Shown one piece after another: positions 1 through 64,000 of a stretch of 64,000 bases of DNA; position 1 is the stretch's first letter, and each line of letters opens with the position of its first letter. The stretch is from Streptomyces sp. 6-11-2 (GTDB lineage: Bacteria; Actinomycetota; Actinomycetes; Streptomycetales; Streptomycetaceae), in contig NZ_BJOR01000001.1 in the NCBI RefSeq assembly GCF_006540305.1, forward strand, positions 4,216,001 through 4,280,000, in the 5' to 3' direction. The notes under the pieces were generated by a model. It made no database searches, was not told where the DNA came from, and saw only the letters and a list, made by a program, of their open reading frames with translations. The translations under genes were made by a program, and so were the position numbers.

Positions 1-435
1 GAGACCGACGACGACTGGGCCCTGCACCGCGGCCCGATCACCCAGAAGTCGGTGACCCCGATGCGCTCCTACGTCCACGAGCCCATGCGCCACGGCCACC
101 TGTTCCTGGCCGGGGACGCCGCCCACATCGTGCCGCCGACCGGGGCCAAGGGGCTGAACCTCGCCGTCGGCGACGTCGTCACCTTCGCGCGGGCGCTCGT
201 CCACGAGAAGGAGACGGGCTCCGCCGAACTCCTCGACGCCTACTCGGAGACCTGCCTGAGGCGCGTCTGGCAGGCCGAGCGCTTCAGCTACGACATGACG
301 ACGATGCTGCACCGGGACCCGGACGCCACCGCCTTCGAGGGACGGCTGCAACTGGCCCGGCTGGACCGGATCAGCTCCTGCCGGGCCGCCGAGACCGACC
401 TCGCCGAGGGCTACACCGGGTTCCCGATCGGCTGA
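1..435 (+). CDS. pobA: 4-hydroxybenzoate 3-monooxygenase, C-terminal part (5' end outside window)
   Basis: This is the last 144 codons of a class A flavoprotein monooxygenase; the reading frame is open from base 1. Residues 32-55 of the visible part hold the flavin ribityl-binding signature of this class, including GDAAHIVPPTGAKGLN. PobA uses FAD and NAD(P)H to hydroxylate 4-hydroxybenzoate to protocatechuate in the cytoplasm, feeding the beta-ketoadipate pathway. The PPTGAKGLN wording and the tail with SYDMT and EGYTG fit PobA better than other aromatic hydroxylases. The FAD-binding N-terminus lies outside the window and could not be checked. No other aromatic-catabolism gene is visible next to it. 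Confidence 0.85.
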   Translation, partial: ETDDDWALHRGPITQKSVTPMRSYVHEPMRHGHLFLAGDAAHIVPPTGAKGLNLAVGDVVTFARALVHEKETGSAELLDAYSETCLRRVWQAERFSYDMTTMLHRDPDATAFEGRLQLARLDRISSCRAAETDLAEGYTGFPIG

Positions 436-640
436 CGGACACCCGGGTGGTCTCCGGCCGGTTCCGGACGTGTTCCGGGTCGGTCATGAACGGGGCCCTC
501 CCTGGCCGGGAATCATGCGGCGACGTAGCGTGTTCCGCAGCATGGCGAGGGAAAGATCCTCCCGAGGTACTAGGGTCAGTCCTTTGCCTTTCCATTACTC
601 TTGAGGCCAAGGCCGCGCCGTGCGGCCATGGAGGAGTGAG

Positions 641-1552
641 ATGAGGAGCAGAAACCCGGTCTTCTCGCGACGGGGGTTCAGCCGCGACAACGGCTACGCG
701 GGCTTCAACGCCGCGCCGCAGGCCGGGGGTCCCGCTGTCGGCACGCAGGGCAATCCGTACGCGCAGGGCAACCCGTACGCCCAGCCGAGCGGCAACCCCT
801 ACGCGCAGAACCCTTACGCTCAGCAAGACCTTCAGCAGGGCGCGCCGCCGCAGGCTCCGGCCACCACCGGCCGGATGACGATGGACGACGTCGTCCTGCG
901 CACCGCGTCCACGCTCGGCACCCTGGTCGTGACGGCCGCGCTCGCCTGGGCGCTGCTGCCGGTCGACAGCGCCAACATCAACCGTTCCTACGGGATCGGT
1001 GTCGGCGCCATGGTGATCGGCATGGTCCTGGCCCTGGTGCAGTCGTTCAAGCGCAAGGCCTCACCCGCGCTGATCCTGACCTACGCCGCGGTCGAGGGCG
1101 TGTTCCTCGGCGTCGTCTCCAACATCGTCGACACCCACGTCGCCAGTGGCGCCGCCATGCAGGCCGTGATCGGCACGATGGCCGTCTTCGTCGGCGTCCT
1201 GCTGGCGTACAAGGCGGGCTGGATCCGCGTCACCCGCCGGTTCTACGGCTTCGTGATGGCGGCGGCGCTCGGCTTCGTGCTCCTCATGGCGGTCAACCTG
1301 CTGTTCGCGGTGTTCGGCGGCGGTGACGGCCTCGGCTTCCGCAGCGGCCCGCTCGGCATCCTCTTCGGTGTCATCGGCATCATCCTCGGCGCCTGCTTCC
1401 TGGCGCTGGACTTCAAGCAGGTCGAGGACGGCATCGCCTACGGCGCGCCGCGCGAGGAGGCCTGGCTCGCGGCCTTCGGCCTCACGCTGACGCTGGTGTG
1501 GATCTACATGGAGTTCCTGCGTCTCATCGCGATCCTCAACCAGAGCGACTAG
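641..1552 (+). CDS. Bax inhibitor-1/YccA family integral membrane protein
   Basis: A 303-residue protein. The ATG at 641 has a GGAG/GAGGAG ribosome-binding site at 630-636, and an upstream in-frame ATG is less well placed. Residues 1-75 form a soluble tail with repeated GNPYAQ-type units rich in Gly, Asn, Pro, Tyr and Gln. About seven hydrophobic helices follow, ending with acidic and aromatic segments (FKQVEDGIAYGAP, WIYMEFLRLIAI) typical of the Bax inhibitor-1 / UPF0005 family. Family members are multi-pass membrane proteins linked to ion (Ca2+/H+) leak; the bacterial role is poorly known. The gene stands alone and is followed by a strong terminator. The extended repetitive N-terminus is common in actinobacterial members. 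Confidence 0.85.
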   Translation: MRSRNPVFSRRGFSRDNGYAGFNAAPQAGGPAVGTQGNPYAQGNPYAQPSGNPYAQNPYAQQDLQQGAPPQAPATTGRMTMDDVVLRTASTLGTLVVTAALAWALLPVDSANINRSYGIGVGAMVIGMVLALVQSFKRKASPALILTYAAVEGVFLGVVSNIVDTHVASGAAMQAVIGTMAVFVGVLLAYKAGWIRVTRRFYGFVMAAALGFVLLMAVNLLFAVFGGGDGLGFRSGPLGILFGVIGIILGACFLALDFKQVEDGIAYGAPREEAWLAAFGLTLTLVWIYMEFLRLIAILNQSD

Positions 1553-1587
1553 TCCACAGCGCCTCTCGCGCCGGACGAACGCGACGA

Positions 1588-1627
1588 ACGAGGAAGGGCC
1601 CCGGGGAGACCCGGGGCCCTTCCTCGT
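1588..1627. terminator. perfect 18-bp hairpin, bidirectional terminator
   Basis: Two perfect 18-nt arms (1588-1605 and 1610-1627) are separated by GAGA. The stem is GC-rich with AGGAAGG/CCTTCCT outer ends. It lies between the Bax-inhibitor gene (+) and the convergent DUF4287 gene (-), so it probably ends both transcripts. Confidence 0.85.
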
Positions 1628-1672
1628 TCCGGCGCCGTGTCCGTCCGGCGGCACCGGCGCCGCGCTGCACGC

Positions 1673-1900
1673 TTAGAGCAGCTTGCGCGCGGCCCTCCTC
1701 AGGTCGTACTCGTGGATGAGCGCCTTGGCGTGGCCGTACGCGAGGTCGTGCTCGTGGCGGAGCCAGCTGACCTTCTCCTCGAAGCGGAGCGCGGGGCCTT
1801 CTTCGACGGTGCGCAGCCAGTCGGAGATATCACGACCGGTGCAGTGGGGGATGCGGGCGAGCAGATTGCGATGGGTCTCTTCGGAGAAGACTTGGGACAT
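1673..1900 (-). CDS. DUF4287 domain-containing small protein
   Basis: A 75-residue protein starting MSQVFSEETHRNLL. The ATG at 1900 is preceded by GGAGG at the right distance, so the longer upstream extension of the frame is not used. The helical sequence with DISDWLRTV, KVSWLRHEHDLAYGHAKALIHEYDLRRA matches the DUF4287 family. That domain is found alone or fused to DUF5655 and has no established biochemical role. The protein is cytoplasmic with no signal peptide. It converges with the Bax-inhibitor gene and is divergent from the short gene at 1999. Confidence 0.75.
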   Translation of the reverse strand: MSQVFSEETHRNLLARIPHCTGRDISDWLRTVEEGPALRFEEKVSWLRHEHDLAYGHAKALIHEYDLRRAARKLL

Positions 1901-1998
1901 CGGCGCCTCCGGACGCATTCGAAGCCGGTCCTTCACGTCACCGTGCCTGAGGGTTCGCGTATTGGCAACAGTCGTGCCGCGACGCGTAGTCTCGCGGC

Positions 1999-2310
1999 GT
2001 GGTTGACACGACATCTCTGACCCGGGCAGTGGATCACTTCGCCGACCGCCTCAGGGCGGCGCCGCAGAGCCGGCTGCAACGGGCGGGCGCAGCGGAGGCG
2101 CTGGCGCTGGCCAGGGAGTTCGCCCGGCGGGCCCAGCTCGCCGAGTGCCCCGGGTGCGAGCCGCGGGAGATGCCCGACGCGGGGATGTTCGCGGCGGCGG
2201 ACCAGATCACGGTCGCCGGACATGACCTGGCGCTCGTACTGAAGAGCGACGACGAGGTCGAGGAGGCCGTACGTCTGGTGCAGGAGGCCCTGAAGCGGGC
2301 CGGGGTCTGA
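1999..2310 (+). CDS. hypothetical protein, 103 aa
   Basis: A GTG-initiated small protein reading VDTTSLTRAVDHFADRLRAAP. It is highly helical and charged, with one CPGC pair near residue 50 and an acidic C-terminus (KSDDEVEEAVRLVQEALKRAGV). There is no signal peptide or membrane segment. The ATG-less start is chosen because the frame has no better upstream option and G/C codon bias begins here. No family was recognised. It is divergent from the DUF4287 gene, with about 100 bp between the two starts. Confidence 0.6.
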   Translation: MVDTTSLTRAVDHFADRLRAAPQSRLQRAGAAEALALAREFARRAQLAECPGCEPREMPDAGMFAAADQITVAGHDLALVLKSDDEVEEAVRLVQEALKRAGV

Positions 2311-2394
2311 GTCGCGGACCTCGTCCGGGGCGTGCGGGGCCGAGGCGGACGGGGCGGACGGGGCGCTGACGCGAGTAGGAGCCGGCGGCCCCCG

Positions 2395-3216
2395 CTACAG
2401 CGACGCGATGACCCGGTCCGCCAGGATGTACACCTGCTCGGCACCGCAGGTGAAGGTGAGCGTGTAGGCGCCGGAGACGCCCGAACCGCCGAGCAGCACC
2501 GGGGACTCGCCCGCGCGCAGGGCGTCGGCCAGGCGTTCCGCGGTCTCGCGGTGTCCCGGGGTCATGCACAGCGTCGTACCGTCGGCGAAGACGTAGACGT
2601 CGAGAGTGCCCAGCGGGCCCGGGCGGACGTCGGCGAGTTCCACGCGGGACTCGGCCAGGTCCTCCAGCGTGGCGAGCGTCTGTTCGTGGTCGCCCCCGAC
2701 GGGCGACGAGTGCGGGGTGAAGTCCGGGTGCGAGGGGTGCCGGCGGCGGGCCGCGGCCAGCTCCGGGGACTCGCCGGACGTACCGCCCTGGACGCAGTCC
2801 TTGCCGGAGAGCTCGTCGGCCTCCGGGGCGGGCTCGGCCACCGGCTCCAGGTGCTCGAGGCCGGTGAAGTCGGACTGCCGGGGCAGGAACAGCTCGCTGT
2901 CGGGGAGCCCGAGCAGGGAGGGCGCGTCGGCGGCGTCGCGGGCCTCCTGGGCGGCCCAGAAGGCGCGTGCCTCGGCCAGCTCCCGCTCCCGCTCCTCGGA
3001 GAGCGCCTGCACCACGGCGGCACGTATCTGCTCCGCGTCCGCGTGGCTGCGGGCTGCGGGAACCAGGGCGCGCGCGGTGGCGGCGTGGTTCTCCGCGAGC
3101 TGCGTGTGCAGGGCCGCGACCTGGCGGCGCAGCACCCACAAGGCGCGCAGGACGGCGACGCCCACGGCGCCGGTGGCGGCCGTGGTGAGCAGCAAGGCGA
3201 TCGGCATGGCGCTCAC
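2395..3216 (-). CDS. hypothetical membrane-anchored protein
   Basis: A 273-residue protein. The GTG at 3216 has GGGAG about 9 nt upstream; an ATG at 3207 is the alternative. Residues 4-27 are a hydrophobic N-terminal anchor, followed by a coiled-coil-like helix (about 30-95) rich in Arg, Glu and Gln. A low-complexity linker follows, then a compact C-terminal domain (about 190-273) containing LDVYVFADGTTLCMTPGHRETAERLADAL. No family or catalytic motif was recognised. One N-terminal transmembrane helix plus a coil suggests a protein tethered at the cytoplasmic membrane. It is the first gene after the thiolase terminator, so it is probably transcribed alone. Confidence 0.65.
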   Translation of the reverse strand: MSAMPIALLLTTAATGAVGVAVLRALWVLRRQVAALHTQLAENHAATARALVPAARSHADAEQIRAAVVQALSEERERELAEARAFWAAQEARDAADAPSLLGLPDSELFLPRQSDFTGLEHLEPVAEPAPEADELSGKDCVQGGTSGESPELAAARRRHPSHPDFTPHSSPVGGDHEQTLATLEDLAESRVELADVRPGPLGTLDVYVFADGTTLCMTPGHRETAERLADALRAGESPVLLGGSGVSGAYTLTFTCGAEQVYILADRVIASL

Positions 3217-3525
3217 TGACGTACTCCCGGGTTCAAGGTCGACCCCCGACTTCCTACATCAGCTTGAAGGGCGGACTATCCAAGTGTCAGTGCGTAATGT
3301 CACGAAACGGACAGAATTATGGTCCGATGCGGCCCCGGGGCCCTCTGGGGTAAAGCGCTGACCTGCGTAAACCTCTGCGCCGAGGGAGATAGGTCACATC
3401 CTGAGGGAGATTGGATCACAAAATGGCCCGGAACCAAGGGGTTTCTTGGATTCCGGGCCATTCAGTCACAGTGGGTGGTAAAGCGGCCACTGACGGTCTC
3501 TCGGCCGTCATGGTGACGCGGTGCG
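3217..3525. other. intergenic region between hypothetical gene and thiolase
   Basis: 309 bp without a gene. It holds the hairpin at 3422-3462 (listed separately) and, closer to 3216, an A/T-richer stretch around 3285-3330 that probably contains the promoter of the minus-strand hypothetical gene. No confident -35/-10 pair could be chosen. Confidence 0.5.
3422..3462 (-). terminator. terminator of the thiolase gene
   Basis: Inverted repeat with 12-nt outer arms (3422-3433 and 3451-3462, AATGGCCCGGAA-type) and an inner CCAAG/CTTGG stem. Read on the minus strand it lies about 65 nt past the thiolase stop and is followed by a short T-rich run. This fits an intrinsic terminator. Confidence 0.75.
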
Positions 3526-4746
3526 TCAGCTGAGGCGTTCGATGACCATCGCCATGCCCTGGCCGCCGCCCACGCACATCGTCTCCAGGCCGAACTGCTT
3601 GTCGTGGAACTGGAGGGAGTTGACGAGTGTGCCCGTGATGCGTGCGCCGGTCATGCCGAAGGGGTGGCCCACCGCGATCGCGCCGCCGTTGACGTTCAGC
3701 CTGTCCAGGTCGATGCCGAGGTCGCGGTAGGAGGGGATCACCTGGGCGGCGAAGGCCTCGTTGATCTCGACCAGGTCGATGTCGCCGATGGTCAGTCCGG
3801 CCCGCTCCAGGGCCTGCCGGGACGCCTCGACCGGACCCAGGCCCATGATCTCCGGGGACAGGGCGGAGACACCGGTGGAGACGATCCGGGCGAGCGGGGT
3901 GAGGCTCAGCTCGCGGGCCTTGGTGTCGGACATGATGACGACCGCGGCGGCGCCGTCGTTGAGCGGGCAGCAGTTGCCGGCGGTGACCAGGCCGTCCGGG
4001 CGGAAGACGGGCTTGAGGCCGGCCACGCCCTCCATGGTCACGCCGGGGCGCGGGCCGTCGTCCTTGCCGATCACGGTGCCGTCGGGCAGCGTCACCGGGG
4101 TGATCTCCCGCTCCCAGAAGCCGTTCTTTATGGCCTCCTCGGCGAGGTTCTGCGAACGCACGCCGAACTCGTCCATGTCCTGGCGGGTGACGCCCTTGAG
4201 GCGGGCCAGGTTCTCCGCGGTCTGGCCCATCGCGATGTAGGCGTCCGGGACCAGACCGTCCTCACGCGGGTCGTGCCAGGTCGAGCCGCCTTGCTCGGCC
4301 CTGGCCGCGGTACGGGCCTCCGCCTCGGCGAACAGCGGGTTGTGTGTGTCCGGCAGGCTGTCGGAGTTGCCCTTGGTGAACCGGGAGACCATCTCGACGC
4401 CGGCCGAGACGAACACGTCGCCCTCGCCGGCCCTGATCGCGTGCAGGGCCATCCGGGAGGTCTGGAGCGACGAGGAGCAGTAGCGGGTGATGGTGCAGCC
4501 GGGCAGGTGGTCCATCCCCATCTGCACGGCGACGATCCGGCCGAGGTTGTTGCCCTGCTCGCCGCCGGGCAGGCCGCAGCCGAGCATCAGGTCGTCGATG
4601 TCCCGGGGGTCCAGCTCGGGGATCTTCGCGAGCGCCGCCTGGATGATCGTGGCGGTGAGGTCGTCGGGGCGCAGGTCCTTGAGGGAGCCCTTGAAGGCGC
4701 GGCCGATGGGGGAGCGGGCAGTCGAGACGATGACGGCTTCGGGCAT
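3526..4746 (-). CDS. acetyl-CoA C-acyltransferase (thiolase)
   Basis: A 406-residue thiolase starting [20 protein letters not shown]. The ATG at 4746 has GGAG about 5 nt upstream. The acyl-accepting cysteine is C90 in [13 protein letters not shown]. The C-terminal [17 protein letters not shown] motif (His) and the CVGGGQGMA motif (second catalytic Cys) are both intact. The enzyme either cleaves 3-ketoacyl-CoA with CoA (beta-oxidation) or condenses two acyl-CoAs; the sequence does not settle chain length, and this FadA/acetyl-CoA acetyltransferase type is common in Streptomyces. It is monocistronic, with a terminator downstream and a TetR-type operator candidate upstream. Confidence 0.88.
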
Positions 4747-4904
4747 CACGACTCCATGTCGATAGGGCGGCGCGCAACGCTCGTGGAGGGCGATGGCCGG
4801 GCGACCGGGCGGCCGCGTGGTCGATGACGGGCGGGCTGCTTGGAAGTTACCCGTACGTACGGCCGGGGTCACTCCAACCGGGGTGTGACCCTGACCGCAA
4901 TTTT

Positions 4905-4920
4905 CTAAGCGCTTGCTTTC
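4905..4920. promoter_or_regulatory. candidate operator upstream of the thiolase gene
   Basis: The A/T-rich site CTAAGCGCTTGCTTTC contains the perfect palindrome AAGCGCTT plus a flanking GCTT repeat. It lies about 160 bp before the thiolase start in an otherwise GC-rich intergenic stretch. It resembles palindromes bound by TetR-family regulators of lipid genes. This is an inference from position and symmetry only. Confidence 0.35.
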
Positions 4921-4966
4921 CCTGTGCGCTTCCCCCGCGCGGCCGGGTTTCGCTCTCGGGCCGCCC

Positions 4967-6025
4967 TCAGACTCCCCCCAGCTCCTCGAACTGAGGGGCG
5001 TCGTCGGACGGGCCGGAAGAGGCCGGCTCGGGCTCCGGGACCCGGCGCCGCCGACGCCGCTTGAGCAGGGCCCACGGTCCGCGCGGACCGGTCGGCAGCG
5101 CCGCCGTGACCTCCGTGCCCGCCTGCGACGCGGCCTCGGCCGCCGCACGGGCCACCGGCAGGAAGCCCTCGCTCCGGGACACGTCCGGACGCTCCTCCTC
5201 GGCCGGCCACAGGCCCAGCGCCGCGCACACCGTCGGCAGCACCGCCATCGCCGCTGTCGCGTACCCCTCCGCGGAGGGGTGGTAGTTGTCCGGACCGAAC
5301 AGCTCCCGCGGGTTCGCCGCGAACTCCGGCCCCAGCAGGTCGCCCAGCGACACGGTCCGGCCCCCCTGCTCCACCGCCCCGATCGTCTGCGCCGCCGCAA
5401 GCTGGCGCGAGGCCCGCCGGGCCAGCCACCGCAGGGGCTGCTGGACCGGCTCGATCGTGCCGAAGTCCGGGCAGGTGCCCACGACGACCTCGGCGCCCGC
5501 CGTGCGCAGCCTCCGCACCGCCGCCGACAGATGGCGCACCGAGCGCGTCGGCGGCATCCGGTGGGTCACGTCGTTCGCCCCGACCATGATCACGCAGATG
5601 TCCGGCATGCGCTCCGGGTCGCCCAGCACCAGCGCCACCTGGCGGTCCAGGTCGTCCGACCGGGCACCGGGCTGCGCCACGTTGCGCATCCGCACCGGAC
5701 GTTCCGCCACCGCCGCCAGGCCCGACGCCAGCAGCGCGCCCGGCGTCTGCCCGGCCCTGTGCACGCCCTGTCCCGCGGCCGTGGAGTCGCCGAGCATCAC
5801 CAGGCTCAGCGGCGGCTCGCCGGGAGTGTCGTAGGCACGGCCGTACAGTCCGTCCGCGACCGGCACGTGGTTGTCCGTGCCGTTGCCCACGTGACGCTTG
5901 GCCATCTGCACCTCGGCCAGCACCAGACCGACGGCCGCGGCACCGACCAGACCGAGTCCGCCGCCGCCGTACGCGGCGCCGGCCGCGATCCGCCGGGCCA
6001 CTCTCGCCCTCGACATGTTCGTCAT
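4967..6025 (-). CDS. SGNH/GDSL-type esterase or lipase, membrane anchored
   Basis: A 352-residue protein. The ATG at 6025 follows GAGGAGGTG by 9 nt; ATGs at 6055 and 6016 are weaker choices. Residues about 10-35 are a Gly/Ala/Val-rich membrane anchor. The GDSL block I reads VMLGDSTAAGQG (nucleophile Ser). Later MVGANDVTHR supplies the block III Asn, and a DNYHPSAEGYA block supplies the catalytic Asp/His. The family hydrolyses esters of lipids or carbohydrates; the substrate is unknown here. The anchor points to action outside the membrane. The C-terminal 60 residues are basic and low-complexity (LLKRRRRRRVPEPEP). It is divergent from the cystathionine beta-synthase gene. Confidence 0.82.
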   Translation of the reverse strand: MTNMSRARVARRIAAGAAYGGGGLGLVGAAAVGLVLAEVQMAKRHVGNGTDNHVPVADGLYGRAYDTPGEPPLSLVMLGDSTAAGQGVHRAGQTPGALLASGLAAVAERPVRMRNVAQPGARSDDLDRQVALVLGDPERMPDICVIMVGANDVTHRMPPTRSVRHLSAAVRRLRTAGAEVVVGTCPDFGTIEPVQQPLRWLARRASRQLAAAQTIGAVEQGGRTVSLGDLLGPEFAANPRELFGPDNYHPSAEGYATAAMAVLPTVCAALGLWPAEEERPDVSRSEGFLPVARAAAEAASQAGTEVTAALPTGPRGPWALLKRRRRRRVPEPEPASSGPSDDAPQFEELGGV

Positions 6026-6184
6026 GCCCGCCGACACCTCCTCGTAGCCGTACATCCACTCCTTGCCCCGTACGGACCGTCGTCCAATCTCGACGGGGAG
6101 TGAACGTCCACCCCGGGTGGTCCCCCCTGGCCTTAGGCTGGCGGCACACCACGACCACATCTTTTGCAGCAACCGGAGACAACG

Positions 6185-7576
6185 GTGCAATTCCACGACT
6201 CGATGATCAGCCTCGTCGGCAACACCCCGCTGGTGCGGCTCAACAGCGTCACCAAGGGGATCAAGGCGACCGTCCTGGCGAAGGTCGAGTACTTCAACCC
6301 CGGCGGCTCCGTGAAGGACCGCATCGCCCTGCGCATGATCGAGGCGGCCGAGCAGAGCGGGGAGCTCAAGCCCGGTGGCACCATCGTCGAGCCGACCAGT
6401 GGGAACACCGGTGTGGGACTGGCCATCGTGGCCCAGCAGAAGGGCTACAAGTGCATCTTCGTGTGCCCGGACAAGGTCTCCACGGACAAGATCAACGTGC
6501 TGCGCGCGTACGGCGCCGAAGTGGTCGTGTGCCCGACGGCCGTCGCGCCGGAGCACCCCGACTCCTACTACAACGTCTCCGACCGGCTGGTCCGTGAGAC
6601 CCCCGGAGCCTGGAAGCCCGACCAGTACTCGAACCCGAACAACCCGCTGTCGCACTACCACTCCACCGGTCCCGAGCTGTGGGAGCAGACCGAGGGGCGG
6701 ATCACACACTTCGTGGCCGGTGTCGGCACCGGCGGCACCATCTCCGGCACCGGCCGCTACCTGAAGGACGCCAGCGACGGCAAGGTCCAGGTCATCGGTG
6801 CCGACCCGGAGGGCTCGGTGTACTCCGGCGGCTCCGGGCGGCCCTACCTCGTCGAGGGCGTCGGTGAGGACTTCTGGCCGACCGCCTACGACCGGAGCGT
6901 GGCCGACGAGATCGTCGCCGTCTCCGACAAGGACTCCTTCCAGATGACCCGCCGCCTCGCCAAGGAGGAGGGCCTGCTGGTCGGCGGCTCCTGCGGCATG
7001 GCCGTCGTCGCGGCGCTGCGGGTGGCCGAGCGGCTCGGCCCGGACGACGTCGTGGTGGTCCTGCTGCCGGACAGCGGGCGCGGGTACCTGTCGAAGATCT
7101 TCAACGACGAGTGGATGGCCGACTACGGCTTCCTGGACGACGAGGGCCCGAGCGCCCGCGTCGGCGACGTGCTGAACGACAAGGCGGGCGGCTCCATCCC
7201 CTCCCTGGTCCACATGCACCCGGACGAGACCGTCGGCGAGGCCATCGAGGTGCTGCGTGAGTACGGCGTCTCCCAGATGCCGATCGTGAAGCCGGGCGCC
7301 GGCCACCCGGACGTCATGGCGGCCGAAGTGGTCGGCTCGGTGGTCGAGCGGGAGCTGCTGGACGCGCTGTTCACCAAGCGGGCCGCGCTGGAGGACCCGC
7401 TGGAGAAGCACATGTCGGCCCCGCTGCCCCAGGTCGGCTCCGGCGAGCCGGTCGCCGACCTGATGTCGGTGCTGGGCACGGCGGACGCGGCGATCGTGCT
7501 GGTGGAGGGCAAGCCGACCGGGGTCGTCAGCCGTCAGGACCTGCTCTCCTTCCTGGCCAAGGGCGAAAAGCACTGA
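6185..7576 (+). CDS. cbs: cystathionine beta-synthase
   Basis: 463 residues from a GTG at 6185 with GGAG at 6175-6178. The N-terminal fold-type II PLP domain has K44 in NPGGSVKDR as the Schiff-base lysine and a TSGNTGVG phosphate loop at about 71-78. A GVGTGGTISGTGRYLK loop follows. The C-terminal part (about 335-460) is a pair of CBS domains, shared with mycobacterial and eukaryotic CBS and absent from plain cysteine synthases. It condenses serine with homocysteine to cystathionine, the first step of reverse transsulfuration. The CBS pair may bind an adenosyl ligand, but that is not shown here. It is the only sulfur-amino-acid gene nearby; cysteine dioxygenase lies 45 kb away. Confidence 0.92.
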   Translation: MQFHDSMISLVGNTPLVRLNSVTKGIKATVLAKVEYFNPGGSVKDRIALRMIEAAEQSGELKPGGTIVEPTSGNTGVGLAIVAQQKGYKCIFVCPDKVSTDKINVLRAYGAEVVVCPTAVAPEHPDSYYNVSDRLVRETPGAWKPDQYSNPNNPLSHYHSTGPELWEQTEGRITHFVAGVGTGGTISGTGRYLKDASDGKVQVIGADPEGSVYSGGSGRPYLVEGVGEDFWPTAYDRSVADEIVAVSDKDSFQMTRRLAKEEGLLVGGSCGMAVVAALRVAERLGPDDVVVVLLPDSGRGYLSKIFNDEWMADYGFLDDEGPSARVGDVLNDKAGGSIPSLVHMHPDETVGEAIEVLREYGVSQMPIVKPGAGHPDVMAAEVVGSVVERELLDALFTKRAALEDPLEKHMSAPLPQVGSGEPVADLMSVLGTADAAIVLVEGKPTGVVSRQDLLSFLAKGEKH

Positions 7577-8046
7577 CACGTCGCCGCCGCGGCCGGCGTG
7601 CCGGCGGGGAACGTGCGGTGGCCCGCGGCTGAGAGGCAGTCGTGGAAACGGTACGAGCGTGTCACGTGCACGCAGCACGCGCTTAACACGCGTCCGGCAC
7701 ATTGGTGGACGTCGGAAGGGGCGGGGGATCGCCTCCCGGGCGCGGAGCGCCGGGGGAGGCCGTCCGCCCCGGCCGGCGCCGTGCGGCGTCGCGGACCTCC
7801 GGAGCGGCTCCCGGACCTCCATGGACGCCACGGACGCGAAGGCCCGGTCCTGACCCGGCCCGCGTCCCTCGCGGGGACCGCCGTCGTCCCGCCCCCCGGT
7901 GACGGGGGTGCGGCGGTCCCCGCGCATACGCCGTGCCCCGCGCGCGGTCGTGCCGGGGGCGCCGCCGCCGGCTCCTGCCGGGCCGGCGCGGCCGCTCGGT
8001 CCTTCCGGCCGCTCGGTCCTTCCGGCCGTTCAGTCCTTCCGGCCGC
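7577..8046. other. 470-bp intergenic region after cystathionine beta-synthase
   Basis: No convincing gene: all open frames here lack a ribosome-binding site and any family-like sequence. The only structure is the 17-bp tandem repeat at its right end (7990-8057). The base composition is strongly GC-rich throughout. Confidence 0.6.
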
Positions 8047-8057
8047 TCAGTCCTTCC
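7990..8057. repeat. four tandem copies of a 17-bp unit
   Basis: Unit GGCCGCTCGGTCCTTCC. Copies start at 7990, 8007, 8024 and 8041. The first two are identical; the last two carry C-to-T or G-to-A changes (GGCCGTTCAG, GGCCGCTCAG). The fourth copy overlaps the stop codon and last codons of the minus-strand gene ending at 8047, so the array grew from that gene's 3' end. Confidence 0.9.
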
Positions 8058-8484
8058 AGGTGTCGTCCTCGCCGCGGTCGCGGCGGCGGCCGGTGAACAG
8101 GCCCGGGTTGGTGCGCGCGGCCTGGACGGCGTTGACGCCCACGATCCCGAACCAGGCGACGATGAGGCCGGGCAGGTGCGCGACGCCGCCGCCGATGGCG
8201 GACAGCGGCACGGCCAGTACCAGCGAGACGATGCCGAAGCCGAAGCGCTCGCCCCAGGAGTCGGTGGCCCTCGGCGAGCGGGAGCCCCGCGCCACCGTCA
8301 TCTGCTGCTCGGCGAACTGCCGGCGCATCCTGCGTTCGACGGCCCCGTCGATGCGCTGGTCGACCTTCTCCAGGAACGAGTCGACCAGCGCGGACTCGTA
8401 CTCCTCGCCCAGCTCCCTGCGGGCTTGCAGGGAGGCGTTGAGGTCCTTCTTCAGGTCCGTGTCCCGCGCGTCCATTCCGGTCAT
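8047..8484 (-). CDS. hypothetical membrane protein with coiled N-terminus
   Basis: 145 residues starting MTGMDARDTDLKKDLNAS (ATG 8484; an ATG at 8475 is possible). Residues 10-70 are charged and helical (REELGEEYESALVDSFLEKVDQRI-type). Two hydrophobic segments follow at about 80-100 and 102-120, then a basic tail ending DDTWKD. Proteins of this layout are common small integral membrane proteins in Streptomyces, some annotated as having DUF1707- or 2TM-like topology; no function is known. Its stop codon lies inside a 17-bp tandem array. It is divergent from the RpiR regulator. Confidence 0.6.
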   Translation of the reverse strand: MTGMDARDTDLKKDLNASLQARRELGEEYESALVDSFLEKVDQRIDGAVERRMRRQFAEQQMTVARGSRSPRATDSWGERFGFGIVSLVLAVPLSAIGGGVAHLPGLIVAWFGIVGVNAVQAARTNPGLFTGRRRDRGEDDTWKD

Positions 8485-8713
8485 ACGGACCAGGCTAGGG
8501 AGCCGGGTTGCCCGCCGCACTGGGGCTAGCCCCCCTGTCGGTGCGGGGGCGGGCCGCCGTCGGTGTCGCCGGGGCTGCGGCCGGCGACACCGACGGGGCC
8601 CGCTCACACTAAGCACGTCGATTGTCGCGTTCTGTGTGTGTTTGGGCGGGTTTAATGACACTTGGTCAATCCCTTGCCCTGACTGTATGACTTCATGCAG
8701 AGTTCTTGGTGTC

Positions 8714-8720
8714 TGAATAG
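8714..8720. promoter_or_regulatory. TGAATAG half-site upstream of the RpiR regulator
   Basis: The heptamer TGAATAG lies 60 bp before the regulator's start. It is identical to one arm of the palindrome in front of hutU (14385-14411). The surrounding 8485-8779 region is the divergent promoter zone and is A/T-richer than the genes. A link between the sites is an inference. Confidence 0.3.
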
Positions 8721-8779
8721 AAACTGGTCGAGGAGATACCCTCCCGGGGCGTCGACGACATCTGGAGGGGGAGCACGTC

Positions 8780-9622
8780 ATGAGCGTGACCGACAGCCCT
8801 GCCGCGCGGCTGCAGGCGCTCTTCGAGGGGCACCGGCTCACACCGACCCAGCGGCGCATCGCGCACAGCATGGTGCGGCGGGCCGCCGACGTGCCCTTCC
8901 TGTCCAGCGTCGAGCTGGCCGAACTGGCCGGGGTCAGCCAGCCGTCGGTGACCCGCTTCGCGGTCGCCCTGGGCTTCGACGGCTACCCGGCGCTGCGCCG
9001 GCACCTGCGCGAGGTCGCGCCCGCCGAGCCGGCGGCCCGGCCGGCCTCGTACAACGAGTACCAGCAGGCGGTCGAGGCCGAGATCGAGAACCTGAGGCAC
9101 CTCGCTCAGGCGCTGGCCGATCCGCGGCCGGTGCGCAGGGCGGGACAGGTGCTCGCCGCCTCCCGTCCGCTGCCGGTGCTCGGCCTGCGGGCCGCGGCCG
9201 CCCAGGCCTACGGCTTCGCGTACTTCGCCGGCAAGGTCCACCCGGACGTACGGCTGCTCGACGAGGGCGGCACGATGATCCAGGACCGCATCGACGGCGC
9301 CGTACGGGCGGGCGCCTCGGCGCTGCTGTGCTTCGCGCTGCCGCGCCACCCGCGCGAGGTCGTGGACACCCTCGCCTACGCCAAGGACGCGGGGCTGACC
9401 GTCGTCACGGTCGCGGACTCGGCCTTCGCGCCGGTCGCGAAGCACTCCGACCTGCTGCTGCCCGCCGCCGTCGGTACCGGGCTCGCCTTCGACACCGCGT
9501 GCGCGCCGATGCTGCTCGGCCGGGTGCTCCTGGAGGCGATGTGCGACGACCTGCCCGACGCGCAGGCCCGCCTGGAGGAGTTCGACCAGAAGGCGGCGGC
9601 ACGGGGGCTGTTCGTGGAGTGA
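8780..9622 (+). CDS. MurR/RpiR family transcriptional regulator with SIS domain
   Basis: 280 residues from an ATG at 8780 with a GGAGGGGGAG ribosome-binding site. Residues about 5-80 form the RpiR-type helix-turn-helix domain (ELAELAGVSQPSVTRFAVALGFDGYPALRRHL). Residues about 125-255 form the sugar-isomerase (SIS) domain that senses phosphorylated sugars or related effectors in this family. The target is unknown. It stands alone between a membrane-protein gene and other hypotheticals. The hut operon 6 kb away shares a TGAATAG sequence with this promoter, and RpiR-type proteins do control hut genes in some bacteria, so a hut role is possible but unproven. Confidence 0.88.
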   Translation: MSVTDSPAARLQALFEGHRLTPTQRRIAHSMVRRAADVPFLSSVELAELAGVSQPSVTRFAVALGFDGYPALRRHLREVAPAEPAARPASYNEYQQAVEAEIENLRHLAQALADPRPVRRAGQVLAASRPLPVLGLRAAAAQAYGFAYFAGKVHPDVRLLDEGGTMIQDRIDGAVRAGASALLCFALPRHPREVVDTLAYAKDAGLTVVTVADSAFAPVAKHSDLLLPAAVGTGLAFDTACAPMLLGRVLLEAMCDDLPDAQARLEEFDQKAAARGLFVE

Positions 9623-9729
9623 CGCCTCGTGGCGTGACGCCCGGGGCCGGGTGCTCTCAGACTCGTCTCACTCACGCTCGTTAGCCTGCCCGCCCGAACG
9701 AGGGTGCCGGGACGACGAGGAGGCAGGGC

Positions 9730-10332
9730 ATGGCGCGCGCTGGTCGCACAGGTCGGGGAGGTCAGGGCCTGGCCCGGGTGGCCGTCGTGGTGCGGGCCGG
9801 AGCCGCGCCGCTGTGGTGGCTCGGGGTGTTCGCGGCGGGGATCGGCGTGCTGGTGCCGGGGCTGACCGGGCGCCGGATCGGGGTCCTGGCGGGGGCCGCG
9901 CTGTTCCTGGTGACGGCGGCCGTCGTGGCCTGCGCCCGGCGCCGGCGTTACCGGGCCCTGGCCCGGGGCGCCGCCCGGGCCGGACGCCACGACGTGCTCC
10001 AGGACCGGGCGGTGAGCGTCCGTGTCTGGCGCCGGGGGCACCGCTGGTGGCTCGCCCCGGCCTTCCTGGCCGCGCTGGGCGGCTCCTTCGTCCTGCCCGC
10101 GACCGGCGGCCTGCTGCTGGCCGGCGCCGGAGTGGGGCTGTGGCTCAAGGCCGCCTGGCTCGGGCGGCTGGAGCGGGCCGAGGACACACTGCTGTGGGTG
10201 CGCGTCGACTGGCTGGGCAAGCGGGGCGGGCATCCCGCGGGCAAGTCGGTGCGGGGCTACCGCGCTACCGGCCTCGCGGCGGGCGACGCGGCCCCGGGCG
10301 GAGCACGCCGCCGCACCGCGGCGCTCGGCTAG
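9730..10332 (+). CDS. hypothetical membrane protein, 200 aa
   Basis: Starts at ATG 9730 with GAGGAGG upstream. There are two hydrophobic pairs, about residues 25-65 (APLWWLGVFAAGIGVLVPGLTG) and about 105-140 (WWLAPAFLAALGGSFVLPATGG). Arg-rich loops separate them and a basic C-terminal tail follows. No family was recognised. The stop codon TAG at 10330-10332 lies inside the CTAG that begins a dispersed inverted-repeat element, so the reading frame ends exactly where the element starts. The native 3' end may therefore have been altered when the element arrived. Confidence 0.6.
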   Translation: MARAGRTGRGGQGLARVAVVVRAGAAPLWWLGVFAAGIGVLVPGLTGRRIGVLAGAALFLVTAAVVACARRRRYRALARGAARAGRHDVLQDRAVSVRVWRRGHRWWLAPAFLAALGGSFVLPATGGLLLAGAGVGLWLKAAWLGRLERAEDTLLWVRVDWLGKRGGHPAGKSVRGYRATGLAAGDAAPGGARRRTAALG

Positions 10333-10524
10333 TGCTGTGACCGGAAAGGTTCACCGGCTCGCGACGCCCGGCACGGCACTCCCCCAGCCTTCGGCCGGGG
10401 GTACCCCCACGCCGCGTTGTCGCATCACCCGAGTACATCCAGTACGCGGGCAATGCTCCGCCTTGCGATGTACCGCACCGGACGCCGCGAGCTTCCCGCA
10501 AAACCTTTCCGGCCACAGCACTAG
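10329..10524. repeat. MITE-like inverted-repeat element, copy 1 (196 bp)
   Basis: Terminal inverted repeats of about 23 nt: left 10329-10351 (CTAGTGCTGTGACCGGAAAG...), right 10502-10524 (...CTTTCCGGCCACAGCACTAG), with one mismatch. Both ends carry CTAG, either part of the repeat or a target duplication. Inside is a short hairpin (CCCCCAGCCTTCGGCCGGGG). There is no ORF. It matches the copy at 28491-28718, in opposite orientation, over nearly all of its length. Copy 1 lacks about 35 nt present in copy 2 near position 10470. The left end supplies the stop codon of the preceding gene. It may be a non-autonomous mobile element or an RNA-fold/terminator repeat. Confidence 0.85.
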
Positions 10525-10558
10525 GAAAGGTCCAGGGGCCTGTCCCGGCGGGCCCGGG

Positions 10559-10933
10559 TCAGACCTCCAGGTCCTCCTCGATCCTCCTGAGCTGGTGGCG
10601 GGCCATCGCCAGGTTGGCCCGCTTGGCGTCGAGGACGAGGTAGAGGAACAGGCCGTTCCCACCGCGCCCGCTGATCAGGCGGATCAGGTGGTACTGGTCG
10701 CTCAGGGTGATCAGGATGTCCTCGATCTGCGCCTTGAGGCCGAGGTGCTCCATGGTGCGCATCTTGGCCCGCACGACATCCGTGTTGCCCGCGGCGGCGA
10801 CGTTCAGGTCGAAACTCTTGCTGCCGCCCATCGTGCCCAGCGCCATGCCGCTGGTGTAGTCGACGAGCGCGACGCCTGTCGCTCCCTCGATGGAGGCGAG
10901 CGCTTCCTTCAGGCAGGTCTCGGTGTTGGCCAT
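10559..10933 (-). CDS. Roadblock/LC7 domain protein
   Basis: 124 residues from the ATG at 10933 with GGAG upstream. The whole length is one Roadblock/LC7 fold: LKEALASIEGATGVALVDYTSGMALGTMGG at the start, and EDILITLSDQYHLIRLISGRGGNGLFLYLVLD in the core. Bacterial Roadblock proteins (MglB, and the second gene of Streptomyces cvn conservons) act as regulators or GAPs of small Ras-like GTPases or as dimeric scaffolds. It is the last gene of a four-gene minus-strand operon that starts at 12708; the gap to the preceding gene is 20 nt. No GTPase gene lies nearby, so a partner must be elsewhere. Confidence 0.85.
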   Translation of the reverse strand: MANTETCLKEALASIEGATGVALVDYTSGMALGTMGGSKSFDLNVAAAGNTDVVRAKMRTMEHLGLKAQIEDILITLSDQYHLIRLISGRGGNGLFLYLVLDAKRANLAMARHQLRRIEEDLEV

Positions 10934-10953
10934 GGCCGGGTCTCCTTGTTCTG

Positions 10954-11457
10954 TCAACTATCAGTGGTAGTGCGCGCGTTGGTGGCAGTGGTGCGTGGCG
11001 CGCGGGTGGTTCTGGTCCGTGCGGTGCCGGTCCTGGTGGCCGGTTTCGCGGCTTTCGCGGGCGCCTTGCCGGAAGCGTCGGCCGCCTCGGCGTCGACCAG
11101 CTCCCCGATGCGGGCGCCCGCACGGCGGCCCTCCAGATGGAGGCGGCCGACGTTGACGCGGTCCTGGGCGAGCAGGGTCAGCACCGCGGTGCGGCCCGCC
11201 GCGTAGGTCGCGACATAGCCGTGGACGCCCCGCACGAGCAGTTCGCGCAGATCGCCCTGGCCGGTCATGTCCGACATGCGCACGGCGACGCCGAGCGCGG
11301 TCGCGGTGAGTGCCGCCACGCTCTCCGGCTCCACACCGGGGGTGTCGTGGGCCAGTACGAGGCCGTCGACACTGGCGGCGAGGGCGCCGGTGAGCTGGGG
11401 TACCCGGGCTCTGAGCCGGCGTAGCTCGTCCAGGATCTCGGGCTCGGCTGCTGCCAT
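10954..11457 (-). CDS. Roadblock/LC7-like protein with Ala/Thr/Arg-rich tail
   Basis: 167 residues. The ATG at 11457 follows a GGAG site. Residues 1-120 look like a Roadblock fold (LRARVPQLTGALAASVDGLVLAHDTPGVEPESVAALTAT..., then RELLVRGVHGYVATYAAGRTAVLTLLAQDRVNVGRLHLEGRR). Residues about 125-167 form a low-complexity basic tail with repeated TRT, APR and AK units, reminiscent of histone H1-like tails. The tail could bind nucleic acid or acidic partners; that is an inference. It is the third gene of the operon, 13 nt after the DUF4388-like gene. Confidence 0.75.
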   Translation of the reverse strand: MAAAEPEILDELRRLRARVPQLTGALAASVDGLVLAHDTPGVEPESVAALTATALGVAVRMSDMTGQGDLRELLVRGVHGYVATYAAGRTAVLTLLAQDRVNVGRLHLEGRRAGARIGELVDAEAADASGKAPAKAAKPATRTGTARTRTTRAPRTTATNARTTTDS

Positions 11458-11470
11458 CCGGTGTCTCCTC

Positions 11471-12319
11471 TCAAAGGGCCTCCAGCGCATCCCTGAGCCT
11501 CTTCAGCAGCGTGATGTGGGGGTCGGTGGTGTACGCCAGCCGGTCGGCGAGCGCGGGGGTCTGTCCGGCGCCGTCCGGTACGGGCGCGTCCCGTGGCGCG
11601 ACGACCGGCGCGACGAGCCCCGCGGCCGCCAGACGCCGTACGTCCACCAGGGTGTGGAACGCCTGCCGGCCCAGCTCCCGGGCCAGGTCGGTGGCCGTGC
11701 GGGTGCCGTCGACCCGCTCCAGGAGCTTCCGCTGGCGGGGCGTCAGCTTCGGTGCCGCGGCGGCGTGTGTCCGCACCAGCGGGGCGCTGTCGGGCGCGGC
11801 GTCGGGCCAGACGCGGTGCAGCAGCTCGCGGCGGCGCAGGATCCCGCGCTCCAGGGCGGCCACCGGGACCGGCAGGACGGGGCCGAGCGGGTGGGCGATG
11901 CCGTAGCGGAACCGGCCCGGGGTGCTGCTCGGGGCGAGCGCGAAGTAGGCGGCGTCGTGGAGTGCGCCCAGGTGGCACAACTCCAGGGCTCCCTCGGTCA
12001 GATGGCCGCCGTCCAGCAGCAGGCGTGCGGCGCCGCGCCGGTCGTCGGCGCGGGTGACCGCGTCCCGCCACGCCTCGGCCGTCAACGTGCCGTGGGCGGT
12101 GAGCAGCAGGTCCAGGCCGGGGCTCAGGGGGCTCTCGGCGTGCACCACACGGCCCTCGGCGAGGTGGAGCGTGCCGTGTTCGCGGACCAGGACGCCGGTG
12201 GCCTGCTCGGCGGCGAGCCGGGTCAGCATCGGCGAGAGGTCGCCCCAGGCCGTGTCCTCGGCGGCCGGCTTGCTGCGCAGCGGCAGCTGGGGTGGGGGCG
12301 GGGTGTCGACCACGGTCAT
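11471..12319 (-). CDS. DUF4388 (PATAN-like) protein with winged-helix-like C-terminus
   Basis: 282 residues. The ATG at 12319 overlaps the stop of the upstream Roadblock gene (ATGA), implying coupled translation. Residues about 24-95 resemble DUF4388/PATAN domains (LSPMLTRLAAEQATGVLVREHGTLHLAEGRVVHAESPL), which occur in signalling proteins. Residues about 190-240 (LTPRQRKLLERVDGTRTATDLARELG) look like a degenerate winged helix. There is no membrane segment. DUF4388 proteins and Roadblock proteins are often neighbours, as here. The function is probably signal relay with the Roadblock proteins, but the input is unknown. Confidence 0.65.
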   Translation of the reverse strand: MTVVDTPPPPQLPLRSKPAAEDTAWGDLSPMLTRLAAEQATGVLVREHGTLHLAEGRVVHAESPLSPGLDLLLTAHGTLTAEAWRDAVTRADDRRGAARLLLDGGHLTEGALELCHLGALHDAAYFALAPSSTPGRFRYGIAHPLGPVLPVPVAALERGILRRRELLHRVWPDAAPDSAPLVRTHAAAAPKLTPRQRKLLERVDGTRTATDLARELGRQAFHTLVDVRRLAAAGLVAPVVAPRDAPVPDGAGQTPALADRLAYTTDPHITLLKRLRDALEAL

Positions 12320-12708
12320 CCCAGCACCAGCCGCTCGGCCATCTCTCCCAGGCGTATGCGGGCCAGGGCGAGGTTGCCCTCGGCGCGGGTCAGCCACAGG
12401 TGCAGGAACACGCTGCTGTCGAAGGACGTGTCCACGAACCGCAGCAGGTGGTAGCTGTCGCGGTTGCTGACGATCAGGTCCTCCACCGGGGGGCGCTCGC
12501 CGTCGGGGTCCTCGGCGGCGGCGAAGGCGCCGTGCTCGGCCGCCAGCCGGGCCAGTTCGGCGGCCTCCGCCGCGGTGGTCTCGTGGTCGCCGCCCGGGGA
12601 CTCCCCGACGGTGCCCAGGGCAAGTCCGCTCGTCCAGTCGACCAGCGCGGCGCCTCTGGCACCGGGCAGCCGCATGGCGTCCAGTAGGCACTCGTCGATT
12701 CCGGGCAC
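12316..12708 (-). CDS. Roadblock/LC7 domain protein, first gene of operon
   Basis: 130 residues from a GTG at 12708 with GAGGA upstream. It aligns in layout with the protein at 10559-10933: DECLLDAMRLPGARGAALVDWTSGLALGTVG, then DLIVSNRDSYHLLRFVDTSFDSSVFLHLWLTRAEGNLALAR. It differs by an Ala/Glu-rich insertion at about 45-70. The two were probably produced by duplication. The 166-bp region upstream (12709-12875) separates it from the PLP decarboxylase gene and should hold the operon promoter. Confidence 0.8.
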   Translation of the reverse strand: MPGIDECLLDAMRLPGARGAALVDWTSGLALGTVGESPGGDHETTAAEAAELARLAAEHGAFAAAEDPDGERPPVEDLIVSNRDSYHLLRFVDTSFDSSVFLHLWLTRAEGNLALARIRLGEMAERLVLG

Positions 12709-12875
12709 CGTTGTTCCTCTCCCACCGGGGGTTCGGCTGAGTGATGCCGACGTTACGCACGGTGTACGCCGGTGGTGAGGGTTACGGCATTTTCCGGTGG
12801 AACATGCGACCGAGGGGCTAGTGTGGGTCGACTGAACCGGGTTTCAGGCGGGTCTCGCCGTGCCTTCGGCGCGCC

Positions 12876-14273
12876 TCAGGAGCGCTCGGGTGCGCGCAGG
12901 GTGGTGAGCGCCGAGGCGTGCGCCCCTCCTGACTCGGCCACGATCTCCTCGACCGGCTGCGGCTCGCGCACGACCGCGAAGGCGACACCCCCGCGGCCGT
13001 CCGGGACGTAGCCGTAAACCCCGGGCCGGGGCAGGGAGTTGTAGGCGTAGTGGTGGGCGAAGTAGTAGGCCCCGGTGTCCAGCGCCGCCACGTGGTCGCC
13101 CGGTTCGAGCGGGGCGAGCGCGCGGGCCTCGGCGAGCAGGTCGCCCGCGAAGCAGGCGGGCCCGGCCACGTCCTGCACCACCTCGGGTCCCGGCTTGGGC
13201 CGCCCCTTCGCGTCGTACGCGGCCAGGCGCAGCGGCCAGGCCTCCGGCACGTAGACCGTGCGCGTCGCGACCTGCACGCCCGCGTGGGTCACGGCCACCG
13301 GCCGTCCCCCGGCGCTCTTGGTGTACTCCACCCGGGCCACCAGCGTGCCCTGCTTGGCCAGCAGCGACCGCCCGAACTCGGTCACCAGCCCGTACCGCCC
13401 CTCGCACAGCCCCGGCATCACCTCGCGCAGCAGCCGCGCGTACCGCGCGTAGGTCGGCGCGGTCGCCTCGGAGCCGAAGTTCACCGGCAGCCCGCCGCCG
13501 ATGTCGAGGGTGTCGATCTGCCGCCGCCCCGCGCGCGCGTTGATCTCCTCGGCGAGTTCGTACGTCCGTGCCACGCCCTGCGCCATCAGGGAGAGCGGGA
13601 TGCCCTGGGACCCGGTGTGGGCGTGCAGCCGGGTCAGCCACGGACGGTCCAGATACGCCCGCACGACCCACTCGCGGGCGCCCTCGTCACGTAGCGCCAC
13701 GCCGAACTTCGAGGTCGCCGTGGCCGTCGACAGCGCCTCGATGGCACCTCCGCCGACCTGCGGATTCACCCGTATCCCGAGCGGTGAGCGAGGGGTGGTG
13801 GAGCCCACGAGGGCGTCGATGCGTCCCAGCTCCTGCGGGTTGTCCGCGTTGACGGCGATACCGAGTTCCAGCGCCTCGCGCAGTTCGGCAGGCGTCTTGG
13901 CGGGTGAGTCCAGCACGGTACGGGCGGGCGGCACCCCGGCCGCCCGCGCCAGCGCCAGTTCCCCCGGGCTCGCCACCTCGGCGCCGATGCCCTCCTCGTG
14001 CAGCAGCCGCAGGACGGGCACGAGCGGGGTCGCCTTGACGGCGAAGGCGTGCAGCACCGGAGTCCCCGGCGCCAGCACCGCCTCGAACGCCGCCCGGAGC
14101 GCCGTCGCGGACTCCCGGATGCCGGTGACGTCGAGCAGGCCCACGATGGGGGAGCCGAGGCCGAGCAGCCCCTGCGCCACCGCGGCCCGCACCGCCTCGT
14201 CCCGTCGTACCGCCCGCCCGCGGTCCGCCTCGCCGATCCTGTCGCCGTGGTTCTGGCCCATGCCGTCGTCCAT
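12876..14273 (-). CDS. PLP-dependent amino acid decarboxylase, LysA/ornithine decarboxylase family
   Basis: About 465 residues. The start is uncertain: ATG 14273 was chosen, ATG 14261 is possible. Alanine-racemase-fold decarboxylase marks are present: HAFAVKATP with the PLP-binding lysine, the HTGSQ motif, LDIGGGLPVNF, a TEFGRSLLAKQG stretch, and the C-terminal CFAGDLL and DTGAYYFAHHYAYN segments, where the Cys and Tyr complete the active site across the dimer. It decarboxylates a basic amino acid or a related substrate. The sequence does not tell diaminopimelate from other substrates, and a LysA housekeeping role seems unlikely at this locus. It is divergent from hutU, sharing the region with the TGAATAG palindrome. 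Confidence 0.8.
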   Translation of the reverse strand: MDDGMGQNHGDRIGEADRGRAVRRDEAVRAAVAQGLLGLGSPIVGLLDVTGIRESATALRAAFEAVLAPGTPVLHAFAVKATPLVPVLRLLHEEGIGAEVASPGELALARAAGVPPARTVLDSPAKTPAELREALELGIAVNADNPQELGRIDALVGSTTPRSPLGIRVNPQVGGGAIEALSTATATSKFGVALRDEGAREWVVRAYLDRPWLTRLHAHTGSQGIPLSLMAQGVARTYELAEEINARAGRRQIDTLDIGGGLPVNFGSEATAPTYARYARLLREVMPGLCEGRYGLVTEFGRSLLAKQGTLVARVEYTKSAGGRPVAVTHAGVQVATRTVYVPEAWPLRLAAYDAKGRPKPGPEVVQDVAGPACFAGDLLAEARALAPLEPGDHVAALDTGAYYFAHHYAYNSLPRPGVYGYVPDGRGGVAFAVVREPQPVEEIVAESGGAHASALTTLRAPERS

Positions 14274-14384
14274 GCCGCGCCCCCGGTCTCGTCGGAGTGT
14301 CTCCAGGTCCTGCCTTCCTGACCTGGAGCGGGCCAAACATGAGCCGGTCGTGCGGCCCGGCCCGTGCACGCGTATTGACTAGCT

Positions 14385-14411
14385 CTATTCATCGCGCCAG
14401 GATGTGAATAG
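14385..14411. promoter_or_regulatory. candidate operator between the decarboxylase gene and hutU
   Basis: Perfect 7-bp inverted repeat CTATTCA (14385-14391) and TGAATAG (14405-14411) with a 13-bp spacer, in an A/T-rich pocket of GC-rich DNA. It lies 44 bp before hutU and 112 bp before the divergent gene, so it could control both. One arm recurs upstream of the RpiR regulator at 8714. A regulatory role is inferred. Confidence 0.45.
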
Positions 14412-14454
14412 TCGCAGAAATAATCCGCCGGGAGCACCCACCAGGAGGCAGACC

Positions 14455-16115
<1,661 letters not shown>

Positions 16116-16119
<4 letters not shown>

Positions 16120-17405
16120 CGCGGCATCCGGCCGATTCGAGCGAGGTCCGCCCGGCCGCGACGCGGACCCCGACGCCCGCCGTGGGCGACTCCTTCCACA
16201 CGATGTGGCGGGAGCTGCTCCCCGTCGGGCGCCACCCCGAGTCCGGTGGCTACCGGCGATTCGCCTGGACCGCGGCCGACGCCGAGTGCCGGGCCTGGTT
16301 CCGGCGGCAGGCCGAGGACCGCGGGCTGGCCTACGAGGTCGACCGCAACGGCAACCAGTGGGCCTGGCTCGGGGACCCCGCGGCCGGGGACGCCGTGGTC
16401 ACCGGGTCGCACCTCGACTCCGTGCCCGACGGCGGGGCCTTCGACGGGCCCCTGGGCGTCGTGTCCTCCTTCGCCGCCCTCGACGAACTGCGCGGCCGGA
16501 ACGCGCGGTTCACCAAGCCGCTGGCCGTCGTCAACTTCGGTGACGAGGAGGGCGCCCGGTTCGGGCTGGCCTGCACCGGCTCGCGGCTGACCGCCGGGCA
16601 GCTCACCGTCGAGCAGGCGCACCGGCTCACCGACGCCGACGGAGTCACGCTGGCCAGGGCCATGGAGGCCGCCGGGTACGACCCCGACGCCATCGGCCCC
16701 GACCCGGAGCGGCTCGCGCGCATCGGCGCCTTCGTCGAACTGCACGTCGAGCAGGGACGCGCCCTCGACCTGACCGGCGACCCCGTCGGCGTGGCCAGCG
16801 CCATCTGGCCGCACGGGCGGTGGCGGTTCGACTTCCGGGGCGAGGCCAACCACGCGGGCACCACCCGGCTCGTCGACCGGCGCGACCCGATGCTGTCGTA
16901 CGCCGAGACCGTGCTCGCCGCCCGGCACGAGGCGACGCTCGCCGGTGCCGTCGCCACCTTCGGCAAGATCGCCGTCGAGCCGAACGGCGTCAACGCGATC
17001 CCGTCCCTGGTGCGCGGCTGGCTCGACTCCCGCGCCGCCGACCAGGCGACCCTGGACACCGTGGTCACCGGTGTCGAGAAGGCGGCCCGCGAGTACGCCG
17101 CGGCGCACGGCGTCGACCTGGACGTGGTCCGCGAGTCCTTCACGCCCGTCGTCGAGTTCGACCACACCCTGCGCGACGAGCTCGCCCGTCTCCTGGGCAC
17201 GGACACCGACCTGAAGGTGCCGGTGCTCGGCACGGGTGCCGGACACGACGCCGGAATCCTGTCCGGGAGCGTCCCGACCGCCATGCTGTTCGTGCGCAAC
17301 CCCACCGGTGTCTCGCACTCCCCGGCCGAGTTCGCGGCCGAGGACGACTGTGTGGCCGGGGTGCGCGCGCTCGCCGACGTACTGGAAGGGCTGGCCTGCA
17401 CGTGA
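16116..17405 (+). CDS. M20-type amidohydrolase (allantoate amidohydrolase / N-carbamoyl amino acid hydrolase family)
   Basis: 429 residues. The GTG at 16116 overlaps the hutU stop. Binuclear metal-site residues of the family are visible: H99 in GSHLDSVP, D110 in the following [11 protein letters not shown] 144-145 in [11 protein letters not shown], and a later [11 protein letters not shown] histidine. The family hydrolyses N-carbamoyl, N-formyl-like or ureido groups. In the hut operon it sits between urocanase and HutF, exactly where an N-formylglutamate deformylase (HutG) would be expected, and no HutG is visible. It may therefore release formate from N-formylglutamate. That role is inferred; allantoate as substrate is not excluded. 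Confidence 0.85.
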
Positions 17406-18790
17406 CCCCCACCGAGCAGACGCGGACGTACTGGCTGGAGCAGGCCTGGCACGGCACCCTTCCCCAAGCTCTCGACGGCGCTCGAGCAGGGGGGACCCCC
17501 ATCGAGCCGGGCGTGGCGCTCGACGTGCGCGGCGGCCGCATCGCGGCCGTCCGCACCGGCGTGCCCGTCCCGCCCATGGGAGCCGAGGTGCTGCGGGGAC
17601 TCACGATCCCGGGACTCGCCAACGCGCACAGCCACGCCTTCCACCGGGCTCTGCGCGGCACCGTCCAGGTCGGCTCCGGGACGTTCTGGACCTGGCGCGA
17701 GGTCATGTACGCCACCGCCGACCGGCTCACCCCCGAGACGTACCACGCGCTGGCCCGCGCGGTGTACGCCGAGATGGCGCTGGCCGGCATCACCGCCGTC
17801 GGCGAGTTCCACTACGTCCACCACGCTCCGGGAGGCGCCCGGTACGCCGACCCGAACGCGATGGGCGAGGCCCTGATCGAGGCCGCTGCCGAAGCCGGAA
17901 TCCGCATCACCCTCCTCGACACCTGCTACCTGGCCGCCGGATTCGGTCAGCCGCCCGACACCCACCAGCTCCGCTTCTCCGACGGGACGGCCGAGGCCTG
18001 GGCCGAACGCTGTTCAGTTCTCAAGGAACGGGATCACGCGCGGATCGGTGCCGCCGTGCACTCCGTACGGGCCGTGCCCGCGCGGGAACTGGCGACGGTG
18101 GCGCGGTGGGCCGAGGAGCGGCGGGCCCCGCTCCATGTGCACCTGTCGGAGCAGACCGCCGAGAACGACGCCTGCCAGGCCGCCCACGGCTGCACCCCGG
18201 CCCGGCTGCTGGCCGACCACGGCGTCCTCGGCCCGCGCACGACCGGCGTGCACAACACCCACCTGACCGACGAGGACATCGCCCTGCTCGGCGGATCCGG
18301 CACCGGCACCTGCATGTGTCCGACCACCGAGCGGGACCTGGCCGACGGCATCGGGCCCGCCGTCGCCCTCCAGCGCGCCGGCTCCCCGCTCTCCCTGGGC
18401 TCCGACAGCCACGCCGTCGTCGACCTGCTCGAAGAGGCCCGCGCGATGGAGCTGAACGAGCGGCTGCGCACCCGCACCCGCGGCCACTGGACGGCCGCGG
18501 CCCTGCTGCGGGCCGCCACCGCCGACGGACACGCCGCCCTCGGCTGGTCCGACGCCGGCAGCCTCACCCCCGGCGCCCGCGCCGACTTCACGACGATCGC
18601 GCTGGACTCGGTCAGGACAGCGGGGACGCTGCCCAGGCTCGGCGCCGAGACGGCCGTATTCGCGGCGACCGCCGCGGACGTACGCCATACGGTCGTGGCC
18701 GGTCGGCACATCGTGCGGGACGGCGCCCACACCCTCGTACCGGACGTGCCGTCGGCGCTGGCAGGCGCCGTCCAGGCACTGCGCGGCTGA
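17402..18790 (+). CDS. hutF: formimidoylglutamate deiminase
   Basis: 462 residues. The GTG at 17402 overlaps the preceding stop (GTGA). It is an amidohydrolase-superfamily enzyme: [16 protein letters not shown] supplies the first metal histidines, [12 protein letters not shown] the next, and [16 protein letters not shown] the terminal aspartate. It deaminates N-formimidoyl-L-glutamate to N-formylglutamate and ammonia, which defines the two-step hut route. Residues 20-34 ([15 protein letters not shown]) are encoded by a dispersed Streptomyces repeat inserted in frame, a stretch unlikely to be part of the ancestral protein. Neighbours on both sides are hut genes with no gap upstream. Confidence 0.92.
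17459..17501. repeat. short dispersed hairpin repeat inside hutF
   Basis: About 43 bp with the wording CTTCCCCAAGCTCTCGACGG...GCTCGAGCAGGGGGGACCCCC, an imperfect hairpin of the kind scattered in Streptomyces genomes. It lies in frame in the coding sequence and adds about 14 codons. Its GGGGGNACCCCCA end resembles the internal hairpin of the two larger elements at 10329 and 28491. Confidence 0.7.
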
Positions 18791-18816
18791 ATTTCCCCGT
18801 CACCCCTGAGGACACC

Positions 18817-19989
18817 ATGAGCAGCACCGCCATCACCAACATCGCCACGCTGGTCACCAACGACCCCTCCCTCGGTGACGGATCCCCCCTCGGACTGATC
18901 CGGGACGCGGCCGTCGTCATCGAGGGCGACCGCGTCGCGTGGACCGGTGAATCCAGCAAAGCACCCGCCACTGACAACCGGGTCGACGCCGGCGGCCGGG
19001 CGGTGATCCCCGGCTTCGTCGACTCCCACTCCCACCTGGTCTTCGCGGGCGACCGCACCGAGGAGTTCAACGCCCGCATGTCCGGCCGGGCCTACAGCGC
19101 GGGCGGCATCCGCACCACGGTCGCCGCCACCCGCGCCGCCACCGACGCGGAGCTGGAGGCCAACCTCACCCACTACCTCGCCGAGGCCCTGCGCCAGGGC
19201 ACGACCACGTTCGAGACCAAGTCCGGCTACGGCCTCACCGTCGCCGACGAGGCCCGCGCCCTGCGCATCGCCGCCGCGCACACCGACGAGGTCACCTACC
19301 TCGGCGCCCACATCGTCTCCCCGGACTACGCCGAGGACCCCGCGGCGTACGTCGCCCTGGTCACCGGGGAGATGCTGGACGCCTGCGCCCCGCACGCCCG
19401 CTGGGTCGACGTCTTCTGCGAGAAGGGCGCCTTCGACGGCGACCAGGCCCGCGCGATCCTCACCGCGGGCAAGGCCAAGGGCCTGCTCCCGCGCATCCAC
19501 GCCAACCAGCTCACCTACGGCCCCGGCGTCCAGCTCGCCGTCGAACTGGACGCGGCCAGCGCCGACCACTGCACCCACCTGACCGACGCGGACGTGGACG
19601 CGCTGGCGAACGGGAACACGGTCGCCACGCTCCTGCCCGGCGCCGAGTTCTCCACCCGCGCCCAGTGGCCCGACGCCCGCCGCCTCCTCGACGCGGGTGT
19701 CACGGTGGCCCTGTCCACCGACTGCAACCCCGGCTCGTCCTTCACCTCCTCGGTGCCCTTCTGCGTCGCGCTCGCCGTACGGGACATGGGCATGACCCCG
19801 GACGAGGCGGTCTGGGCGGCGACGGCGGGCGGTGCGAGGGCCCTGCGCCGCGACGATGTCGGCCGTCTGTCCCCGGGCGCCCGCGCCGACCTCGCCGTCC
19901 TGGACGCGCCCAGCCACGTCCACCTGGCCTACCGGCCGGGCGTTCCGCTGGTCACCCAGGTCTGGCGGCGCGGCGTACGCGAGGTCTGA
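18817..19989 (+). CDS. hutI: imidazolonepropionase
   Basis: 390 residues from the ATG at 18817, with GAGG upstream and 26 nt after hutF. Amidohydrolase features are [19 protein letters not shown] (metal HxH and substrate loop), [15 protein letters not shown], and [13 protein letters not shown] with the metal Asp. It hydrolyses 4-imidazolone-5-propanoate to N-formimidoyl-L-glutamate, the step between HutU and HutF. It is the last gene of the hut operon. The 100 bp that follow contain short CCGTCCGGATTC direct repeats and no clear terminator. Confidence 0.95.
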
Positions 19990-20089
19990 GCAGGGCCTGT
20001 CCGGCGGACCGGGCCGCGGGCGGCCGACGGAAGGCGCCCCGCCGGCCGTCCGGATTCCCGTCCGGATTCCCGTCCGGGTCCGGGGCCCG

Positions 20090-21655
20090 TCAGGCGCTGC
20101 CCGCCCGCCACTTCTGCGCCGTACCTCCGCCGCGCGGGTCGAGGGAGACGTAGCCGTCCGGGTGCGGGGTGAGGGCGGCCCCGGCGGCGATGGCCGGGAC
20201 GATCACGCCGTCCGGGTCGACGGTGAAGCGCAGATTGCGCCCGTTCCTGCCGTCGACCGACGAGCACTTCCAGATGCCGACGCCGTTGTCCACCGAGCCG
20301 CGGCTGTCCAGGCAGAATTCGGGGTCCGCCGCCGACTGGAGCACCTGGCGTGAGGCGTCGAACCGCCAGCGCTGGCTGGACGCGGACCCGCACGGAGCGG
20401 TGACGACGTCCGTGCCGTTGCCGAAGTCGCCGGCCACGTCCAGGCAGAGGCCCGAGGCGGCGTTCACCACCTGCGCGTAGGCCGGGCCGGGCGGATGCAC
20501 CGGCGAGGGCGACGGGCCGGGCGGCGGCTTCGGGTGCGCCGTCCGGGAGTGGCGCGGCGTCGGTTCGGGGGCCGGATGCCGGGAGGGCGGCCGGGAGGTC
20601 GCTGACGGGGAGGGCGCGGGCGGGGGCGCCGACACCGTGGCCGTCACCGTGACCCGCACCGGCGGCGTGGGCACGGGCACCGCGCCCGCCGCCCGCTGGT
20701 GCGGTGTGCCGTCGTTCGAGGTGAGCAGGAACAGCAGCAGCGGCGTGAGGGCCATGCCGAGCGCCGCCGAGGCCAGCGCGTAGCGGCGGGAGGGCGGCCA
20801 GGCGGAGGGCCGCGCCCGGGCCCCCGGCGGCGGATCGGCCGGACGCTGTGCGACGTAGGCGGCGCCACCCCAGGGCAGCAGGCCCTCGGCCAGCGTGGTG
20901 CGTGGGTGGTCGCGCAGGGCGGACTGCTCCTCGAAAGCGGCGGAGCAGTGGTCGCAGCGCGCCATGTGGGTGTGCAGGTCCAGGCTCGCGCGGGGGTGGT
21001 CCGGTCGTACCGCCTCCTCGATGAGCCGGCGGAAGTCGCCGCAGCGCGGGTCGTCCGACGCGGCCAGACGTGCCCTCAGACAGGCCTGGGCCAATGCCTT
21101 GAGCGCCTGCGGGGTGTCGTGCACCACGTCCTGGCGGGTGAGACCGAGGAACCCGGCGGTCCGCTCCTCGGGTTCCTGCTCCACGATCCCGTACCAGACC
21201 AGGCCCTGGACGCGGGTCGGCAGCGACCGGAAGGCGGCGAGCAGGGGCGGTACGGAGCCCTCGGGGCCGGCCGTGTTCAGGACCAGCAACAGCCCGGCGT
21301 CCACGCCGCCGGACCGCTCGTCGCGCGCCCAGGCGGCGGTCAGCCGGGCGGTGAGCAGTAGCAGGCGCAGCCGGACCGGTACGCCCGGCTCCGCACCGCG
21401 CGCCGTCGCGCGGGCGGCGAGGGTGAAGGCCTGCGCCGCGAGCCGGCGGGCCGCCGGCTCGCCGGCGGTGCAGTGCCGGGCGTGGGCGAGGACCCGGGGC
21501 AGGTGGCGGGCGCGCAGTTCGCGCAGCGCCGGACAGACGGTCGCGGTGTCGGCGCGCAGCAGTTCGGTGAGCCGTGCGTCGGAGGCGTCCGCGTGCGGTC
21601 CGCCGCCCGTGTCCCCGGTCTCGACGCCGTCGTCGCTCCCGTCGGCCCGAGCCAT
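20090..21655 (-). CDS. sigma-like / zinc-finger / transmembrane / ricin-lectin protein
   Basis: 521 residues. The ATG at 21655 has GAGGAGG 8 nt upstream. Order: residues about 30-110 resemble a degenerate ECF sigma region 2. Residues 140-200 resemble region 4 (SLPTRVQGLVWYGIVEQEPEERTAGFLGL...ALKALAQACLRARL). Residues 205-245 carry an anti-sigma-type zinc motif H230-x3-C234-x2-C237. A single transmembrane helix lies at 292-313. Residues 325-390 are a Pro/Ser/Thr linker, and 392-521 form a ricin-B-type beta-trefoil (NAASGLCLDVAGD, QRWRFD, CLDSRG). The topology puts the lectin outside. It may sense a cell-wall or external glycan and signal inside. Whether the sigma-like part binds DNA or core polymerase is unknown. 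Confidence 0.7.
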   Translation of the reverse strand: MARADGSDDGVETGDTGGGPHADASDARLTELLRADTATVCPALRELRARHLPRVLAHARHCTAGEPAARRLAAQAFTLAARATARGAEPGVPVRLRLLLLTARLTAAWARDERSGGVDAGLLLVLNTAGPEGSVPPLLAAFRSLPTRVQGLVWYGIVEQEPEERTAGFLGLTRQDVVHDTPQALKALAQACLRARLAASDDPRCGDFRRLIEEAVRPDHPRASLDLHTHMARCDHCSAAFEEQSALRDHPRTTLAEGLLPWGGAAYVAQRPADPPPGARARPSAWPPSRRYALASAALGMALTPLLLFLLTSNDGTPHQRAAGAVPVPTPPVRVTVTATVSAPPPAPSPSATSRPPSRHPAPEPTPRHSRTAHPKPPPGPSPSPVHPPGPAYAQVVNAASGLCLDVAGDFGNGTDVVTAPCGSASSQRWRFDASRQVLQSAADPEFCLDSRGSVDNGVGIWKCSSVDGRNGRNLRFTVDPDGVIVPAIAAGAALTPHPDGYVSLDPRGGGTAQKWRAGSA

Positions 21656-21925
21656 TGACCAGCCCTCCTCGCACCCCGGTGGCACGGCCGGACTCCGGAC
21701 GTACCGGCCGGTATGGGGTTGACCCATAGTGGGGGAAGCGGGCCCCGGGGGAAAGAGGTTGCTCAGGGTTTTCCGGGGTAACGGCGCCACGGCGGCGGGC
21801 TTCTCGGCGATGCCCCGCACGTGCCCCGCACGTGCCCCGGACGTGCCGAGGCGCTGGGGGCGGCGGTCCGCCCGGCGCCACCGACGGCACCGGACGGAAA
21901 CGTCCCCCTTCACCTCGTCACGCCG

Positions 21926-22849
21926 TCACTCTTCGAGTGTCAGGCCCTTGCGCAGTTGTCCGAGCGTCCGGGAGAGCAGCCGGGAGACGTGCATCTGCGA
22001 GATGCCGAGTTCCTCGCCGATCTCCGACTGGGTCATATTGGCCACGAACCGCAGGGACAGGATCTTCCGGTCCCGGGAGGGCAGTTGGGCGATCAGCGGC
22101 TTCAACGCCTCGACGTACTCGATGCCTTCGAGCCCGTGGTCCTCGTAGCCGATGCGGTCCGCGAGGGCGCCCTCGGAGTCGTCCTCCTCGGGCTGGGCGT
22201 CCAGCGACGACGCGGTGTAGGCGTTCGAGGCGGCCATGCCTTCCACCACCTCGTCGTTGGACAGGCCGAGGTGCTCGGCGAGTTCGGCGACCGTCGGGGC
22301 GCGATCGAGCCGCTGGGCCAGTTCGTCACCGGCCTTGGCGAGGTCGAGGCGCAGTTCCTGGAGCCGGCGCGGGACGCGCACGGACCACGAGGTGTCGCGG
22401 AAGAAGCGCTTGATCTCCCCGATGATGGTGGGCATCGCGAACGTCGGGAACTCCACGCCCCGGGACAGTTCGAACCGGTCGATCGCCTTGATCAGGCCGA
22501 TGGTGCCGACCTGGATGATGTCCTCCATCGGCTCGCTGCGGGAGCGGAAGCGGGAGGCGGCGAACTTGACGAGCGCGAGGTTCAGCTCGACGAGCGTGTT
22601 GCGGACGTACGAGTAGGCGTGGGTGCCTTCCTCGAGGGACTCCAGCCGCTCGAAGAGGGCCTTGGACAAGGCCCGGGCGTCGTCGGGGGCCACTTCGTCG
22701 TACGGGGGGATGTCCGGGAGTCCGGCCAGTGCGTCGGCCTGATCGGCCCGCTCGGCGCGTACGTCGTGGAACTCGATGGGATCCAGGTGCTCCGCTGGGG
22801 ATGCCGACGTCGCCATCTGGGTATGCGATGCGTCGAGCCGGGGTGACAT
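21926..22849 (-). CDS. sigI: SigB/SigF/SigI-type RNA polymerase sigma factor
   Basis: 307 residues. The ATG at 22849 has GGAGG 5 nt upstream, better than the in-frame ATGs at 22861 and 22873. Regions 2, 3 and 4 are complete: NLALVKFAASRFRSRSEPMEDIIQVGTIGLIKAIDRFE (2), PTVAELAEHLGLSNDEVVEGM (3), and LPSRDRKILSLRFVANMTQSEIGEELGISQMHVSRLL (4). This is the SigB/SigF stress group of Streptomyces. The adjacent divergent STAS and ATPase genes match the SigI-ArsI-PrsI set described in S. coelicolor, an osmotic-stress partner-switching system; assignment to sigI rests on that neighbourhood. The 250-bp divergent region holds its promoter, but no SigB-type -10/-35 was clear. Confidence 0.88.
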   Translation of the reverse strand: MSPRLDASHTQMATSASPAEHLDPIEFHDVRAERADQADALAGLPDIPPYDEVAPDDARALSKALFERLESLEEGTHAYSYVRNTLVELNLALVKFAASRFRSRSEPMEDIIQVGTIGLIKAIDRFELSRGVEFPTFAMPTIIGEIKRFFRDTSWSVRVPRRLQELRLDLAKAGDELAQRLDRAPTVAELAEHLGLSNDEVVEGMAASNAYTASSLDAQPEEDDSEGALADRIGYEDHGLEGIEYVEALKPLIAQLPSRDRKILSLRFVANMTQSEIGEELGISQMHVSRLLSRTLGQLRKGLTLEE

Positions 22850-23100
22850 GATGTCCTCCATCGTTCTCGGCATAAGGCTGCCGAAGCCAATTCGTGCACT
22901 GCGGTGTGCGGCGCCTCCAAAGCCGGCCGTGTCGGGTGCGGGTCTCTACTAGCCCTACCCGCTTTCCCAACACCGCCGCAAGTTCCTTGTGTGGGGGTAT
23001 GTCCGTTTGTGTGCGGATGTTCGGCTGTCGGAGCGGTGAGGGAAGGCGTAGTGTTCGAGGGCGTCAGTCAGCAGCCAAGACCCCGGGAGAGAGAGACGGC

Positions 23101-23478
23101 ATGGACCGCGGGACGGTCGGCAGCGCACAGTCGGGCCGGCTTCTGGTGGAGGTGCGGCAAGAGGGCTCCAGTGCCGTCGTGACGCCGGCGGGTGAGCTCG
23201 ATCACCACACGGCCGACCTGCTGCGCGAACCACTCGAGGAGTGCCTCGACAAGGGGCGCTCGCGCCTGGTGGTGGACTGTTCACGCCTGGAGTTCTGCGA
23301 CTCCACGGGGCTGAACGTGCTGCTGGGCGCGCGGCTGAAGGCGGAGGCGGCCGGAGGGGGTGTGCATCTGGCCGGGATGCTGCCGGTGGTGGCCCGCGTG
23401 TTCGAGATCACAGGGGCGGATGCGGTCTTCACCGTGCACGACTCCCTGGAGGATGCCCTGGCCGACGAGGCCGGCTGA
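23101..23478 (+). CDS. arsI: STAS-domain anti-anti-sigma factor
   Basis: 125 residues from the ATG at 23101 with GGGAGAGAGAGA upstream. It is one STAS domain: VTPAGELDHHTADLLREPLEECL, then LVVDCSRLEFCDSTGLNVLLGARLKAEA, with S68 of CDSTG as the phosphorylated serine of the SpoIIAA/RsbV group. In its unphosphorylated form it would bind the anti-sigma ATPase encoded at 23732 and free SigI. A 10-bp hairpin covers its stop codon (23466-23488) and another lies just beyond (23518-23539), which may lower readthrough into the anti-sigma gene and set the ratio of the two proteins. Confidence 0.88.
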   Translation: MDRGTVGSAQSGRLLVEVRQEGSSAVVTPAGELDHHTADLLREPLEECLDKGRSRLVVDCSRLEFCDSTGLNVLLGARLKAEAAGGGVHLAGMLPVVARVFEITGADAVFTVHDSLEDALADEAG

Positions 23479-23539
23479 GCCGGCCTCGGGTTCGTCGACG
23501 TGCCCCTTCCGTGTTCAGCGCCCGGCGTATGCCGGGCGC
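23466..23539 (+). terminator. two hairpins after the STAS gene
   Basis: Hairpin 1: 10-bp arms 23466-23475 and 23479-23488 with the stop codon TGA as its loop. Hairpin 2: 9-bp arms 23518-23526 and 23531-23539 with a GTAT loop. There is no T run, so they may act as partial terminators or mRNA-end stabilisers between the STAS and ATPase genes. Confidence 0.55.
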
Positions 23540-23731
23540 ACGCGCGGCGGGCCGAAAACGGGGGTGTTCCCCCCGATCGGTCGGGCAGGAGACATCCTGA
23601 GTGGATCGGTCGCCCTCGCGGGCGCCGGCGACCGGGGCTCCGGCGTGTGTACGGACGTACCGACCGTGTACGTGTGAAGTGACTGGTGACTTTTGAATCG
23701 TGAACTGGTGAATCGGTGAGGTGAAGCGCTG

Positions 23732-24280
23732 ATGAGCACCACCCGGCCTTACTCGCCGGGCGACCGCGGCCCGGAGCCCAGCGGCGCTTCCGGGACGTCC
23801 GAGGGGGACGCGCCGACGGGCGCGGTACCCACAGGGGGTGCGACGGCCGTGCCGGCGGCCCCCTCCGGGAGTCGCCAGATCCGCAGGCTGAGCTTCGACG
23901 GCGAGAGCGGCGTCGTGCCGCTCGCCCGCGACTTCACCCGCCAGGCGCTGTACGCGTGGGGCTGGCTGCCCGCCGCGACCGCCGACCAGCGGGCCGCCGC
24001 CGAGGACGTACTCCTCGTCGTCTCCGAACTGGTCACCAACGCCTGCCTGCACGCCGAGGGCCCCGACCAGCTGGAGATCACCTGCGACAACAAGGTGATC
24101 CGCATCGAGGTCTCCGACCGCGGCACCGGCCAGCCCGCCCCGCGCACCCCGCACCGCGCCGGCCGCCCCGGTGGCCACGGCATGTTCATCGTCCAGCGGC
24201 TGTGCCTGGACTGGGGTGTCGTGCGCGCCCCCGGCGCCCCCGGCAAGAGAGTGTGGGCCGAGCTGGGGGCACCCGCCTGA
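23732..24280 (+). CDS. prsI: ATP-binding anti-sigma factor (HATPase_c, RsbW/SpoIIAB-like)
   Basis: 182 residues from the ATG at 23732 with GAGGTGAAG upstream. Residues 1-48 are a disordered Gly/Pro/Thr-rich tail. Residues 50-180 form a GHKL ATPase domain with the N box EDVLLVVSELVTNACLHA (N103), the G1 box VSDRGTGQ and a GGHGMFIVQRL G2-like box. Proteins of this class bind a SigB-type sigma factor and phosphorylate a STAS antagonist. The location next to sigI and the STAS gene supports PrsI, the SigI anti-sigma factor of S. coelicolor. It is followed by a strong bidirectional terminator. Confidence 0.82.
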   Translation: MSTTRPYSPGDRGPEPSGASGTSEGDAPTGAVPTGGATAVPAAPSGSRQIRRLSFDGESGVVPLARDFTRQALYAWGWLPAATADQRAAAEDVLLVVSELVTNACLHAEGPDQLEITCDNKVIRIEVSDRGTGQPAPRTPHRAGRPGGHGMFIVQRLCLDWGVVRAPGAPGKRVWAELGAPA

Positions 24281-24352
24281 GCGCGGAGCCGCTCGGCAAG
24301 GCCCGACGGCGACCGCGACACCAGGAACGCGACACGGACAAGACCGCGACAC

Positions 24353-24384
24353 GAAAGGGCCGCCCCCCACGGGGCGGCCCTTTC
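24353..24384. terminator. 14-bp hairpin, bidirectional terminator
   Basis: Perfect arms 24353-24366 (GAAAGGGCCGCCCC) and 24371-24384 with a 4-nt loop. A runs and T runs sit at the outer ends, so it works for both strands. It lies between the convergent anti-sigma gene and the POT transporter gene. Confidence 0.88.
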
Positions 24385-24402
24385 GGTGGTCGGAGGGTGA
24401 CG

Positions 24403-25941
24403 TCAGTGGACGTCGCCCATCAGGGACTGCACCTTCCGGCGGTACATGTAGACCGCGACACCGGCGAGGGCGGCGAGGACCGCCTCCAGGGCGACCGCCC
24501 CCGTGCCGCTGAGGTCGACCCCGGCCACGGCGGGGTTGGACAGCAGGCTGGTGATGGAGTCGCCCGCGGTGACCGCGAGGAACCACACGCCCATCATCTG
24601 GCTGGCGTACTTGGCCGGCGCCATCTTCGTCGTCACCGACAGGCCGACCGGGGAGAGGCACAGCTCGCCGACGGTCTGGATCAGGTAGATGCCGACCAGC
24701 CACATCGGGCTGACCAGGGTGTCACCGTTGGCCATGCCCAGCGGCAGCAGGAAGAAGAAGAACGAGACGCCGATGAAGAACAGGGCGGCCGCGAACTTCG
24801 CGACGGTGCTCGGCTCCTTGCCCTTGCGGCTCAGCCACAGCCAGAACCAGGCGAAGACCGGGGCCAGCGCCATGATGAACACCGGGTTCAGCGACTGGTA
24901 CCAGGAGGACGGGAAGCCGAAGCCCAGCAGCGAGGAGGAGGTCTTGGTCTCGCCGAACGCCTGGACCGTGGAACCGCCCTGGTCGTAGATCATCCAGAAG
25001 GCGGCGGCCGCGACGAAGAACCAGATGTAGCCGGTCATCCTGGACTGCTCGACGGCCGACAGTTCCTTGTCGCGCTTGATGCGCAGCAGGACGCCGGCCG
25101 GGATGACCAGACCGATGACGGTGAGCGGGATCATCGCCCAGTTCAGGGTGAAGTGGCCGGAGAAGCCGACGATGCCGTAGAAGACGGCGGCGACGGCGAG
25201 CCAGGTCAGGCCCTTGCGCAGCCAGGAGGCACGCTCGGCGGCGTCCAGCGGCTTGGGCACGACGTTGCTCTGCGGGCTCAGGTTCCGGGTGCCGATGAGG
25301 AAGGCCGCGAGGCCGATCGCCATGCCCACGGCGGCGAGGCCGAAGCCCAGGTGCCAGCTGACCTGCTGGCCGACGGTGCCGATGATGAGCGGCGCGAAGA
25401 AGGCACCCATGTTGATGCCCATGTAGAAGATCGTGAAGCCACCGTCGCGGCGCGGGTCGTCCGGGCCTTTGTAGAGGTGGCCGACCATGGTGGAGATGTT
25501 GGCCTTCAGCAGGCCGGAGCCGAGCGCGACCAGCGCGAGACCGGCGAAGAAGGGCGCCTGGCCGCCGGGCAGCGCCAGCACCGCGTGACCCGCCATGATC
25601 GTGACCGCGGCGATCGCCACCGTCTTGCGGGGGCCCCAGACACGGTCGCCCAGCCACCCGCCGGGCATGGCGAGCAGGTACACCATCGACAGGTAGACGG
25701 AGTAGATGGCGGTGGTGGTGGCCAGATCCATGCCGAGCCCACCGCTCATGCTCCCCTTCTTGGCGTCGGGGCCGCCGGAGAGCAGGTACACGACGAGAAG
25801 GGCCCGCATACCGTAGAAGCTGAAGCGCTCCCACATCTCGGTCATGAAGAGTGTGGCCAGGCCGCGGGGGTGGCCGAAGAAGGTCTTCTCGGAACCGGGT
25901 GTGCCCGGATGGACCGAGTCCTTCGTCAGGCTGGACGCCAT
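24403..25941 (-). CDS. proton-dependent oligopeptide transporter (POT/PTR family)
   Basis: 512 residues. The ATG at 25941 has AAGGAACG upstream; the 11 upstream in-frame codons are excluded. It has about 14 hydrophobic helices. The family hallmark ExxERFxxY appears in helix 1 as EMWERFSFYGMRALLVVYLL, and a second signature FTIFYMGINMGAFFAPLIIGTVG follows in the middle. POT proteins import di- and tripeptides with protons across the cytoplasmic membrane. It is a single-gene unit, divergent from the two-component system, whose promoter region it shares. Confidence 0.9.
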   Translation of the reverse strand: MASSLTKDSVHPGTPGSEKTFFGHPRGLATLFMTEMWERFSFYGMRALLVVYLLSGGPDAKKGSMSGGLGMDLATTTAIYSVYLSMVYLLAMPGGWLGDRVWGPRKTVAIAAVTIMAGHAVLALPGGQAPFFAGLALVALGSGLLKANISTMVGHLYKGPDDPRRDGGFTIFYMGINMGAFFAPLIIGTVGQQVSWHLGFGLAAVGMAIGLAAFLIGTRNLSPQSNVVPKPLDAAERASWLRKGLTWLAVAAVFYGIVGFSGHFTLNWAMIPLTVIGLVIPAGVLLRIKRDKELSAVEQSRMTGYIWFFVAAAAFWMIYDQGGSTVQAFGETKTSSSLLGFGFPSSWYQSLNPVFIMALAPVFAWFWLWLSRKGKEPSTVAKFAAALFFIGVSFFFFLLPLGMANGDTLVSPMWLVGIYLIQTVGELCLSPVGLSVTTKMAPAKYASQMMGVWFLAVTAGDSITSLLSNPAVAGVDLSGTGAVALEAVLAALAGVAVYMYRRKVQSLMGDVH

Positions 25942-26477
25942 GGTCGTTCCTTGCTGGTCGGGACGCGCCGCCATCGGCGGATACGCGCCCGGTGGGGGTG
26001 GCCGGCACCGGCAGGCCCGAGGTCCACCCCACGCCCAGGGGGATCCCGCTCCGGATCGCGAAGCGGCGGACGACGGCCACCGGGATCCACACCTCTGCCC
26101 GCGTCGACGCGCGTACGAGGCCCGGCCCTAGGTCATTCTTCCCGGGCCGGTTGGGGCCGACCCGCCCACAAAAGAGACCTTCAGCGTCAAGACGATCGCC
26201 AAAGGTCCCCTGTGTGCATCAGACGTTCAAGCCACCATACGGCAGGACACTGCCGGATATGGAAGGACTTGAGACGGGGATCACAGGTCACTGGGGAACC
26301 CTGCCCGGCTTTCGAAGGTCTATTACCAAGGCCTCAAAGGATCGCATTCCGCGCCGCCCGGTCCGTGCCGCGGAGCCGCACGGGCGGCACCCGACCGGCC
26401 GCAAGGTAAGAAGCGCGTGTGTCGATCACAACGCCGGACCACCCCAGCGGGCGGCGCGGGCGGACTACCATCGGCTC
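25942..26477. other. divergent intergenic region, POT transporter / response regulator
   Basis: 536 bp without a convincing gene; the open frames lack start signals and conserved sequence. It should contain the promoter of the minus-strand transporter and, at 26466-26471, the promoter -10 of the plus-strand response regulator. No large repeat or hairpin was seen. Confidence 0.55.
26466..26471 (+). promoter_or_regulatory. -10 element of leaderless response-regulator mRNA
   Basis: TACCAT lies 6 nt before the ATG at 26478, the TANNNT spacing of leaderless actinobacterial transcripts. No ribosome-binding site is present before the start. Confidence 0.5.
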
Positions 26478-27155
26478 ATGACCCGTGTACTGCTCGCCGA
26501 GGACGACGCGTCCATCTCGGAGCCGCTGGCCCGCGCACTGCGCAGGGAAGGTTACGAGGTCGAGGTGCGTGAGGACGGACCCGCCGCGCTCGACGCCGGA
26601 ATGCAGGGCGGTGTCGACCTGGTCGTGCTGGACCTCGGGCTGCCCGGCATGGACGGCCTGGAGGTCGCCCGCCGGCTGCGCTCCGACGGCCACACGGTGC
26701 CCATTCTGATCCTGACCGCGCGCGCCGACGAGGTGGACACCGTCGTCGGCCTCGACGCGGGCGCCGACGACTACGTCACCAAGCCCTTCCGGCTCGCCGA
26801 ACTGCTCGCCCGCGTCCGGGCCCTGCTGCGGCGCGGCGCCGCCGAGCCGCAGCAGCCGCCCGCCACGCACGGCGTGCGCATCGACGTCGAGTCCCACCGC
26901 GCGTGGATGGGCGACGAGGAGCTCCAGCTCACCGCCAAGGAGTTCGACCTGCTCCGGGTGCTCGTGCGGGACGCGGGCCGGGTCGTCACCCGCGACCAGC
27001 TGATGCGCGAGGTCTGGGACACCACCTGGTGGTCGTCCACCAAGACCCTCGACATGCACATCTCCTGGCTGCGCAAGAAGCTCGGCGACGACGCGGCGAA
27101 CCCCCGGTACATCGCGACCGTGCGCGGCGTGGGCTTCCGATTCGAGAAGAGCTGA
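26478..27155 (+). CDS. OmpR/PhoB-family response regulator
   Basis: 225 residues. The receiver domain (1-115) has the acidic pair E8, D9/D10, the phosphoryl acceptor D52 in VVLDLGLPGMDG, a Thr near 80 and K102 in DDYVTKPF. The C-terminal winged-helix domain (about 130-225) has LTAKEFDLLRVLVRDAGRVVTRDQLMREVW and the terminal RGVGFRFE. It pairs with the histidine kinase 35 nt downstream. The stimulus is not visible in the sequence. The mRNA seems leaderless (TACCAT, 6 nt, ATG). Confidence 0.93.
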   Translation: MTRVLLAEDDASISEPLARALRREGYEVEVREDGPAALDAGMQGGVDLVVLDLGLPGMDGLEVARRLRSDGHTVPILILTARADEVDTVVGLDAGADDYVTKPFRLAELLARVRALLRRGAAEPQQPPATHGVRIDVESHRAWMGDEELQLTAKEFDLLRVLVRDAGRVVTRDQLMREVWDTTWWSSTKTLDMHISWLRKKLGDDAANPRYIATVRGVGFRFEKS

Positions 27156-27190
27156 GCCGGCCGCCCCGCGTTTTCGTCAGGTAGGAGGAC

Positions 27191-28462
27191 ATGCGCCGCC
27201 GACTGATCCAGTCCACGCTTGCCGTGGTGCTCGTCGTGATCGCCGTTTTCGGCGTGTCCCTGGTGATCGTCGAGACCCGCACCATCAGCAGCAGCGCCCA
27301 GGAGCGGGTCGACTCCGAGGCGCTGCGGCTGGCCAGCATCGTCGACAGCAGGCTGCTCGGCGCGGCGACGGTCAACGCCGACGTTCTGCGCAACCAGATG
27401 GCCGACGGCCAGTACGCCGTGATCGGCATCCCCGGGAAGCAGCCCATCAAGGTCGGCGCCAAACCGTCCGGCGACGTGATCCACTCCACGGCCAAGGGAG
27501 AGCAGGGCGAGACCGTCCGGGTGGAGGAGCCCCGTTCCTCGGTGACCCGCGAGGTCGGCCGCACCCTGCTGATCATCGGCCTGGTGGCGCTGCTCGCGGT
27601 GGTCGCCGCGGTGCTGCTCGCCGTCCGTCAGGCCAACCGGCTCGCCTCCCCGCTGACTGACCTCGCCGAGACCGCCGAGCGCCTCGGATCCGGCGACCCG
27701 CGCCCCCGCCACAAGCGCTACGGCGTCCCGGAGCTGGACCGGGTCGCGGACGTGCTCGACGGATCGGCGGAGCGCATCGCCCGCATGCTGACCGCCGAGC
27801 GGCGGCTCGCCGCCGACGCCTCCCACCAGCTGCGTACGCCGCTGACCGCGCTGTCCATGCGCCTGGAGGAGATCACCCTCACCGACGACCCGGACACGGT
27901 GAAGGAGGAGGCCAACGTCGCGCTCGCCCAGGTCGAGCGGCTGACCGACGTGGTGGACCGCCTGCTGACCAACTCCCGCGACCCCCGTACCGGCTCCGCC
28001 GTCTCCTTCGACCTCGACGAGGTCATCCAGCAGCAGATCGCCGAGTGGCGTCCCGCCTACCGCAGCGTCGGCCGGGCGATCGTCAGCTCCGGAAAGCGGC
28101 ACCTCCAGGCCGTGGGCACGCCGGGCGCCGTCGCACAGGTGCTGGCCGCGCTGATCGAGAACTCCCTGATGCACGGCGGCGGCACGGTGGCGCTGCGCAC
28201 TCGCGTGACCGGCAACCAGGCCGTGGTGGAGGTCACCGACGAGGGCTCCGGCGTCCCCGCCGACCTGGGCGCCCGTATCTTCGAGCGCACCATCAGCGGC
28301 CGCAACTCCACGGGCATCGGGCTCGCCGTCGCCCGCGATCTCGCCGAGGCCGACGGCGGCCGCCTGGAGCTGCTCCAGGCCCAGCCGCCCGTCTTCGGCC
28401 TGTTCCTGTCCCGCACCCCGCCGCCGAAGAAGCAGTCGGAGGACCACCCGACGGTGCGCTGA
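27191..28462 (+). CDS. sensor histidine kinase
   Basis: 423 residues from the ATG at 27191 with TAGGAGG upstream. TM1 is at about 8-28, an extracellular loop at 29-121 and TM2 at 122-146. A HAMP linker follows (about 147-200). The dimerisation/phosphoacceptor box is ADASHQLRTPL with H212. The ATPase domain has ENSLMHGGG (N box), DEGSGVP (G1) and GRNSTGIGLAVARDLAEADGG (G2). The 90-residue periplasmic-side loop is the likely sensor. It forms an operon with the response regulator. A dispersed repeat begins 28 nt after its stop and may mark the transcript end. Confidence 0.93.
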   Translation: MRRRLIQSTLAVVLVVIAVFGVSLVIVETRTISSSAQERVDSEALRLASIVDSRLLGAATVNADVLRNQMADGQYAVIGIPGKQPIKVGAKPSGDVIHSTAKGEQGETVRVEEPRSSVTREVGRTLLIIGLVALLAVVAAVLLAVRQANRLASPLTDLAETAERLGSGDPRPRHKRYGVPELDRVADVLDGSAERIARMLTAERRLAADASHQLRTPLTALSMRLEEITLTDDPDTVKEEANVALAQVERLTDVVDRLLTNSRDPRTGSAVSFDLDEVIQQQIAEWRPAYRSVGRAIVSSGKRHLQAVGTPGAVAQVLAALIENSLMHGGGTVALRTRVTGNQAVVEVTDEGSGVPADLGARIFERTISGRNSTGIGLAVARDLAEADGGRLELLQAQPPVFGLFLSRTPPPKKQSEDHPTVR

Positions 28463-28490
28463 CCGCCGGGGCGGGCCCCGGGGCAGGTCC

Positions 28491-28718
28491 CAGTGCTGTG
28501 GCCGGGAAGGTTTGCCGGGAAGCTCGCGGCGTCCGGTGCTGGGGACACCTCCCACGCCGTTCAGGCAGTGGGGGAGACTCGCGAGGCGGAGCATTGCCCG
28601 CGTACTGGATGTACTCGGGTGATGCGACTACGCGGCGTGGGGGTACCCCCGGCCGAAGGCTGGGGGAGTGCCGTGCCGGGCGTCGCGAGCCGGTGAACCT
28701 TTCCGGTCACAGCACTAG
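28491..28718. repeat. MITE-like inverted-repeat element, copy 2 (228 bp)
   Basis: Left end CAGTGCTGTGGCCGGGAAGG (28491 on), right end ...CCTTTCCGGTCACAGCACTAG up to 28718. It is the same element as 10329-10524 but inverted. In the shared orientation the first 135 or so bases differ at one position, while copy 2 has about 35 extra bases before the other end. There is no ORF. The CTAG at 28715-28718 contains the stop codon of the GtrA gene, mirroring the arrangement at copy 1. Confidence 0.85.
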
Positions 28719-29305
28719 CGGACGGCCTCGCGCCGGGGCTTCTTCGACTCGGTCTGGAGGAAGGACTCCGCGCCCGCCACGGCCTGCCGGGCCGGCAGGG
28801 TGCGGAAGACCCAGGTGCGGTACGACCAGAAGCGGAACAGGGTCGCGATGCCGATGCCGAGGAACTTGAAGACGTTGCTCTGCAGCGGGCTGTCCCAGCC
28901 GAAGCCGTACGTCGCCAGGTACAGCACGCCGTTCTCGATCACCAGGCCGACCACGCTGAACAGCAGGAACAGCGTCAGTTCCCGGGTGCGCCCGCTCTTG
29001 TCGCGGTCCCGGTACGTGAAGTAGCGGAAGCCGACGTAGTTGAAGACGATGGCGACGACGGTCGCGATGACACTGGCCCGCACCACCTGAAGTCCGGTCA
29101 CGTGCCGCACCAGGTTGAACACGAGCAGGTTGACCAGCAGCCCGGCTCCGCCCACCGCGCCGAACTTCACGAGCTCGCGCCACAGCTGGTCCACGTGCCT
29201 GCGCAGCGCGCCGCGGGGTGCCGAGGGCTCCGGTCGATGCCCCGAGGAACCATGTTCCATGGTCGTGCAGGCCCCCGTCTCGGTCGGTTCGGTCAACCCG
29301 GCCAT
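28715..29305 (-). CDS. GtrA family membrane protein
   Basis: 196 residues from the ATG at 29305 (an ATG at 29260 is an alternative). Four transmembrane helices lie within about 45-170, starting with the GtrA signature FGAVGGAGLLVNLLVFNLVRHVTGL. Later come NYVGFRYFTYRD and FRFWSYRTWVFRT, also family features. GtrA-like proteins are thought to help move polyprenyl-linked sugars across the membrane. The position next to purK matches Rv3277 in M. tuberculosis. Its TAG stop lies in the end of a dispersed repeat, so the native C-terminus may have changed. Confidence 0.85.
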   Translation of the reverse strand: MAGLTEPTETGACTTMEHGSSGHRPEPSAPRGALRRHVDQLWRELVKFGAVGGAGLLVNLLVFNLVRHVTGLQVVRASVIATVVAIVFNYVGFRYFTYRDRDKSGRTRELTLFLLFSVVGLVIENGVLYLATYGFGWDSPLQSNVFKFLGIGIATLFRFWSYRTWVFRTLPARQAVAGAESFLQTESKKPRREAVR

Positions 29306-29531
29306 GCTAACCAGCGCTCCAGGCCCGCGCCTGTGGACAAGGCATCAGCTCGGGAACGGGTCGGAAAGAGTCCGGGAAAAGGCGGGAAAGAGCCGTCGAA
29401 GCGACTGGTAAGAGCGCCGACGGGCATGCGGGCGCGGTCGGGCGCGTACGTCAGTGCGGCGGGTGACGATCCCCGTGAGGTGCCGGTACGGCCCCGGCGG
29501 GCGCGGAAGCGGGCCGCGCCGCGGCGGCCGA

Positions 29532-29537
29532 TACCCT
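29532..29537 (+). promoter_or_regulatory. -10 element of leaderless purK mRNA
   Basis: TACCCT ends 6 nt before the GTG at 29544. The AGGAG at 29538-29542 is too close to the start to serve as a ribosome-binding site, so transcription probably starts at the GTG itself. Confidence 0.5.
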
Positions 29538-29543
29538 AGGAGC

Positions 29544-30695
29544 GTGACGTTCCCGGTAGTCGGCATGGTCGGCGGTGGCCAGCTCGCTCGTATGACACAC
29601 GAGGCGGGCATCCCGTTGGGCATCAGGTTCAAGCTCCTCAGTGACACTCCCCAGGACTCCGCGGCGCAGGTGGTGAGCGACGTCGTCATCGGCGACTACC
29701 GCGACCTGGACACGCTGCGCGCGTTCGCGCGGGGCTGCGACGTGATCACCTTCGATCACGAGCACGTCCCCACCGAGCTCCTGCGGGCCCTGGAGGCGGA
29801 CGGCATCCCCGTACGCCCCGGCCCCGACGCGCTCGTGCACGCCCAGGACAAGGGCGTGATGCGTGCGAAGCTCGACGCGATCGGTGTGCCGTGCCCGCGG
29901 CACCGCATCGTGAGCGATCCGCGGGACGTGGCCGCGTTCGCGGCCGAGGGCGACGGTTTCCCCGTGGTCCTCAAGACCGTCCGCGGCGGCTACGACGGCA
30001 AGGGCGTGTGGGTGGTCGACTCCGTCGAGGAGGCCGCCGAGCCCTTCCGTGCCGGCGTGCCCGTCCTCGCGGAGGAGAAGGTCGACTTCGTCCGCGAGCT
30101 GGCCGCCAACGTCGTACGCTCCCCGCACGGCCAGGCCGTGGCCTACCCGGTCGTGGAGTCGCAGCAGGTGAACGGCGTCTGCGACACCGTGATAGCCCCG
30201 GCCCCCGACCTGGACGAGGGCCTCGCGCTCCAGGCCGAGCAGCTCGCGCTGACCATCGCCAAGGAACTCGGTGTCGTCGGCCACCTCGCCGTCGAGCTGT
30301 TCCAGACCCGCAATGAGGACGGGTCCTCCAGTGTCCTCGTCAACGAGCTGGCGATGCGCCCGCACAACTCCGGCCACTGGTCGATGGACGGCGCCATCAC
30401 CTCCCAGTTCGCCAACCACGTCCGCGCGGTCCTCGACCTGCCGCTGGGCGACCCCCGCCCGCGCGCCAAGTGGACCGTCATGGTGAACGTCCTCGGCGGC
30501 GACTACCCGGACATGTACTCCGCGTACCTGCACTGCATGGCCCGTGACCCCCAGCTCAAGATCCACATGTATGGCAAGGACGTGAAGCCCGGCCGCAAGG
30601 TCGGCCACGTCAACACCTACGGCGACGACCTGGACGACGTGCTGGAACGCGCCCGTCACGCAGCCGGCTACCTGAGAGGCACCATCACCGAATGA
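29544..30695 (+). CDS. purK: 5-(carboxyamino)imidazole ribonucleotide synthase
   Basis: 383 residues from the GTG at 29544, giving the conserved N-terminus [16 protein letters not shown]. It is an ATP-grasp enzyme: [20 protein letters not shown] and the later [22 protein letters not shown]. It carboxylates aminoimidazole ribonucleotide with ATP and bicarbonate to N5-CAIR in purine synthesis. purE follows with an ATGA overlap and completes the conversion. No other pur gene is present, and no riboswitch was recognised upstream. Confidence 0.96.
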
Positions 30696-31219
30696 GCCCA
30701 GTTGTTGGCATCGTCATGGGATCGGACTCCGACTGGCCCGTCATGGAGGCCGCCGCCGAGGCGCTCGACGAGTTCGAGATCTCCTACGAGGTGGACGTCG
30801 TCTCCGCGCACCGCATGCCGCGCGAGATGATCGCGTACGGCGAGCGCGCGGCGGACCGCGGGCTGAAGGCGATCATCGCGGGCGCGGGCGGGGCGGCCCA
30901 CCTGCCCGGCATGCTCGCCTCCGTCACCCCGCTGCCGGTGATCGGCGTGCCCGTCCCGCTGAAGTACCTGGACGGCATGGACTCGCTGCTCTCGATCGTG
31001 CAGATGCCCGCCGGGGTCCCGGTGGCGACCGTGTCCGTCGGCGGCGCCCGCAACGCGGGTCTGCTCGCCGCCCGGATCCTCGCCGCGCACGACGAGGAAC
31101 TGCTCGCCCGGATGCGGGAGTTCCAGCAGGAGCTGAACGACCAGGCCACCGAGAAGGGCAAGCGGCTGCGCGCCAAGGTCGAGAACTCCGGCGCCTTCGG
31201 CTTCGGCACGGGGAAGTGA
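30692..31219 (+). CDS. purE: N5-carboxyaminoimidazole ribonucleotide mutase
   Basis: 175 residues; its ATG overlaps the purK stop. Class I Pur[15 protein letters not shown], the SAHRMPREM histidine loop and [19 protein letters not shown] and [17 protein letters not shown] follow. It moves the carboxyl group of N5-CAIR to give CAIR. The C-terminal 15 residues are an actinobacterial extension. It is coupled to purK, and the dipeptidase start overlaps its stop (GTGA), so the three genes are probably one transcript. Confidence 0.96.
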
Positions 31220-32403
31220 CGCCGGTGTCCTCGCTGAACGAAGCCCGGGACCTGCTGCGCGAGTTCCCGGTGGTCGACGGCCACAACGACCTGCCCTGGG
31301 CGCTGCGCGAGCAGGTCCGTTACGACCTCGACGCCCGTGACATCGCCACCCCCCAGAACGCCCACCTGCACACCGACCTGCCGCGTCTGCGCGAGGGCGG
31401 CGTCGGTGCCCAGTTCTGGTCGGTCTACGTCCGCGCGGACCTGCCCGACCCGGTGCCGGCGACGCTGGAGCAGATCGACTGCGTACGGCAGCTGCTCGAC
31501 CGCCACCCGGCCGACCTGGCCCCCGCCCTGACCGCCGCCGACATGGAGGCGGCGCGCGCCGACGGCCGGATCGCCTCCCTCATGGGCGCCGAGGGCGGCC
31601 ACTCCATCGCCGACTCCCTCGGCACCCTGCGCGGGTTGTACGCGCTCGGCGTGCGCTACATGACGCTCACCCACAACGACAACGTGGCCTGGGCGGACTC
31701 GGCGACGGACGAGCCGGGCGTGGGCGGCCTGTCGGCCTTCGGCCGCGAGGTGGTCCGGGAGATGAACCGGCTCGGCATGCTGGTCGACCTCTCCCACGTG
31801 GCCGCGACGACCATGCGGGACGCGCTCGACACCACGAGCGCACCGGTGATCTTCTCGCACTCCTCCGCGCGGGCCGTGTGCGACCACCCCCGCAACATCC
31901 CGGACGACGTGCTGGAGCGGCTGCCCGCCAACGGCGGGATCGCGATGGTGACGTTCGTGCCGAAGTTCGTGCTCCAGGCGGCCGTGGACTGGACGTCCGC
32001 CGCCGACGAGAACATGCGCGCGCACGACTTCCACCACCTCGACACCACGGCCGAGGCGATGAAGGTCCACCGTGCCTTCGAGGAGGCGAACCCGCGCCCG
32101 GTCGCCACGGTCGCGACGGTGGCCGACCACCTCGACCACATGCGCGAGGTCGCCGGCATCGACCACCTGGGCATCGGAGGCGACTACGACGGCACGGCCT
32201 TCACTCCCGACGGCCTGGGCGACGTCTCCGGCTATCCGAACCTGATCGCGGAACTGCTGGACCGCGGCTGGTCCAGGACCGACCTGGCCAAGCTCACCTG
32301 GCAGAACGCGGTCCGCGTCCTGGGCGCCGCGGAGGACGTCGCCCGCGACCTGCGGGCCACCCGGGCGCCGTCGAACGCGACGATCGCCGAACTGGACGGA
32401 TGA
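31216..32403 (+). CDS. membrane dipeptidase, peptidase family M19
   Basis: 395 residues from a GTG overlapping the purE stop. Renal-dipeptidase-type metal sites are H23 and D25 in [11 protein letters not shown], a Glu in MGAEGGHSI, a His in [11 protein letters not shown], and [26 protein letters not shown] (C-terminal Asp) is also present. It cleaves dipeptides, including D-containing ones, with two zinc ions. There is no signal peptide, so it is probably cytoplasmic despite the family name. The link to purine genes is positional only. A perfect 15-bp terminator follows. Confidence 0.9.
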
Positions 32404-32412
32404 GTTCCAGTA

Positions 32413-32449
32413 CCGGACGGCAGGAGGCCGTGCACCTCCTGCCGTCCGG
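32413..32449. terminator. 15-bp hairpin between convergent genes
   Basis: Arms 32413-32427 (CCGGACGGCAGGAGG) and 32435-32449 are perfect complements with a 7-nt loop. It sits 10 nt after the dipeptidase stop and 27 nt from the VOC gene's stop on the other strand. Confidence 0.85.
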
Positions 32450-32475
32450 CGCACACGACGGCTGACGGACGCCTC

Positions 32476-32835
32476 TCAGCAGGCGCACAGGCAGAACGGG
32501 TGCCCGGCGGGGTCGGCGTAGACCCGGAAGCCGCGCGCCCGGTCCGTCGCGTCCAGCGGCCGCGCGCCGAGTGCCAGCACCCCCTTCTCCGCCGTGTCCA
32601 GGTCCTCCACCACCAGGTCCAGGTGGGACTGCTGCGAGGCGTCCGCGGCCGGCCACTTCGGCGGCACGTACCCCGGCGCCTTCTGGAACGCCAGCGCGGA
32701 CCCGCCCGGCACCTTCAGGTCCACCCAGTCGCCCTCGCCCTCCACGGTCCCGCCGAGCACCTCGGCGTAGAAGCCGGCGAGGGCGCGCGGGTCGGGGCAG
32801 TCCAGAACGACGACACCCAGCTTGGCGAGAGCCAT
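32476..32835 (-). CDS. VOC (glyoxalase/bleomycin-resistance-fold) protein
   Basis: 119 residues. The ATG at 32835 follows GGGAGGAAG. It is a single two-module VOC domain: GVVVLDCPDPRALAGFYAEVLGG, later QSHLDLVVEDLDTAEKGVLALGARPL and DPAGHPFCLC. The family binds a metal in dioxygenases, glyoxalases and resistance proteins; this glyoxalase-like (PF18029-type) subgroup has no known substrate. There is no signal peptide. It is divergent from the CGNR regulator with 118 bp between starts. Confidence 0.82.
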   Translation of the reverse strand: MALAKLGVVVLDCPDPRALAGFYAEVLGGTVEGEGDWVDLKVPGGSALAFQKAPGYVPPKWPAADASQQSHLDLVVEDLDTAEKGVLALGARPLDATDRARGFRVYADPAGHPFCLCAC

Positions 32836-32953
32836 GACTTCCTCCCAGTCGGGAACGGTGTTACCCATTGGAGCGGGCAACCGGTAACGGTTACTGCATG
32901 CTCGCGTATAGCGGGTAACAGCGCAACCGGTTTCGCGAGGTACCGTCGCTGAC

Positions 32954-33460
32954 ATGAGTGAGAGATCGTCCGCGCCCGGAGGCCTGGCGCTGGTCGAGTC
33001 CCTGGTGAACACGCTGGACATCGAGACGGGCGCCGACTCGCTCGCCACGGCGGAGGGCCGGGCGCGCCTGGGGATCCCCGAGGCGGAACTGCCGCAGGCG
33101 CGCGAGCTGCGCGAGTCGCTGCGCGCCACCCTGCTGGCCCACGCCGGTCACCCGCCCCACCGGACGGTGACACCGCTGGGCGAGCTGCTGGCACGGGCGC
33201 CCCTGCTGGTGACCGTCGACGCCCGGGACGGCTCCGCCGCGCTCGCCCCCGCCGACGGCGGCCCCCTGCTCTCCCGGGTCGCGGCCGCCGTCGCCGAGGC
33301 CCTCGTCGCGGGCACCTGGGCCCGGCTGAAGGCCTGTGAGGCGGTCACGTGCCACTGGGCGTACTACGACCGCAGCCCGGCCGGCCGCGGCCGCTGGTGC
33401 TCGATGCGCGTGTGCGGGGCGCGCGCGAAGATGCGCCGCTACCGGGCGAAGCAGACGTGA
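32954..33460 (+). CDS. CGNR zinc-finger (ABATE-type) regulator
   Basis: 168 residues from an ATG at 32954 that follows TACCGT by 7 nt, a leaderless layout. Residues 10-115 are a helical ABATE-like domain (ALVESLVNTLDIETGADSLA). Residues 120-165 form the CGNR zinc finger: C in LKACEAVTCHWAYYDRSPAGRGRWCSMRVCGARAKMRRYR, with the usual CGNR changed to CGAR. The family is thought to bind DNA as stress-linked regulators; targets are unknown. The divergent VOC gene is a natural candidate target, but that is an inference. Confidence 0.82.
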   Translation: MSERSSAPGGLALVESLVNTLDIETGADSLATAEGRARLGIPEAELPQARELRESLRATLLAHAGHPPHRTVTPLGELLARAPLLVTVDARDGSAALAPADGGPLLSRVAAAVAEALVAGTWARLKACEAVTCHWAYYDRSPAGRGRWCSMRVCGARAKMRRYRAKQT

Positions 33461-33513
33461 TCCACGAGGAGTTCGCTGCTCACGCCGCGCTCCGGTGGTG
33501 CACAATGCGTGCA

Positions 33514-33554
33514 GACGCCGGTTCGGCCGACTGAGCCTCGGCCGAACCGGCGTC
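33514..33554. terminator. 17-bp hairpin between convergent genes
   Basis: Perfect arms 33514-33530 and 33538-33554 (GACGCCGGTTCGGCCGA and complement) with a 7-nt loop. It lies between the CGNR gene (+) and the UDP-glucose dehydrogenase gene (-). Confidence 0.88.
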
Positions 33555-33614
33555 ACCTGTCTGCGTGTGCCTGCGTGTGTCTTTGTATGTCCGGGTATGC
33601 CCGTCGGTGCGGGG

Positions 33615-34958
33615 CTACGCGGTCGGGCGTCCCATCGCCCGGTACGTCCACCCGGCCCGCCGCCACAGCTCCGGGTCCAGCGCGTTGCGCCCGTCGAGGA
33701 CCACCCGGGCGGCCGCGACCTCGCCCAGCCCGGCCGGGTCCAGCTCGCGGAACTCCCGCCACTCGGTCAGGTGCAGGACGACGTCCGCGCCGCGCACGGC
33801 CTCCAGCGCGGAGTCGGCGTACCCGAGCGTGGGGAACACCCGCCGGGCGTTGTCCAGGCCCTTGGGGTCGTAGACCGTCACCTGGCCGCCCTGGAGGTGT
33901 ATCTGACCGGCGACGTTGAGCGCGGGGGAGTCCCGTACGTCGTCCGAGTCCGGCTTGAAGGTGGCGCCGAGCACCGCGACGCGCTTGCCGAGGAACGGCC
34001 CGCCGCCCAGGGCCTGCCGGGCCAGCTCCACCATCTGCCCGCGCTGGCGCATGTTGATCGAGTCGATCTCGCGCAGGAAGGTCAGCGCCTGGTCCGCGCC
34101 CAGCTCACCGGCGCGCGCCATGAAGGCCCGGATGTCCTTGGGCAGGCAGCCGCCGCCGAAGCCGATTCCGGCCCGCAGGAACTTCCTGCCGATCCGGTCG
34201 TCGTGCCCGATGGCCTCGGCCAGCTTGGCCACATCGCCGCCGGCGGCCTCGCAGACCTCGGCCATCGCGTTGATGAAGGAGATCTTCGTGGCCAGGAAGG
34301 AGTTCGCGGAGGTCTTCACCAGTTCCGCGGTCGGGAAGTCGGTGACCACGAACGGGGAACCCTCGCCGACCGGTGTGGCGTACACCTCGCGCAGCAGCTT
34401 CTCCGCCCGCTCGCTGCGCACGCCGACCACGATCCGGTCCGGGTGCAGCGTGTCCTGCACGGCGAAGCCCTCGCGCAGGAACTCCGGGTTCCAGGCCAGC
34501 TCCACGTCCGCGCCCGCGGGCGCCAGCTCGTCGATCATGCGCGCCAGACGGTCGGCGGACCCCACGGGCACGGTCGACTTGCCGACGACGAGCGCGGGAC
34601 CGCTCAGGTGCGGGGCGAGCGAGGTGACGGCGGAGTCGACGTAACTCATGTCGCAGGCGTACTCGCCGTGCTTCTGCGGGGTGTTCACACAGACGAAGTG
34701 GATGTCGCCGAACGCGGCCACCTCCGCGTAGTCCGTCGTGAAGCGCAGCCGCCCGGTCGAGCCCTCGATCCCGGCCACGTGCCGGCGCAGCAGCTCCTCC
34801 AGGCCGGGCTCGTACATCGGGACCTCGCCCCGCCGGAGCATCTCGATCTTCTCGGGGACGACGTCCAGGCCCAGCACCTCGAAGCCGAGCTCGGCCATGG
34901 CCGCGGCGTGCGTCGCGCCGAGATAGCCGGTGCCGATCACGGTGATCTTGAGGCTCAT
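33615..34958 (-). CDS. ugd: UDP-glucose 6-dehydrogenase
   Basis: 447 residues. The ATG at 34958 has GGAG upstream; the 33 extra upstream codons are not used. The N-terminal Rossmann domain begins KITVIGTGYLGATHA. STVPVGSADR and EFLREGFAVQDTLHPDRIVVG follow. The catalytic cysteine is C271 in GFGGGCLPKD. It oxidises UDP-glucose twice with NAD+ to UDP-glucuronate, a precursor for glycopolymers. Homologues that act on other nucleotide sugars (for example UDP-ManNAc) have similar motifs, so specificity is probable, not certain. It is monocistronic. Confidence 0.9.
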   Translation of the reverse strand: MSLKITVIGTGYLGATHAAAMAELGFEVLGLDVVPEKIEMLRRGEVPMYEPGLEELLRRHVAGIEGSTGRLRFTTDYAEVAAFGDIHFVCVNTPQKHGEYACDMSYVDSAVTSLAPHLSGPALVVGKSTVPVGSADRLARMIDELAPAGADVELAWNPEFLREGFAVQDTLHPDRIVVGVRSERAEKLLREVYATPVGEGSPFVVTDFPTAELVKTSANSFLATKISFINAMAEVCEAAGGDVAKLAEAIGHDDRIGRKFLRAGIGFGGGCLPKDIRAFMARAGELGADQALTFLREIDSINMRQRGQMVELARQALGGGPFLGKRVAVLGATFKPDSDDVRDSPALNVAGQIHLQGGQVTVYDPKGLDNARRVFPTLGYADSALEAVRGADVVLHLTEWREFRELDPAGLGEVAAARVVLDGRNALDPELWRRAGWTYRAMGRPTA

Positions 34959-35092
34959 GGGTGCTCCAGAAGAGACGACGGTGATGCGCTGCCCGAGCAT
35001 ATCGGGGGCATACGCGGGGCCCTCGCCGGGCAATGTCCCCGCTGTCGCCAAGCTCACGTATCACTGGCGTGGGCGGGCGCCTAAAATTTGGG

Positions 35093-35106
35093 TTACTTAA
35101 CGGTAA
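35093..35106. promoter_or_regulatory. candidate operator upstream of acyl-CoA dehydrogenase
   Basis: TTAC-TTAACG-GTAA, an inverted repeat with a 6-bp spacer in an A/T-rich pocket 24 bp before the gene. Palindromes of this form in front of acyl-CoA dehydrogenase genes usually bind TetR-family lipid regulators. This is inferred from symmetry and position. Confidence 0.4.
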
Positions 35107-35129
35107 TTAGCGTTGGAGCGTGAGAGACC

Positions 35130-36287
35130 TTGGCCGGATCGGCTGACTTCGACCTGTACCGCCCGTCCGAGGAGCACGACATGCTCCGTGACGCCGTCCG
35201 TTCGCTGGCCGAGGCGAAGATCGCGCCGTACGCCGCCGCGGTGGACGAGGAGGCCCGCTTCCCCCAGGAGGCCCTGGAGGCGCTGGTCGCCAACGACCTG
35301 CACGCCGTGCACGTGCCCGAGGAGTACGGCGGCGCGGGCGCGGACGCCCTCGCGACGGTCGTCGTGATCGAGGAGGTGGCCCGTGTCTGCGCCTCCTCCT
35401 CCCTCATCCCGGCCGTGAACAAGCTGGGCTCGCTGCCGGTGATGCTCTCCGGCTCCGAGGACCTGAAGAAGAGGTACCTGGCCCCGCTCGCCAAGGGCAA
35501 TGCGATGTTCTCGTACTGCCTGTCCGAGCCGGACGCGGGCTCCGACGCGGCCGGCATGAAGACCAAGGCGGTCCGCGAGGGCGACACGTACGTCCTCAAC
35601 GGCGTCAAGCGCTGGATCACCAACGCGGGCGTGTCCGACTTCTACACGGTGATGGCCGTCACCGACCCCGACAAGCGCAGCAAGGGCATCTCGGCGTTCG
35701 TCGTCGAGAAGTCGGACCCCGGGGTCTCCTTCGGCGCCCCGGAGAAGAAGCTCGGCATCAAGGGCTCCCCGACCCGCGAGGTCTACCTGGACAACGTCCG
35801 GATCCCCGCCGACCGCATGATCGGCGCCGAGGGCACCGGCTTCGCCACGGCGATGAAGACCCTGGACCACACCCGCATCACCATCGCGGCCCAGGCCCTC
35901 GGCATCGCCCAGGGCGCCCTCGACTACGCCAAGGGCTACGTCAAGGAGCGCAAGCAGTTCGGCAAGCCGATCGCCGACTTCCAGGGCATCCAGTTCATGC
36001 TCGCCGACATGGCCATGAAGATCGAGGCCGCCCGCAACCTCACCTACGCGGCCGCCGCCAAGTCCGAACGGGGCGATTCCGACCTGACCTTCCAGGGTGC
36101 CGCCGCCAAGTGCTTCGCCTCGGATGTCGCCATGGAGGTCACCACGGACGCCGTCCAGCTCCTCGGCGGCTACGGCTACACCCGCGACTACCCGGTCGAG
36201 CGCATGATGCGCGACGCCAAGATCACGCAGATCTACGAGGGCACGAACCAGGTCCAGCGGATCGTGATGGCCAGGAACCTTCCCTAG
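35130..36287 (+). CDS. fadE: acyl-CoA dehydrogenase
   Basis: 385 residues. A TTG start at 35130 is chosen because it keeps the conserved N-terminus (ADFDLYRPSEEHDMLRDAVRSLAEAKIAP) and has GAGAG just upstream; an ATG at 35181 would cut it. The FAD contacts YCLSEPDAGSDAAGMKT and RWITNAG are present, and the catalytic base is E370 in IYEGTNQVQR. It makes trans-2-enoyl-CoA and passes electrons to ETF. Its place after purE/purK matches fadE25 (Rv3274c) in M. tuberculosis. Chain length and a role in fatty acid versus branched-chain breakdown cannot be told apart here. Confidence 0.92.
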   Translation: MAGSADFDLYRPSEEHDMLRDAVRSLAEAKIAPYAAAVDEEARFPQEALEALVANDLHAVHVPEEYGGAGADALATVVVIEEVARVCASSSLIPAVNKLGSLPVMLSGSEDLKKRYLAPLAKGNAMFSYCLSEPDAGSDAAGMKTKAVREGDTYVLNGVKRWITNAGVSDFYTVMAVTDPDKRSKGISAFVVEKSDPGVSFGAPEKKLGIKGSPTREVYLDNVRIPADRMIGAEGTGFATAMKTLDHTRITIAAQALGIAQGALDYAKGYVKERKQFGKPIADFQGIQFMLADMAMKIEAARNLTYAAAAKSERGDSDLTFQGAAAKCFASDVAMEVTTDAVQLLGGYGYTRDYPVERMMRDAKITQIYEGTNQVQRIVMARNLP

Positions 36288-36300
36288 GTCATCCCTAGGT

Positions 36301-36341
36301 CCTGTCGCCAAATTCCCGCCTGCCGCGCATTTGACGACAGG
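36301..36341. repeat. short inverted repeat after the acyl-CoA dehydrogenase
   Basis: Arms CCTGTCGCCAAAT (36301-36313) and ATTTGACGACAGG (36329-36341), complementary at 12 of 13 positions. It resembles a dispersed CCTGTCGTCAAAT inverted repeat of Streptomyces. It follows a duplicated CCCTAGGTC at the gene's TAG stop. It may act as a terminator or be the remnant of a small mobile element. Confidence 0.6.
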
Positions 36342-36554
36342 CCCTGGCAGGCTCTTTGCGCGCGTCCGACGGCCTCCGGCATTGAGCCGGGGGCCGTTCG
36401 CGGTGCGCCGGGGGAGGGCCGCCGGACGCGGGCCGTAAGCCGAACGGCGGTAGCCGGTCCGGCGTCCGCGCCGGATGGCGCGGGGACCCGAGCGGGCGTA
36501 CGACGGTAGGGAGCAGGGCCCCGCCCCGGTGCCCTTCGTCCCCCAGGAGGAGCC

Positions 36555-36917
36555 ATGACCCAGCCCGGAACCATGACCCCCATGAGCAAGGAGATGCAGG
36601 ACTGCGTCCAGGCCTGCATGTCGTGCCACACCGTCTGCGAGGAGGCCATGAGCTCCTGCATGCAGATGGGCGGCCAGGCGCAGATGCAGATCATGCGCGC
36701 GCTCATGGACTGCTCCGAGATGACCCGCATGTGCGCGGACATGATGATGCGCCGCTCGCCCATGGCGGCGGAGATGTGCGCGATGTGCGCCAAGGCGTGT
36801 GACATGTGCGCCGAGGCGTGTATGTCCATGCCCGACGACAAGATGATGAAGCGTTGTGCGGAGGCGTGTCGCCGCTGTGCGGAGATGTGCCGCGCGATGG
36901 CGGGCGTCAGGATGTGA
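36555..36917 (+). CDS. cysteine-rich four-helix copper-binding protein (Csp/DUF326-like)
   Basis: 120 residues from the ATG at 36555 with CAGGAGGAGCC before it. There are 16 cysteines in CxxxC and CxxC spacings (DCVQACMSCHTVC, EMCAMCAKACDMCAEAC, RCAEACRRCAEMC) and many methionines. This is the pattern of copper storage proteins (Csp3 type), where a four-helix bundle lines its core with Cys to hold many Cu(I) ions. No Tat or Sec signal is visible, so it is probably cytosolic like Csp3. The Cys count is close to, but a little below, that of described Csp3 proteins. It has its own promoter region and terminator, and no copper regulator is next to it. Confidence 0.85.
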   Translation: MTQPGTMTPMSKEMQDCVQACMSCHTVCEEAMSSCMQMGGQAQMQIMRALMDCSEMTRMCADMMMRRSPMAAEMCAMCAKACDMCAEACMSMPDDKMMKRCAEACRRCAEMCRAMAGVRM

Positions 36918-36941
36918 CCTGAGCCCGGCCCGACGGCGAAA

Positions 36942-36971
36942 GCCCCGCGGTGCCGGCCGGCACCGCGGGGC
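36942..36971. terminator. 30-bp palindrome, bidirectional terminator
   Basis: A perfect 15-bp inverted repeat without spacer (GCCCCGCGGTGCCGG and its complement), preceded by AAA. It lies between the copper-protein gene (+) and the first LCP gene (-). Confidence 0.85.
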
Positions 36972-36992
36972 CCTCCTGGCAGGGGGTCCGAG

Positions 36993-38285
36993 TCAGTCGC
37001 CCGTGACCGTGACCTTCTGGTCGTTCTTCAGTTCGTCGACCAGCGTCTTGACCTTCGCCTTGTCCCAGACGAGGTTGCCGCCCGTGGAGCCGGAGATCGG
37101 CATGTTCATGGAGACGCCGTCGCCGCTGTTGACGTTCTTCATCGCCCAGAACATGGAGGCCAGGTCCCACAGGCTCATGTCCTTGTCGACGATCAGGGAG
37201 TCCAGGCCCGCACCCATCGTCGGGTAGAGCCTGAACGGGTTCAGGATCGTCGAGGGGGTCGCCACCTGGTGGGACAGTGCGGCGAGGAACTTCTGCTGGT
37301 TCTTCGTGCGCTGCAGGTCGGAGGTGGCGAACGCGTGCCGGGTGCGCACGAAGGCCAGGGCCTGCCGGCCGTCCAGCTTCTGCTTGCCCGCCTGGAAGTC
37401 GGCGCCGGAGTACTTGTCCTTGAAGCCCTTGTCGATGGTGAGTTCCACACCGCCGACCGCGTCCACGATGTTCGCGAAGCCGGCGAAGCCGATCTCCACG
37501 TAGTGGTCGATGTGCAGGCCGGTGTTGTACTCGATGGTGCGGACCAGGAGCTCCGGGCCGTCGAAGGCGTAGGCCGCGTTCAGCTTGTTCGGTCCGAGGG
37601 GGCCCTTGATCTTGCCGGACTCCGAGCCGCGGAACTGCGGGATCGTGACGTTGGAGTCGCGCGGCAGGGATATCAGCGTGTCGCCGTTGTCGCCGACGTG
37701 CAGGATCATCATCGAGTCCGTGCGCTTGCCCTCGGCGGACCCGGTGTGCAGCTGCTTCTTCTGCTCCGAGGACATGCCCTCACGGCTGTCGGAGCCGACG
37801 ATCAGGTAGTTCGTGCCCTTGCCGGTCTCCGGCCGGTCGATGACCTTGGACAGGTCGACCTCGCGGCGGAGCTTGGAGTCGGCCCAGAAGTAGGTCGCGA
37901 CCGAGGTCACCACGAGCAGCGTGACCAGGGTGATCACGGACCACTTGAAGCGGCGCCGCCAGTTCGGCGCGGACCGGTAGGCGCGCGGGTCACCCCCGCC
38001 CGGTCCCCCCGGCCCGCCGTAGACGTGGCCGGAACTGTAGCCGCTGTCGTACCCGTCGTATCCGCGGCCGTCGACGTACGACGGTTGCTGCGGAATGCCG
38101 TACGGCGGCGCCGAGGGGCCCGGGCCGCCGGGCGGCGGGTACCCGCCCCGCCCGCCGGGGGCCCCCGGGCCGCCGCGCCGTACCTGGCGCATCACACGCG
38201 CCCCTTCCGGCGTCGCGCCGGCGCTGCCGCGTCCGTATCCGGGTCCGCGGTTGCCGCCGGACCACCCCTCGGGCCAATCATTCAT
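36993..38285 (-). CDS. LytR-CpsA-Psr (LCP) family protein
   Basis: 430 residues from the ATG at 38285. A long cytoplasmic Gly/Pro/Tyr-rich tail (1-110) precedes one transmembrane helix (about 120-142). The LCP domain follows: YLIVGSDSREG, TDSMMILHV, SLPRDSNVTIP (arginine for pyrophosphate), KLNAAYAFDGPELLV, DHYVEIGFAGF, and TRHAFATSDLQRTKNQQKFL. LCP enzymes move glycopolymers from undecaprenyl diphosphate carriers to peptidoglycan, outside the membrane. It is one of four LCP genes in 8 kb, all minus strand. It is divergent from the thioesterase gene. Confidence 0.93.
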   Translation of the reverse strand: MNDWPEGWSGGNRGPGYGRGSAGATPEGARVMRQVRRGGPGAPGGRGGYPPPGGPGPSAPPYGIPQQPSYVDGRGYDGYDSGYSSGHVYGGPGGPGGGDPRAYRSAPNWRRRFKWSVITLVTLLVVTSVATYFWADSKLRREVDLSKVIDRPETGKGTNYLIVGSDSREGMSSEQKKQLHTGSAEGKRTDSMMILHVGDNGDTLISLPRDSNVTIPQFRGSESGKIKGPLGPNKLNAAYAFDGPELLVRTIEYNTGLHIDHYVEIGFAGFANIVDAVGGVELTIDKGFKDKYSGADFQAGKQKLDGRQALAFVRTRHAFATSDLQRTKNQQKFLAALSHQVATPSTILNPFRLYPTMGAGLDSLIVDKDMSLWDLASMFWAMKNVNSGDGVSMNMPISGSTGGNLVWDKAKVKTLVDELKNDQKVTVTGD

Positions 38286-38404
38286 GCGCCCCAGTGTGCA
38301 GGGCACCGCCGTGTCCCTTACAAGAGGCGTCAGGAAATAGGGGCACCGCTGTTGCGAAGCTGACACAAATTTCCCGGATGCCGCCTCGGCATAAGGTGGG
38401 GGTC

Positions 38405-38965
38405 ATGACAGAGCAGGCCTCCACCGCGGAATCCGCCGAGATTCCGGACATCCCCGGCAAGCCGATTTCGGCGTCCCGGACGACCCTGAGCCACATCATG
38501 ACCCACAACGACACCAACCTGCTGGGGACGGTGCACGGCGGTGTGATCATGAAGCTGGTCGACGACGCGGCGGGCGCGGTGGCCGGCCGGCACAGCGGCG
38601 GGCCCGCCGTCACGGCGTCCATGGACGAGATGGCGTTCCTCGAACCGGTCCGGGTCGGCGATCTCGTCCATGTGAAGGCCCAGGTCAACTGGACCGGCCG
38701 GACCTCCATGGAGGTCGGCGTGCGGGTCCTCGCCGAACGCTGGAACGAGTCCACCCCGACCACTCAGGTCGGCTCGGCGTATCTGGTCTTCACCGCCGTG
38801 GACGCCGACGGCAAGCCGCGCGCCGTACCGCCCGTCCTGCCCGAGACCGACCGGGACCGGCGGCGCTACCAGGAGGCCCAGATCCGCCGCACCCACCGCC
38901 TGGCCCGCCGCCGCGCCATCAGGGAACTGCGCGAGAGGCGCGCGGCCGAGGGCTACGAGGACTGA
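38405..38965 (+). CDS. acyl-CoA thioesterase, hotdog fold
   Basis: 186 residues from the ATG at 38405 with GGTGGGGG upstream. It has the hotdog core with MTHNDTNLLGTVHGGVIMKLVDDAAGAVAGRHSGG, where HGGVIMKLVDD is the family signature (Asp as catalytic acid) of YciA/BACH-type thioesterases. LEPVRVGDLVHVKAQVNWTGRTSMEVGV follows. It hydrolyses acyl-CoA to free acid and CoA. A C-terminal Arg-rich helix (about 145-180) is an extra. It lies between two LCP genes and is transcribed against them, so it is probably unrelated to cell-wall work. Confidence 0.9.
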   Translation: MTEQASTAESAEIPDIPGKPISASRTTLSHIMTHNDTNLLGTVHGGVIMKLVDDAAGAVAGRHSGGPAVTASMDEMAFLEPVRVGDLVHVKAQVNWTGRTSMEVGVRVLAERWNESTPTTQVGSAYLVFTAVDADGKPRAVPPVLPETDRDRRRYQEAQIRRTHRLARRRAIRELRERRAAEGYED

Positions 38966-38985
38966 CGCCGCCGGTTCTCACTCCG

Positions 38986-40476
38986 TCAGCCGCACAGCAC
39001 CTCGTCGCCCGTCAGGACCGCGGCGGCACCCTGCTCCGGGTCCTCCACCCGTACCTGGCGCACCTGGTGGTACTCGCTTCCCGCGACCACCTTGAGCGTG
39101 GCCCCCTGCCCCGGAACGGCCCGCAGCTCACTGCCCGGCAGCGCCGCGGCGAGCGACTTCGCCGACCGGTCCCACCGGGGGTCGTAGAGCACGACGGTCC
39201 GCCGCACGGTGGGCTCCTTGGCGTCCGCGGGCGTCCCCGTCGTACGGAACCCGGCCGCCGCCAGCGCCTCGTCCACCCGCTTGCCGAGCCCGGCCGCGCC
39301 GGTGCCGTTCTCCACCTCGACACGGATCTGCTGCGGGGGGACCTGCACGGTCACCGGAGAGTTCGCCTGCCGCGGCCGCCGCACGGTCAGCGGCCGGTCC
39401 TCCCGCAGCGCCCGGAAGAGCCGGTCCGCCTTGGCCCGGTCCCACTTCACCGTCGAGCCGACGCCGTTGACGGGATAGGACGGCTCCGAGATCGGGACGG
39501 TGGCGAACTCCGATGAGGACGGGGAGAAGCTGCGCATCGCCCGCCCGAGGTCCAGCAGCTCGTCGGTGTGGAAACCCTGGTCCGCCCGCACCGAGCCCAG
39601 CACGGTCAGCGCCACGTTCCGGAACTTCATGGGGTTCAGCAGCACCTGGGAGGAGGTCGCCCGCTCGATCAGGGCGGCCAGGAACCGCTGCTGGCGCTTC
39701 ATCCGGCCGAGGTCGCTGGCCCCGTCGACGTGCCGGGAGCGGACGTACTGGAGTGCCTGGCCGCCGGAGAGCATGTGCGTGCCGGCCGTCAGGTCCAGCC
39801 CGGAGTAGCTGTCCTTCATCGGTTCGGAGGTGCAGATCTGCACCCCGCCGAGGACGTCCACGGTCCGCATGAACGTGGTGAAGTCCACCTCGAGGTAGTG
39901 GTCGATCTTCAGTTGGGTCAGGTCCTCGACCGTGCGCACGGTCAGATGGGGGCCGCCCTCCGCGTACGCCGCGTTGAGCTTGACGGGGTGCGGCCCGTGC
40001 CACCGGCCCGTGTTCCGGTCGACGTGACCGGGCAGCTCGGCGTAGGAGTCCCGGGGCAGGCTCACCACGCTGGCCCGCTGCCGGTCCTGCGACACATGCA
40101 CGATCATCATCGTGTCGGTGCAGTGGCAGGCCTGGCCGCCCAGCCGGTACTGGCGCCGCTCCTGCGCGCTGATGCGGTCCCTGCCGTCGGTGCCGACCAG
40201 CAGGACGTTCATGCCGTGGCCCGCCCGCGGGCGGTTCTTCATGTCCTTGAAGGGGTCGACCCGGGCGATGTCCGTGTCCAGGCTGGAGACCACCGCGTGT
40301 CCGATCCCGGCGGAGGCGAGCACCACCACCGACAGCGTGGTCGCCGCCCGCATGGCCCAGCGCGGCCTCCGGCGCGGTGCGGACGCGTGCGGGACCCGAG
40401 CCGGCCGCGGCGGTGCGGCACGGTGCTGCGGGGCACGCGGTGGCCGCGGGCGGGGCCGGGACGGCGTGGGGGGCAT
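38986..40476 (-). CDS. LCP family protein with LytR C-terminal domain
   Basis: 496 residues. The ATG at 40476 has GGAGGTG upstream. A Pro/Arg-rich cytoplasmic tail (1-40) precedes TM helix about 43-65. The LCP domain has LLVGTDGRDR, TDTMMIVHV, SLPRDSYAELPGH, KLNAAYAEGGP, DHYLEVDFTTF and SRHVDGASDLGRMKRQQRFL. Residues about 390-490 form a LytR_C domain (IRVEVENGTGAAGLGKRVDEALAAAGF) thought to bind cell-wall partners. It is divergent from the glycosyltransferase gene 125 bp away. A pair of cysteines (QACHCTD) sits in the LCP core. Confidence 0.92.
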   Translation of the reverse strand: MPPTPSRPRPRPPRAPQHRAAPPRPARVPHASAPRRRPRWAMRAATTLSVVVLASAGIGHAVVSSLDTDIARVDPFKDMKNRPRAGHGMNVLLVGTDGRDRISAQERRQYRLGGQACHCTDTMMIVHVSQDRQRASVVSLPRDSYAELPGHVDRNTGRWHGPHPVKLNAAYAEGGPHLTVRTVEDLTQLKIDHYLEVDFTTFMRTVDVLGGVQICTSEPMKDSYSGLDLTAGTHMLSGGQALQYVRSRHVDGASDLGRMKRQQRFLAALIERATSSQVLLNPMKFRNVALTVLGSVRADQGFHTDELLDLGRAMRSFSPSSSEFATVPISEPSYPVNGVGSTVKWDRAKADRLFRALREDRPLTVRRPRQANSPVTVQVPPQQIRVEVENGTGAAGLGKRVDEALAAAGFRTTGTPADAKEPTVRRTVVLYDPRWDRSAKSLAAALPGSELRAVPGQGATLKVVAGSEYHQVRQVRVEDPEQGAAAVLTGDEVLCG

Positions 40477-40601
40477 GGGGACACCTCCGCATAGGCGTGG
40501 GTGGGCACCGTGAGCACCGTAGGGCCATACGATCTGCTGACCGGCGCAGTGACCCCCACGGCGCGCACCGGTGTCCCCCGTTCGCGGTAACGTGAGCACC
40601 G

Positions 40602-41630
40602 ATGAACGCCAAGCCCGACGTGCGGCTCCCCGCCGTTTCTGTGATCATGCCCGTCCTCAACGAGGAACGGCACCTGCGCGGAGCCGTCGAAGCGATCCTC
40701 GCGCAGGAGTACGGCGGCGAGATGGAGGTCGTGATCGCCCTCGGTCCTTCCGTGGACCGCACGGACGAGATCGCCGCCGAACTCGTGGCCGAGGACCCGC
40801 GCGTGCACACGGTTCCGAACCCCACCGGCCGCACCCCCGCCGCGCTCAACGCCGCGATCAAGGCATCCCGCCATCCGATCGTGGTCCGTGTCGACGGCCA
40901 CGGGATGCTCTCGCCGGACTACATAGCCACCGCGGTACGGCTCCTGGAGGAGACCGGCGCGCAGAACGTGGGCGGCATCATGCACGCCGAGGGCGAGAAC
41001 GCCTGGGAGCATGCCGTCGCCGCCGCGATGACCTCGAAGGTCGGGGTGGGCAACGCCGCCTTCCACACCGGCGGCCAGGCCGGCCCGGCCGAGACGGTGT
41101 ACCTGGGCGTCTTCCGCCGCTCGGCCCTGGAGCAACAGGGCGGCTACAACGAGGAGTTCATCCGCGCCCAGGACTGGGAGCTCAACTTCCGCATCCGCGA
41201 GGCGGGCGGCCTGATCTGGTTCTCGCCCGAACTGCGGGTGTCCTACCGGCCCCGCCCGAACGTCAGGGCCCTCGCCCGGCAGTACAAGGACTACGGCCGC
41301 TGGCGGCACGTCGTCGCCCGCTACCACCAGGGCTCCATCAACCTGCGCTACCTCGCCCCGCCGGCCGCGGTGTGCGCCATCGCGGCCGGGATCGTGGTGG
41401 GCGCGGCCCTGACCCCGTGGGCCCTGGTGGTCCCCGGCGGCTACCTGGCAGCGATCGCCGCCGGATCGCTCCCCGCGGGCAAGGGCCTTCCCCTGGCGGC
41501 ACGGCTGCGCATCCCGGTCGCCCTGGCCACCATGCACATGTCCTGGGGCTGGGGTTTCCTGACCAGCCCCAAGTCGCTGGCCAGGAAGGTCATCGCCGCC
41601 CGGAGGCCGGCGGTCCCCGCCGCCGGCTGA
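40602..41630 (+). CDS. family 2 glycosyltransferase, ExoA-like
   Basis: 342 residues; ATG 40602, preceded by TAACGT with 8 nt spacing, so it is possibly leaderless. The GT-A fold reads SVIMPVLNEERHLRGAVEAIL, the DxD-like RVDGHGMLSPDY, and QDWELNFRIREAGGLIWFSPEL. Two hydrophobic segments at about 255-300 anchor it. The layout is like succinoglycan ExoA and similar membrane GTs that use nucleotide sugars to extend lipid-linked glycans. It sits between LCP genes, which fits assembly of a wall glycopolymer. The donor and product are unknown. Confidence 0.88.
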   Translation: MNAKPDVRLPAVSVIMPVLNEERHLRGAVEAILAQEYGGEMEVVIALGPSVDRTDEIAAELVAEDPRVHTVPNPTGRTPAALNAAIKASRHPIVVRVDGHGMLSPDYIATAVRLLEETGAQNVGGIMHAEGENAWEHAVAAAMTSKVGVGNAAFHTGGQAGPAETVYLGVFRRSALEQQGGYNEEFIRAQDWELNFRIREAGGLIWFSPELRVSYRPRPNVRALARQYKDYGRWRHVVARYHQGSINLRYLAPPAAVCAIAAGIVVGAALTPWALVVPGGYLAAIAAGSLPAGKGLPLAARLRIPVALATMHMSWGWGFLTSPKSLARKVIAARRPAVPAAG

Positions 41631-41652
41631 GCGTTCGCGCCGAGCGTTCTCA

Positions 41653-41679
41653 GGGCCCCTCTCCGCGGGAGAGGGGCCC
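41653..41679. terminator. 12-bp hairpin between glycosyltransferase and LCP genes
   Basis: Arms 41653-41664 (GGGCCCCTCTCC) and 41668-41679 with a 3-nt loop, placed between convergent genes. Confidence 0.75.
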
Positions 41680-41688
41680 CTGCTCGCG

Positions 41689-43344
41689 CTACCAGCGGTA
41701 GGGCGCGTACACGTCCATGCACTGGCTCTCGTCCGAGCCGTTGATGGCGTCGGAGTTGTCGGGCAGGTCGCCGGCCTTCGGGGTGGCCTCCTTCGGATAG
41801 GTGCTCCCCGTACGCCAGTCGGCGCCGACGACGACGGTGACACCGGAGACGTCGGTCGACTTCCGCACCGAACTCAGCGGAACCCCGAGGGCCTTGGCGA
41901 CGCTCTGCGCGTCGCCCTCCAGGTCCGCGCTCGGGTAGCGCACGAGCGTCTCCTCCTCCGACAGCGCCGCCGAGGTGTCGGCGGTGGCCCGCGTGAAGCC
42001 CTTGCCCGCCAGTTCCTGGCCGATCTCGCGGGCCCGGCCGCCGACCGGGGCCTGTGTGGCGGTGCGGGTGCCGTTCTGCACCAGGACGCCCAACCGGTCG
42101 GCCTGGACCGAAGGAGTCCTGCCCGCCGCGCTCTCGCCCGTATGCTTCTTCGCGTTCTTCGCGTCCGGTGCCGGGCCCTTGTCGTCGAAGGGCACGTCGT
42201 CGCGGAGCATCTTCCACATCTTCGTGGCGCCGGCGCCGTCCGGGACGACGTGGTTGTCGTCCTGCGGGTCGGCGACATTGGGCATCGTCGTCATGGTGAT
42301 GCGGTCGGTGGGGACCGTCTTGAGCTGCATGGCCAGGTGGTACAGCTTCTCGACGGTGCCGATCTCCTCGGACACCTGGAGCGACTTCGTGGCCGCTTCC
42401 GCGAGGCCCATCAGCCGGCCGGAGTCGGTGAAGACGTTCTGGCTCCGCAGGGTGCGGATCATCGAGTTCATGTACATGTGCTGGGCCCTGGCCCGCAGCA
42501 GGTCGCTGCCCCAGGCGTGTCGGGTGCGCAGCCACTGGAGGGCCTCTTTGCCCTTGACCTTGTGCTTGCCCGCCGTCAGCTTCAGACCGGAGCCCCCGGG
42601 CGCCAGGGGCGTGGGACGGTCCCACACGTTCTGCTTCACACAGACCTCGACGCCGCCGATGGCGTCCGCCATCTTCACCACGCCCGCGAAGTCGATCGTC
42701 ATCCAGTGGTCGATGTACACACCGGTGAGGCTCTCCCAGGTGGCGAGCGTGCAGCCGGCGCCGCCGCGGGCCAGCGACTCGTTGATGATCTCGTTGACGG
42801 GCGGATAGACCTTGCCGGTGTCGGGGTCCGTGCACTTGGGGATGTCGACCCGGGTGTCCCGCGGGATGCTCACCACGGCGGCGCTCTTGCGGTCCGCGGC
42901 CAGGTGGATGAGCATCTGCACATCGCCCCGCGGCGGGGTGCCGCGGTTGTCCCGACTGCCGCCCAGCGCGACGTTCGCGTCGGAGTTACGGCTGTCGGAG
43001 CCGATCAGCAGGATGTTCACGGGCATCTGGCCGGCCGAGTTGGGCCTCGACCGCTGTGCCTTGGAGTCACCACTGCTGCGCTGACCCTTGCGGATATTGC
43101 CGTTCAGGTGCTGGTAGTAGAGGTATCCGGCGCCGGCCGTGCCGAGTACGACCAGCGCGAGCACCATCGCCGACCAGCGCAGTACGCGCCGCGCGGGACT
43201 TCTGCCCTTGGCATCGCGCTTCTTCCCGCCGCGTCCTCCGCCGCCGTGCCGGCCGCGGCCGTCCGATGCGCTGCCCTTGCGCGGCGCGGGAGGTATCGCT
43301 TCCTCGACCGCCGATCCCTCCCCGCGCAGACTGCTCTGCGTCAC
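41689..43344 (-). CDS. LCP family protein with LytR C-terminal domain
   Basis: 551 residues. The GTG at 43344 is chosen because GGAGG lies about 7 nt upstream; a GTG at 43359 is possible. A basic cytoplasmic tail (1-55) precedes the TM helix (about 57-78). The LCP domain has NILLIGSDSRNS, SIPRDTRVDIP, NEIINESLARGGAGCTL, DHWMTIDFAGV, and TRHAWGSDLLRARAQHMYM. Residues about 420-535 form a LytR_C-like domain. The usual KLNAAYA stretch is replaced by NEIINESLARG, the S. pneumoniae Cps2A-like form. It is followed upstream by another LCP gene in the same direction. Confidence 0.92.
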   Translation of the reverse strand: MTQSSLRGEGSAVEEAIPPAPRKGSASDGRGRHGGGGRGGKKRDAKGRSPARRVLRWSAMVLALVVLGTAGAGYLYYQHLNGNIRKGQRSSGDSKAQRSRPNSAGQMPVNILLIGSDSRNSDANVALGGSRDNRGTPPRGDVQMLIHLAADRKSAAVVSIPRDTRVDIPKCTDPDTGKVYPPVNEIINESLARGGAGCTLATWESLTGVYIDHWMTIDFAGVVKMADAIGGVEVCVKQNVWDRPTPLAPGGSGLKLTAGKHKVKGKEALQWLRTRHAWGSDLLRARAQHMYMNSMIRTLRSQNVFTDSGRLMGLAEAATKSLQVSEEIGTVEKLYHLAMQLKTVPTDRITMTTMPNVADPQDDNHVVPDGAGATKMWKMLRDDVPFDDKGPAPDAKNAKKHTGESAAGRTPSVQADRLGVLVQNGTRTATQAPVGGRAREIGQELAGKGFTRATADTSAALSEEETLVRYPSADLEGDAQSVAKALGVPLSSVRKSTDVSGVTVVVGADWRTGSTYPKEATPKAGDLPDNSDAINGSDESQCMDVYAPYRW

Positions 43345-43437
43345 TCCCCGTCCTCCCACCCTGGTGCCATGCCATGAAACAGGCCTGTCGTGCGCCGGGT
43401 TAGACGCATGACAGGCCCATAAGGTGGTGCTGTGCGC

Positions 43438-45186
43438 TCAACTTGCGCATTCGACCTTGTCCGCCGTGGACTTCCCGTCGACCTCCGGGGCCTTCGTCGG
43501 CGCGGTGAGCGGCACGCCCGCACCCTTGAAGTCCTTGCCCAGTGTCAGCGTCATCGTGGGCATCCCCTGGGAGTTGGTGAAGCTCTTGCCCGGCTTCAGC
43601 GCGGCCCCGGACAGTCCCATGAGCGCGGCGAGCTTACGGGCCTGCGGAGCCTGGTCGGGCGCGTACTCGAGCGTGGTCTTGGCGATTTCCTTGGGCGCGT
43701 TGGCCGCGTTCTCCGACTTGAGCACGCCCACGGAGGTCTGCAGCCAGGTGACGGTGTCCTGGGCGGCACCGCCGGCGGCCCCTCCGTTGAAGACCCGGAC
43801 CCGCACCTCGGAGGCCTCGGACTGGGTGCCCTTGAGCCGGGCGGCGTCGGCGCTCTTGTCGGCCTTCTTCTTTTTCTTCACCTCGGTGAAGGAGACGTCG
43901 TTGTTGATGGCGTCGAAGACCTGGGGCGCCGTGTTCTCGTCGACGACGACCGTCGCGTGGACCTTCTCGGCCGGGTTGTCGACCACCGGCGTGGTCAGGA
44001 AGGTGATGTTCTTCGTCGGCACCTTCTTCAGCTCCAGCGCCACGTCCTTGAGGGTGCTGACCTTGCCGATGCCGGTGTCGACGGTCAGCGCCTTGGTGGC
44101 GGCGTCGGCCAGGTCGTACAGCTTGGACGGGTCGGTGAGCGTGTCCCCGGAGGCCATCTGGCGCATCAGCGAACTGAGGAACTGCTGCTGCACCTTGATG
44201 CGGTCCAGGTCGCCCTTGTTGCCCCAGGCGTGCCGGGTACGGACGAAGGCCAGGGCCTGTTCGCCCTCGACGGTGGACTCGCCGGCGGGCAGGTCCAGGT
44301 GCGAGTCCTTGTCCTTCACCGCGTGCTTGAGGCACACGTCGACTCCGCCGACCGCCGTCGTCAGCGTCTTGACCGCGTTGAAGTCGGCCATCATGAAGTG
44401 GTCGGGCTGAATGCCGGTGACCTCTTTGACCGTGCGCATGGTGCAGCCCGGGTCGCGGCCGTCCTGGCCGAGGCTCGTGTTGAAGCGGACGCCGGCCGTC
44501 CCCGGGACGACCTTCATGCTGCCGTCGGGCTGCTTGGTCGGGCAGTCCGGCACGTCCACGATCAGGTCGCGCGGGATGCTCAACGCGGTCGCGTTCGTAC
44601 GGTCCTTGGCGACGTGCAGCAGGACGTTGGTGTCGGCGTGGCCGACACTGCCCTTGTCGCCGTAGCCCTCGTTGCCGGCGCCGGTGCGCTTGTCGGTGCC
44701 GATGATGAGTATGTTGAAGGCTTCGTTCTTGCTGAAGCCGTTCTTGGCCGCGCTGCCCACGTCGGTGGTGGTGACGTTGCCCTCGAGGTGCTTGAGGACC
44801 AGGTAGCCGGCCGTGCCGACGCCGATCAGGACGAGCGCCATGGTGCCGCCGGTCCACATCAGGACCTTCTTGGTCTTCGACTTCTTCTCCGGCCGGCGTC
44901 CCCGCCGCCCGGGCGGCTCCTCCGTCGGCGCCGCCCGGCGCCGACGCGGGGCGGGCACGGTCTCGGAGGGGGCGGCGTCACGGGTCTGCTGCCGTCCGGG
45001 CGCCGCCGGGCGCTCCCCGGTCGCCGTGCCTCCGGCTCTGCGGGAGGAGGGACGACGGGGACCCGGTACCGCCGACTGCGGAGCGGAAGGGGTCAGTTGC
45101 AGTTCGTATTCGCCGGTGTCCGGATTGAGTACCCACTGGTCTGCGGGGTCGACATTGTCCGCCCGCCCACGGCCTTGCGCGTCCAC
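43438..45186 (-). CDS. LCP family protein with LytR C-terminal domain
   Basis: 582 residues. The start at GTG 45186 is uncertain because GGAGG lies 12 nt upstream. A long Pro/Arg-rich cytoplasmic region (1-110) contains DNVDPADQWVLNPDTGEYEL. TM helix about 112-135. The LCP domain includes NILIIGTDKRTG, SIPRDLIVDVPDC, RFNTSLGQDGRDPGC, DHFMMADFNAV, and TRHAWGNKGDLDRIKVQQQFL. The LytR_C-type end (about 465-570) is VRVRVFNGGAAGGAAQ. It probably transfers wall polymers like its neighbours. It is the first of the minus-strand run of LCP genes at 36993-45186. Confidence 0.9.
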   Translation of the reverse strand: MDAQGRGRADNVDPADQWVLNPDTGEYELQLTPSAPQSAVPGPRRPSSRRAGGTATGERPAAPGRQQTRDAAPSETVPAPRRRRAAPTEEPPGRRGRRPEKKSKTKKVLMWTGGTMALVLIGVGTAGYLVLKHLEGNVTTTDVGSAAKNGFSKNEAFNILIIGTDKRTGAGNEGYGDKGSVGHADTNVLLHVAKDRTNATALSIPRDLIVDVPDCPTKQPDGSMKVVPGTAGVRFNTSLGQDGRDPGCTMRTVKEVTGIQPDHFMMADFNAVKTLTTAVGGVDVCLKHAVKDKDSHLDLPAGESTVEGEQALAFVRTRHAWGNKGDLDRIKVQQQFLSSLMRQMASGDTLTDPSKLYDLADAATKALTVDTGIGKVSTLKDVALELKKVPTKNITFLTTPVVDNPAEKVHATVVVDENTAPQVFDAINNDVSFTEVKKKKKADKSADAARLKGTQSEASEVRVRVFNGGAAGGAAQDTVTWLQTSVGVLKSENAANAPKEIAKTTLEYAPDQAPQARKLAALMGLSGAALKPGKSFTNSQGMPTMTLTLGKDFKGAGVPLTAPTKAPEVDGKSTADKVECAS

Positions 45187-45685
45187 GGTTGTCCGAATCC
45201 TCCGTCGGGGCCACGCGGCGCCTTGCCCCTTTTGGCGCCAGGTCTGCTTCGCACAGTGCGCGACCCCAGGAAGACCTCGCGGCCAGTCGCACCGGATCGC
45301 TCACACTATCCGGCAGATTCCACATCGAGCGACGCTGGTGACAAATTCCACTTCCCTACAAGGGGGCAATCCGCCCATTTCCTTGGACAAAAGTTCGCCT
45401 TTGGCCGTGGCTTTACCCGCAGAGGCCCCCAAGTTGGCCATGTCGTCGCGGAACGACGTCGTGGGCCAGGGCGTGAGCGGTGGATCGAGGGGGCGCTCGG
45501 CCTGCGTCGCGCACAACCTCCGGGGAATACCCACCGTAGTCGCGCGACTGCGCAGGCGAATCCCTTTCCGGTCCGGAATCCGATTCCATGGCGGCCGAAT
45601 TCGCGCCGTTCGCCCCGAATCCCGCATTCCGCGGGATTCGGGGCGAGCGTGTTGGGCGGAGATCCGGGTTCGGAGCCCGGTCGCC
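45187..45685. other. intergenic region upstream of the LCP gene
   Basis: 499 bp with no convincing gene. It holds the terminator at 45611-45645 and an A/T-richer zone around 45340-45420 that should contain the promoter of the LCP gene at 45186. No sigma-specific motif was chosen. Confidence 0.55.
45611..45645 (-). terminator. 15-bp hairpin, terminator of the TIGR03089 gene
   Basis: Perfect arms 45611-45625 (CGCCCCGAATCCCGC) and 45631-45645 with a 5-nt loop, 41 nt past the minus-strand stop at 45686. Confidence 0.82.
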
Positions 45686-46441
45686 TCATCTGGCCGTGGC
45701 CGTGACCCGCTCGGACTCGATGCGCTTCGCCAGTGCGTCCTCGGGCAGGCGGTCGAGGTTGCGGCACAGGACGACCGAGGCGCCGGCGGTGAGCGGCGCG
45801 TACAGGCCCGCACTGAGGCCCTCCCAGGTGTCGTACGGCAGCGCCGACAGCAGGCGGGAGGCCGGCCCGGTCAGGTTCAGCTCCGGGGCGTCGCCGCGGG
45901 CCCGCTCCACGACCTCCGCCACCGTGTACTCGGCCCCGGCCACGATCAGCGCCGGCTCCTCCGGGTCCACCGGCGCGAAGGGCGCGAACGCGTCGCCCTG
46001 CCCCGGCACCTCGACGGCGTAGTCCAGGAAACCCTCCGGTGGCTGCGGGAACCGCCCGCCCAGCGGCCGCAGCGCCAGCGCCACCCGCTCCCCGGAGCAC
46101 GCGCGGGCCGCGTCCAGCGTGTCCGGTCCGCTGACCACGACATCCGCGACGCCCGCGTTCCCGTCGACGTCCGCCACCGCGCCCACCGACGCGCACGCCA
46201 GCAGCCACACGGCCGTCTGCCAGTGCGCCGGCAGCATGAGCGCGACCCGGTCGCCGGGTCCGGCGCCGAGGTCCCCCTGGAGAAGGTTCGCGGTCTTGGC
46301 CACCCAATTGGAGAAGGTGGCCACGGACAATTCGACGCGTTCGCCGGTGGCGTCGTCGTAGAAGGTCACCAGCGGGCGTCCGGGATCCGCGGCGAGCGCG
46401 GAACGCAGCAGGTCGGCAGGGGTGCGTTCGGTGGCGTTCAC
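45686..46441 (-). CDS. TIGR03089 family protein (truncated acyl-adenylate-like)
   Basis: 251 residues from a GTG at 46441, preceded by TACGCT at leaderless-type spacing. It resembles only the N-terminal part of AMP-forming ligases (RPLVTFYDDATGERVELSVATFSNWVAKTANLLQGDLGAGPGDRVALMLPAHWQTAVWLLACASVGAV). The adenylation A3 and C-terminal lysine regions are missing, so activity as a ligase is doubtful. The family is found next to LCP genes in actinobacteria (Rv3268 in M. tuberculosis next to the LCP gene Rv3267). The role is unknown, possibly in cell-envelope assembly. Confidence 0.85.
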   Translation of the reverse strand: MNATERTPADLLRSALAADPGRPLVTFYDDATGERVELSVATFSNWVAKTANLLQGDLGAGPGDRVALMLPAHWQTAVWLLACASVGAVADVDGNAGVADVVVSGPDTLDAARACSGERVALALRPLGGRFPQPPEGFLDYAVEVPGQGDAFAPFAPVDPEEPALIVAGAEYTVAEVVERARGDAPELNLTGPASRLLSALPYDTWEGLSAGLYAPLTAGASVVLCRNLDRLPEDALAKRIESERVTATAR

Positions 46442-46591
46442 CCGCGCAAGCGTACGCGGCGCCGGCCCTGCCCACCGCGTGGTCGGCCACGTGCGGGTGA
46501 GCGGCGGGCCACCGGTTCGGCGCAACGGCAGCCGACGGTCCGTCAAGTCCGGGATAGACATGTTTGTCTGATCATGTCCAGGATCTGGGGC

Positions 46592-47218
46592 ATGCGTCGA
46601 TACGGATTCCTCGCGTGCTCGATCGGTGTCACGTGTGCGGCCGCCCTCAGCCTCGCCCCCGGTCTGACGGGCGGTCGGGCGAGTGCTGAGCCGGCGTCGG
46701 CGACCGGGTCGGCAGCCGTCCCCGGCAGCACCCGGTCCCTGCCCCTCGCCCCGCTCACCCGCGACCCCGGCCCCGCCCCCGACCGAGGTGCCCCCTTCGA
46801 ACAGGGCCTGCGCCGCACGGACGTCCGGCACTTCTCCCTGGTCGGAGTCGTCTGGGACGACCCGGACACCGAGTTGCGCGGCGGCGTCCGGATCCGCACC
46901 CGCTCCGCCGCCACCGGCGTCTGCAACAGCGCGGGCATCGCCGTCATCGGCACCTACGGCACCGCCAAGCCCTCCTCGGCCGCGGTGACGGCCGACGCAC
47001 GGCTGACCGCGTGGAAGCTCGGGCTCTACGGGATGAATCCGCGCGGAAAGACATATCTGACCTCCGGCGGTGGCAACCTCTACCAAAAAGGAAAGAGCGT
47101 ACGCCCGAATGTGATCTCCGGCCACCGGGACGGCTTCGCCACCGACTGCCCGGGACAGCGGCTCTACGGCAAGCTCGGCGCGGCCCGCTCGGCCGCGGCG
47201 TGCTACCAGGGCCGCTGA
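46592..47218 (+). CDS. N-acetylmuramoyl-L-alanine amidase (PGRP type), internally deleted
   Basis: 208 residues from the ATG at 46592; an in-frame ATG at 46574 lacks a ribosome-binding site. A signal peptide (1-32) is followed by the usual pre-domain start DVRHFSLVGVVWDDPDTELRGGVRIRTRS. At about residue 109-113 the sequence jumps to the C-terminal half of an amidase/PGRP domain: AGIAVIGTYGTAKPSSAAV, ending ISGHRDGFATDCPGQRLYGKL with the H178 and C186 zinc ligands. Full-length Streptomyces relatives carry a substrate-binding middle and a first half of the catalytic domain with the first zinc His and the catalytic Tyr. These are missing, yet the frame is kept. Hydrolytic activity is therefore unlikely. 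Confidence 0.78.
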   Translation: MRRYGFLACSIGVTCAAALSLAPGLTGGRASAEPASATGSAAVPGSTRSLPLAPLTRDPGPAPDRGAPFEQGLRRTDVRHFSLVGVVWDDPDTELRGGVRIRTRSAATGVCNSAGIAVIGTYGTAKPSSAAVTADARLTAWKLGLYGMNPRGKTYLTSGGGNLYQKGKSVRPNVISGHRDGFATDCPGQRLYGKLGAARSAAACYQGR

Positions 47219-47247
47219 GGACGGACGAGGACGGACCGAGGACGAAC
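47217..47247. repeat. three tandem copies of about 10 bp upstream of the guanylyltransferase gene
   Basis: GAGGACGGAC (47217), GAGGACGGACC (47227), GAGGACGAAC (47238). The first copy overlaps the stop codon of the deleted amidase gene. It sits in the 47-bp gap before the next start. Confidence 0.7.
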
Positions 47248-47265
47248 AGGAAGCGGAGACGACAG

Positions 47266-48348
47266 GTGACAGAAGCGATCCTCCTGGTCGGCGGCAAAGG
47301 CACGCGGCTGCGCCCCCTCACGGTGCACACGCCGAAGCCGATGGTGCGGGCGGCGGGAGTGCCGTTCCTCACCCACCAGCTGGCGCGCGCGAGAGCGGCG
47401 GGCGTCGAGCACGTCGTGCTCGCCACCTCCTATCTGGCCGAGGTCTTCGAGCCGTACTTCGGCGACGGCTCCTCGCTCGGGCTCCACCTGGAGTACGTGA
47501 CGGAGGAGGTGCCCCTGGGCACGGGCGGCGCCATCCGCAACGTCGCCCCGCGCCTGCGCTCCGGCCCCGACGAGCCGGTCCTCGTCTTCAACGGCGACAT
47601 CCTGACCGGGCTGGACATCCGGGCCCTGGTGCGCACCCACGCGACCACGGGCGCGGACGTCTCCCTGCACCTGACGAAGGTGCCGGACCCCCGCGCCTAC
47701 GGCCTCGTCCCCACCGACGGGACCGGCCGCGTCCTGGCCTTCCTGGAGAAGCCGCAGACCCCGGAGGAGATCGTCACCGACCAGATCAACGCGGGGGCGT
47801 ACGTCTTCCGGCGCTCGGTCATCGACACGATCCCGCAGGGCCGCCCGGTGTCGGTGGAGCGGGAGACGTTCCCCGAACTGCTCGCGGCGGGCGCCCACTT
47901 GCAGGGCATGGTCGACTCCACCTACTGGCTGGACCTGGGCACCCCGGCCGCCTTCGTACGCGGCTCCGCGGACCTGGTCCTCGGCCGCGCGCCCTCCCCG
48001 GCCGTGCCCGGTCGCTGCGGCGACCGCCTGATCCTGCCCACGGCCGTCGTCGCTCCCGGCGCCAAGCTGACCGGCGGCACGGTGGTGGGCGAGGGCGCGT
48101 TCGTCGCCGAGGGCGCGCGGGTGTTCGGCAGCGCGATCCTGCCCGGTGCCGTCATCGAGCCCGGTGCCGTCGTCACCGACTCCCTCATTGGCAGTCGTGC
48201 CCGCGTCGGCACCCGATCCGTCCTCAACGGCACGGTCATCGGCGACGGCGCGGTGGTCGGCGCCGACAACGAGCTGAGGAACGGCGCGAGAGTGTGGTGC
48301 GACGCGCGAATCCCGGCCGGGTCCGTGAGGTTCTCCTCGGACCAGTAG
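47266..48348 (+). CDS. manC: sugar-1-phosphate nucleotidyltransferase, mannose-1-phosphate guanylyltransferase-like
   Basis: 360 residues from a GTG at 47266 with CGGAG upstream. The nucleotidyl-transferase domain (1-235) has ILLVGGKGTRLRPLTVHTPKPMV (signature with Lys/Arg for pyrophosphate), FNGDILTGLD (metal Asp), and FLEKPQTPEEIVTDQINAGAYVF. Residues about 255-350 are a left-handed beta-helix of hexapeptide repeats. The family makes GDP-mannose or another NDP-sugar. The ManB and ManA genes in the same block, and the place corresponding to Rv3264c, support GDP-mannose, but the donor base cannot be read from the sequence. It shares a transcript direction with the deleted amidase, 47 nt upstream. 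Confidence 0.85.
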   Translation: MTEAILLVGGKGTRLRPLTVHTPKPMVRAAGVPFLTHQLARARAAGVEHVVLATSYLAEVFEPYFGDGSSLGLHLEYVTEEVPLGTGGAIRNVAPRLRSGPDEPVLVFNGDILTGLDIRALVRTHATTGADVSLHLTKVPDPRAYGLVPTDGTGRVLAFLEKPQTPEEIVTDQINAGAYVFRRSVIDTIPQGRPVSVERETFPELLAAGAHLQGMVDSTYWLDLGTPAAFVRGSADLVLGRAPSPAVPGRCGDRLILPTAVVAPGAKLTGGTVVGEGAFVAEGARVFGSAILPGAVIEPGAVVTDSLIGSRARVGTRSVLNGTVIGDGAVVGADNELRNGARVWCDARIPAGSVRFSSDQ

Positions 48349-48454
48349 CCGGCCGGGTGGGCGGGACAGGGTACGAAGCTGCGAGCGCGGTGAGCCGGCC
48401 CGCCCCGTGCCGGGCCCACCGCGCGAGCCCGCCGACGCGGGAGGGCGTCCCGGC

Positions 48455-49456
48455 TCAAAGGCGCCCGATGTCGCCCTTCGGCATCCGCGGCGCCCGCCGG
48501 GGCGGCACCCGCCCGCTCAGCAGGATCAGCCGGGCCGCCCGATGCCGCTGCCCGGCGTACGGCTCCAGCAGACGCAGCATCTCCGCGTCGTCCGCGTTCC
48601 GGTCCCCGGCCAGCGCCCACCCCACGATGCCCGGCAGATGCAGATCACCGACCGTCACGGCGTCCGCCGCGCCATGACTGCGCTGCACGGTCTCCGCCGA
48701 CGTCCACGGTCCGATGCCGGGCACCAGCTCCAGCCGTTCCCGCGCGCGCTCCGGAGGCATCCGCGCCGCCTCCTCCAGCCGCGCGGCGACCCGCACCGCC
48801 CGCAGCACGGTCGACGCCCGCTTGTCGTCGACCCCGGCCCGGTGCCACTCCCACGACGGGATCAGCGCCCACGTCCGCGGCGCCGGCATGACGTACATGC
48901 GTCCCGGGGCGGGTCCGGGCGCCGGCTCCCCGTAGGCGCGCACCAGCATCCGCCAAGCCGCGTACGCCTCGACCGTCGTCACCTTCTGTTCCAGGACCGA
49001 CGGGATCAGCGACTCCAGCACCAGGCCGGTCCGCGTCAGCCGCAACCCCGGCCGCCGGTGCCGGGTCAGCGCGAGCAGCCGGTGCCGCGGCACGAACGCG
49101 GACGGGTCGTCGACGGCCCCGAGCAGTTCGGGCAGCTGCTCCATCAGCCATTCGGCGCCCGGCCCCCACGCGTCCCCGCGCACCGTCTCGCCGTGAGCGG
49201 ACACGCGCAGCGTCCCGGGCCCGAGCGGTGTGCGGCCGGTGCGCCACACCGAACCGTCGGGCATCGCCCGGAACGTGGGATCGCCCTGCCCCCGCCGCAG
49301 AGGTCCGAGCACGAGCCCGAGGTCCAGCGGCCCGTCCGGCACCCAGGTGCGGACCCGTGCCGGCGCGGCGGCCTGCCGGGGTACGGCCGCGGGCGCGCCG
49401 GCCTGCCCACCGCGCACGGTCGGACGCGGGGGCCGCGGAGCGAAACGTCCTGCCAC
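48455..49456 (-). CDS. DNA-3-methyladenine glycosylase II-like (AlkA/HhH-GPD)
   Basis: 333 residues. GTG 49456 is the most likely start; the first 40 residues are low-complexity. The C-terminal half is a HhH-GPD fold: IPSVLEQKVTTVEAYAAWRMLV, then the helix-hairpin-helix RLELVPGIGPWTSAETVQRSHG and the catalytic Asp in DAVTVGDLHLPGIVGWAL. It removes alkylated bases from DNA. A short N-terminal extension carries no Ada-like motif. It is the last gene of the cdo-fbiA-fbiB run, 46 nt after fbiB, so it is probably cotranscribed. A hairpin-like inverted repeat at 48385-48424 may end the transcript. Confidence 0.85.
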   Translation of the reverse strand: MAGRFAPRPPRPTVRGGQAGAPAAVPRQAAAPARVRTWVPDGPLDLGLVLGPLRRGQGDPTFRAMPDGSVWRTGRTPLGPGTLRVSAHGETVRGDAWGPGAEWLMEQLPELLGAVDDPSAFVPRHRLLALTRHRRPGLRLTRTGLVLESLIPSVLEQKVTTVEAYAAWRMLVRAYGEPAPGPAPGRMYVMPAPRTWALIPSWEWHRAGVDDKRASTVLRAVRVAARLEEAARMPPERARERLELVPGIGPWTSAETVQRSHGAADAVTVGDLHLPGIVGWALAGDRNADDAEMLRLLEPYAGQRHRAARLILLSGRVPPRRAPRMPKGDIGRL

Positions 49457-49502
49457 GAATGAGATCCAGGGTTGCCTTGAGGTGCCGTACGAGCCTATGC
49501 GG

Positions 49503-50840
49503 TCACAGGGAGACGACGAACGCTCCCGCGTCCCGCTGCGGCCGCGGCTTCGGCTGCTCCGCCGGATGCCCGACGGCGACCGCCCCCATCGGATCCCAGT
49601 CCGCGGGCAGGCCCAGCACCTCGCGCACCACGTCCCGGCAGAACATCGTCGAGGACACCCACGCCGAGCCGAGCCGCTCCCCGGCCAGCGCGACCAGGAA
49701 GTTCTGCACCCCGGCCCCGGCGGCGACGACGAACATCTCCCGCTCGGCGCCGTCCCGCCGCTCGTCGCCGTACTCGTGCGAGCCGTCCATGACGAGGCAC
49801 GGCACCACGAGGTACGGCGCGTTGCGCAGCACGTCACCGCGCCGGATCCGTCGGGCGATCGACTCCTCGCTCTTTCCGTCCCGCCGCAGGTCCGCGATCC
49901 AGGCCTCCCGCATCGCGTCGAGCAGCCGCGTGCGCGACTGCGCGGACTCGAGGAGCACGAACCGCCACGGCGTGGTGTGGTGCGGCGCGGGTGCCGTCAC
50001 CGCCGCGGCCACCGCTCGCCGCACCGCGCCGGGATCGACGGGCTCGTCGGTGAAGGACCGCACGGTACGCCGCTGGGTCACCGCCTCCCGCACGGCCTCG
50101 GAGGTCCCCAGCCGGAACATGTCGTCGCGCGCGTCACGCACCATGACCCGCGCTCCTCCTCCGTCCTCGCCGTTCTCCTCGACCACCACATGCCGCAGCC
50201 CGCGTACCACTGCGACGGGCAGCCCGGCCGCCTTGCCCTTGACCAGGTCGCCCGCGGCGGCCAGTTCGTCGGCGGTGGCGACGACGGTGGCGCTCAGCGG
50301 GTTGCCGTGCGCGTCCGTGCCGCCGCGCAGATCGTCCAGCACGCGTACGCCCGCGGCGCCGATGGCGACGTCGGTGAGCCCCGCGCGCCAGGGCCGCCCG
50401 AAGGTGTCGGTGACGAGCACTCCGACGGTGACGCCCAAGGCGTCGCGCAGCCCGTCCCTGATCGCGCGCGCGGACGCGTCCGGATCCTCCGGCAGCAACA
50501 GCACCGTGCCGGTAGGGGTGTTGGACGCGTCGACTCCGGCGGCCGCCATGACGTGCCCCTGCCGGTTCTGCACGATCCGCAGCGCTCCGCGCCGGGCCAC
50601 GACCCGTACGGTCTCGGCGTCGATCGCGGCCTCCCGGTCGGCCGCCCGGACCAGCCGCCCCTCGGCCTTGGAGACGATCTTCGAGGTGACGAGCAGCACG
50701 TCCCCGTCGGCCAGTCCGGGCTCCGCGGCGGCGATCAGCTTGGCCAGCTCGTCCCCCTGCGCGACCTCGGGGATCCCGGGCACCGCCCAGACCCGGAATT
50801 CCGGGGCGTCGGCCGGTGACTCCTCCGTCGTGCCGCTCAT
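49503..50840 (-). CDS. fbiB: coenzyme F420-0:L-glutamate ligase, two-domain FbiB
   Basis: 445 residues. The ATG at 50840 overlaps the fbiA stop (ATGA), with GAGGAGG upstream. The N-terminal domain (about 15-245) is the CofE-like glutamate ligase: [18 protein letters not shown] and [24 protein letters not shown]. The C-terminal domain (about 255-445) is a nitroreductase-like FMN domain ([36 protein letters not shown]) that in mycobacterial FbiB completes dehydro-F420 reduction. It adds glutamate residues to F420-0. The pair with fbiA is the usual actinobacterial arrangement. Confidence 0.95.
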
Positions 50841-51820
50841 GCTCCGCGCACCTCCTCGGCCAGTGCGAGCGCCTCGCCCGCCATCCGGGCGGCGGCGTCG
50901 ACGTCGGTCATCATCAGCGGCACCGCCCTGCACCGGATGCCCGCGGTCTCGACCCGCCCGACCGAGGCCTCGTCGACCGTGTCGACGAGCCAGCCGTCCA
51001 GCAGCCCCGAGCCGTAGTGCTCGGCCACCGCCGCGGCCGTGGACTCCACGCCGACCGCGGCGAGGACCTTGTCGGCCATGCCGCGCACGGGCGCGTCCCC
51101 GACGATGGGGGACAGGCCGATCACCGGTACCCCTGCGTCGGCGATGGCCTCCCGGATGCCGGGCACCGCGAGGATGGTGCCGATGGAGACGACGGGGTTG
51201 GACGGCGGGAAGAGGATCACGTCGGCCTGGGCGATCGCCTCCAGCACGCCGGGCGCCGGCTTGGCCTGTTCCGCGCCGACCGGCACCACGGCTTCCGCCG
51301 GTACCGAGGCCCGCAGCCGCACCCAGTACTCCTGGAAGTGGACGGCCTTGCGCTCGCCGGGGCCCGGGGTGGCGCCGCTGTCGGGCAGCGTGACCGCGAC
51401 ATGCGTCTCCACCCGGTCGTCGGTCATCGGGATCAGCCGCACCCCCGGCTTCCACCGGTCGCACAGCGCCTCGGTCACCGCGCTGAGCGGATACCCGGCG
51501 CCGATCATCTGAGTGCGCACGATGTGCGTGGCGAAGTCGCGGTCGCCCAGGCCGAACCAGTCCGGTCCGACGCCGTACGCCGCGAGCTCCTCCTTGAGAT
51601 GGAAGGTCTCGTCGGTCCGGCCCCAGCCCTGCTCCTCGTCGATGCCGCCGCCGAGCGTGTACATCACCGTGTCCAGGTCCGGGCAGATCTTCAGCCCGAA
51701 GAGGTGGATGTCGTCGCCGGTGTTGCCGATGACCGTGACGTCCGCGTCCGGCACGGCCCGCTTCAGGCCGCGCAGGAACCGGGCACCACCGATGCCGCCT
51801 GCCAGAACCACAATCCGCAT
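50837..51820 (-). CDS. fbiA: 2-phospho-L-lactate transferase / phosphoenolpyruvyl transferase (CofD/FbiA)
   Basis: 327 residues from the ATG at 51820 (a GTG at 51826 is possible). N-terminal [19 protein letters not shown] is the CofD signature. [29 protein letters not shown] contains conserved Asp residues for the metal. It joins the phospholactyl or phosphoenolpyruvyl group from a GDP-linked donor to the deazaflavin FO, making F420-0 or its dehydro form. It is coupled by overlap with fbiB and lies 72 bp after the cysteine dioxygenase gene, in the same direction. Confidence 0.95.
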
Positions 51821-51892
51821 GGACACAGTGTGTCAGCCGCCGGGCCGACTCGGTGCGGCCTGTGGGCAAGGGACACGTCCCCCGCCGGCGGC

Positions 51893-52432
51893 TCAGGCGC
51901 CGGCCGCGCCCGCCAGCCCGGGGAGGACCCCTGCGCACTGGGCGGCGGTGTGGGCCGCCCCGGTCGAGGACCGGGCGTGCATGGGCATCTCGGTCAGGCC
52001 GGGGAAGTAGACGTGCAGGCTGACCGCCGGCTCCAGCGAGTCGTTGACGACCTCGTGCGCGTACCCGGGCGCGAACACGCGCTGAGCGCCCGCCCCCAGC
52101 GCGCGCGTGGCCCGCGCGGTGCGCTCGGTCAGCTCGCCGTCCAGGACCGTGAGCACGCCGGAGGAGGGGCCGTGGTCGTGGAGTCCGCTGCCCTGTCCGG
52201 GCACCCAGGACAGGAGCCACACCTCGTAGCCCGGGCCGGTGCGCAGCCGGTGGTACCAGCGGGTCGTCGCGTCGTAGCGGACGAGGTGCGCCCACTGGGC
52301 GCGGTCGGCCGCGAGGGAGCGGGCCAGTCCGACGAACTCGGCCACGGTGGAGGGGTGTTCGCGGGGGGCCTGGAGCAGGTGCGGGACTTCGAGGAGGTCG
52401 CCGGCGATCTGGAGGTCGCTGTCGCTGTTCAT
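51893..52432 (-). CDS. cdo: cysteine dioxygenase
   Basis: 179 residues; ATG 52432. A cupin fold with metal ligands H85 and H87 in [23 protein letters not shown] and H126 in PGYAHEVVN. It oxidises cysteine to cysteine sulfinate with Fe(II) and O2; related thiol dioxygenases act on mercaptopropionate. The N-terminal DLLEVPHLL and the middle [25 protein letters not shown] are typical of the bacterial type. There is no good ribosome-binding site right before the start; GAGGAA at 52446-52451 lies 13 nt away and is paired in a predicted hairpin. A polycysteine leader ORF sits 99 bp upstream, so expression is probably tied to cysteine supply. Confidence 0.93.
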
Positions 52433-52444
52433 GAGGGTGGGGAG

Positions 52445-52474
52445 GTTCCTCGGTGAAAGAAGGTCAGAGGGAAC
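52445..52474 (-). promoter_or_regulatory. hairpin covering the cdo ribosome-binding site
   Basis: On the minus strand, GTTCCCTC (52474-52467) can pair with GAGGAAC (52451-52445), seven pairs with one bulged C and a 15-nt loop. This would hide the GAGGAA that serves cdo. The role is inferred from base pairing. Confidence 0.5.
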
Positions 52475-52531
52475 GGGGGCCCGGCCGAAAAGGTCCGGAC
52501 GACGGCTGGAGCACGCGTGACGCGCGGGGGC

Positions 52532-52624
52532 TCAACAGCCGCAACAGCGACAGCTGCAGCGAGCGTGGGCAGCACCGAGGGACCCGGCGGTGCGGGTCGT
52601 GGTGAGTGCCGAGTTCGCGAGCAT
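52532..52624 (-). CDS. polycysteine leader peptide of cdo (30 aa)
   Basis: A 30-residue ORF, ATG 52624 to TGA 52532, ending ARCSCRCCGC: five Cys in the last eight codons. It is read in a different frame from any longer overlapping ORF. No alternative start lies between the upstream in-frame TGA and this ATG. There is no ribosome-binding site: a TTGACA / 17 bp / TTGCCT promoter puts the transcription start at or very near the ATG (leaderless). Short leaderless ORFs with consecutive Cys codons act as cysteine-responsive attenuators in mycobacteria. Here one precedes cysteine dioxygenase by 99 bp. Ribosome slowing at the Cys codons could change the fold that hides the cdo ribosome-binding site. 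Confidence 0.75.
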   Translation of the reverse strand: MLANSALTTTRTAGSLGAAHARCSCRCCGC

Positions 52625-52631
52625 GCCCTCT

Positions 52632-52660
52632 AGGCAAGCGGCTCACACCCCCACTGTCAA
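52632..52660 (-). promoter_or_regulatory. promoter of the leader ORF / cdo
   Basis: Minus strand: -35 TTGACA (52660-52655), 17-bp spacer, -10 TTGCCT (52637-52632), then 7 nt to the leader ATG. The -35 is a perfect consensus, rare in this GC-rich DNA. Confidence 0.65.
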
Positions 52661-52700
52661 CTTGACGCCCGGAATGTGGGACATGTTTCACCTCATCCGG

Positions 52701-52717
52701 TTCATCTCACAGATGAA
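52701..52717. promoter_or_regulatory. perfect palindrome TTCATCT-CAC-AGATGAA
   Basis: 7-bp arms with a 3-bp spacer, 41 bp upstream of the cdo -35 element and 370 bp before whiB, in the 466-bp region 52625-53090 that has no long gene. The A/T-rich arms stand out and suggest a regulator binding site; the regulator is unknown. Confidence 0.45.
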
Positions 52718-52988
52718 AGGTTTGCTCGTGGGGGTACCGGGACACATGGCGCACATGCCGGGCGCGCAAGCCCCGTTGCGATCCCGTGATCAGACCGTGA
52801 TCCAGGTCGCTTCGGTGTGCGTGTCGGAACGAGATCGAAGTCCGGGGCGTCCTTCCCTGTGCGGGCTCCGCGTGGGGCGCGAGACCTTCGGAGCCTCGGC
52901 CATGTGTCATGGTTTATGACGATTTGAACACTTTCCGCATGGCCTTGGTTCCGCAGAGTGAATAAGGGGCTCAATAGCAGATCTCGGC

Positions 52989-53018
52989 TTGACTCGCCCG
53001 GAGCAGCACACTTGTAAT
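52989..53018 (+). promoter_or_regulatory. whiB promoter
   Basis: TTGACT (52989-52994) and TGTAAT (53013-53018) with an 18-bp spacer (17 if TTGTAA is used), about 70 bp before the whiB ATG. It looks like a principal-sigma-type promoter. Confidence 0.55.
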
Positions 53019-53090
53019 TTCACTCGTGTCGTTCAGCCGGACAGATAACGGCTGCATCACGGGGACGCGAAAGACAGACGAGGGGCGCAC

Positions 53091-53354
53091 ATGACCGAGC
53101 TGGTGCAGCAACTGCTGGTCGACGACGCGGACGAGGAACTCGGCTGGCAGGAGCGCGCGCTGTGCGCCCAGACCGACCCCGAGTCCTTCTTCCCCGAGAA
53201 GGGCGGCTCCACCCGCGAGGCCAAGAAGGTCTGCCTCGCCTGCGAGGTCCGCTCCGAGTGCCTCGAGTACGCCCTCGCCAACGACGAGCGCTTCGGCATC
53301 TGGGGTGGTCTGTCCGAGCGGGAGCGCCGCCGTCTGAAGAAGGCGGCCGTCTGA
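53091..53354 (+). CDS. whiB: transcriptional regulator WhiB
   Basis: 87 residues from ATG 53091. A [4Fe-4S] cluster is held by C25, C48, C51 and C57 (the usual WhiB cysteine spacing), followed by the GIWGG turn at 69-73 and the basic tail ERERRRLKKAAV for DNA binding. The sequence MTELVQQLLVDDADEELGW is that of Streptomyces WhiB itself, which with WhiA triggers septation in aerial hyphae; its mycobacterial counterpart is WhiB2. The 5' region is long, with at least one principal-sigma-type promoter. It is monocistronic. Confidence 0.96.
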   Translation: MTELVQQLLVDDADEELGWQERALCAQTDPESFFPEKGGSTREAKKVCLACEVRSECLEYALANDERFGIWGGLSERERRRLKKAAV

Positions 53355-53546
53355 CCGCCGTACCACCGCAGGCTCCGCTCACATCCCCCGGAAAACGTCA
53401 CGAACGGCCCGTCGCAGGTGGGTTATCCACAGGCGACGGGCCGCCTTGTTGGCCAGCCGATAGTGTGGTCGCTCGTCCGACACGCCCCCTGCCCCCACCG
53501 GGCACGGGCGTCCACCGAAGTCCACCGAACCGGGGCCCGTATCTCG

Positions 53547-56500
53547 ATGTCCGTGCACAGCCATGCGGCAGCCCACTACGACGGCGCTGCCCCAGTGCCC
53601 GACCCCGCGCGTGCGACGGTGTCCGACCAGACCGGCACACCGGAGTACCCGCGCCACGTCGTCACCGCCGTGCTCGTCTCCCACGACGGCGCGCGCTGGC
53701 TGCCCGACGCGCTCGCCGGCCTGCTCGGCCAGGAGCGCCCCGTGCAGTGCGCCGTGGCCGCCGACACCGGCAGCGCGGACGAGTCGGCCCAGGTGGTCAC
53801 CGACGCCCTCGGCGCCGATCGCGTCCTGCACCTCGCCCGGCGCACCGGCTTCGGACAGGCCGTCGAGGAGGCCGTCCACAGCGCCCCGGTCCTCACCCCG
53901 GACGACCTGCCCTACCTCAAGCGCCCCAGCAGCTGGGACCCCGTCACGCGCACCTGGCGCGACGAGACCTACGACCTGCCCGAACTGCCGTACGGGGAGC
54001 CGGTGCAGTGGCTGTGGCTGCTGCACGACGACTGCGCCCCCGAACCCGACGCCCTGGCCCAGCTGCTGCGCGTCGTGGAGAACGAGTACGAACTCGGCCG
54101 GGACGACGTGGCGGTGGTCGGTCCCAAGCTGCGCGGCTGGTACGACCGCAGGCAGCTCCTCGAAGTGGGCGTCAGTATCGCCAACTCCGGTCGCCGTTGG
54201 ACCGGCCTCGACCGGCGCGAGCAGGACCAGGGCCAGCACGACCACGTCAGGCCCGTGCTGTCGGTGTCCACCGCCGGAATGCTGATCCGGCGTGACATCT
54301 TCGAGGAACTGGGCGGGTTCGACCGTCGGCTCCCCCTGATGCGCGACGACGTCGACCTGTGCTGGCGTGCCCTCTCCGCCGGCCACCGTGTCCTGGTCGC
54401 CCCCGAAGCCGTCGTACGGCACGCCGAGGCGGCCTCCCGCGAGCGCCGGACCGTCGACTGCGTCGGCCGCACCGCCGCCTCCCCGCACAAGGTCGACAAG
54501 GCCGGCGCCGTCTACACCCTGCTCGTCAACACCCGCACGGCAGCGCTGCCCTGGGTGCTGCTGCGCCTGGTCCTGGGCACCCTGCTGCGGACCGTCGCCT
54601 ACCTCGTCGGCAAGGTGCCGGGGCAGGCCGTCGACGAGATCCGCGGTCTGATGGGTGTCCTGCTGCGGCCCGAGCGGATCATCGCGGGCCGCGGCAGACG
54701 CGGCAAGCCGCAGATCGACAAGGGGGAGCTGCGGGCGCTGCTCCCGCCGCCGGGCGCCACCATCCGCGTCACGGTGGAACAGGTCGCGGGCAACCTCGTG
54801 GGCGGTTCCGACGCCGAGGCGTCCTCGGCCGGCCGGCACGGAGGCGCGATCGAGTCCGGGCCCGGCGGCGACGACGCCGACTTCCTGGAGATCGAGCAGT
54901 TCGCCCGTCTCAAGCGCATCGCCCGCAAACCCGGCCCGGTGCTCTTCCTGTTGCTGCTGTTCGTCTCCCTGGCCGCCTGCCGCGGTCTGCTCGGCGGCGG
55001 CGCGCTCGCGGGCGGCGCCCTGCTGCCCGCGCCCGCCGGCTCCTCGGAACTGTGGTCGCGCTACCTCGACTCCTGGCACCCGGTGGGCGCGGGCGGCACC
55101 CCGTCCGCGCCTCCGTACCTGGCGATGGTCGCGATGCTCGCCTCCCTGCTGCTCGGCTCGACCGGGCTCGCGGTCACCGTCCTGCTGGTCGGCTCGGTAC
55201 CGCTGGCCGGATTCACCGCGTACTTCGCCTCCCGCCCGCTGGTCCCCTCCCGCCTGCTGCGCGCCTGGGGCGCCGTCGCCTACGCCTTCCTGCCGGCCAT
55301 CACCGGCGCGCTGGCCGGCGGCCGCATCGGCACCGCCGTACTGGCCGTGCTGCTGCCGCTGATCGCCCGCGCGGGCGTCGCGGCCGCCGGCCTGGCCAAA
55401 GCCCCCGGCGCCCGCGGAAGTTGGCGGGCCACCTGGGCGTACGCGCTGCTGCTGACCGTGACCACCGCGTTCACGCCGATCGTGTGGCCCATCGCGCTCC
55501 TGCTCGGCCTCGGCGTGCTGGTCGTGCGCCGCGACGACATCGTGGCCCACGGGCTGCGCTTCCTGGCGCAGTTGGGCACCCCGCTGCTGGTCCTCGCGCC
55601 CTGGTCGCTGTCGCTGCTGCCGTTCGGCTTCTTCCACGAGGCCGGCCTGGAGTACGGCTCCTCGGCCGCCTCCGCGCTGGACCTGCTCGGCGCCGGCCCC
55701 GGCGGCCCCGGCACGATGCACGGACTGATGCTCATCGGCATCGTCCTGGCCGCGCTGGCCGCCCTGCTGCGCTCCGAGCGCCAGTTCGCGATCTGGACGG
55801 CCTGGGCGGTCGCCCTGGTGGCGCTCGTCTTCGCCGTGCTGTCCAACGGCTCCACCTGGGCCGGCCCGGCCACCCTCGTCTACGGCCTCGCCCTCCTCGC
55901 CGCCGCCGTGATCGGCGCCGACGGGGCACGTGCCCGCGTGGCCGAGCAGAGTTTCGGCTGGCGCCAGCCGGTCGCCGCGCTGATCGCCTTCGCCTCGGCC
56001 GCCGGCCCCCTGCTCGTCGCCGCGGGCTGGATGATCGGCGGCGCCGACGGCCCGGTGGAGCGGCGCGACCCCGTGCAGGTGCCCGCGTTCGTCGCCGAGG
56101 AGAGCGGCACCCGCGACCAGGCCCGCACCCTGGTTCTCGACAGCGACTCGCCCGCCCACGTCGGCTACATGCTCGTACGCGGCTCCGGCGCTCGCATGGG
56201 CGACGCCGAACTCGCCGCGGTGAACGGCGGGAACAAGCAACTGGACAAGGTCGTCGCCAACCTGGTCGCCGGCTCCGGCGCCGACCAGGCCGGCCAGCTC
56301 GGCGGTTTCGCCGTGCGCTACGTCCTGGTCCACAAGGGCGCGCCCCGCGACGTCAGCCGCGTCCTGGACGCCACGCCCGGGCTGACCCGGCTCAGCCAGC
56401 AGGACGGCAGCGCCCTGTGGCGGGTGAACCAGGAGGTCTCGCGCGCCGCCATCATGCCCGCCGCGGGCTCCGGCACCGCCCAGCCCGTCGCCGCCGGACC

Positions 56501-57329
56501 TGTCGAGATCCACACCACGATCCCGTCCGGGGCCGAGGGCCGCGTGCTGCGCCTGGCCGACTCCGCCGACGCGGGCTGGACGGCCACCCTGGACGGCAGG
56601 CCGCTCACCCGCACCACCGTCGACGACTGGGCCCAGGGCTTCCAGCTCCCCGCCTCCGGCGGCAAGCTGGACGTCACCTTCGAGGACCCGTTCGGCCACA
56701 CGGCCTGGCTGTGGGCCCAGGGCGCCCTCGCCGTCGTCCTCGTCGTGCTCGCCCTGCCCGGCCGGCGCCGCGACGTCGACGACGACCTGCCGGAGGAGGA
56801 GCTCGTCCCCGCCCAGGCCGTCGCCGGGGAGGGCCGCCGGGCCCGCAGGCTGCGGGCCCAGGCCGAGGCCGAGGCAGACGAGGCCGGACAGGGCGAAGCC
56901 GGTCAGGAGGGGGTCGGCCAGGAGGAGTTCGGGCGGCAGGAGTTCGCGGCGGAACCGGGCACCGTGCCGCCTCCCGCCGCGGACGAGGAGCCCGCCGCCG
57001 TCCCGCACCAGCAGTCCTACGACGAGTGGGACACCACCGCCTACGCGGGAGCCGCGACCGAGTACGGCGCCTACGGCGACGGCCAGTACGAGGGCGACGG
57101 CCAGTACCAGGGCGCCCAGCCCCAGCAGTACCCGGCGGGCGGCTACGACCAGGCGTACCAGCCCGACCCGTACCAGGGCGGCCAGTACGACCAGTACGGC
57201 TACGGCGGCCAGCCCCCGGCGGCGCCCTACGGCCAGACGTACCAGCAGGGATACGAGGAGCCGTACGACCCGGCTCAGCACCACCCGCACGGCAACGGCA
57301 ACGAGCGCCCCGACGGGAGCCAGCAGTGA
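53547..57329 (+). CDS. giant membrane glycosyltransferase, GT2 domain plus many helices
   Basis: 1260 residues. ATG 53547 lacks a ribosome-binding site. Residues about 35-300 form a family 2 glycosyltransferase: TAVLVSHDGARWLPDALAGLLGQ, WLLHDDCAPEPDALAQLL (DxD-like) and the acceptor region RRDIFEELGGFDRRLPLMRDDVDLCWR. About ten or more transmembrane helices then run from about 470 to 880, followed by an extracytoplasmic domain (about 880-1050) and a last helix near 1060. The C-terminal 190 residues are first Glu/Ala-rich, then Gln/Tyr/Gly/Pro-rich with repeated QYEGDGQYQG-like units. It probably builds a wall or lipid glycan. The start of the DUF5719 gene overlaps its stop. Confidence 0.88.
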   Translation: MSVHSHAAAHYDGAAPVPDPARATVSDQTGTPEYPRHVVTAVLVSHDGARWLPDALAGLLGQERPVQCAVAADTGSADESAQVVTDALGADRVLHLARRTGFGQAVEEAVHSAPVLTPDDLPYLKRPSSWDPVTRTWRDETYDLPELPYGEPVQWLWLLHDDCAPEPDALAQLLRVVENEYELGRDDVAVVGPKLRGWYDRRQLLEVGVSIANSGRRWTGLDRREQDQGQHDHVRPVLSVSTAGMLIRRDIFEELGGFDRRLPLMRDDVDLCWRALSAGHRVLVAPEAVVRHAEAASRERRTVDCVGRTAASPHKVDKAGAVYTLLVNTRTAALPWVLLRLVLGTLLRTVAYLVGKVPGQAVDEIRGLMGVLLRPERIIAGRGRRGKPQIDKGELRALLPPPGATIRVTVEQVAGNLVGGSDAEASSAGRHGGAIESGPGGDDADFLEIEQFARLKRIARKPGPVLFLLLLFVSLAACRGLLGGGALAGGALLPAPAGSSELWSRYLDSWHPVGAGGTPSAPPYLAMVAMLASLLLGSTGLAVTVLLVGSVPLAGFTAYFASRPLVPSRLLRAWGAVAYAFLPAITGALAGGRIGTAVLAVLLPLIARAGVAAAGLAKAPGARGSWRATWAYALLLTVTTAFTPIVWPIALLLGLGVLVVRRDDIVAHGLRFLAQLGTPLLVLAPWSLSLLPFGFFHEAGLEYGSSAASALDLLGAGPGGPGTMHGLMLIGIVLAALAALLRSERQFAIWTAWAVALVALVFAVLSNGSTWAGPATLVYGLALLAAAVIGADGARARVAEQSFGWRQPVAALIAFASAAGPLLVAAGWMIGGADGPVERRDPVQVPAFVAEESGTRDQARTLVLDSDSPAHVGYMLVRGSGARMGDAELAAVNGGNKQLDKVVANLVAGSGADQAGQLGGFAVRYVLVHKGAPRDVSRVLDATPGLTRLSQQDGSALWRVNQEVSRAAIMPAAGSGTAQPVAAGPVEIHTTIPSGAEGRVLRLADSADAGWTATLDGRPLTRTTVDDWAQGFQLPASGGKLDVTFEDPFGHTAWLWAQGALAVVLVVLALPGRRRDVDDDLPEEELVPAQAVAGEGRRARRLRAQAEAEADEAGQGEAGQEGVGQEEFGRQEFAAEPGTVPPPAADEEPAAVPHQQSYDEWDTTAYAGAATEYGAYGDGQYEGDGQYQGAQPQQYPAGGYDQAYQPDPYQGGQYDQYGYGGQPPAAPYGQTYQQGYEEPYDPAQHHPHGNGNERPDGSQQ

Positions 57330-58858
57330 ACCGCACGACCCTGTCCCTGATCGCCGGCGTGACCGCGCTCGCCGCCGTCACCGGATTCGCCGCGCTGGAC
57401 ACGCCGGACGCCGCGGGCGCCGGCCCCGCCACGGCGGCCGCGCAACTGCCCGTCGAGCGCACGACCCTGGTGTGCCCGGCGCCGAGCACCTCCGACATAG
57501 CCGACACCGCGTACACGTCCTTCACCCCGGTGACCACGGGCACCGGCGGCACGGGCAAGGCCCAGCTCATGCCCGCCACCGAGCAGTCGGACACGGGTGA
57601 CGGGAAGGACACGGCCAAGGGCGGCTCCAAGGGCAAGACCAAGGACGGCGGAAAGAACAAGACCGCCAAGTCGGTCCTGGAACCCAAGGAGCCCGGCACA
57701 CCCGTCACCGGCGACACCTCGGGCGGCGAAGCGCCCGCGCTGATCGGCACGGCCGAGGGCAAGTTCGCGCCCGGCTGGACGGTGCAGCAGACCACCGAGG
57801 TCGCCGTGGGCGCCGGCCGCGGGCTGCTGGGCGTGACCTGCACCGCGCCGGACACCCAGTTCTGGTTCCCCGGCGCGAGCACGGCCGCAGCCCGGTCCGA
57901 CTACATCCACCTGACCAACCCGGACGACTCCCCGGCCGTCGTCGACATCGAGCTCTACGGCGCGGAGGGCGCCGTGAAGTCGCCCGCCGGCGAGGGCATC
58001 ACCGTTGCGGCGCACTCCAGCGAGCCGCTCCTGCTGTCCACGCTCACCGACTCGGCGCAGCAGGACCTCACGGTGCACGTGAGCGTGCGCAGCGGCCGGG
58101 TCGGGGCGGCGGTGCAGGCCCTCGACAACAGTCTGGGCGGGGACTGGCTGGCGGCGTCGGCGGACCCGGCGGGCAGCCTCGTGCTCCCGGGCATCCCCAA
58201 GGACGCCACGGAGGTACGGCTGATCGCCTTCACGCCCGCCGACTCCGACGCCGACCTGAAGGTGCGTCTCGCCTCCCCGTCCGGGCTGATCACGCCCGCC
58301 GGGCACGAGACGGTCCACCTCAAGGGCGGGATGACGACCGCCGTCGACCTCGGTGAGGTCACGCGTGAGGAGGCGGGGTCGCTGGTGCTGACCCCGACCT
58401 CGCGGTCGGTGCCCGTGGTCGCGGCGCTGCGGGTCCTCAGGGGCAAGGGCGACCGGCGGGAGACGGCGTTCATCCCGGCGGCCGGCCCGTTCATGACCCG
58501 GGCGACCTTGCCCGACAACAGCGCCAAGGGCTCGACACTGTCGCTGACGGCTCCCACCGCCACCGCGCAGGTCAAGGTCACCGCGTCGGCGGGCAGCGGG
58601 GGCGGCACGGCCGTCTCGAAGACCTACACGATCAAGGAAGGCACGACCCAGGACATCGCCCCGCCGGTGCCGTCCGGCCTGAAGGGGACGTTCGCGCTCA
58701 CGGTGGAGCGGATCTCCGGCGGCCCGGTCTACGGGGCGCGCACCCTCACGGCGTCGCGGGAGGGCAACTCCGGCTTCACGATCCAGACACTGCCGGACGA
58801 CCGGGGGATGGTGGCGGTGCCGCACGCGGAGCAGGACCTGTCGGTGCTGCAGAAGTGA
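57326..58858 (+). CDS. DUF5719 family secreted protein
   Basis: 510 residues from a GTG overlapping the glycosyltransferase stop, with GGGAG upstream. An N-terminal signal or anchor helix lies at 6-27. A Lys/Gly/Thr-rich region (70-125) and a beta-rich body follow, with VTCTAPDTQFWFPGASTAA, YIHLTNPDDSPAVVDIELYG, and a series of similar strands to the end. DUF5719 proteins are always encoded next to this large GT2 enzyme in actinobacteria, so the two probably work together on the cell surface. No catalytic motif was seen. Confidence 0.85.
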   Translation: MNRTTLSLIAGVTALAAVTGFAALDTPDAAGAGPATAAAQLPVERTTLVCPAPSTSDIADTAYTSFTPVTTGTGGTGKAQLMPATEQSDTGDGKDTAKGGSKGKTKDGGKNKTAKSVLEPKEPGTPVTGDTSGGEAPALIGTAEGKFAPGWTVQQTTEVAVGAGRGLLGVTCTAPDTQFWFPGASTAAARSDYIHLTNPDDSPAVVDIELYGAEGAVKSPAGEGITVAAHSSEPLLLSTLTDSAQQDLTVHVSVRSGRVGAAVQALDNSLGGDWLAASADPAGSLVLPGIPKDATEVRLIAFTPADSDADLKVRLASPSGLITPAGHETVHLKGGMTTAVDLGEVTREEAGSLVLTPTSRSVPVVAALRVLRGKGDRRETAFIPAAGPFMTRATLPDNSAKGSTLSLTAPTATAQVKVTASAGSGGGTAVSKTYTIKEGTTQDIAPPVPSGLKGTFALTVERISGGPVYGARTLTASREGNSGFTIQTLPDDRGMVAVPHAEQDLSVLQK

Positions 58859-58919
58859 GCCGGGCGGCCCGGGGGCGGCGCGGCGACGGGTCGGGGCTGT
58901 CCTCGCCGCACCGGGGAGG

Positions 58920-59372
58920 TCAGTCCTCGCCGTAACGGGGGTCGACCGTCTCCGGGGTCAGCCCCAGCAGTTCGGCCACCTGCTCGACGACGATCTCGTG
59001 CACCAGGGCGGCGCGCTCGTCGCGGCCCTTGGTGCGGATCTCCACCGGCCGCCGGTAGACGACCACGCGGGCGCGTCGCCCCTCACGCGACGCGACCGTG
59101 CCCCCGAGCGGCACCGCCTCGTCGCTCCACGGCTGCCCCGGCCCGTCCAGCCGCGGCACCTCCACCACGAAGAAGTCGACGTCGGCCAGTTGCGGCCAGC
59201 GCCGCTCCAGCCGGTCCACGGAGTCCTGCACCAGATCCGCGAACGCCTCGGCGCGGCTCGCGGCGAGCGGCACCTGCGGCGGGGCGATCGGACCCCGCAT
59301 GCCCCGGCCGTGGCGATCACGTCGGCGGGGCCCGGGGCCGGTGGCACGGGGCGGTACAGGGGTGTCCATCAC
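58920..59372 (-). CDS. metallopeptidase-like (zinicin) family protein
   Basis: 150 residues. GTG 59372 follows TACCCT by 6 nt, so the mRNA is probably leaderless; the next codon is ATG. The family of small zinicin-like metallopeptidases normally has an HExxH motif near the end. Here the equivalent stretch reads ALVHEIVVEQVAELLGL: the first HE is kept, but the second His is replaced. Zinc peptidase activity is therefore uncertain. It is convergent with the DUF5719 gene and matches the position of Rv3259 in M. tuberculosis. Confidence 0.75.
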   Translation of the reverse strand: MMDTPVPPRATGPGPRRRDRHGRGMRGPIAPPQVPLAASRAEAFADLVQDSVDRLERRWPQLADVDFFVVEVPRLDGPGQPWSDEAVPLGGTVASREGRRARVVVYRRPVEIRTKGRDERAALVHEIVVEQVAELLGLTPETVDPRYGED

Positions 59373-59425
59373 TGGTGAAGGGTAGTCCCCGGCGTCCCCG
59401 GGTGCCCGGTCCCGCGCGTCATCGC

Positions 59426-59521
59426 GGACCCCGTGCCGGACCCCGTGCCGGACCTCGTGCCGGACGCTGCGCCGGACGCTGCGCCGGACTCGGCAACGGA
59501 CCTCGCGCCGGACGCCCTGCC
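59426..59521. repeat. eight tandem copies of a 12-bp unit
   Basis: Unit GGACCCCGTGCC at 59426, repeated eight times to 59521 with drift (GGACGCTGCGCC, GGACCTCGCGCC and others). It lies in the 374-bp gap 59373-59746, which otherwise has no gene. The period is a multiple of three and one frame reads PDPV/PDAA repeats, but no start codon serves it. Confidence 0.85.
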
Positions 59522-59746
59522 CTCACCGCCACGGCCGGTCGCCCGGTGAGCATTTCAGCCAAGCTGGGGCTCGATTCCATATCTCTCCAGGACCGTCGAT
59601 ATCAAGGTAATTGACTGATTTTGTACCCGGTCGTGACCGGATCCGACGTGTTCGAGATCCCGACAGGGGGCATTCCTGCAGGTCAGCGAAGTGTGACAGA
59701 AGGTGCGTCTGGGACGTTTCATACCGCGACACGGTGGAGTGGCCTG

Positions 59747-60169
59747 GTGGAGAGTCGTCGCGGCCCGCTCAAGAGTGCGGTACCGTCCATCGTCGTGAGC
59801 CTTGTACGTCGCTGTTCGCGCACCGCTTGCGGCCGTCCCGCCGTAGCGACGCTGACGTACGTCTACGCCGACTCGACCGCTGTCCTCGGCCCGCTCGCCA
59901 CCTACGCCGAACCCCACTGCTACGACCTGTGCGCCGAGCACTCCGAGCGCCTCACCGCGCCCCGGGGCTGGGAGGTCGTCCGGCTCCTCGACGGTTCCGC
60001 TCCCGCGCGGCCCAGCGGAGACGATCTGGAAGCGCTTGCCAACGCCGTGCGCGAGGCGGCCAGGCCCCAGGAACGGGCGGCCGAGGCCGGTGGCGGCGCG
60101 CGTACCGCGGACCCGATGGAGGTCGCCCGCCGCGGCCACCTGCGCGTGCTCCGGTCGCCCGACAACTGA
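59747..60169 (+). CDS. DUF3499 family protein
   Basis: 140 residues from the GTG at 59747 (VESRRGPLKSAVPS). Four conserved cysteines are in RRCSRTACGRPAVATLTYVYADS and AEPHCYDLCAEHSERL, forming a probable zinc ribbon. The family is actinobacterial and always lies between the metallopeptidase gene and manB (Rv3258c in M. tuberculosis). The function is unknown. The upstream frame is open to 59621, but the sequence before 59747 is not family-like. Confidence 0.85.
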   Translation: MESRRGPLKSAVPSIVVSLVRRCSRTACGRPAVATLTYVYADSTAVLGPLATYAEPHCYDLCAEHSERLTAPRGWEVVRLLDGSAPARPSGDDLEALANAVREAARPQERAAEAGGGARTADPMEVARRGHLRVLRSPDN

Positions 60170-60282
60170 CACCGGGCAGCCCGCGAAATCCTTCCGCCAC
60201 CCTCGGCCCTCGCCTCCGCCGCCTTCTGTTCGCATGCCGACGGTAGTTTGTGGTGACCGATAGGACCTCAGAAGGGCTGGCC

Positions 60283-61647
60283 GTGGCTGCTGATCTGTCG
60301 CAGATCGTGAAGGCGTACGACGTACGCGGGGTGGTCCCGGACCAGTGGGACGAGCCGCTGGCCGAACTCTTCGGGGCGGCCTTCGCCGAGGTGACCGGCG
60401 CCGACGCCCTCGTGACCGGCCACGACATGAGGCCCTCCTCGCCCGGCCTGGCCCGGGCCTTCGCCCGCGGCGCGGCACGCCACGGCGCCGACGTCACGGG
60501 GATCGGCCTGTGCTCCACGGACCAGCTGTACTACGCCTCCGGCGCCCTGGACCTGCCCGGCGCGATGTTCACGGCCTCGCACAACCCGGCCAGGTACAAC
60601 GGCATCAAGATGTGCCGCGCGGGCGCGGCCCCCGTCGGCCAGGACTCCGGGCTGGCGGAGATCCGCGAACTGGTCGAGCGGTGGCTCGCCTCGGGCGCCC
60701 CCGAGCCGGCCGCCCGGCAGGGGACGATCAGCCGGCGCGACACGTTGCGTGACTACGCGGCGTACCTGCGCTCCCTCGTCGACCTGGACTCCCTCCGCCC
60801 CCTGAAGGTCGTCGTCGACGCGGGCAACGGCATGGGCGGCCACACGGTCCCGACCGTCTTCGACGGTCTGTCCGTCGACCTCGTCCCGATGTACTTCGAA
60901 CTGGACGGCACCTTCCCCAACCACGAGGCCAACCCCCTGGACCCGGCCAACCTCGTCGACCTCCAGAAGCGGGTCCGCGCGGAGGGCGCCGACCTCGGCA
61001 TCGCCTTCGACGGCGACGCCGACCGCTGCTTCGTGGTCGACGAGCGCGGCGAGCCGGTCTCCCCGTCGGCGATCACCGCGCTGGTCGCCGCCCGCGAGCT
61101 GGCGAAGAACGGCGGCAAGGGCGTGATCATCCACAACCTCATCACCTCCTGGTCGGTCCCGGAGGTCGTCGAGGAGAACGGCGGCACGCCCGCCCGCACC
61201 CGCGTGGGCCACTCCTTCATCAAGGCCGAGATGGCGAGGACCGGCGCGATCTTCGGCGGCGAGCACTCCGCGCACTACTACTTCAAGGACTTCTGGAACG
61301 CCGACACCGGCATGCTGGCCGCCCTGCACGTCCTCGCGGCCCTGGGCGGCCAGGACGGCCCCCTGTCGGCCCTCGTCGCCCAGTACGACCGCTATGCCGG
61401 TTCCGGCGAGATCAACTCCACGGTCGACGACCAGGCCGCCCGCCTCGCCGCCATCAGGTCGGCCTACGCCGGCCGCGCGGACGTCACCGTCGACGAACTC
61501 GACGGTCTCACCGTCACCGCCGCCGACTGGTGGTTCAACGTCCGCCCGTCCAACACCGAGCCGCTGCTGCGGCTGAACTCCGAGGCCCGTGACGAGGCGA
61601 CGATGGCCAAGGTGCGGGACGAGGCACTGGCGATCATCCGGGGCTGA
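60283..61647 (+). CDS. manB: phosphomannomutase/phosphoglucomutase
   Basis: 454 residues from the GTG at 60283 with GAAGG upstream. Phosphohexomutase layout: KAYDVRG, the phosphoserine loop FTASHNPARYNG with S99, the metal loop AFDGDADRCFVVDERG, the sugar loop GGEHSAHYYFKDF and the phosphate loop NVRPSNTEPLLRL. It converts mannose-6-phosphate to mannose-1-phosphate for GDP-mannose. It starts the ManB-Trm112-TobH-ManA run that matches Rv3257c to Rv3255c. Confidence 0.95.
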   Translation: MAADLSQIVKAYDVRGVVPDQWDEPLAELFGAAFAEVTGADALVTGHDMRPSSPGLARAFARGAARHGADVTGIGLCSTDQLYYASGALDLPGAMFTASHNPARYNGIKMCRAGAAPVGQDSGLAEIRELVERWLASGAPEPAARQGTISRRDTLRDYAAYLRSLVDLDSLRPLKVVVDAGNGMGGHTVPTVFDGLSVDLVPMYFELDGTFPNHEANPLDPANLVDLQKRVRAEGADLGIAFDGDADRCFVVDERGEPVSPSAITALVAARELAKNGGKGVIIHNLITSWSVPEVVEENGGTPARTRVGHSFIKAEMARTGAIFGGEHSAHYYFKDFWNADTGMLAALHVLAALGGQDGPLSALVAQYDRYAGSGEINSTVDDQAARLAAIRSAYAGRADVTVDELDGLTVTAADWWFNVRPSNTEPLLRLNSEARDEATMAKVRDEALAIIRG

Positions 61648-61794
61648 GGGGCCGTCCACCCCCGTCAAGGCGGCGTCCGGGCGTGCGGGCCCCGGCCCGA
61701 CCCCGCCACGCCGCCCCCACCGGCGGTACCCTGACCAGGCACGTCCGTACGACCGCACCGACGCACCCACCCCGCCCGCCCGAAGGGAAACCCC

Positions 61795-61965
61795 ATGCCG
61801 CTCGAAGCCGGCCTTCTGGAGATCCTCGCCTGCCCGGCCTGCCACGCCCCCCTCAAGGAGCAGGACACCGAGCTGGTCTGCACCGGGCAGGACTGCGGTC
61901 TGGCGTACCCCGTCCGCGACGGCATCCCCGTCCTGCTCGTCGACGAGGCCCGTCGCCCCGCGTGA
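61795..61965 (+). CDS. Trm112-like zinc-ribbon protein
   Basis: 56 residues from the ATG at 61795 with AAGGGAA upstream. Four zinc cysteines C13, C16, C29 and C34 ([23 protein letters not shown]) are followed by [10 protein letters not shown]. This is the Trm112 fold, known as an activator of methyltransferases. In bacteria it often lies next to unrelated genes, and no methyltransferase partner is visible here. It sits between manB and the tobH gene. Confidence 0.88.
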
Positions 61966-62067
61966 CGCAGACCCGTCCGGAAGAGGCCCAGCGCCTCGCC
62001 CGGACGGGCTCCGCTGTCCGCACGAAGACGACCCGGCGCTCGGTGCCCGATCGGGAGGCTGCCGCCC

Positions 62068-63195
62068 ATGCTCGACGAATCGCTGCTCGACGCCCCGGAG
62101 GGGCTCGCCCAGGCCGACCGCCGCGGACTGCTCCGCGGTGCCGCCGAGGCCGGCGCCCGCGTCCGGACCGCCGCCCGGAACGCCGCCGAGGCCGGCGTGA
62201 GCGGCCTCAGGCCCGACGGCCGCCCCCGCGCCGTCCTGATCGCTGGCCCCGGCGCCGCCGCCACCCACGCGGCCGACCTGCTCGGCACGCTCGCAGGCGC
62301 GGGCAGCCCCGTGACCCGGCTGGCACCCACGGGCGTGGCCTCCGCCGCCGGAGCCCTGCGCTGGGAGCTGCCCGGCTGGGCAGGCTCCGTCGACCTGCTG
62401 CTGATCGCCACCCCGGACGGCACCGAGCCGAGCCTGTCCCTGCTCGCCGAGCAGGCCTACCGGCGCGGCTGCACGGTCGTCGCCGTGGCCCCGGCGGGGA
62501 CCCCGCTCGCCGAGGCCCTCGAGGGCGCCCGCGGCCTGTTCATCCCCATGGCCACGGCCCCCTACGACCACGGCGAACCCCTCGCCGGATCCGCCCCGGG
62601 CGTCCTGTGGGCGCTGCTCACGCCGCTGCTGGCACTCCTGGACCGCGTCGGCCTGCTCACCGCTCCGCCCGACTCCCTGGAAAGGGCCGCCGACCGGCTG
62701 GACCACATCGCCGAACGCTGCGGACCCGCCATCGTCACCTACAGCAACCCGGCCAAGACCCTCGCCGCCGAACTCGCCGACGCGCTGCCGGTCATCTGGA
62801 CCGAGGGCGCCTCCGCGGGCCCCGCGGGACGCCGGTTCGCCGCCGGGCTCGCCGAACTGTCCGGCATCCCCGCGATCGTCGCCGAACTGCCCGAAGCCCT
62901 CGCCGCGCACACCGCGCTGCTCGCCGGTCCGCTGGCCGCCAGCGCCGACCCGGACGACTTCTTCCGCGACCGCGTCGAGGAGCGGCCCGCCCTGCACGCG
63001 CGCGTGGTGCTGCTGCGCGACCGCCCGCTCGGCGGCCTGACCGCCGCCCCGGCCGCCCGAGACCTGGCCCTCAGCCACGACACGCCGATCAGCGAGCTGG
63101 AGCCGGACCCCGGCGACGATCTCGAGACCCTCGCGGAACTGATCGCCGTCACGGATTTCACCGCCGTTTACCTGGCGCTCGCCTCCGGCACCTGA
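62068..63195 (+). CDS. TobH family protein with SIS-like (PMI/PGI-type) domain
   Basis: 375 residues from the ATG at 62068. Two sugar-isomerase-like halves: PRAVLIAGPGAAATHAADLLGTLAGAGSPVTRLAP and GPAIVTYSNPAKTLAAELADALPVIWTEG. The C-terminal part contains FFRDRVEERPALHARVVLL. It belongs to the actinobacterial TobH family (Rv3256c), always between manB and manA, and similar to bifunctional phosphoglucose/phosphomannose isomerases. An active-site role in sugar-phosphate chemistry is likely from context but unproven. Confidence 0.85.
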   Translation: MLDESLLDAPEGLAQADRRGLLRGAAEAGARVRTAARNAAEAGVSGLRPDGRPRAVLIAGPGAAATHAADLLGTLAGAGSPVTRLAPTGVASAAGALRWELPGWAGSVDLLLIATPDGTEPSLSLLAEQAYRRGCTVVAVAPAGTPLAEALEGARGLFIPMATAPYDHGEPLAGSAPGVLWALLTPLLALLDRVGLLTAPPDSLERAADRLDHIAERCGPAIVTYSNPAKTLAAELADALPVIWTEGASAGPAGRRFAAGLAELSGIPAIVAELPEALAAHTALLAGPLAASADPDDFFRDRVEERPALHARVVLLRDRPLGGLTAAPAARDLALSHDTPISELEPDPGDDLETLAELIAVTDFTAVYLALASGT

Positions 63196-63211
63196 TCTGT
63201 CCTTGAGCGCA

Positions 63212-63267
63212 GACGAGAACAGCCAAGAACGCTGAGACCGCCGAGAACGCCGAGAACAGCCCAGAAC
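63212..63267. repeat. tandem 9-10-bp units upstream of manA
   Basis: GACGAGAAC, AGCCAAGAAC, GCTGAGACC, GCCGAGAAC, GCCGAGAAC, AGCCCAGAAC: six related units between the tobH stop and the manA ribosome-binding site. Confidence 0.7.
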
Positions 63268-63282
63268 CGCAGAGAGAAGCGC

Positions 63283-64000
63283 ATGGACCGCCTCGACAAC
63301 ACGATCCGCCCCTACGCCTGGGGTTCCACCACCGCCATCCCGCACCTGCTGGGTGCAGAGCCGAGCGGCGAACCCCAGGCGGAGCTGTGGATGGGGGCCC
63401 ATCCGGGCGCACCCTCGCGCACCGCACGCGGCACCCTCGCCGAGGTCATCGAGGCCGGCCCGGAGGAGGAACTGGGCGCCAGGACGGTCGCGAAGTTCGG
63501 CCCGTACCTGCCCTTCCTGCTCAAGATCCTCGCCGCCGGCGCCCCGCTCTCCCTCCAGGTCCACCCCGACCTGGCACAGGCCAAGGAGGGATACGCCGAC
63601 GAGGAGCGCCGAGGCGTCCCCGCCGACGCCCCGCACCGCAACTACAAGGACGCCAACCACAAGCCCGAACTGGTCTGCGCGCTCACCGAGTTCGACGGCC
63701 TGTGCGGCTTCCGCGCGCCGAACCGGGCCGCCGAACTGCTCGACGCCCTCGGTGTCGACTCCCTCAAGCCGTACGTCGACGTGCTGCGCGCCCGCCCCGA
63801 GGAAGCCGCCCTGCGCGAGGTCCTCACCGCCCTCCTCACCGCCGACCGCGAGGAGATGGCCGCGACGGTCGCCGAGGCCGCGGCCGCCTGTGCCCGCCTC
63901 GGCGGCGACCACGCCCCCTATGCCGGCATCGCCCGCCACTACCCGGGCGACCCGGGCGTGCTGGCCGCGATGCTCCTCAACCACTTCCGCCTCAAGCCGG
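63283..64000 (+). CDS. manA: mannose-6-phosphate isomerase, class I (3' end outside window)
   Basis: The first 239 residues are visible, from the ATG at 63283 with AGAGAGAAG upstream. Family features are MDRLDNTIRPYAWGSTTAIP, AELWMGAHPGAPS, KILAAGAPLSLQVHPDLAQAKEGY (zinc-site Gln and His) and NHKPELVCALTEFDGLCGFR. It interconverts fructose-6-phosphate and mannose-6-phosphate, the first step of mannose activation. The reading frame runs out of the window, so the C-terminal jellyroll was not seen. Confidence 0.95.
   Translation, partial: MDRLDNTIRPYAWGSTTAIPHLLGAEPSGEPQAELWMGAHPGAPSRTARGTLAEVIEAGPEEELGARTVAKFGPYLPFLLKILAAGAPLSLQVHPDLAQAKEGYADEERRGVPADAPHRNYKDANHKPELVCALTEFDGLCGFRAPNRAAELLDALGVDSLKPYVDVLRARPEEAALREVLTALLTADREEMAATVAEAAAACARLGGDHAPYAGIARHYPGDPGVLAAMLLNHFRLKP

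Follow-up and report, generated by a model that had tools for sequence, protein, structure and literature searches.

A conserved polycysteine leader ORF ahead of a cysteine dioxygenase gene in Streptomyces as a candidate cysteine-responsive attenuator

Polycysteine leaderless short ORFs of mycobacteria have reportedly been described as attenuators by Canestrari et al. 2020 (Mol Microbiol 114:93). Such ORFs are mentioned in passages of PMC13236596 and PMC9094748, earlier mycobacterial cases appear in passages of PMC4633059, and a translational logic for mycobacterial Cys genes is described in part of PMC13236596. Candidate Cys leaders of cys/cbs operons were proposed for Mycobacterium, Propionibacterium and Bifidobacterium in sections of PMC1262725; their targets are biosynthetic and, for cysteine, these sections name no Streptomyces or cdo case. 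The attenuators of S. lividans TK24 are Streptomyces leader peptides, mostly leaderless, and the table in the excerpted part of PMC8079986 holds eight of them, none for cdo or cysteine. No paper linking a bacterial cysteine dioxygenase to an upstream ORF or leader peptide turned up in our literature search, which covered few subscription papers, so that this absence is weak evidence.

Here we analysed a leader ORF preceding cdo, the gene of a cysteine dioxygenase family protein, in a 64,000-nt stretch of the Streptomyces sp. 6-11-2 genome (the whole of which is called the window). Like the mycobacterial attenuators, this leader is probably leaderless and carries its Cys run near the stop, and in our models a free tract sequesters the initiation region while a stalled ribosome releases it. 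Unlike them, it precedes a gene that degrades cysteine (PF05995 CDO_I) instead of cysteine supply genes, the pairing involves the G of the start codon and codons 2-5 instead of the SD, and the ORF contains a covarying hairpin. Runs of Cys codons near the stop and the lack of an obvious terminator are shared with the cys/cbs leaders, and probable leaderless initiation with most of those of S. lividans. Cys codons near the stop, before sulfur genes, are also found in the 'putative leader peptide' family NF042934 (RRHVDLxRVASAxC type). Among 11 Streptomycetaceae cdo leaders tested, none matched NF042934 (cis_reg_atten, cut-off 27 bits) or NF042933 (leader_Ms5788A, cut-off 45 bits). The novelty lies in the target and the structured ORF.

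The leader ORF, its promoter and its conservation

The features of the locus are listed in Table 1. The sequence-only reading had pointed to the ORF at 52624-52532 with five Cys in its final eight codons and had likened it to mycobacterial cysteine attenuators, here ahead of a degradative gene; the ORF is as described, and the comparison is supported. Of 152 ATG ORFs of 10-60 aa in the window, no other has four or more Cys among its final eight codons.

Table 1. Features of the cdo locus in window coordinates.
Feature	Position	Strand	Description	Basis
whiB	53091-53354	+		
Promoter	52632..52660	-	TTGACA (52660-52655), 17 nt, TTGCCT (52637-52632), 7 nt, ATG	
Leader ORF	52532..52624	-	30 codons, MLANSALTTTRTAGSLGAAHARCSCRCCGC*, ends CSCRCCGC-TGA	sequence and conservation
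P1	52568..52610	-	hairpin in ORF codons 5-19, GGCA..CACC..GACCCG/CGGGTC..GGTG..TGCC	stability z, covariation, window fold
Anti-start tract	52543..52554	-	GCTGTCGCTGTT in the Cys codons	complementarity to the start of cdo (codons 2-5)
HP1	52503..52541	-	last Cys codon and stop (CGGCTGTTGAGC) paired with GCTCCAGCCG	window fold
Spacer	52433..52531	-	C-rich and G-poor, C 48 and G 22 of 99	
HP2	52479..52500	-	spacer stem-loop	window fold; compensatory changes in close relatives, by eye
SD hairpin	52445..52474	-	GTTCCCTC (52474-52467) with GAGGAAC (52451-52445)	window sequence and fold
cdo start	52418..52432	-	ATGAACAGCGACAGC; 52429-52418 pairs with the Cys tract	
cdo	51893..52432	-	cysteine dioxygenase family protein, 179 aa	PF05995 (CDO_I), E 2.4e-20
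cofD	51826-50837	-	downstream of cdo	
F420 ligase/nitroreductase fusion	50837-49503	-	after cofD	

The promoter proposed in the same reading was present as far as its two hexamers and the 7-nt gap to the ATG are concerned, but a strict sigma-70 scan reported no promoter at the leader and the -10 is atypical: TTGCCT is without the A of TAnnnT, the -10 consensus of S. lividans given in the excerpted part of PMC8079986. Leaderless initiation at the leader ATG is nevertheless suggested by the TTGAC-ATG distance. No Rfam cis-regulatory RNA reached its gathering score in the window. There were no terminator-like sites in 52300-52800 and no hairpin with a U-run, and the intrinsic terminator plus U-run before the gene that marks a classical trp-type attenuator is thus lacking.

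A cdo match was found in all 297 Streptomycetaceae genomes searched, and the upstream DNA was examined at 227 cdo loci, 213 from Streptomycetaceae and 14 from other families. A leader ORF with a Cys tail was detected in 208 of the 213, 204 by script and four by eye (L169, L170, L172 and L182, missed by the script filter). By script, such an ORF was present at 206 of the 227 loci and TTGAC at 205 of these 206, one (L038) from another family; the script favoured ORFs with TTGAC when several fitted, with a chance estimate of ~1% per candidate. The distance from TTGAC to the start was always 35-37 nt (~36 nt) in the 205 loci. Within the Streptomycetaceae no Cys leader was seen in L033, L158 and L195, while L036 consists of N at the leader position and L174 has a candidate only, without promoter. 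Among the 14 loci of other families, Cys leaders were found at L038 and at nine loci of one genus (g3), and none was seen at L037, L039, L040 and L041. LRRAASALC-like leaders occur at the cdo locus of some other genera; assignment of the cdo start is frequently uncertain in the 30 loci that come from genera other than Streptomyces.

The 179 distinct leader ORF sequences have on average 4.9 Cys in the last 12 residues and end with TGA (175) or TAG (4). Two main types were recognised in Streptomyces, MLAN...ARCSCCCSSC and MPAT...VQARCCCCCPSC. Some loci are the same species out of two collections and the sequences are related, so that none of these counts is independent. The proposed test of Cys-codon conservation in relatives was therewith run, and the codons are conserved at the 208 of 213 loci; judged by this comparison, the polycysteine leader before cdo is real and family-wide.

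Predicted RNA structures of the leader and the spacer

The hairpin P1 was more stable than expected, with mean z values of -1.55 (97 sequences), -1.96 (51) and -1.23 (24, other genera) against -0.13 for control cdo coding DNA. In the MLAN clade (124 loci), leader codons 2-22 showed 91/147/78 change events at codon positions 1/2/3, compared to 460/414/1616 for cdo itself. Unpaired P1 sites varied 2.7 times as often as paired ones (7.3 vs 2.7 change events per site, permutation p 0.014). Among 104 distinct cores, 75% of the stem positions formed standard pairs, compared to 26-53% when the stem was slid; double-change cells numbered 70, against 28-48 when slid and a mean of 23 in shuffles, of which 0/500 reached 70. 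The compensatory changes include C-G to G-C, C-G to U-A and G-C to A-U, while the number of additional pair types was unremarkable, being reached by 35/500 shuffles. The MLAN... and MPAT... clades have differing peptides and the same P1 hairpin. By this pattern of changes, the first 22 codons of the leader are constrained as RNA, without protein-like selection. Frame +2 of the leader looked protein-like at first (ratio 0.44). A peptide-level function of the N-terminal half was rejected; the variable sites are instead P1 loops or wobble positions. P1 was also rejected as a hairpin of all Cys leaders: the mean z was -1.51 in 162 cdo leaders, while 31 other NF042934-type leaders lacked this excess (mean z -0.31).

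Every base of the tract at 52554-52543 has its complement in cdo codons 2-5 (52429-52418). When leader and cdo start of the window were folded together, a single predicted structure combined P1, HP1, HP2, the SD hairpin and the tract:start helix (z -3.94; 0/200 shuffles as stable). Over 129 distinct tail/start pairs the duplex energy averaged -22.9 kcal/mol (z -3.2 relative to shuffled starts). In 116 of 121 distinct tail/start pairs, the segment of the leader transcript that best complements cdo +3..+15 lies in the Cys tail; on average 11.9/13 positions are paired, compared to 10.4 for codon-shuffled tails. The uninterrupted complementary run measures 12 bp in the window, and of 105 pairs whose mapped cdo start is ATG, 72 have a run of 12 bp or more. 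Of 1,040 ATG-started 24-mers of the window, 1.2% equal the 12-bp run with the window tail, while for L023, with a run of 10, 5.6% of ATG 24-mers equal it. By energy alone the pairing in the window is unremarkable (12.6% of window 24-mers bind the tail as well). When starts were swapped among variants, the own partner was not preferred, and two variants paired slightly better with the commonest start than with their own. Since the helix is nearly invariant, covariation is unable to test it. Third-position conservation in cdo codons 2-5 was not clearly above codon preference, and pairing was weak in the relatives L208, L211, L218 and L161.

The effect of a stalled ribosome was modelled by masking, in folds at 37 °C and with the footprint taken to be -17 to +14 relative to the A site; the set comprised the first 90 distinct sequences whose cdo begins with ATGAAC and whose spacer does not exceed 200 nt. 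The free tract paired with the cdo start in 90/90 leaders (mean 13.1 bp), and this fell to 2.8 bp when the ribosome stood at the first Cys codon and to 0.5 bp when it stood at the third. The cost of opening -18..+14 fell from 19.3 to 11.7 (first Cys) or 11.0 kcal/mol (third Cys), a drop of 7.7 or 8.3 kcal/mol that exceeded 1 kcal/mol in 86/90 and 89/90, respectively. With the ribosome at the leader stop the start was partly open too (14.1 vs 19.3 kcal/mol).

The sequence-only reading had also proposed a hairpin hiding the ribosome binding site. This hairpin exists in the window, but it fails as a general switch. The GTTCCCTC/GAGGAAC pairing is found mainly in one subclade; RNAalifold on three groups (43, 70 and 27 sequences) predicted neither HP2 nor the SD hairpin; and in 164 sequences the complementarity between SD and spacer did not exceed that of shuffled spacers (mean z +0.38). 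Whether the ribosome stood at the first Cys or at the stop made no overall difference to the cost of opening the SD, which went up in 22 and down in 24 of 162 sequences by more than 0.5 kcal/mol; sequences without recognisable SD were excluded from this test (29) and from the shuffle test. Full-length folds with the ribosome at different positions, made for the first 110 sequences (ATG start, SD, spacer of at most 185 nt), agree that the SD is insensitive to ribosome position, and the RBS-hiding hairpin was rejected as a general switch. In the stalled model the SD acquires some pairing with the 5' half of the leader in 51/110, and no conserved partner was seen by eye for pairing of the leader 5' half with the spacer in that state.

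HP1 retains at least 5 of 6 pairs of its outer stem in 131 of 166 distinct loci of the genus Streptomyces and in 1 of 24 from other genera, and is on this distribution a genus-level feature. The spacer, 56 to ~295 nt long as measured by script, had a mean C/G skew of 0.33 (203 loci), higher than in the coding DNA of cdo (0.19, 202 loci) and in the intergenic DNA upstream (0.03, 200 loci); a skew like that of the cdo spacer was found in 0.13% of 99-nt windows.

A proposed switch and competing explanations

We propose, with a probability of roughly two in three, that the leader acts as a cysteine-responsive translational attenuator in which the tract:start pairing is the switch and a shortage of Cys-tRNA turns cdo on. 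Transcription would probably start at the AUG of the leader itself, and the Cys-codon RNA GCUGUYGCUGUU is complementary to the first cdo codons AACAGCGACAGC. With ample Cys-tRNA the modelled ribosome clears the leader, so that the free tract could pair with the cdo start and block initiation; with scarce Cys-tRNA it would stall on the tract and cover it, and the cdo start would open. P1 may hold the 5' half of the leader folded upon itself, while HP1 and HP2 may compact the variable spacer and bring tract and start together. The predicted sign is more cdo translation at cysteine shortage. Our data show the conservation, the complementarity and the covariation of P1; stalling, regulation and sign are inferred. 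Such a sign is odd for a cysteine-consuming enzyme. Since it is also the mycobacterial sign, the logic does not look reversed, as the sequence-only reading had considered, and the oddity is the target. The tension noted there, a cysteine attenuator before a cysteine-degrading gene, stands, and is widened by a second cdo (with rhodanese) and by homologues in other families, which follow Cys leaders too.

A degradative enzyme is expected to be induced by its own substrate, and a switch of the opposite sign would fit this physiology: with ample cysteine, translation of the Cys codons would be needed for cdo, either because a ribosome at the stop would melt HP1 or by way of coupling. In the models, HP1 was formed with the ribosome at the first Cys and gone with the ribosome at the stop (105/110), and at 9/9 loci of genus g3 the leader MSAPLLAWSDRPVDLLRVASCMC... 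extends 23-35 nt beyond the cdo start, a range where terminating ribosomes could reinitiate. However, the cdo start is less open with the ribosome at the stop than in a Cys-tract stall (14.1 vs 11.0-11.7 kcal/mol), accessibility of the SD is unchanged by ribosome position, no partner linking HP1 to cdo was found, and HP1 is almost missing outside the genus (1/24). We regard the opposite sign as unlikely, though not negligible. Rho-dependent attenuation appears rather improbable. Here the C-rich, G-poor spacer would be a Rho loading site, the leader ribosome or the structures would decide, and P1 may be a pause hairpin for RNA polymerase. The skew of the spacer relative to the upstream intergenic and cdo coding DNA speaks for it, and a section of PMC1262725 weakly predicts Rho involvement in the case of other actinobacterial cys leaders. 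But the C-rich spacer is unspecific for Rho because spacers after other Cys leaders are C-rich too (skew 0.23, n = 33; second-cdo leaders 0.30, n = 30), and a ribosome on the Cys codons leaves most of the spacer exposed either way, given its range of lengths.

A TnaC-like arrest peptide, whose nascent chain instead of Cys-tRNA would sense free cysteine, would suit a conserved ORF that precedes a catabolic gene; it is made very improbable by the N-terminal 22 codons, which vary most at second positions, and by the two clades in which unlike peptides keep the same hairpin. Short ORFs are many in GC-rich DNA, but a chance, functionless ORF in the whiB-cdo gap is contradicted by the TTGAC distance, the Cys tail and the stop, all of them conserved across the family, and we give this explanation practically no credence.

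If the attenuator with Cys-tRNA shortage as the ON signal is right, cysteine attenuation would reach Streptomyces and a degradative enzyme, beyond mycobacteria and cysteine supply. Tentatively, and with rather more reserve than for the switch itself, we suggest that streptomycete thiol dioxygenases may belong to a cysteine-starvation response that is on at Cys-tRNA shortage, with a dual-use leader RNA whose sensor codons are the antisense of the target start. It would be a compact case, as sensor codons and anti-start share bases. The CDO would then serve sulfur salvage, another thiol substrate, or Cys-tRNA or redox stress, and not cysteine disposal. Resolving the sign would, through the paradox of a shortage-induced cysteine dioxygenase, tell the purpose of bacterial CDOs.

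Related leaders and the target gene

In this genome, NF042934 matches exceeding the cut-off are found upstream of a second cdo, which a rhodanese gene follows, of a CysO-like/CysM pair and of a rhodanese gene, while weaker matches precede symporter, sulfite reductase-like, isopenicillin N synthase-like and O-acetylhomoserine sulfhydrylase-like genes, all named by reading translations. At the loose threshold matches were obtained in 10 of 14 control genomes too, none over the cut-off. The NF042934-like leaders of these genes other than the second cdo (L229-L234; two over the cut-off, four below) form a candidate cysteine leader regulon of this genome.

The second cdo leader (L228, 1486-1572) scored 37.1 bits with NF042934 and has a strong hairpin before its Cys codons. 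By coordinates, a match lies just upstream of the second cdo in at least 16 of 19 Streptomyces genomes (G000-G018). The pair of second cdo and rhodanese may be linked to ergothioneine dioxygenase/desulfinase pairs. The g3 loci (L042-L050), from another family of the same order, share the near-invariant leader MSAPLLAWSDRPVDLLRVASCMC, which reaches into cdo as described above and scored 22.6 bits with NF042934, under the cut-off. Hairpins before the Cys codons had a mean z of -2.52 in the second-cdo set (25 nearly alike sequences, including L307 and L308, which are not second-cdo leaders) and of -1.69 in the g3 leader (6); both samples are small and related. Thiol dioxygenases are thus repeatedly preceded by Cys leaders, as judged from two cdo paralogues here and homologues in other families.

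The cdo product is a CDO_I-family cupin, and its top PDB relatives bear the name cysteine dioxygenase. It shows the pattern of the Arg type, with YHR (Tyr-x-Arg) ahead of the cupin HDH, and a His-x-Tyr near its end (His-Val-Tyr in the alignments of the PDB matches). We take Tyr-x-Arg to be the equivalent of rat Y58/R60. In a pattern scan Tyr-x-Arg stood at the expected place in 176 of 206 cdo loci, while 17 were without the pattern and 13 had another one, some of these probably being misassigned starts. By its motifs the product is a putative Arg-type cysteine dioxygenase.

The leader lies in the whiB-cdo gap, and SCO3035, adjoining whiB in S. coelicolor, is presumably the cdo orthologue. SCO3035, near metNIQ, is tabulated among genes of the redox system HbpS-SenS-SenR in the excerpted part of PMC4991794. 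The same gap contains, upstream of the cdo promoter, an inverted repeat TTCATC-TGTGA-GATGAA (52717-52701, minus strand), of which translated traces occur in many relatives (QTFHL..EPDEV); it is a possible operator of whiB or cdo.
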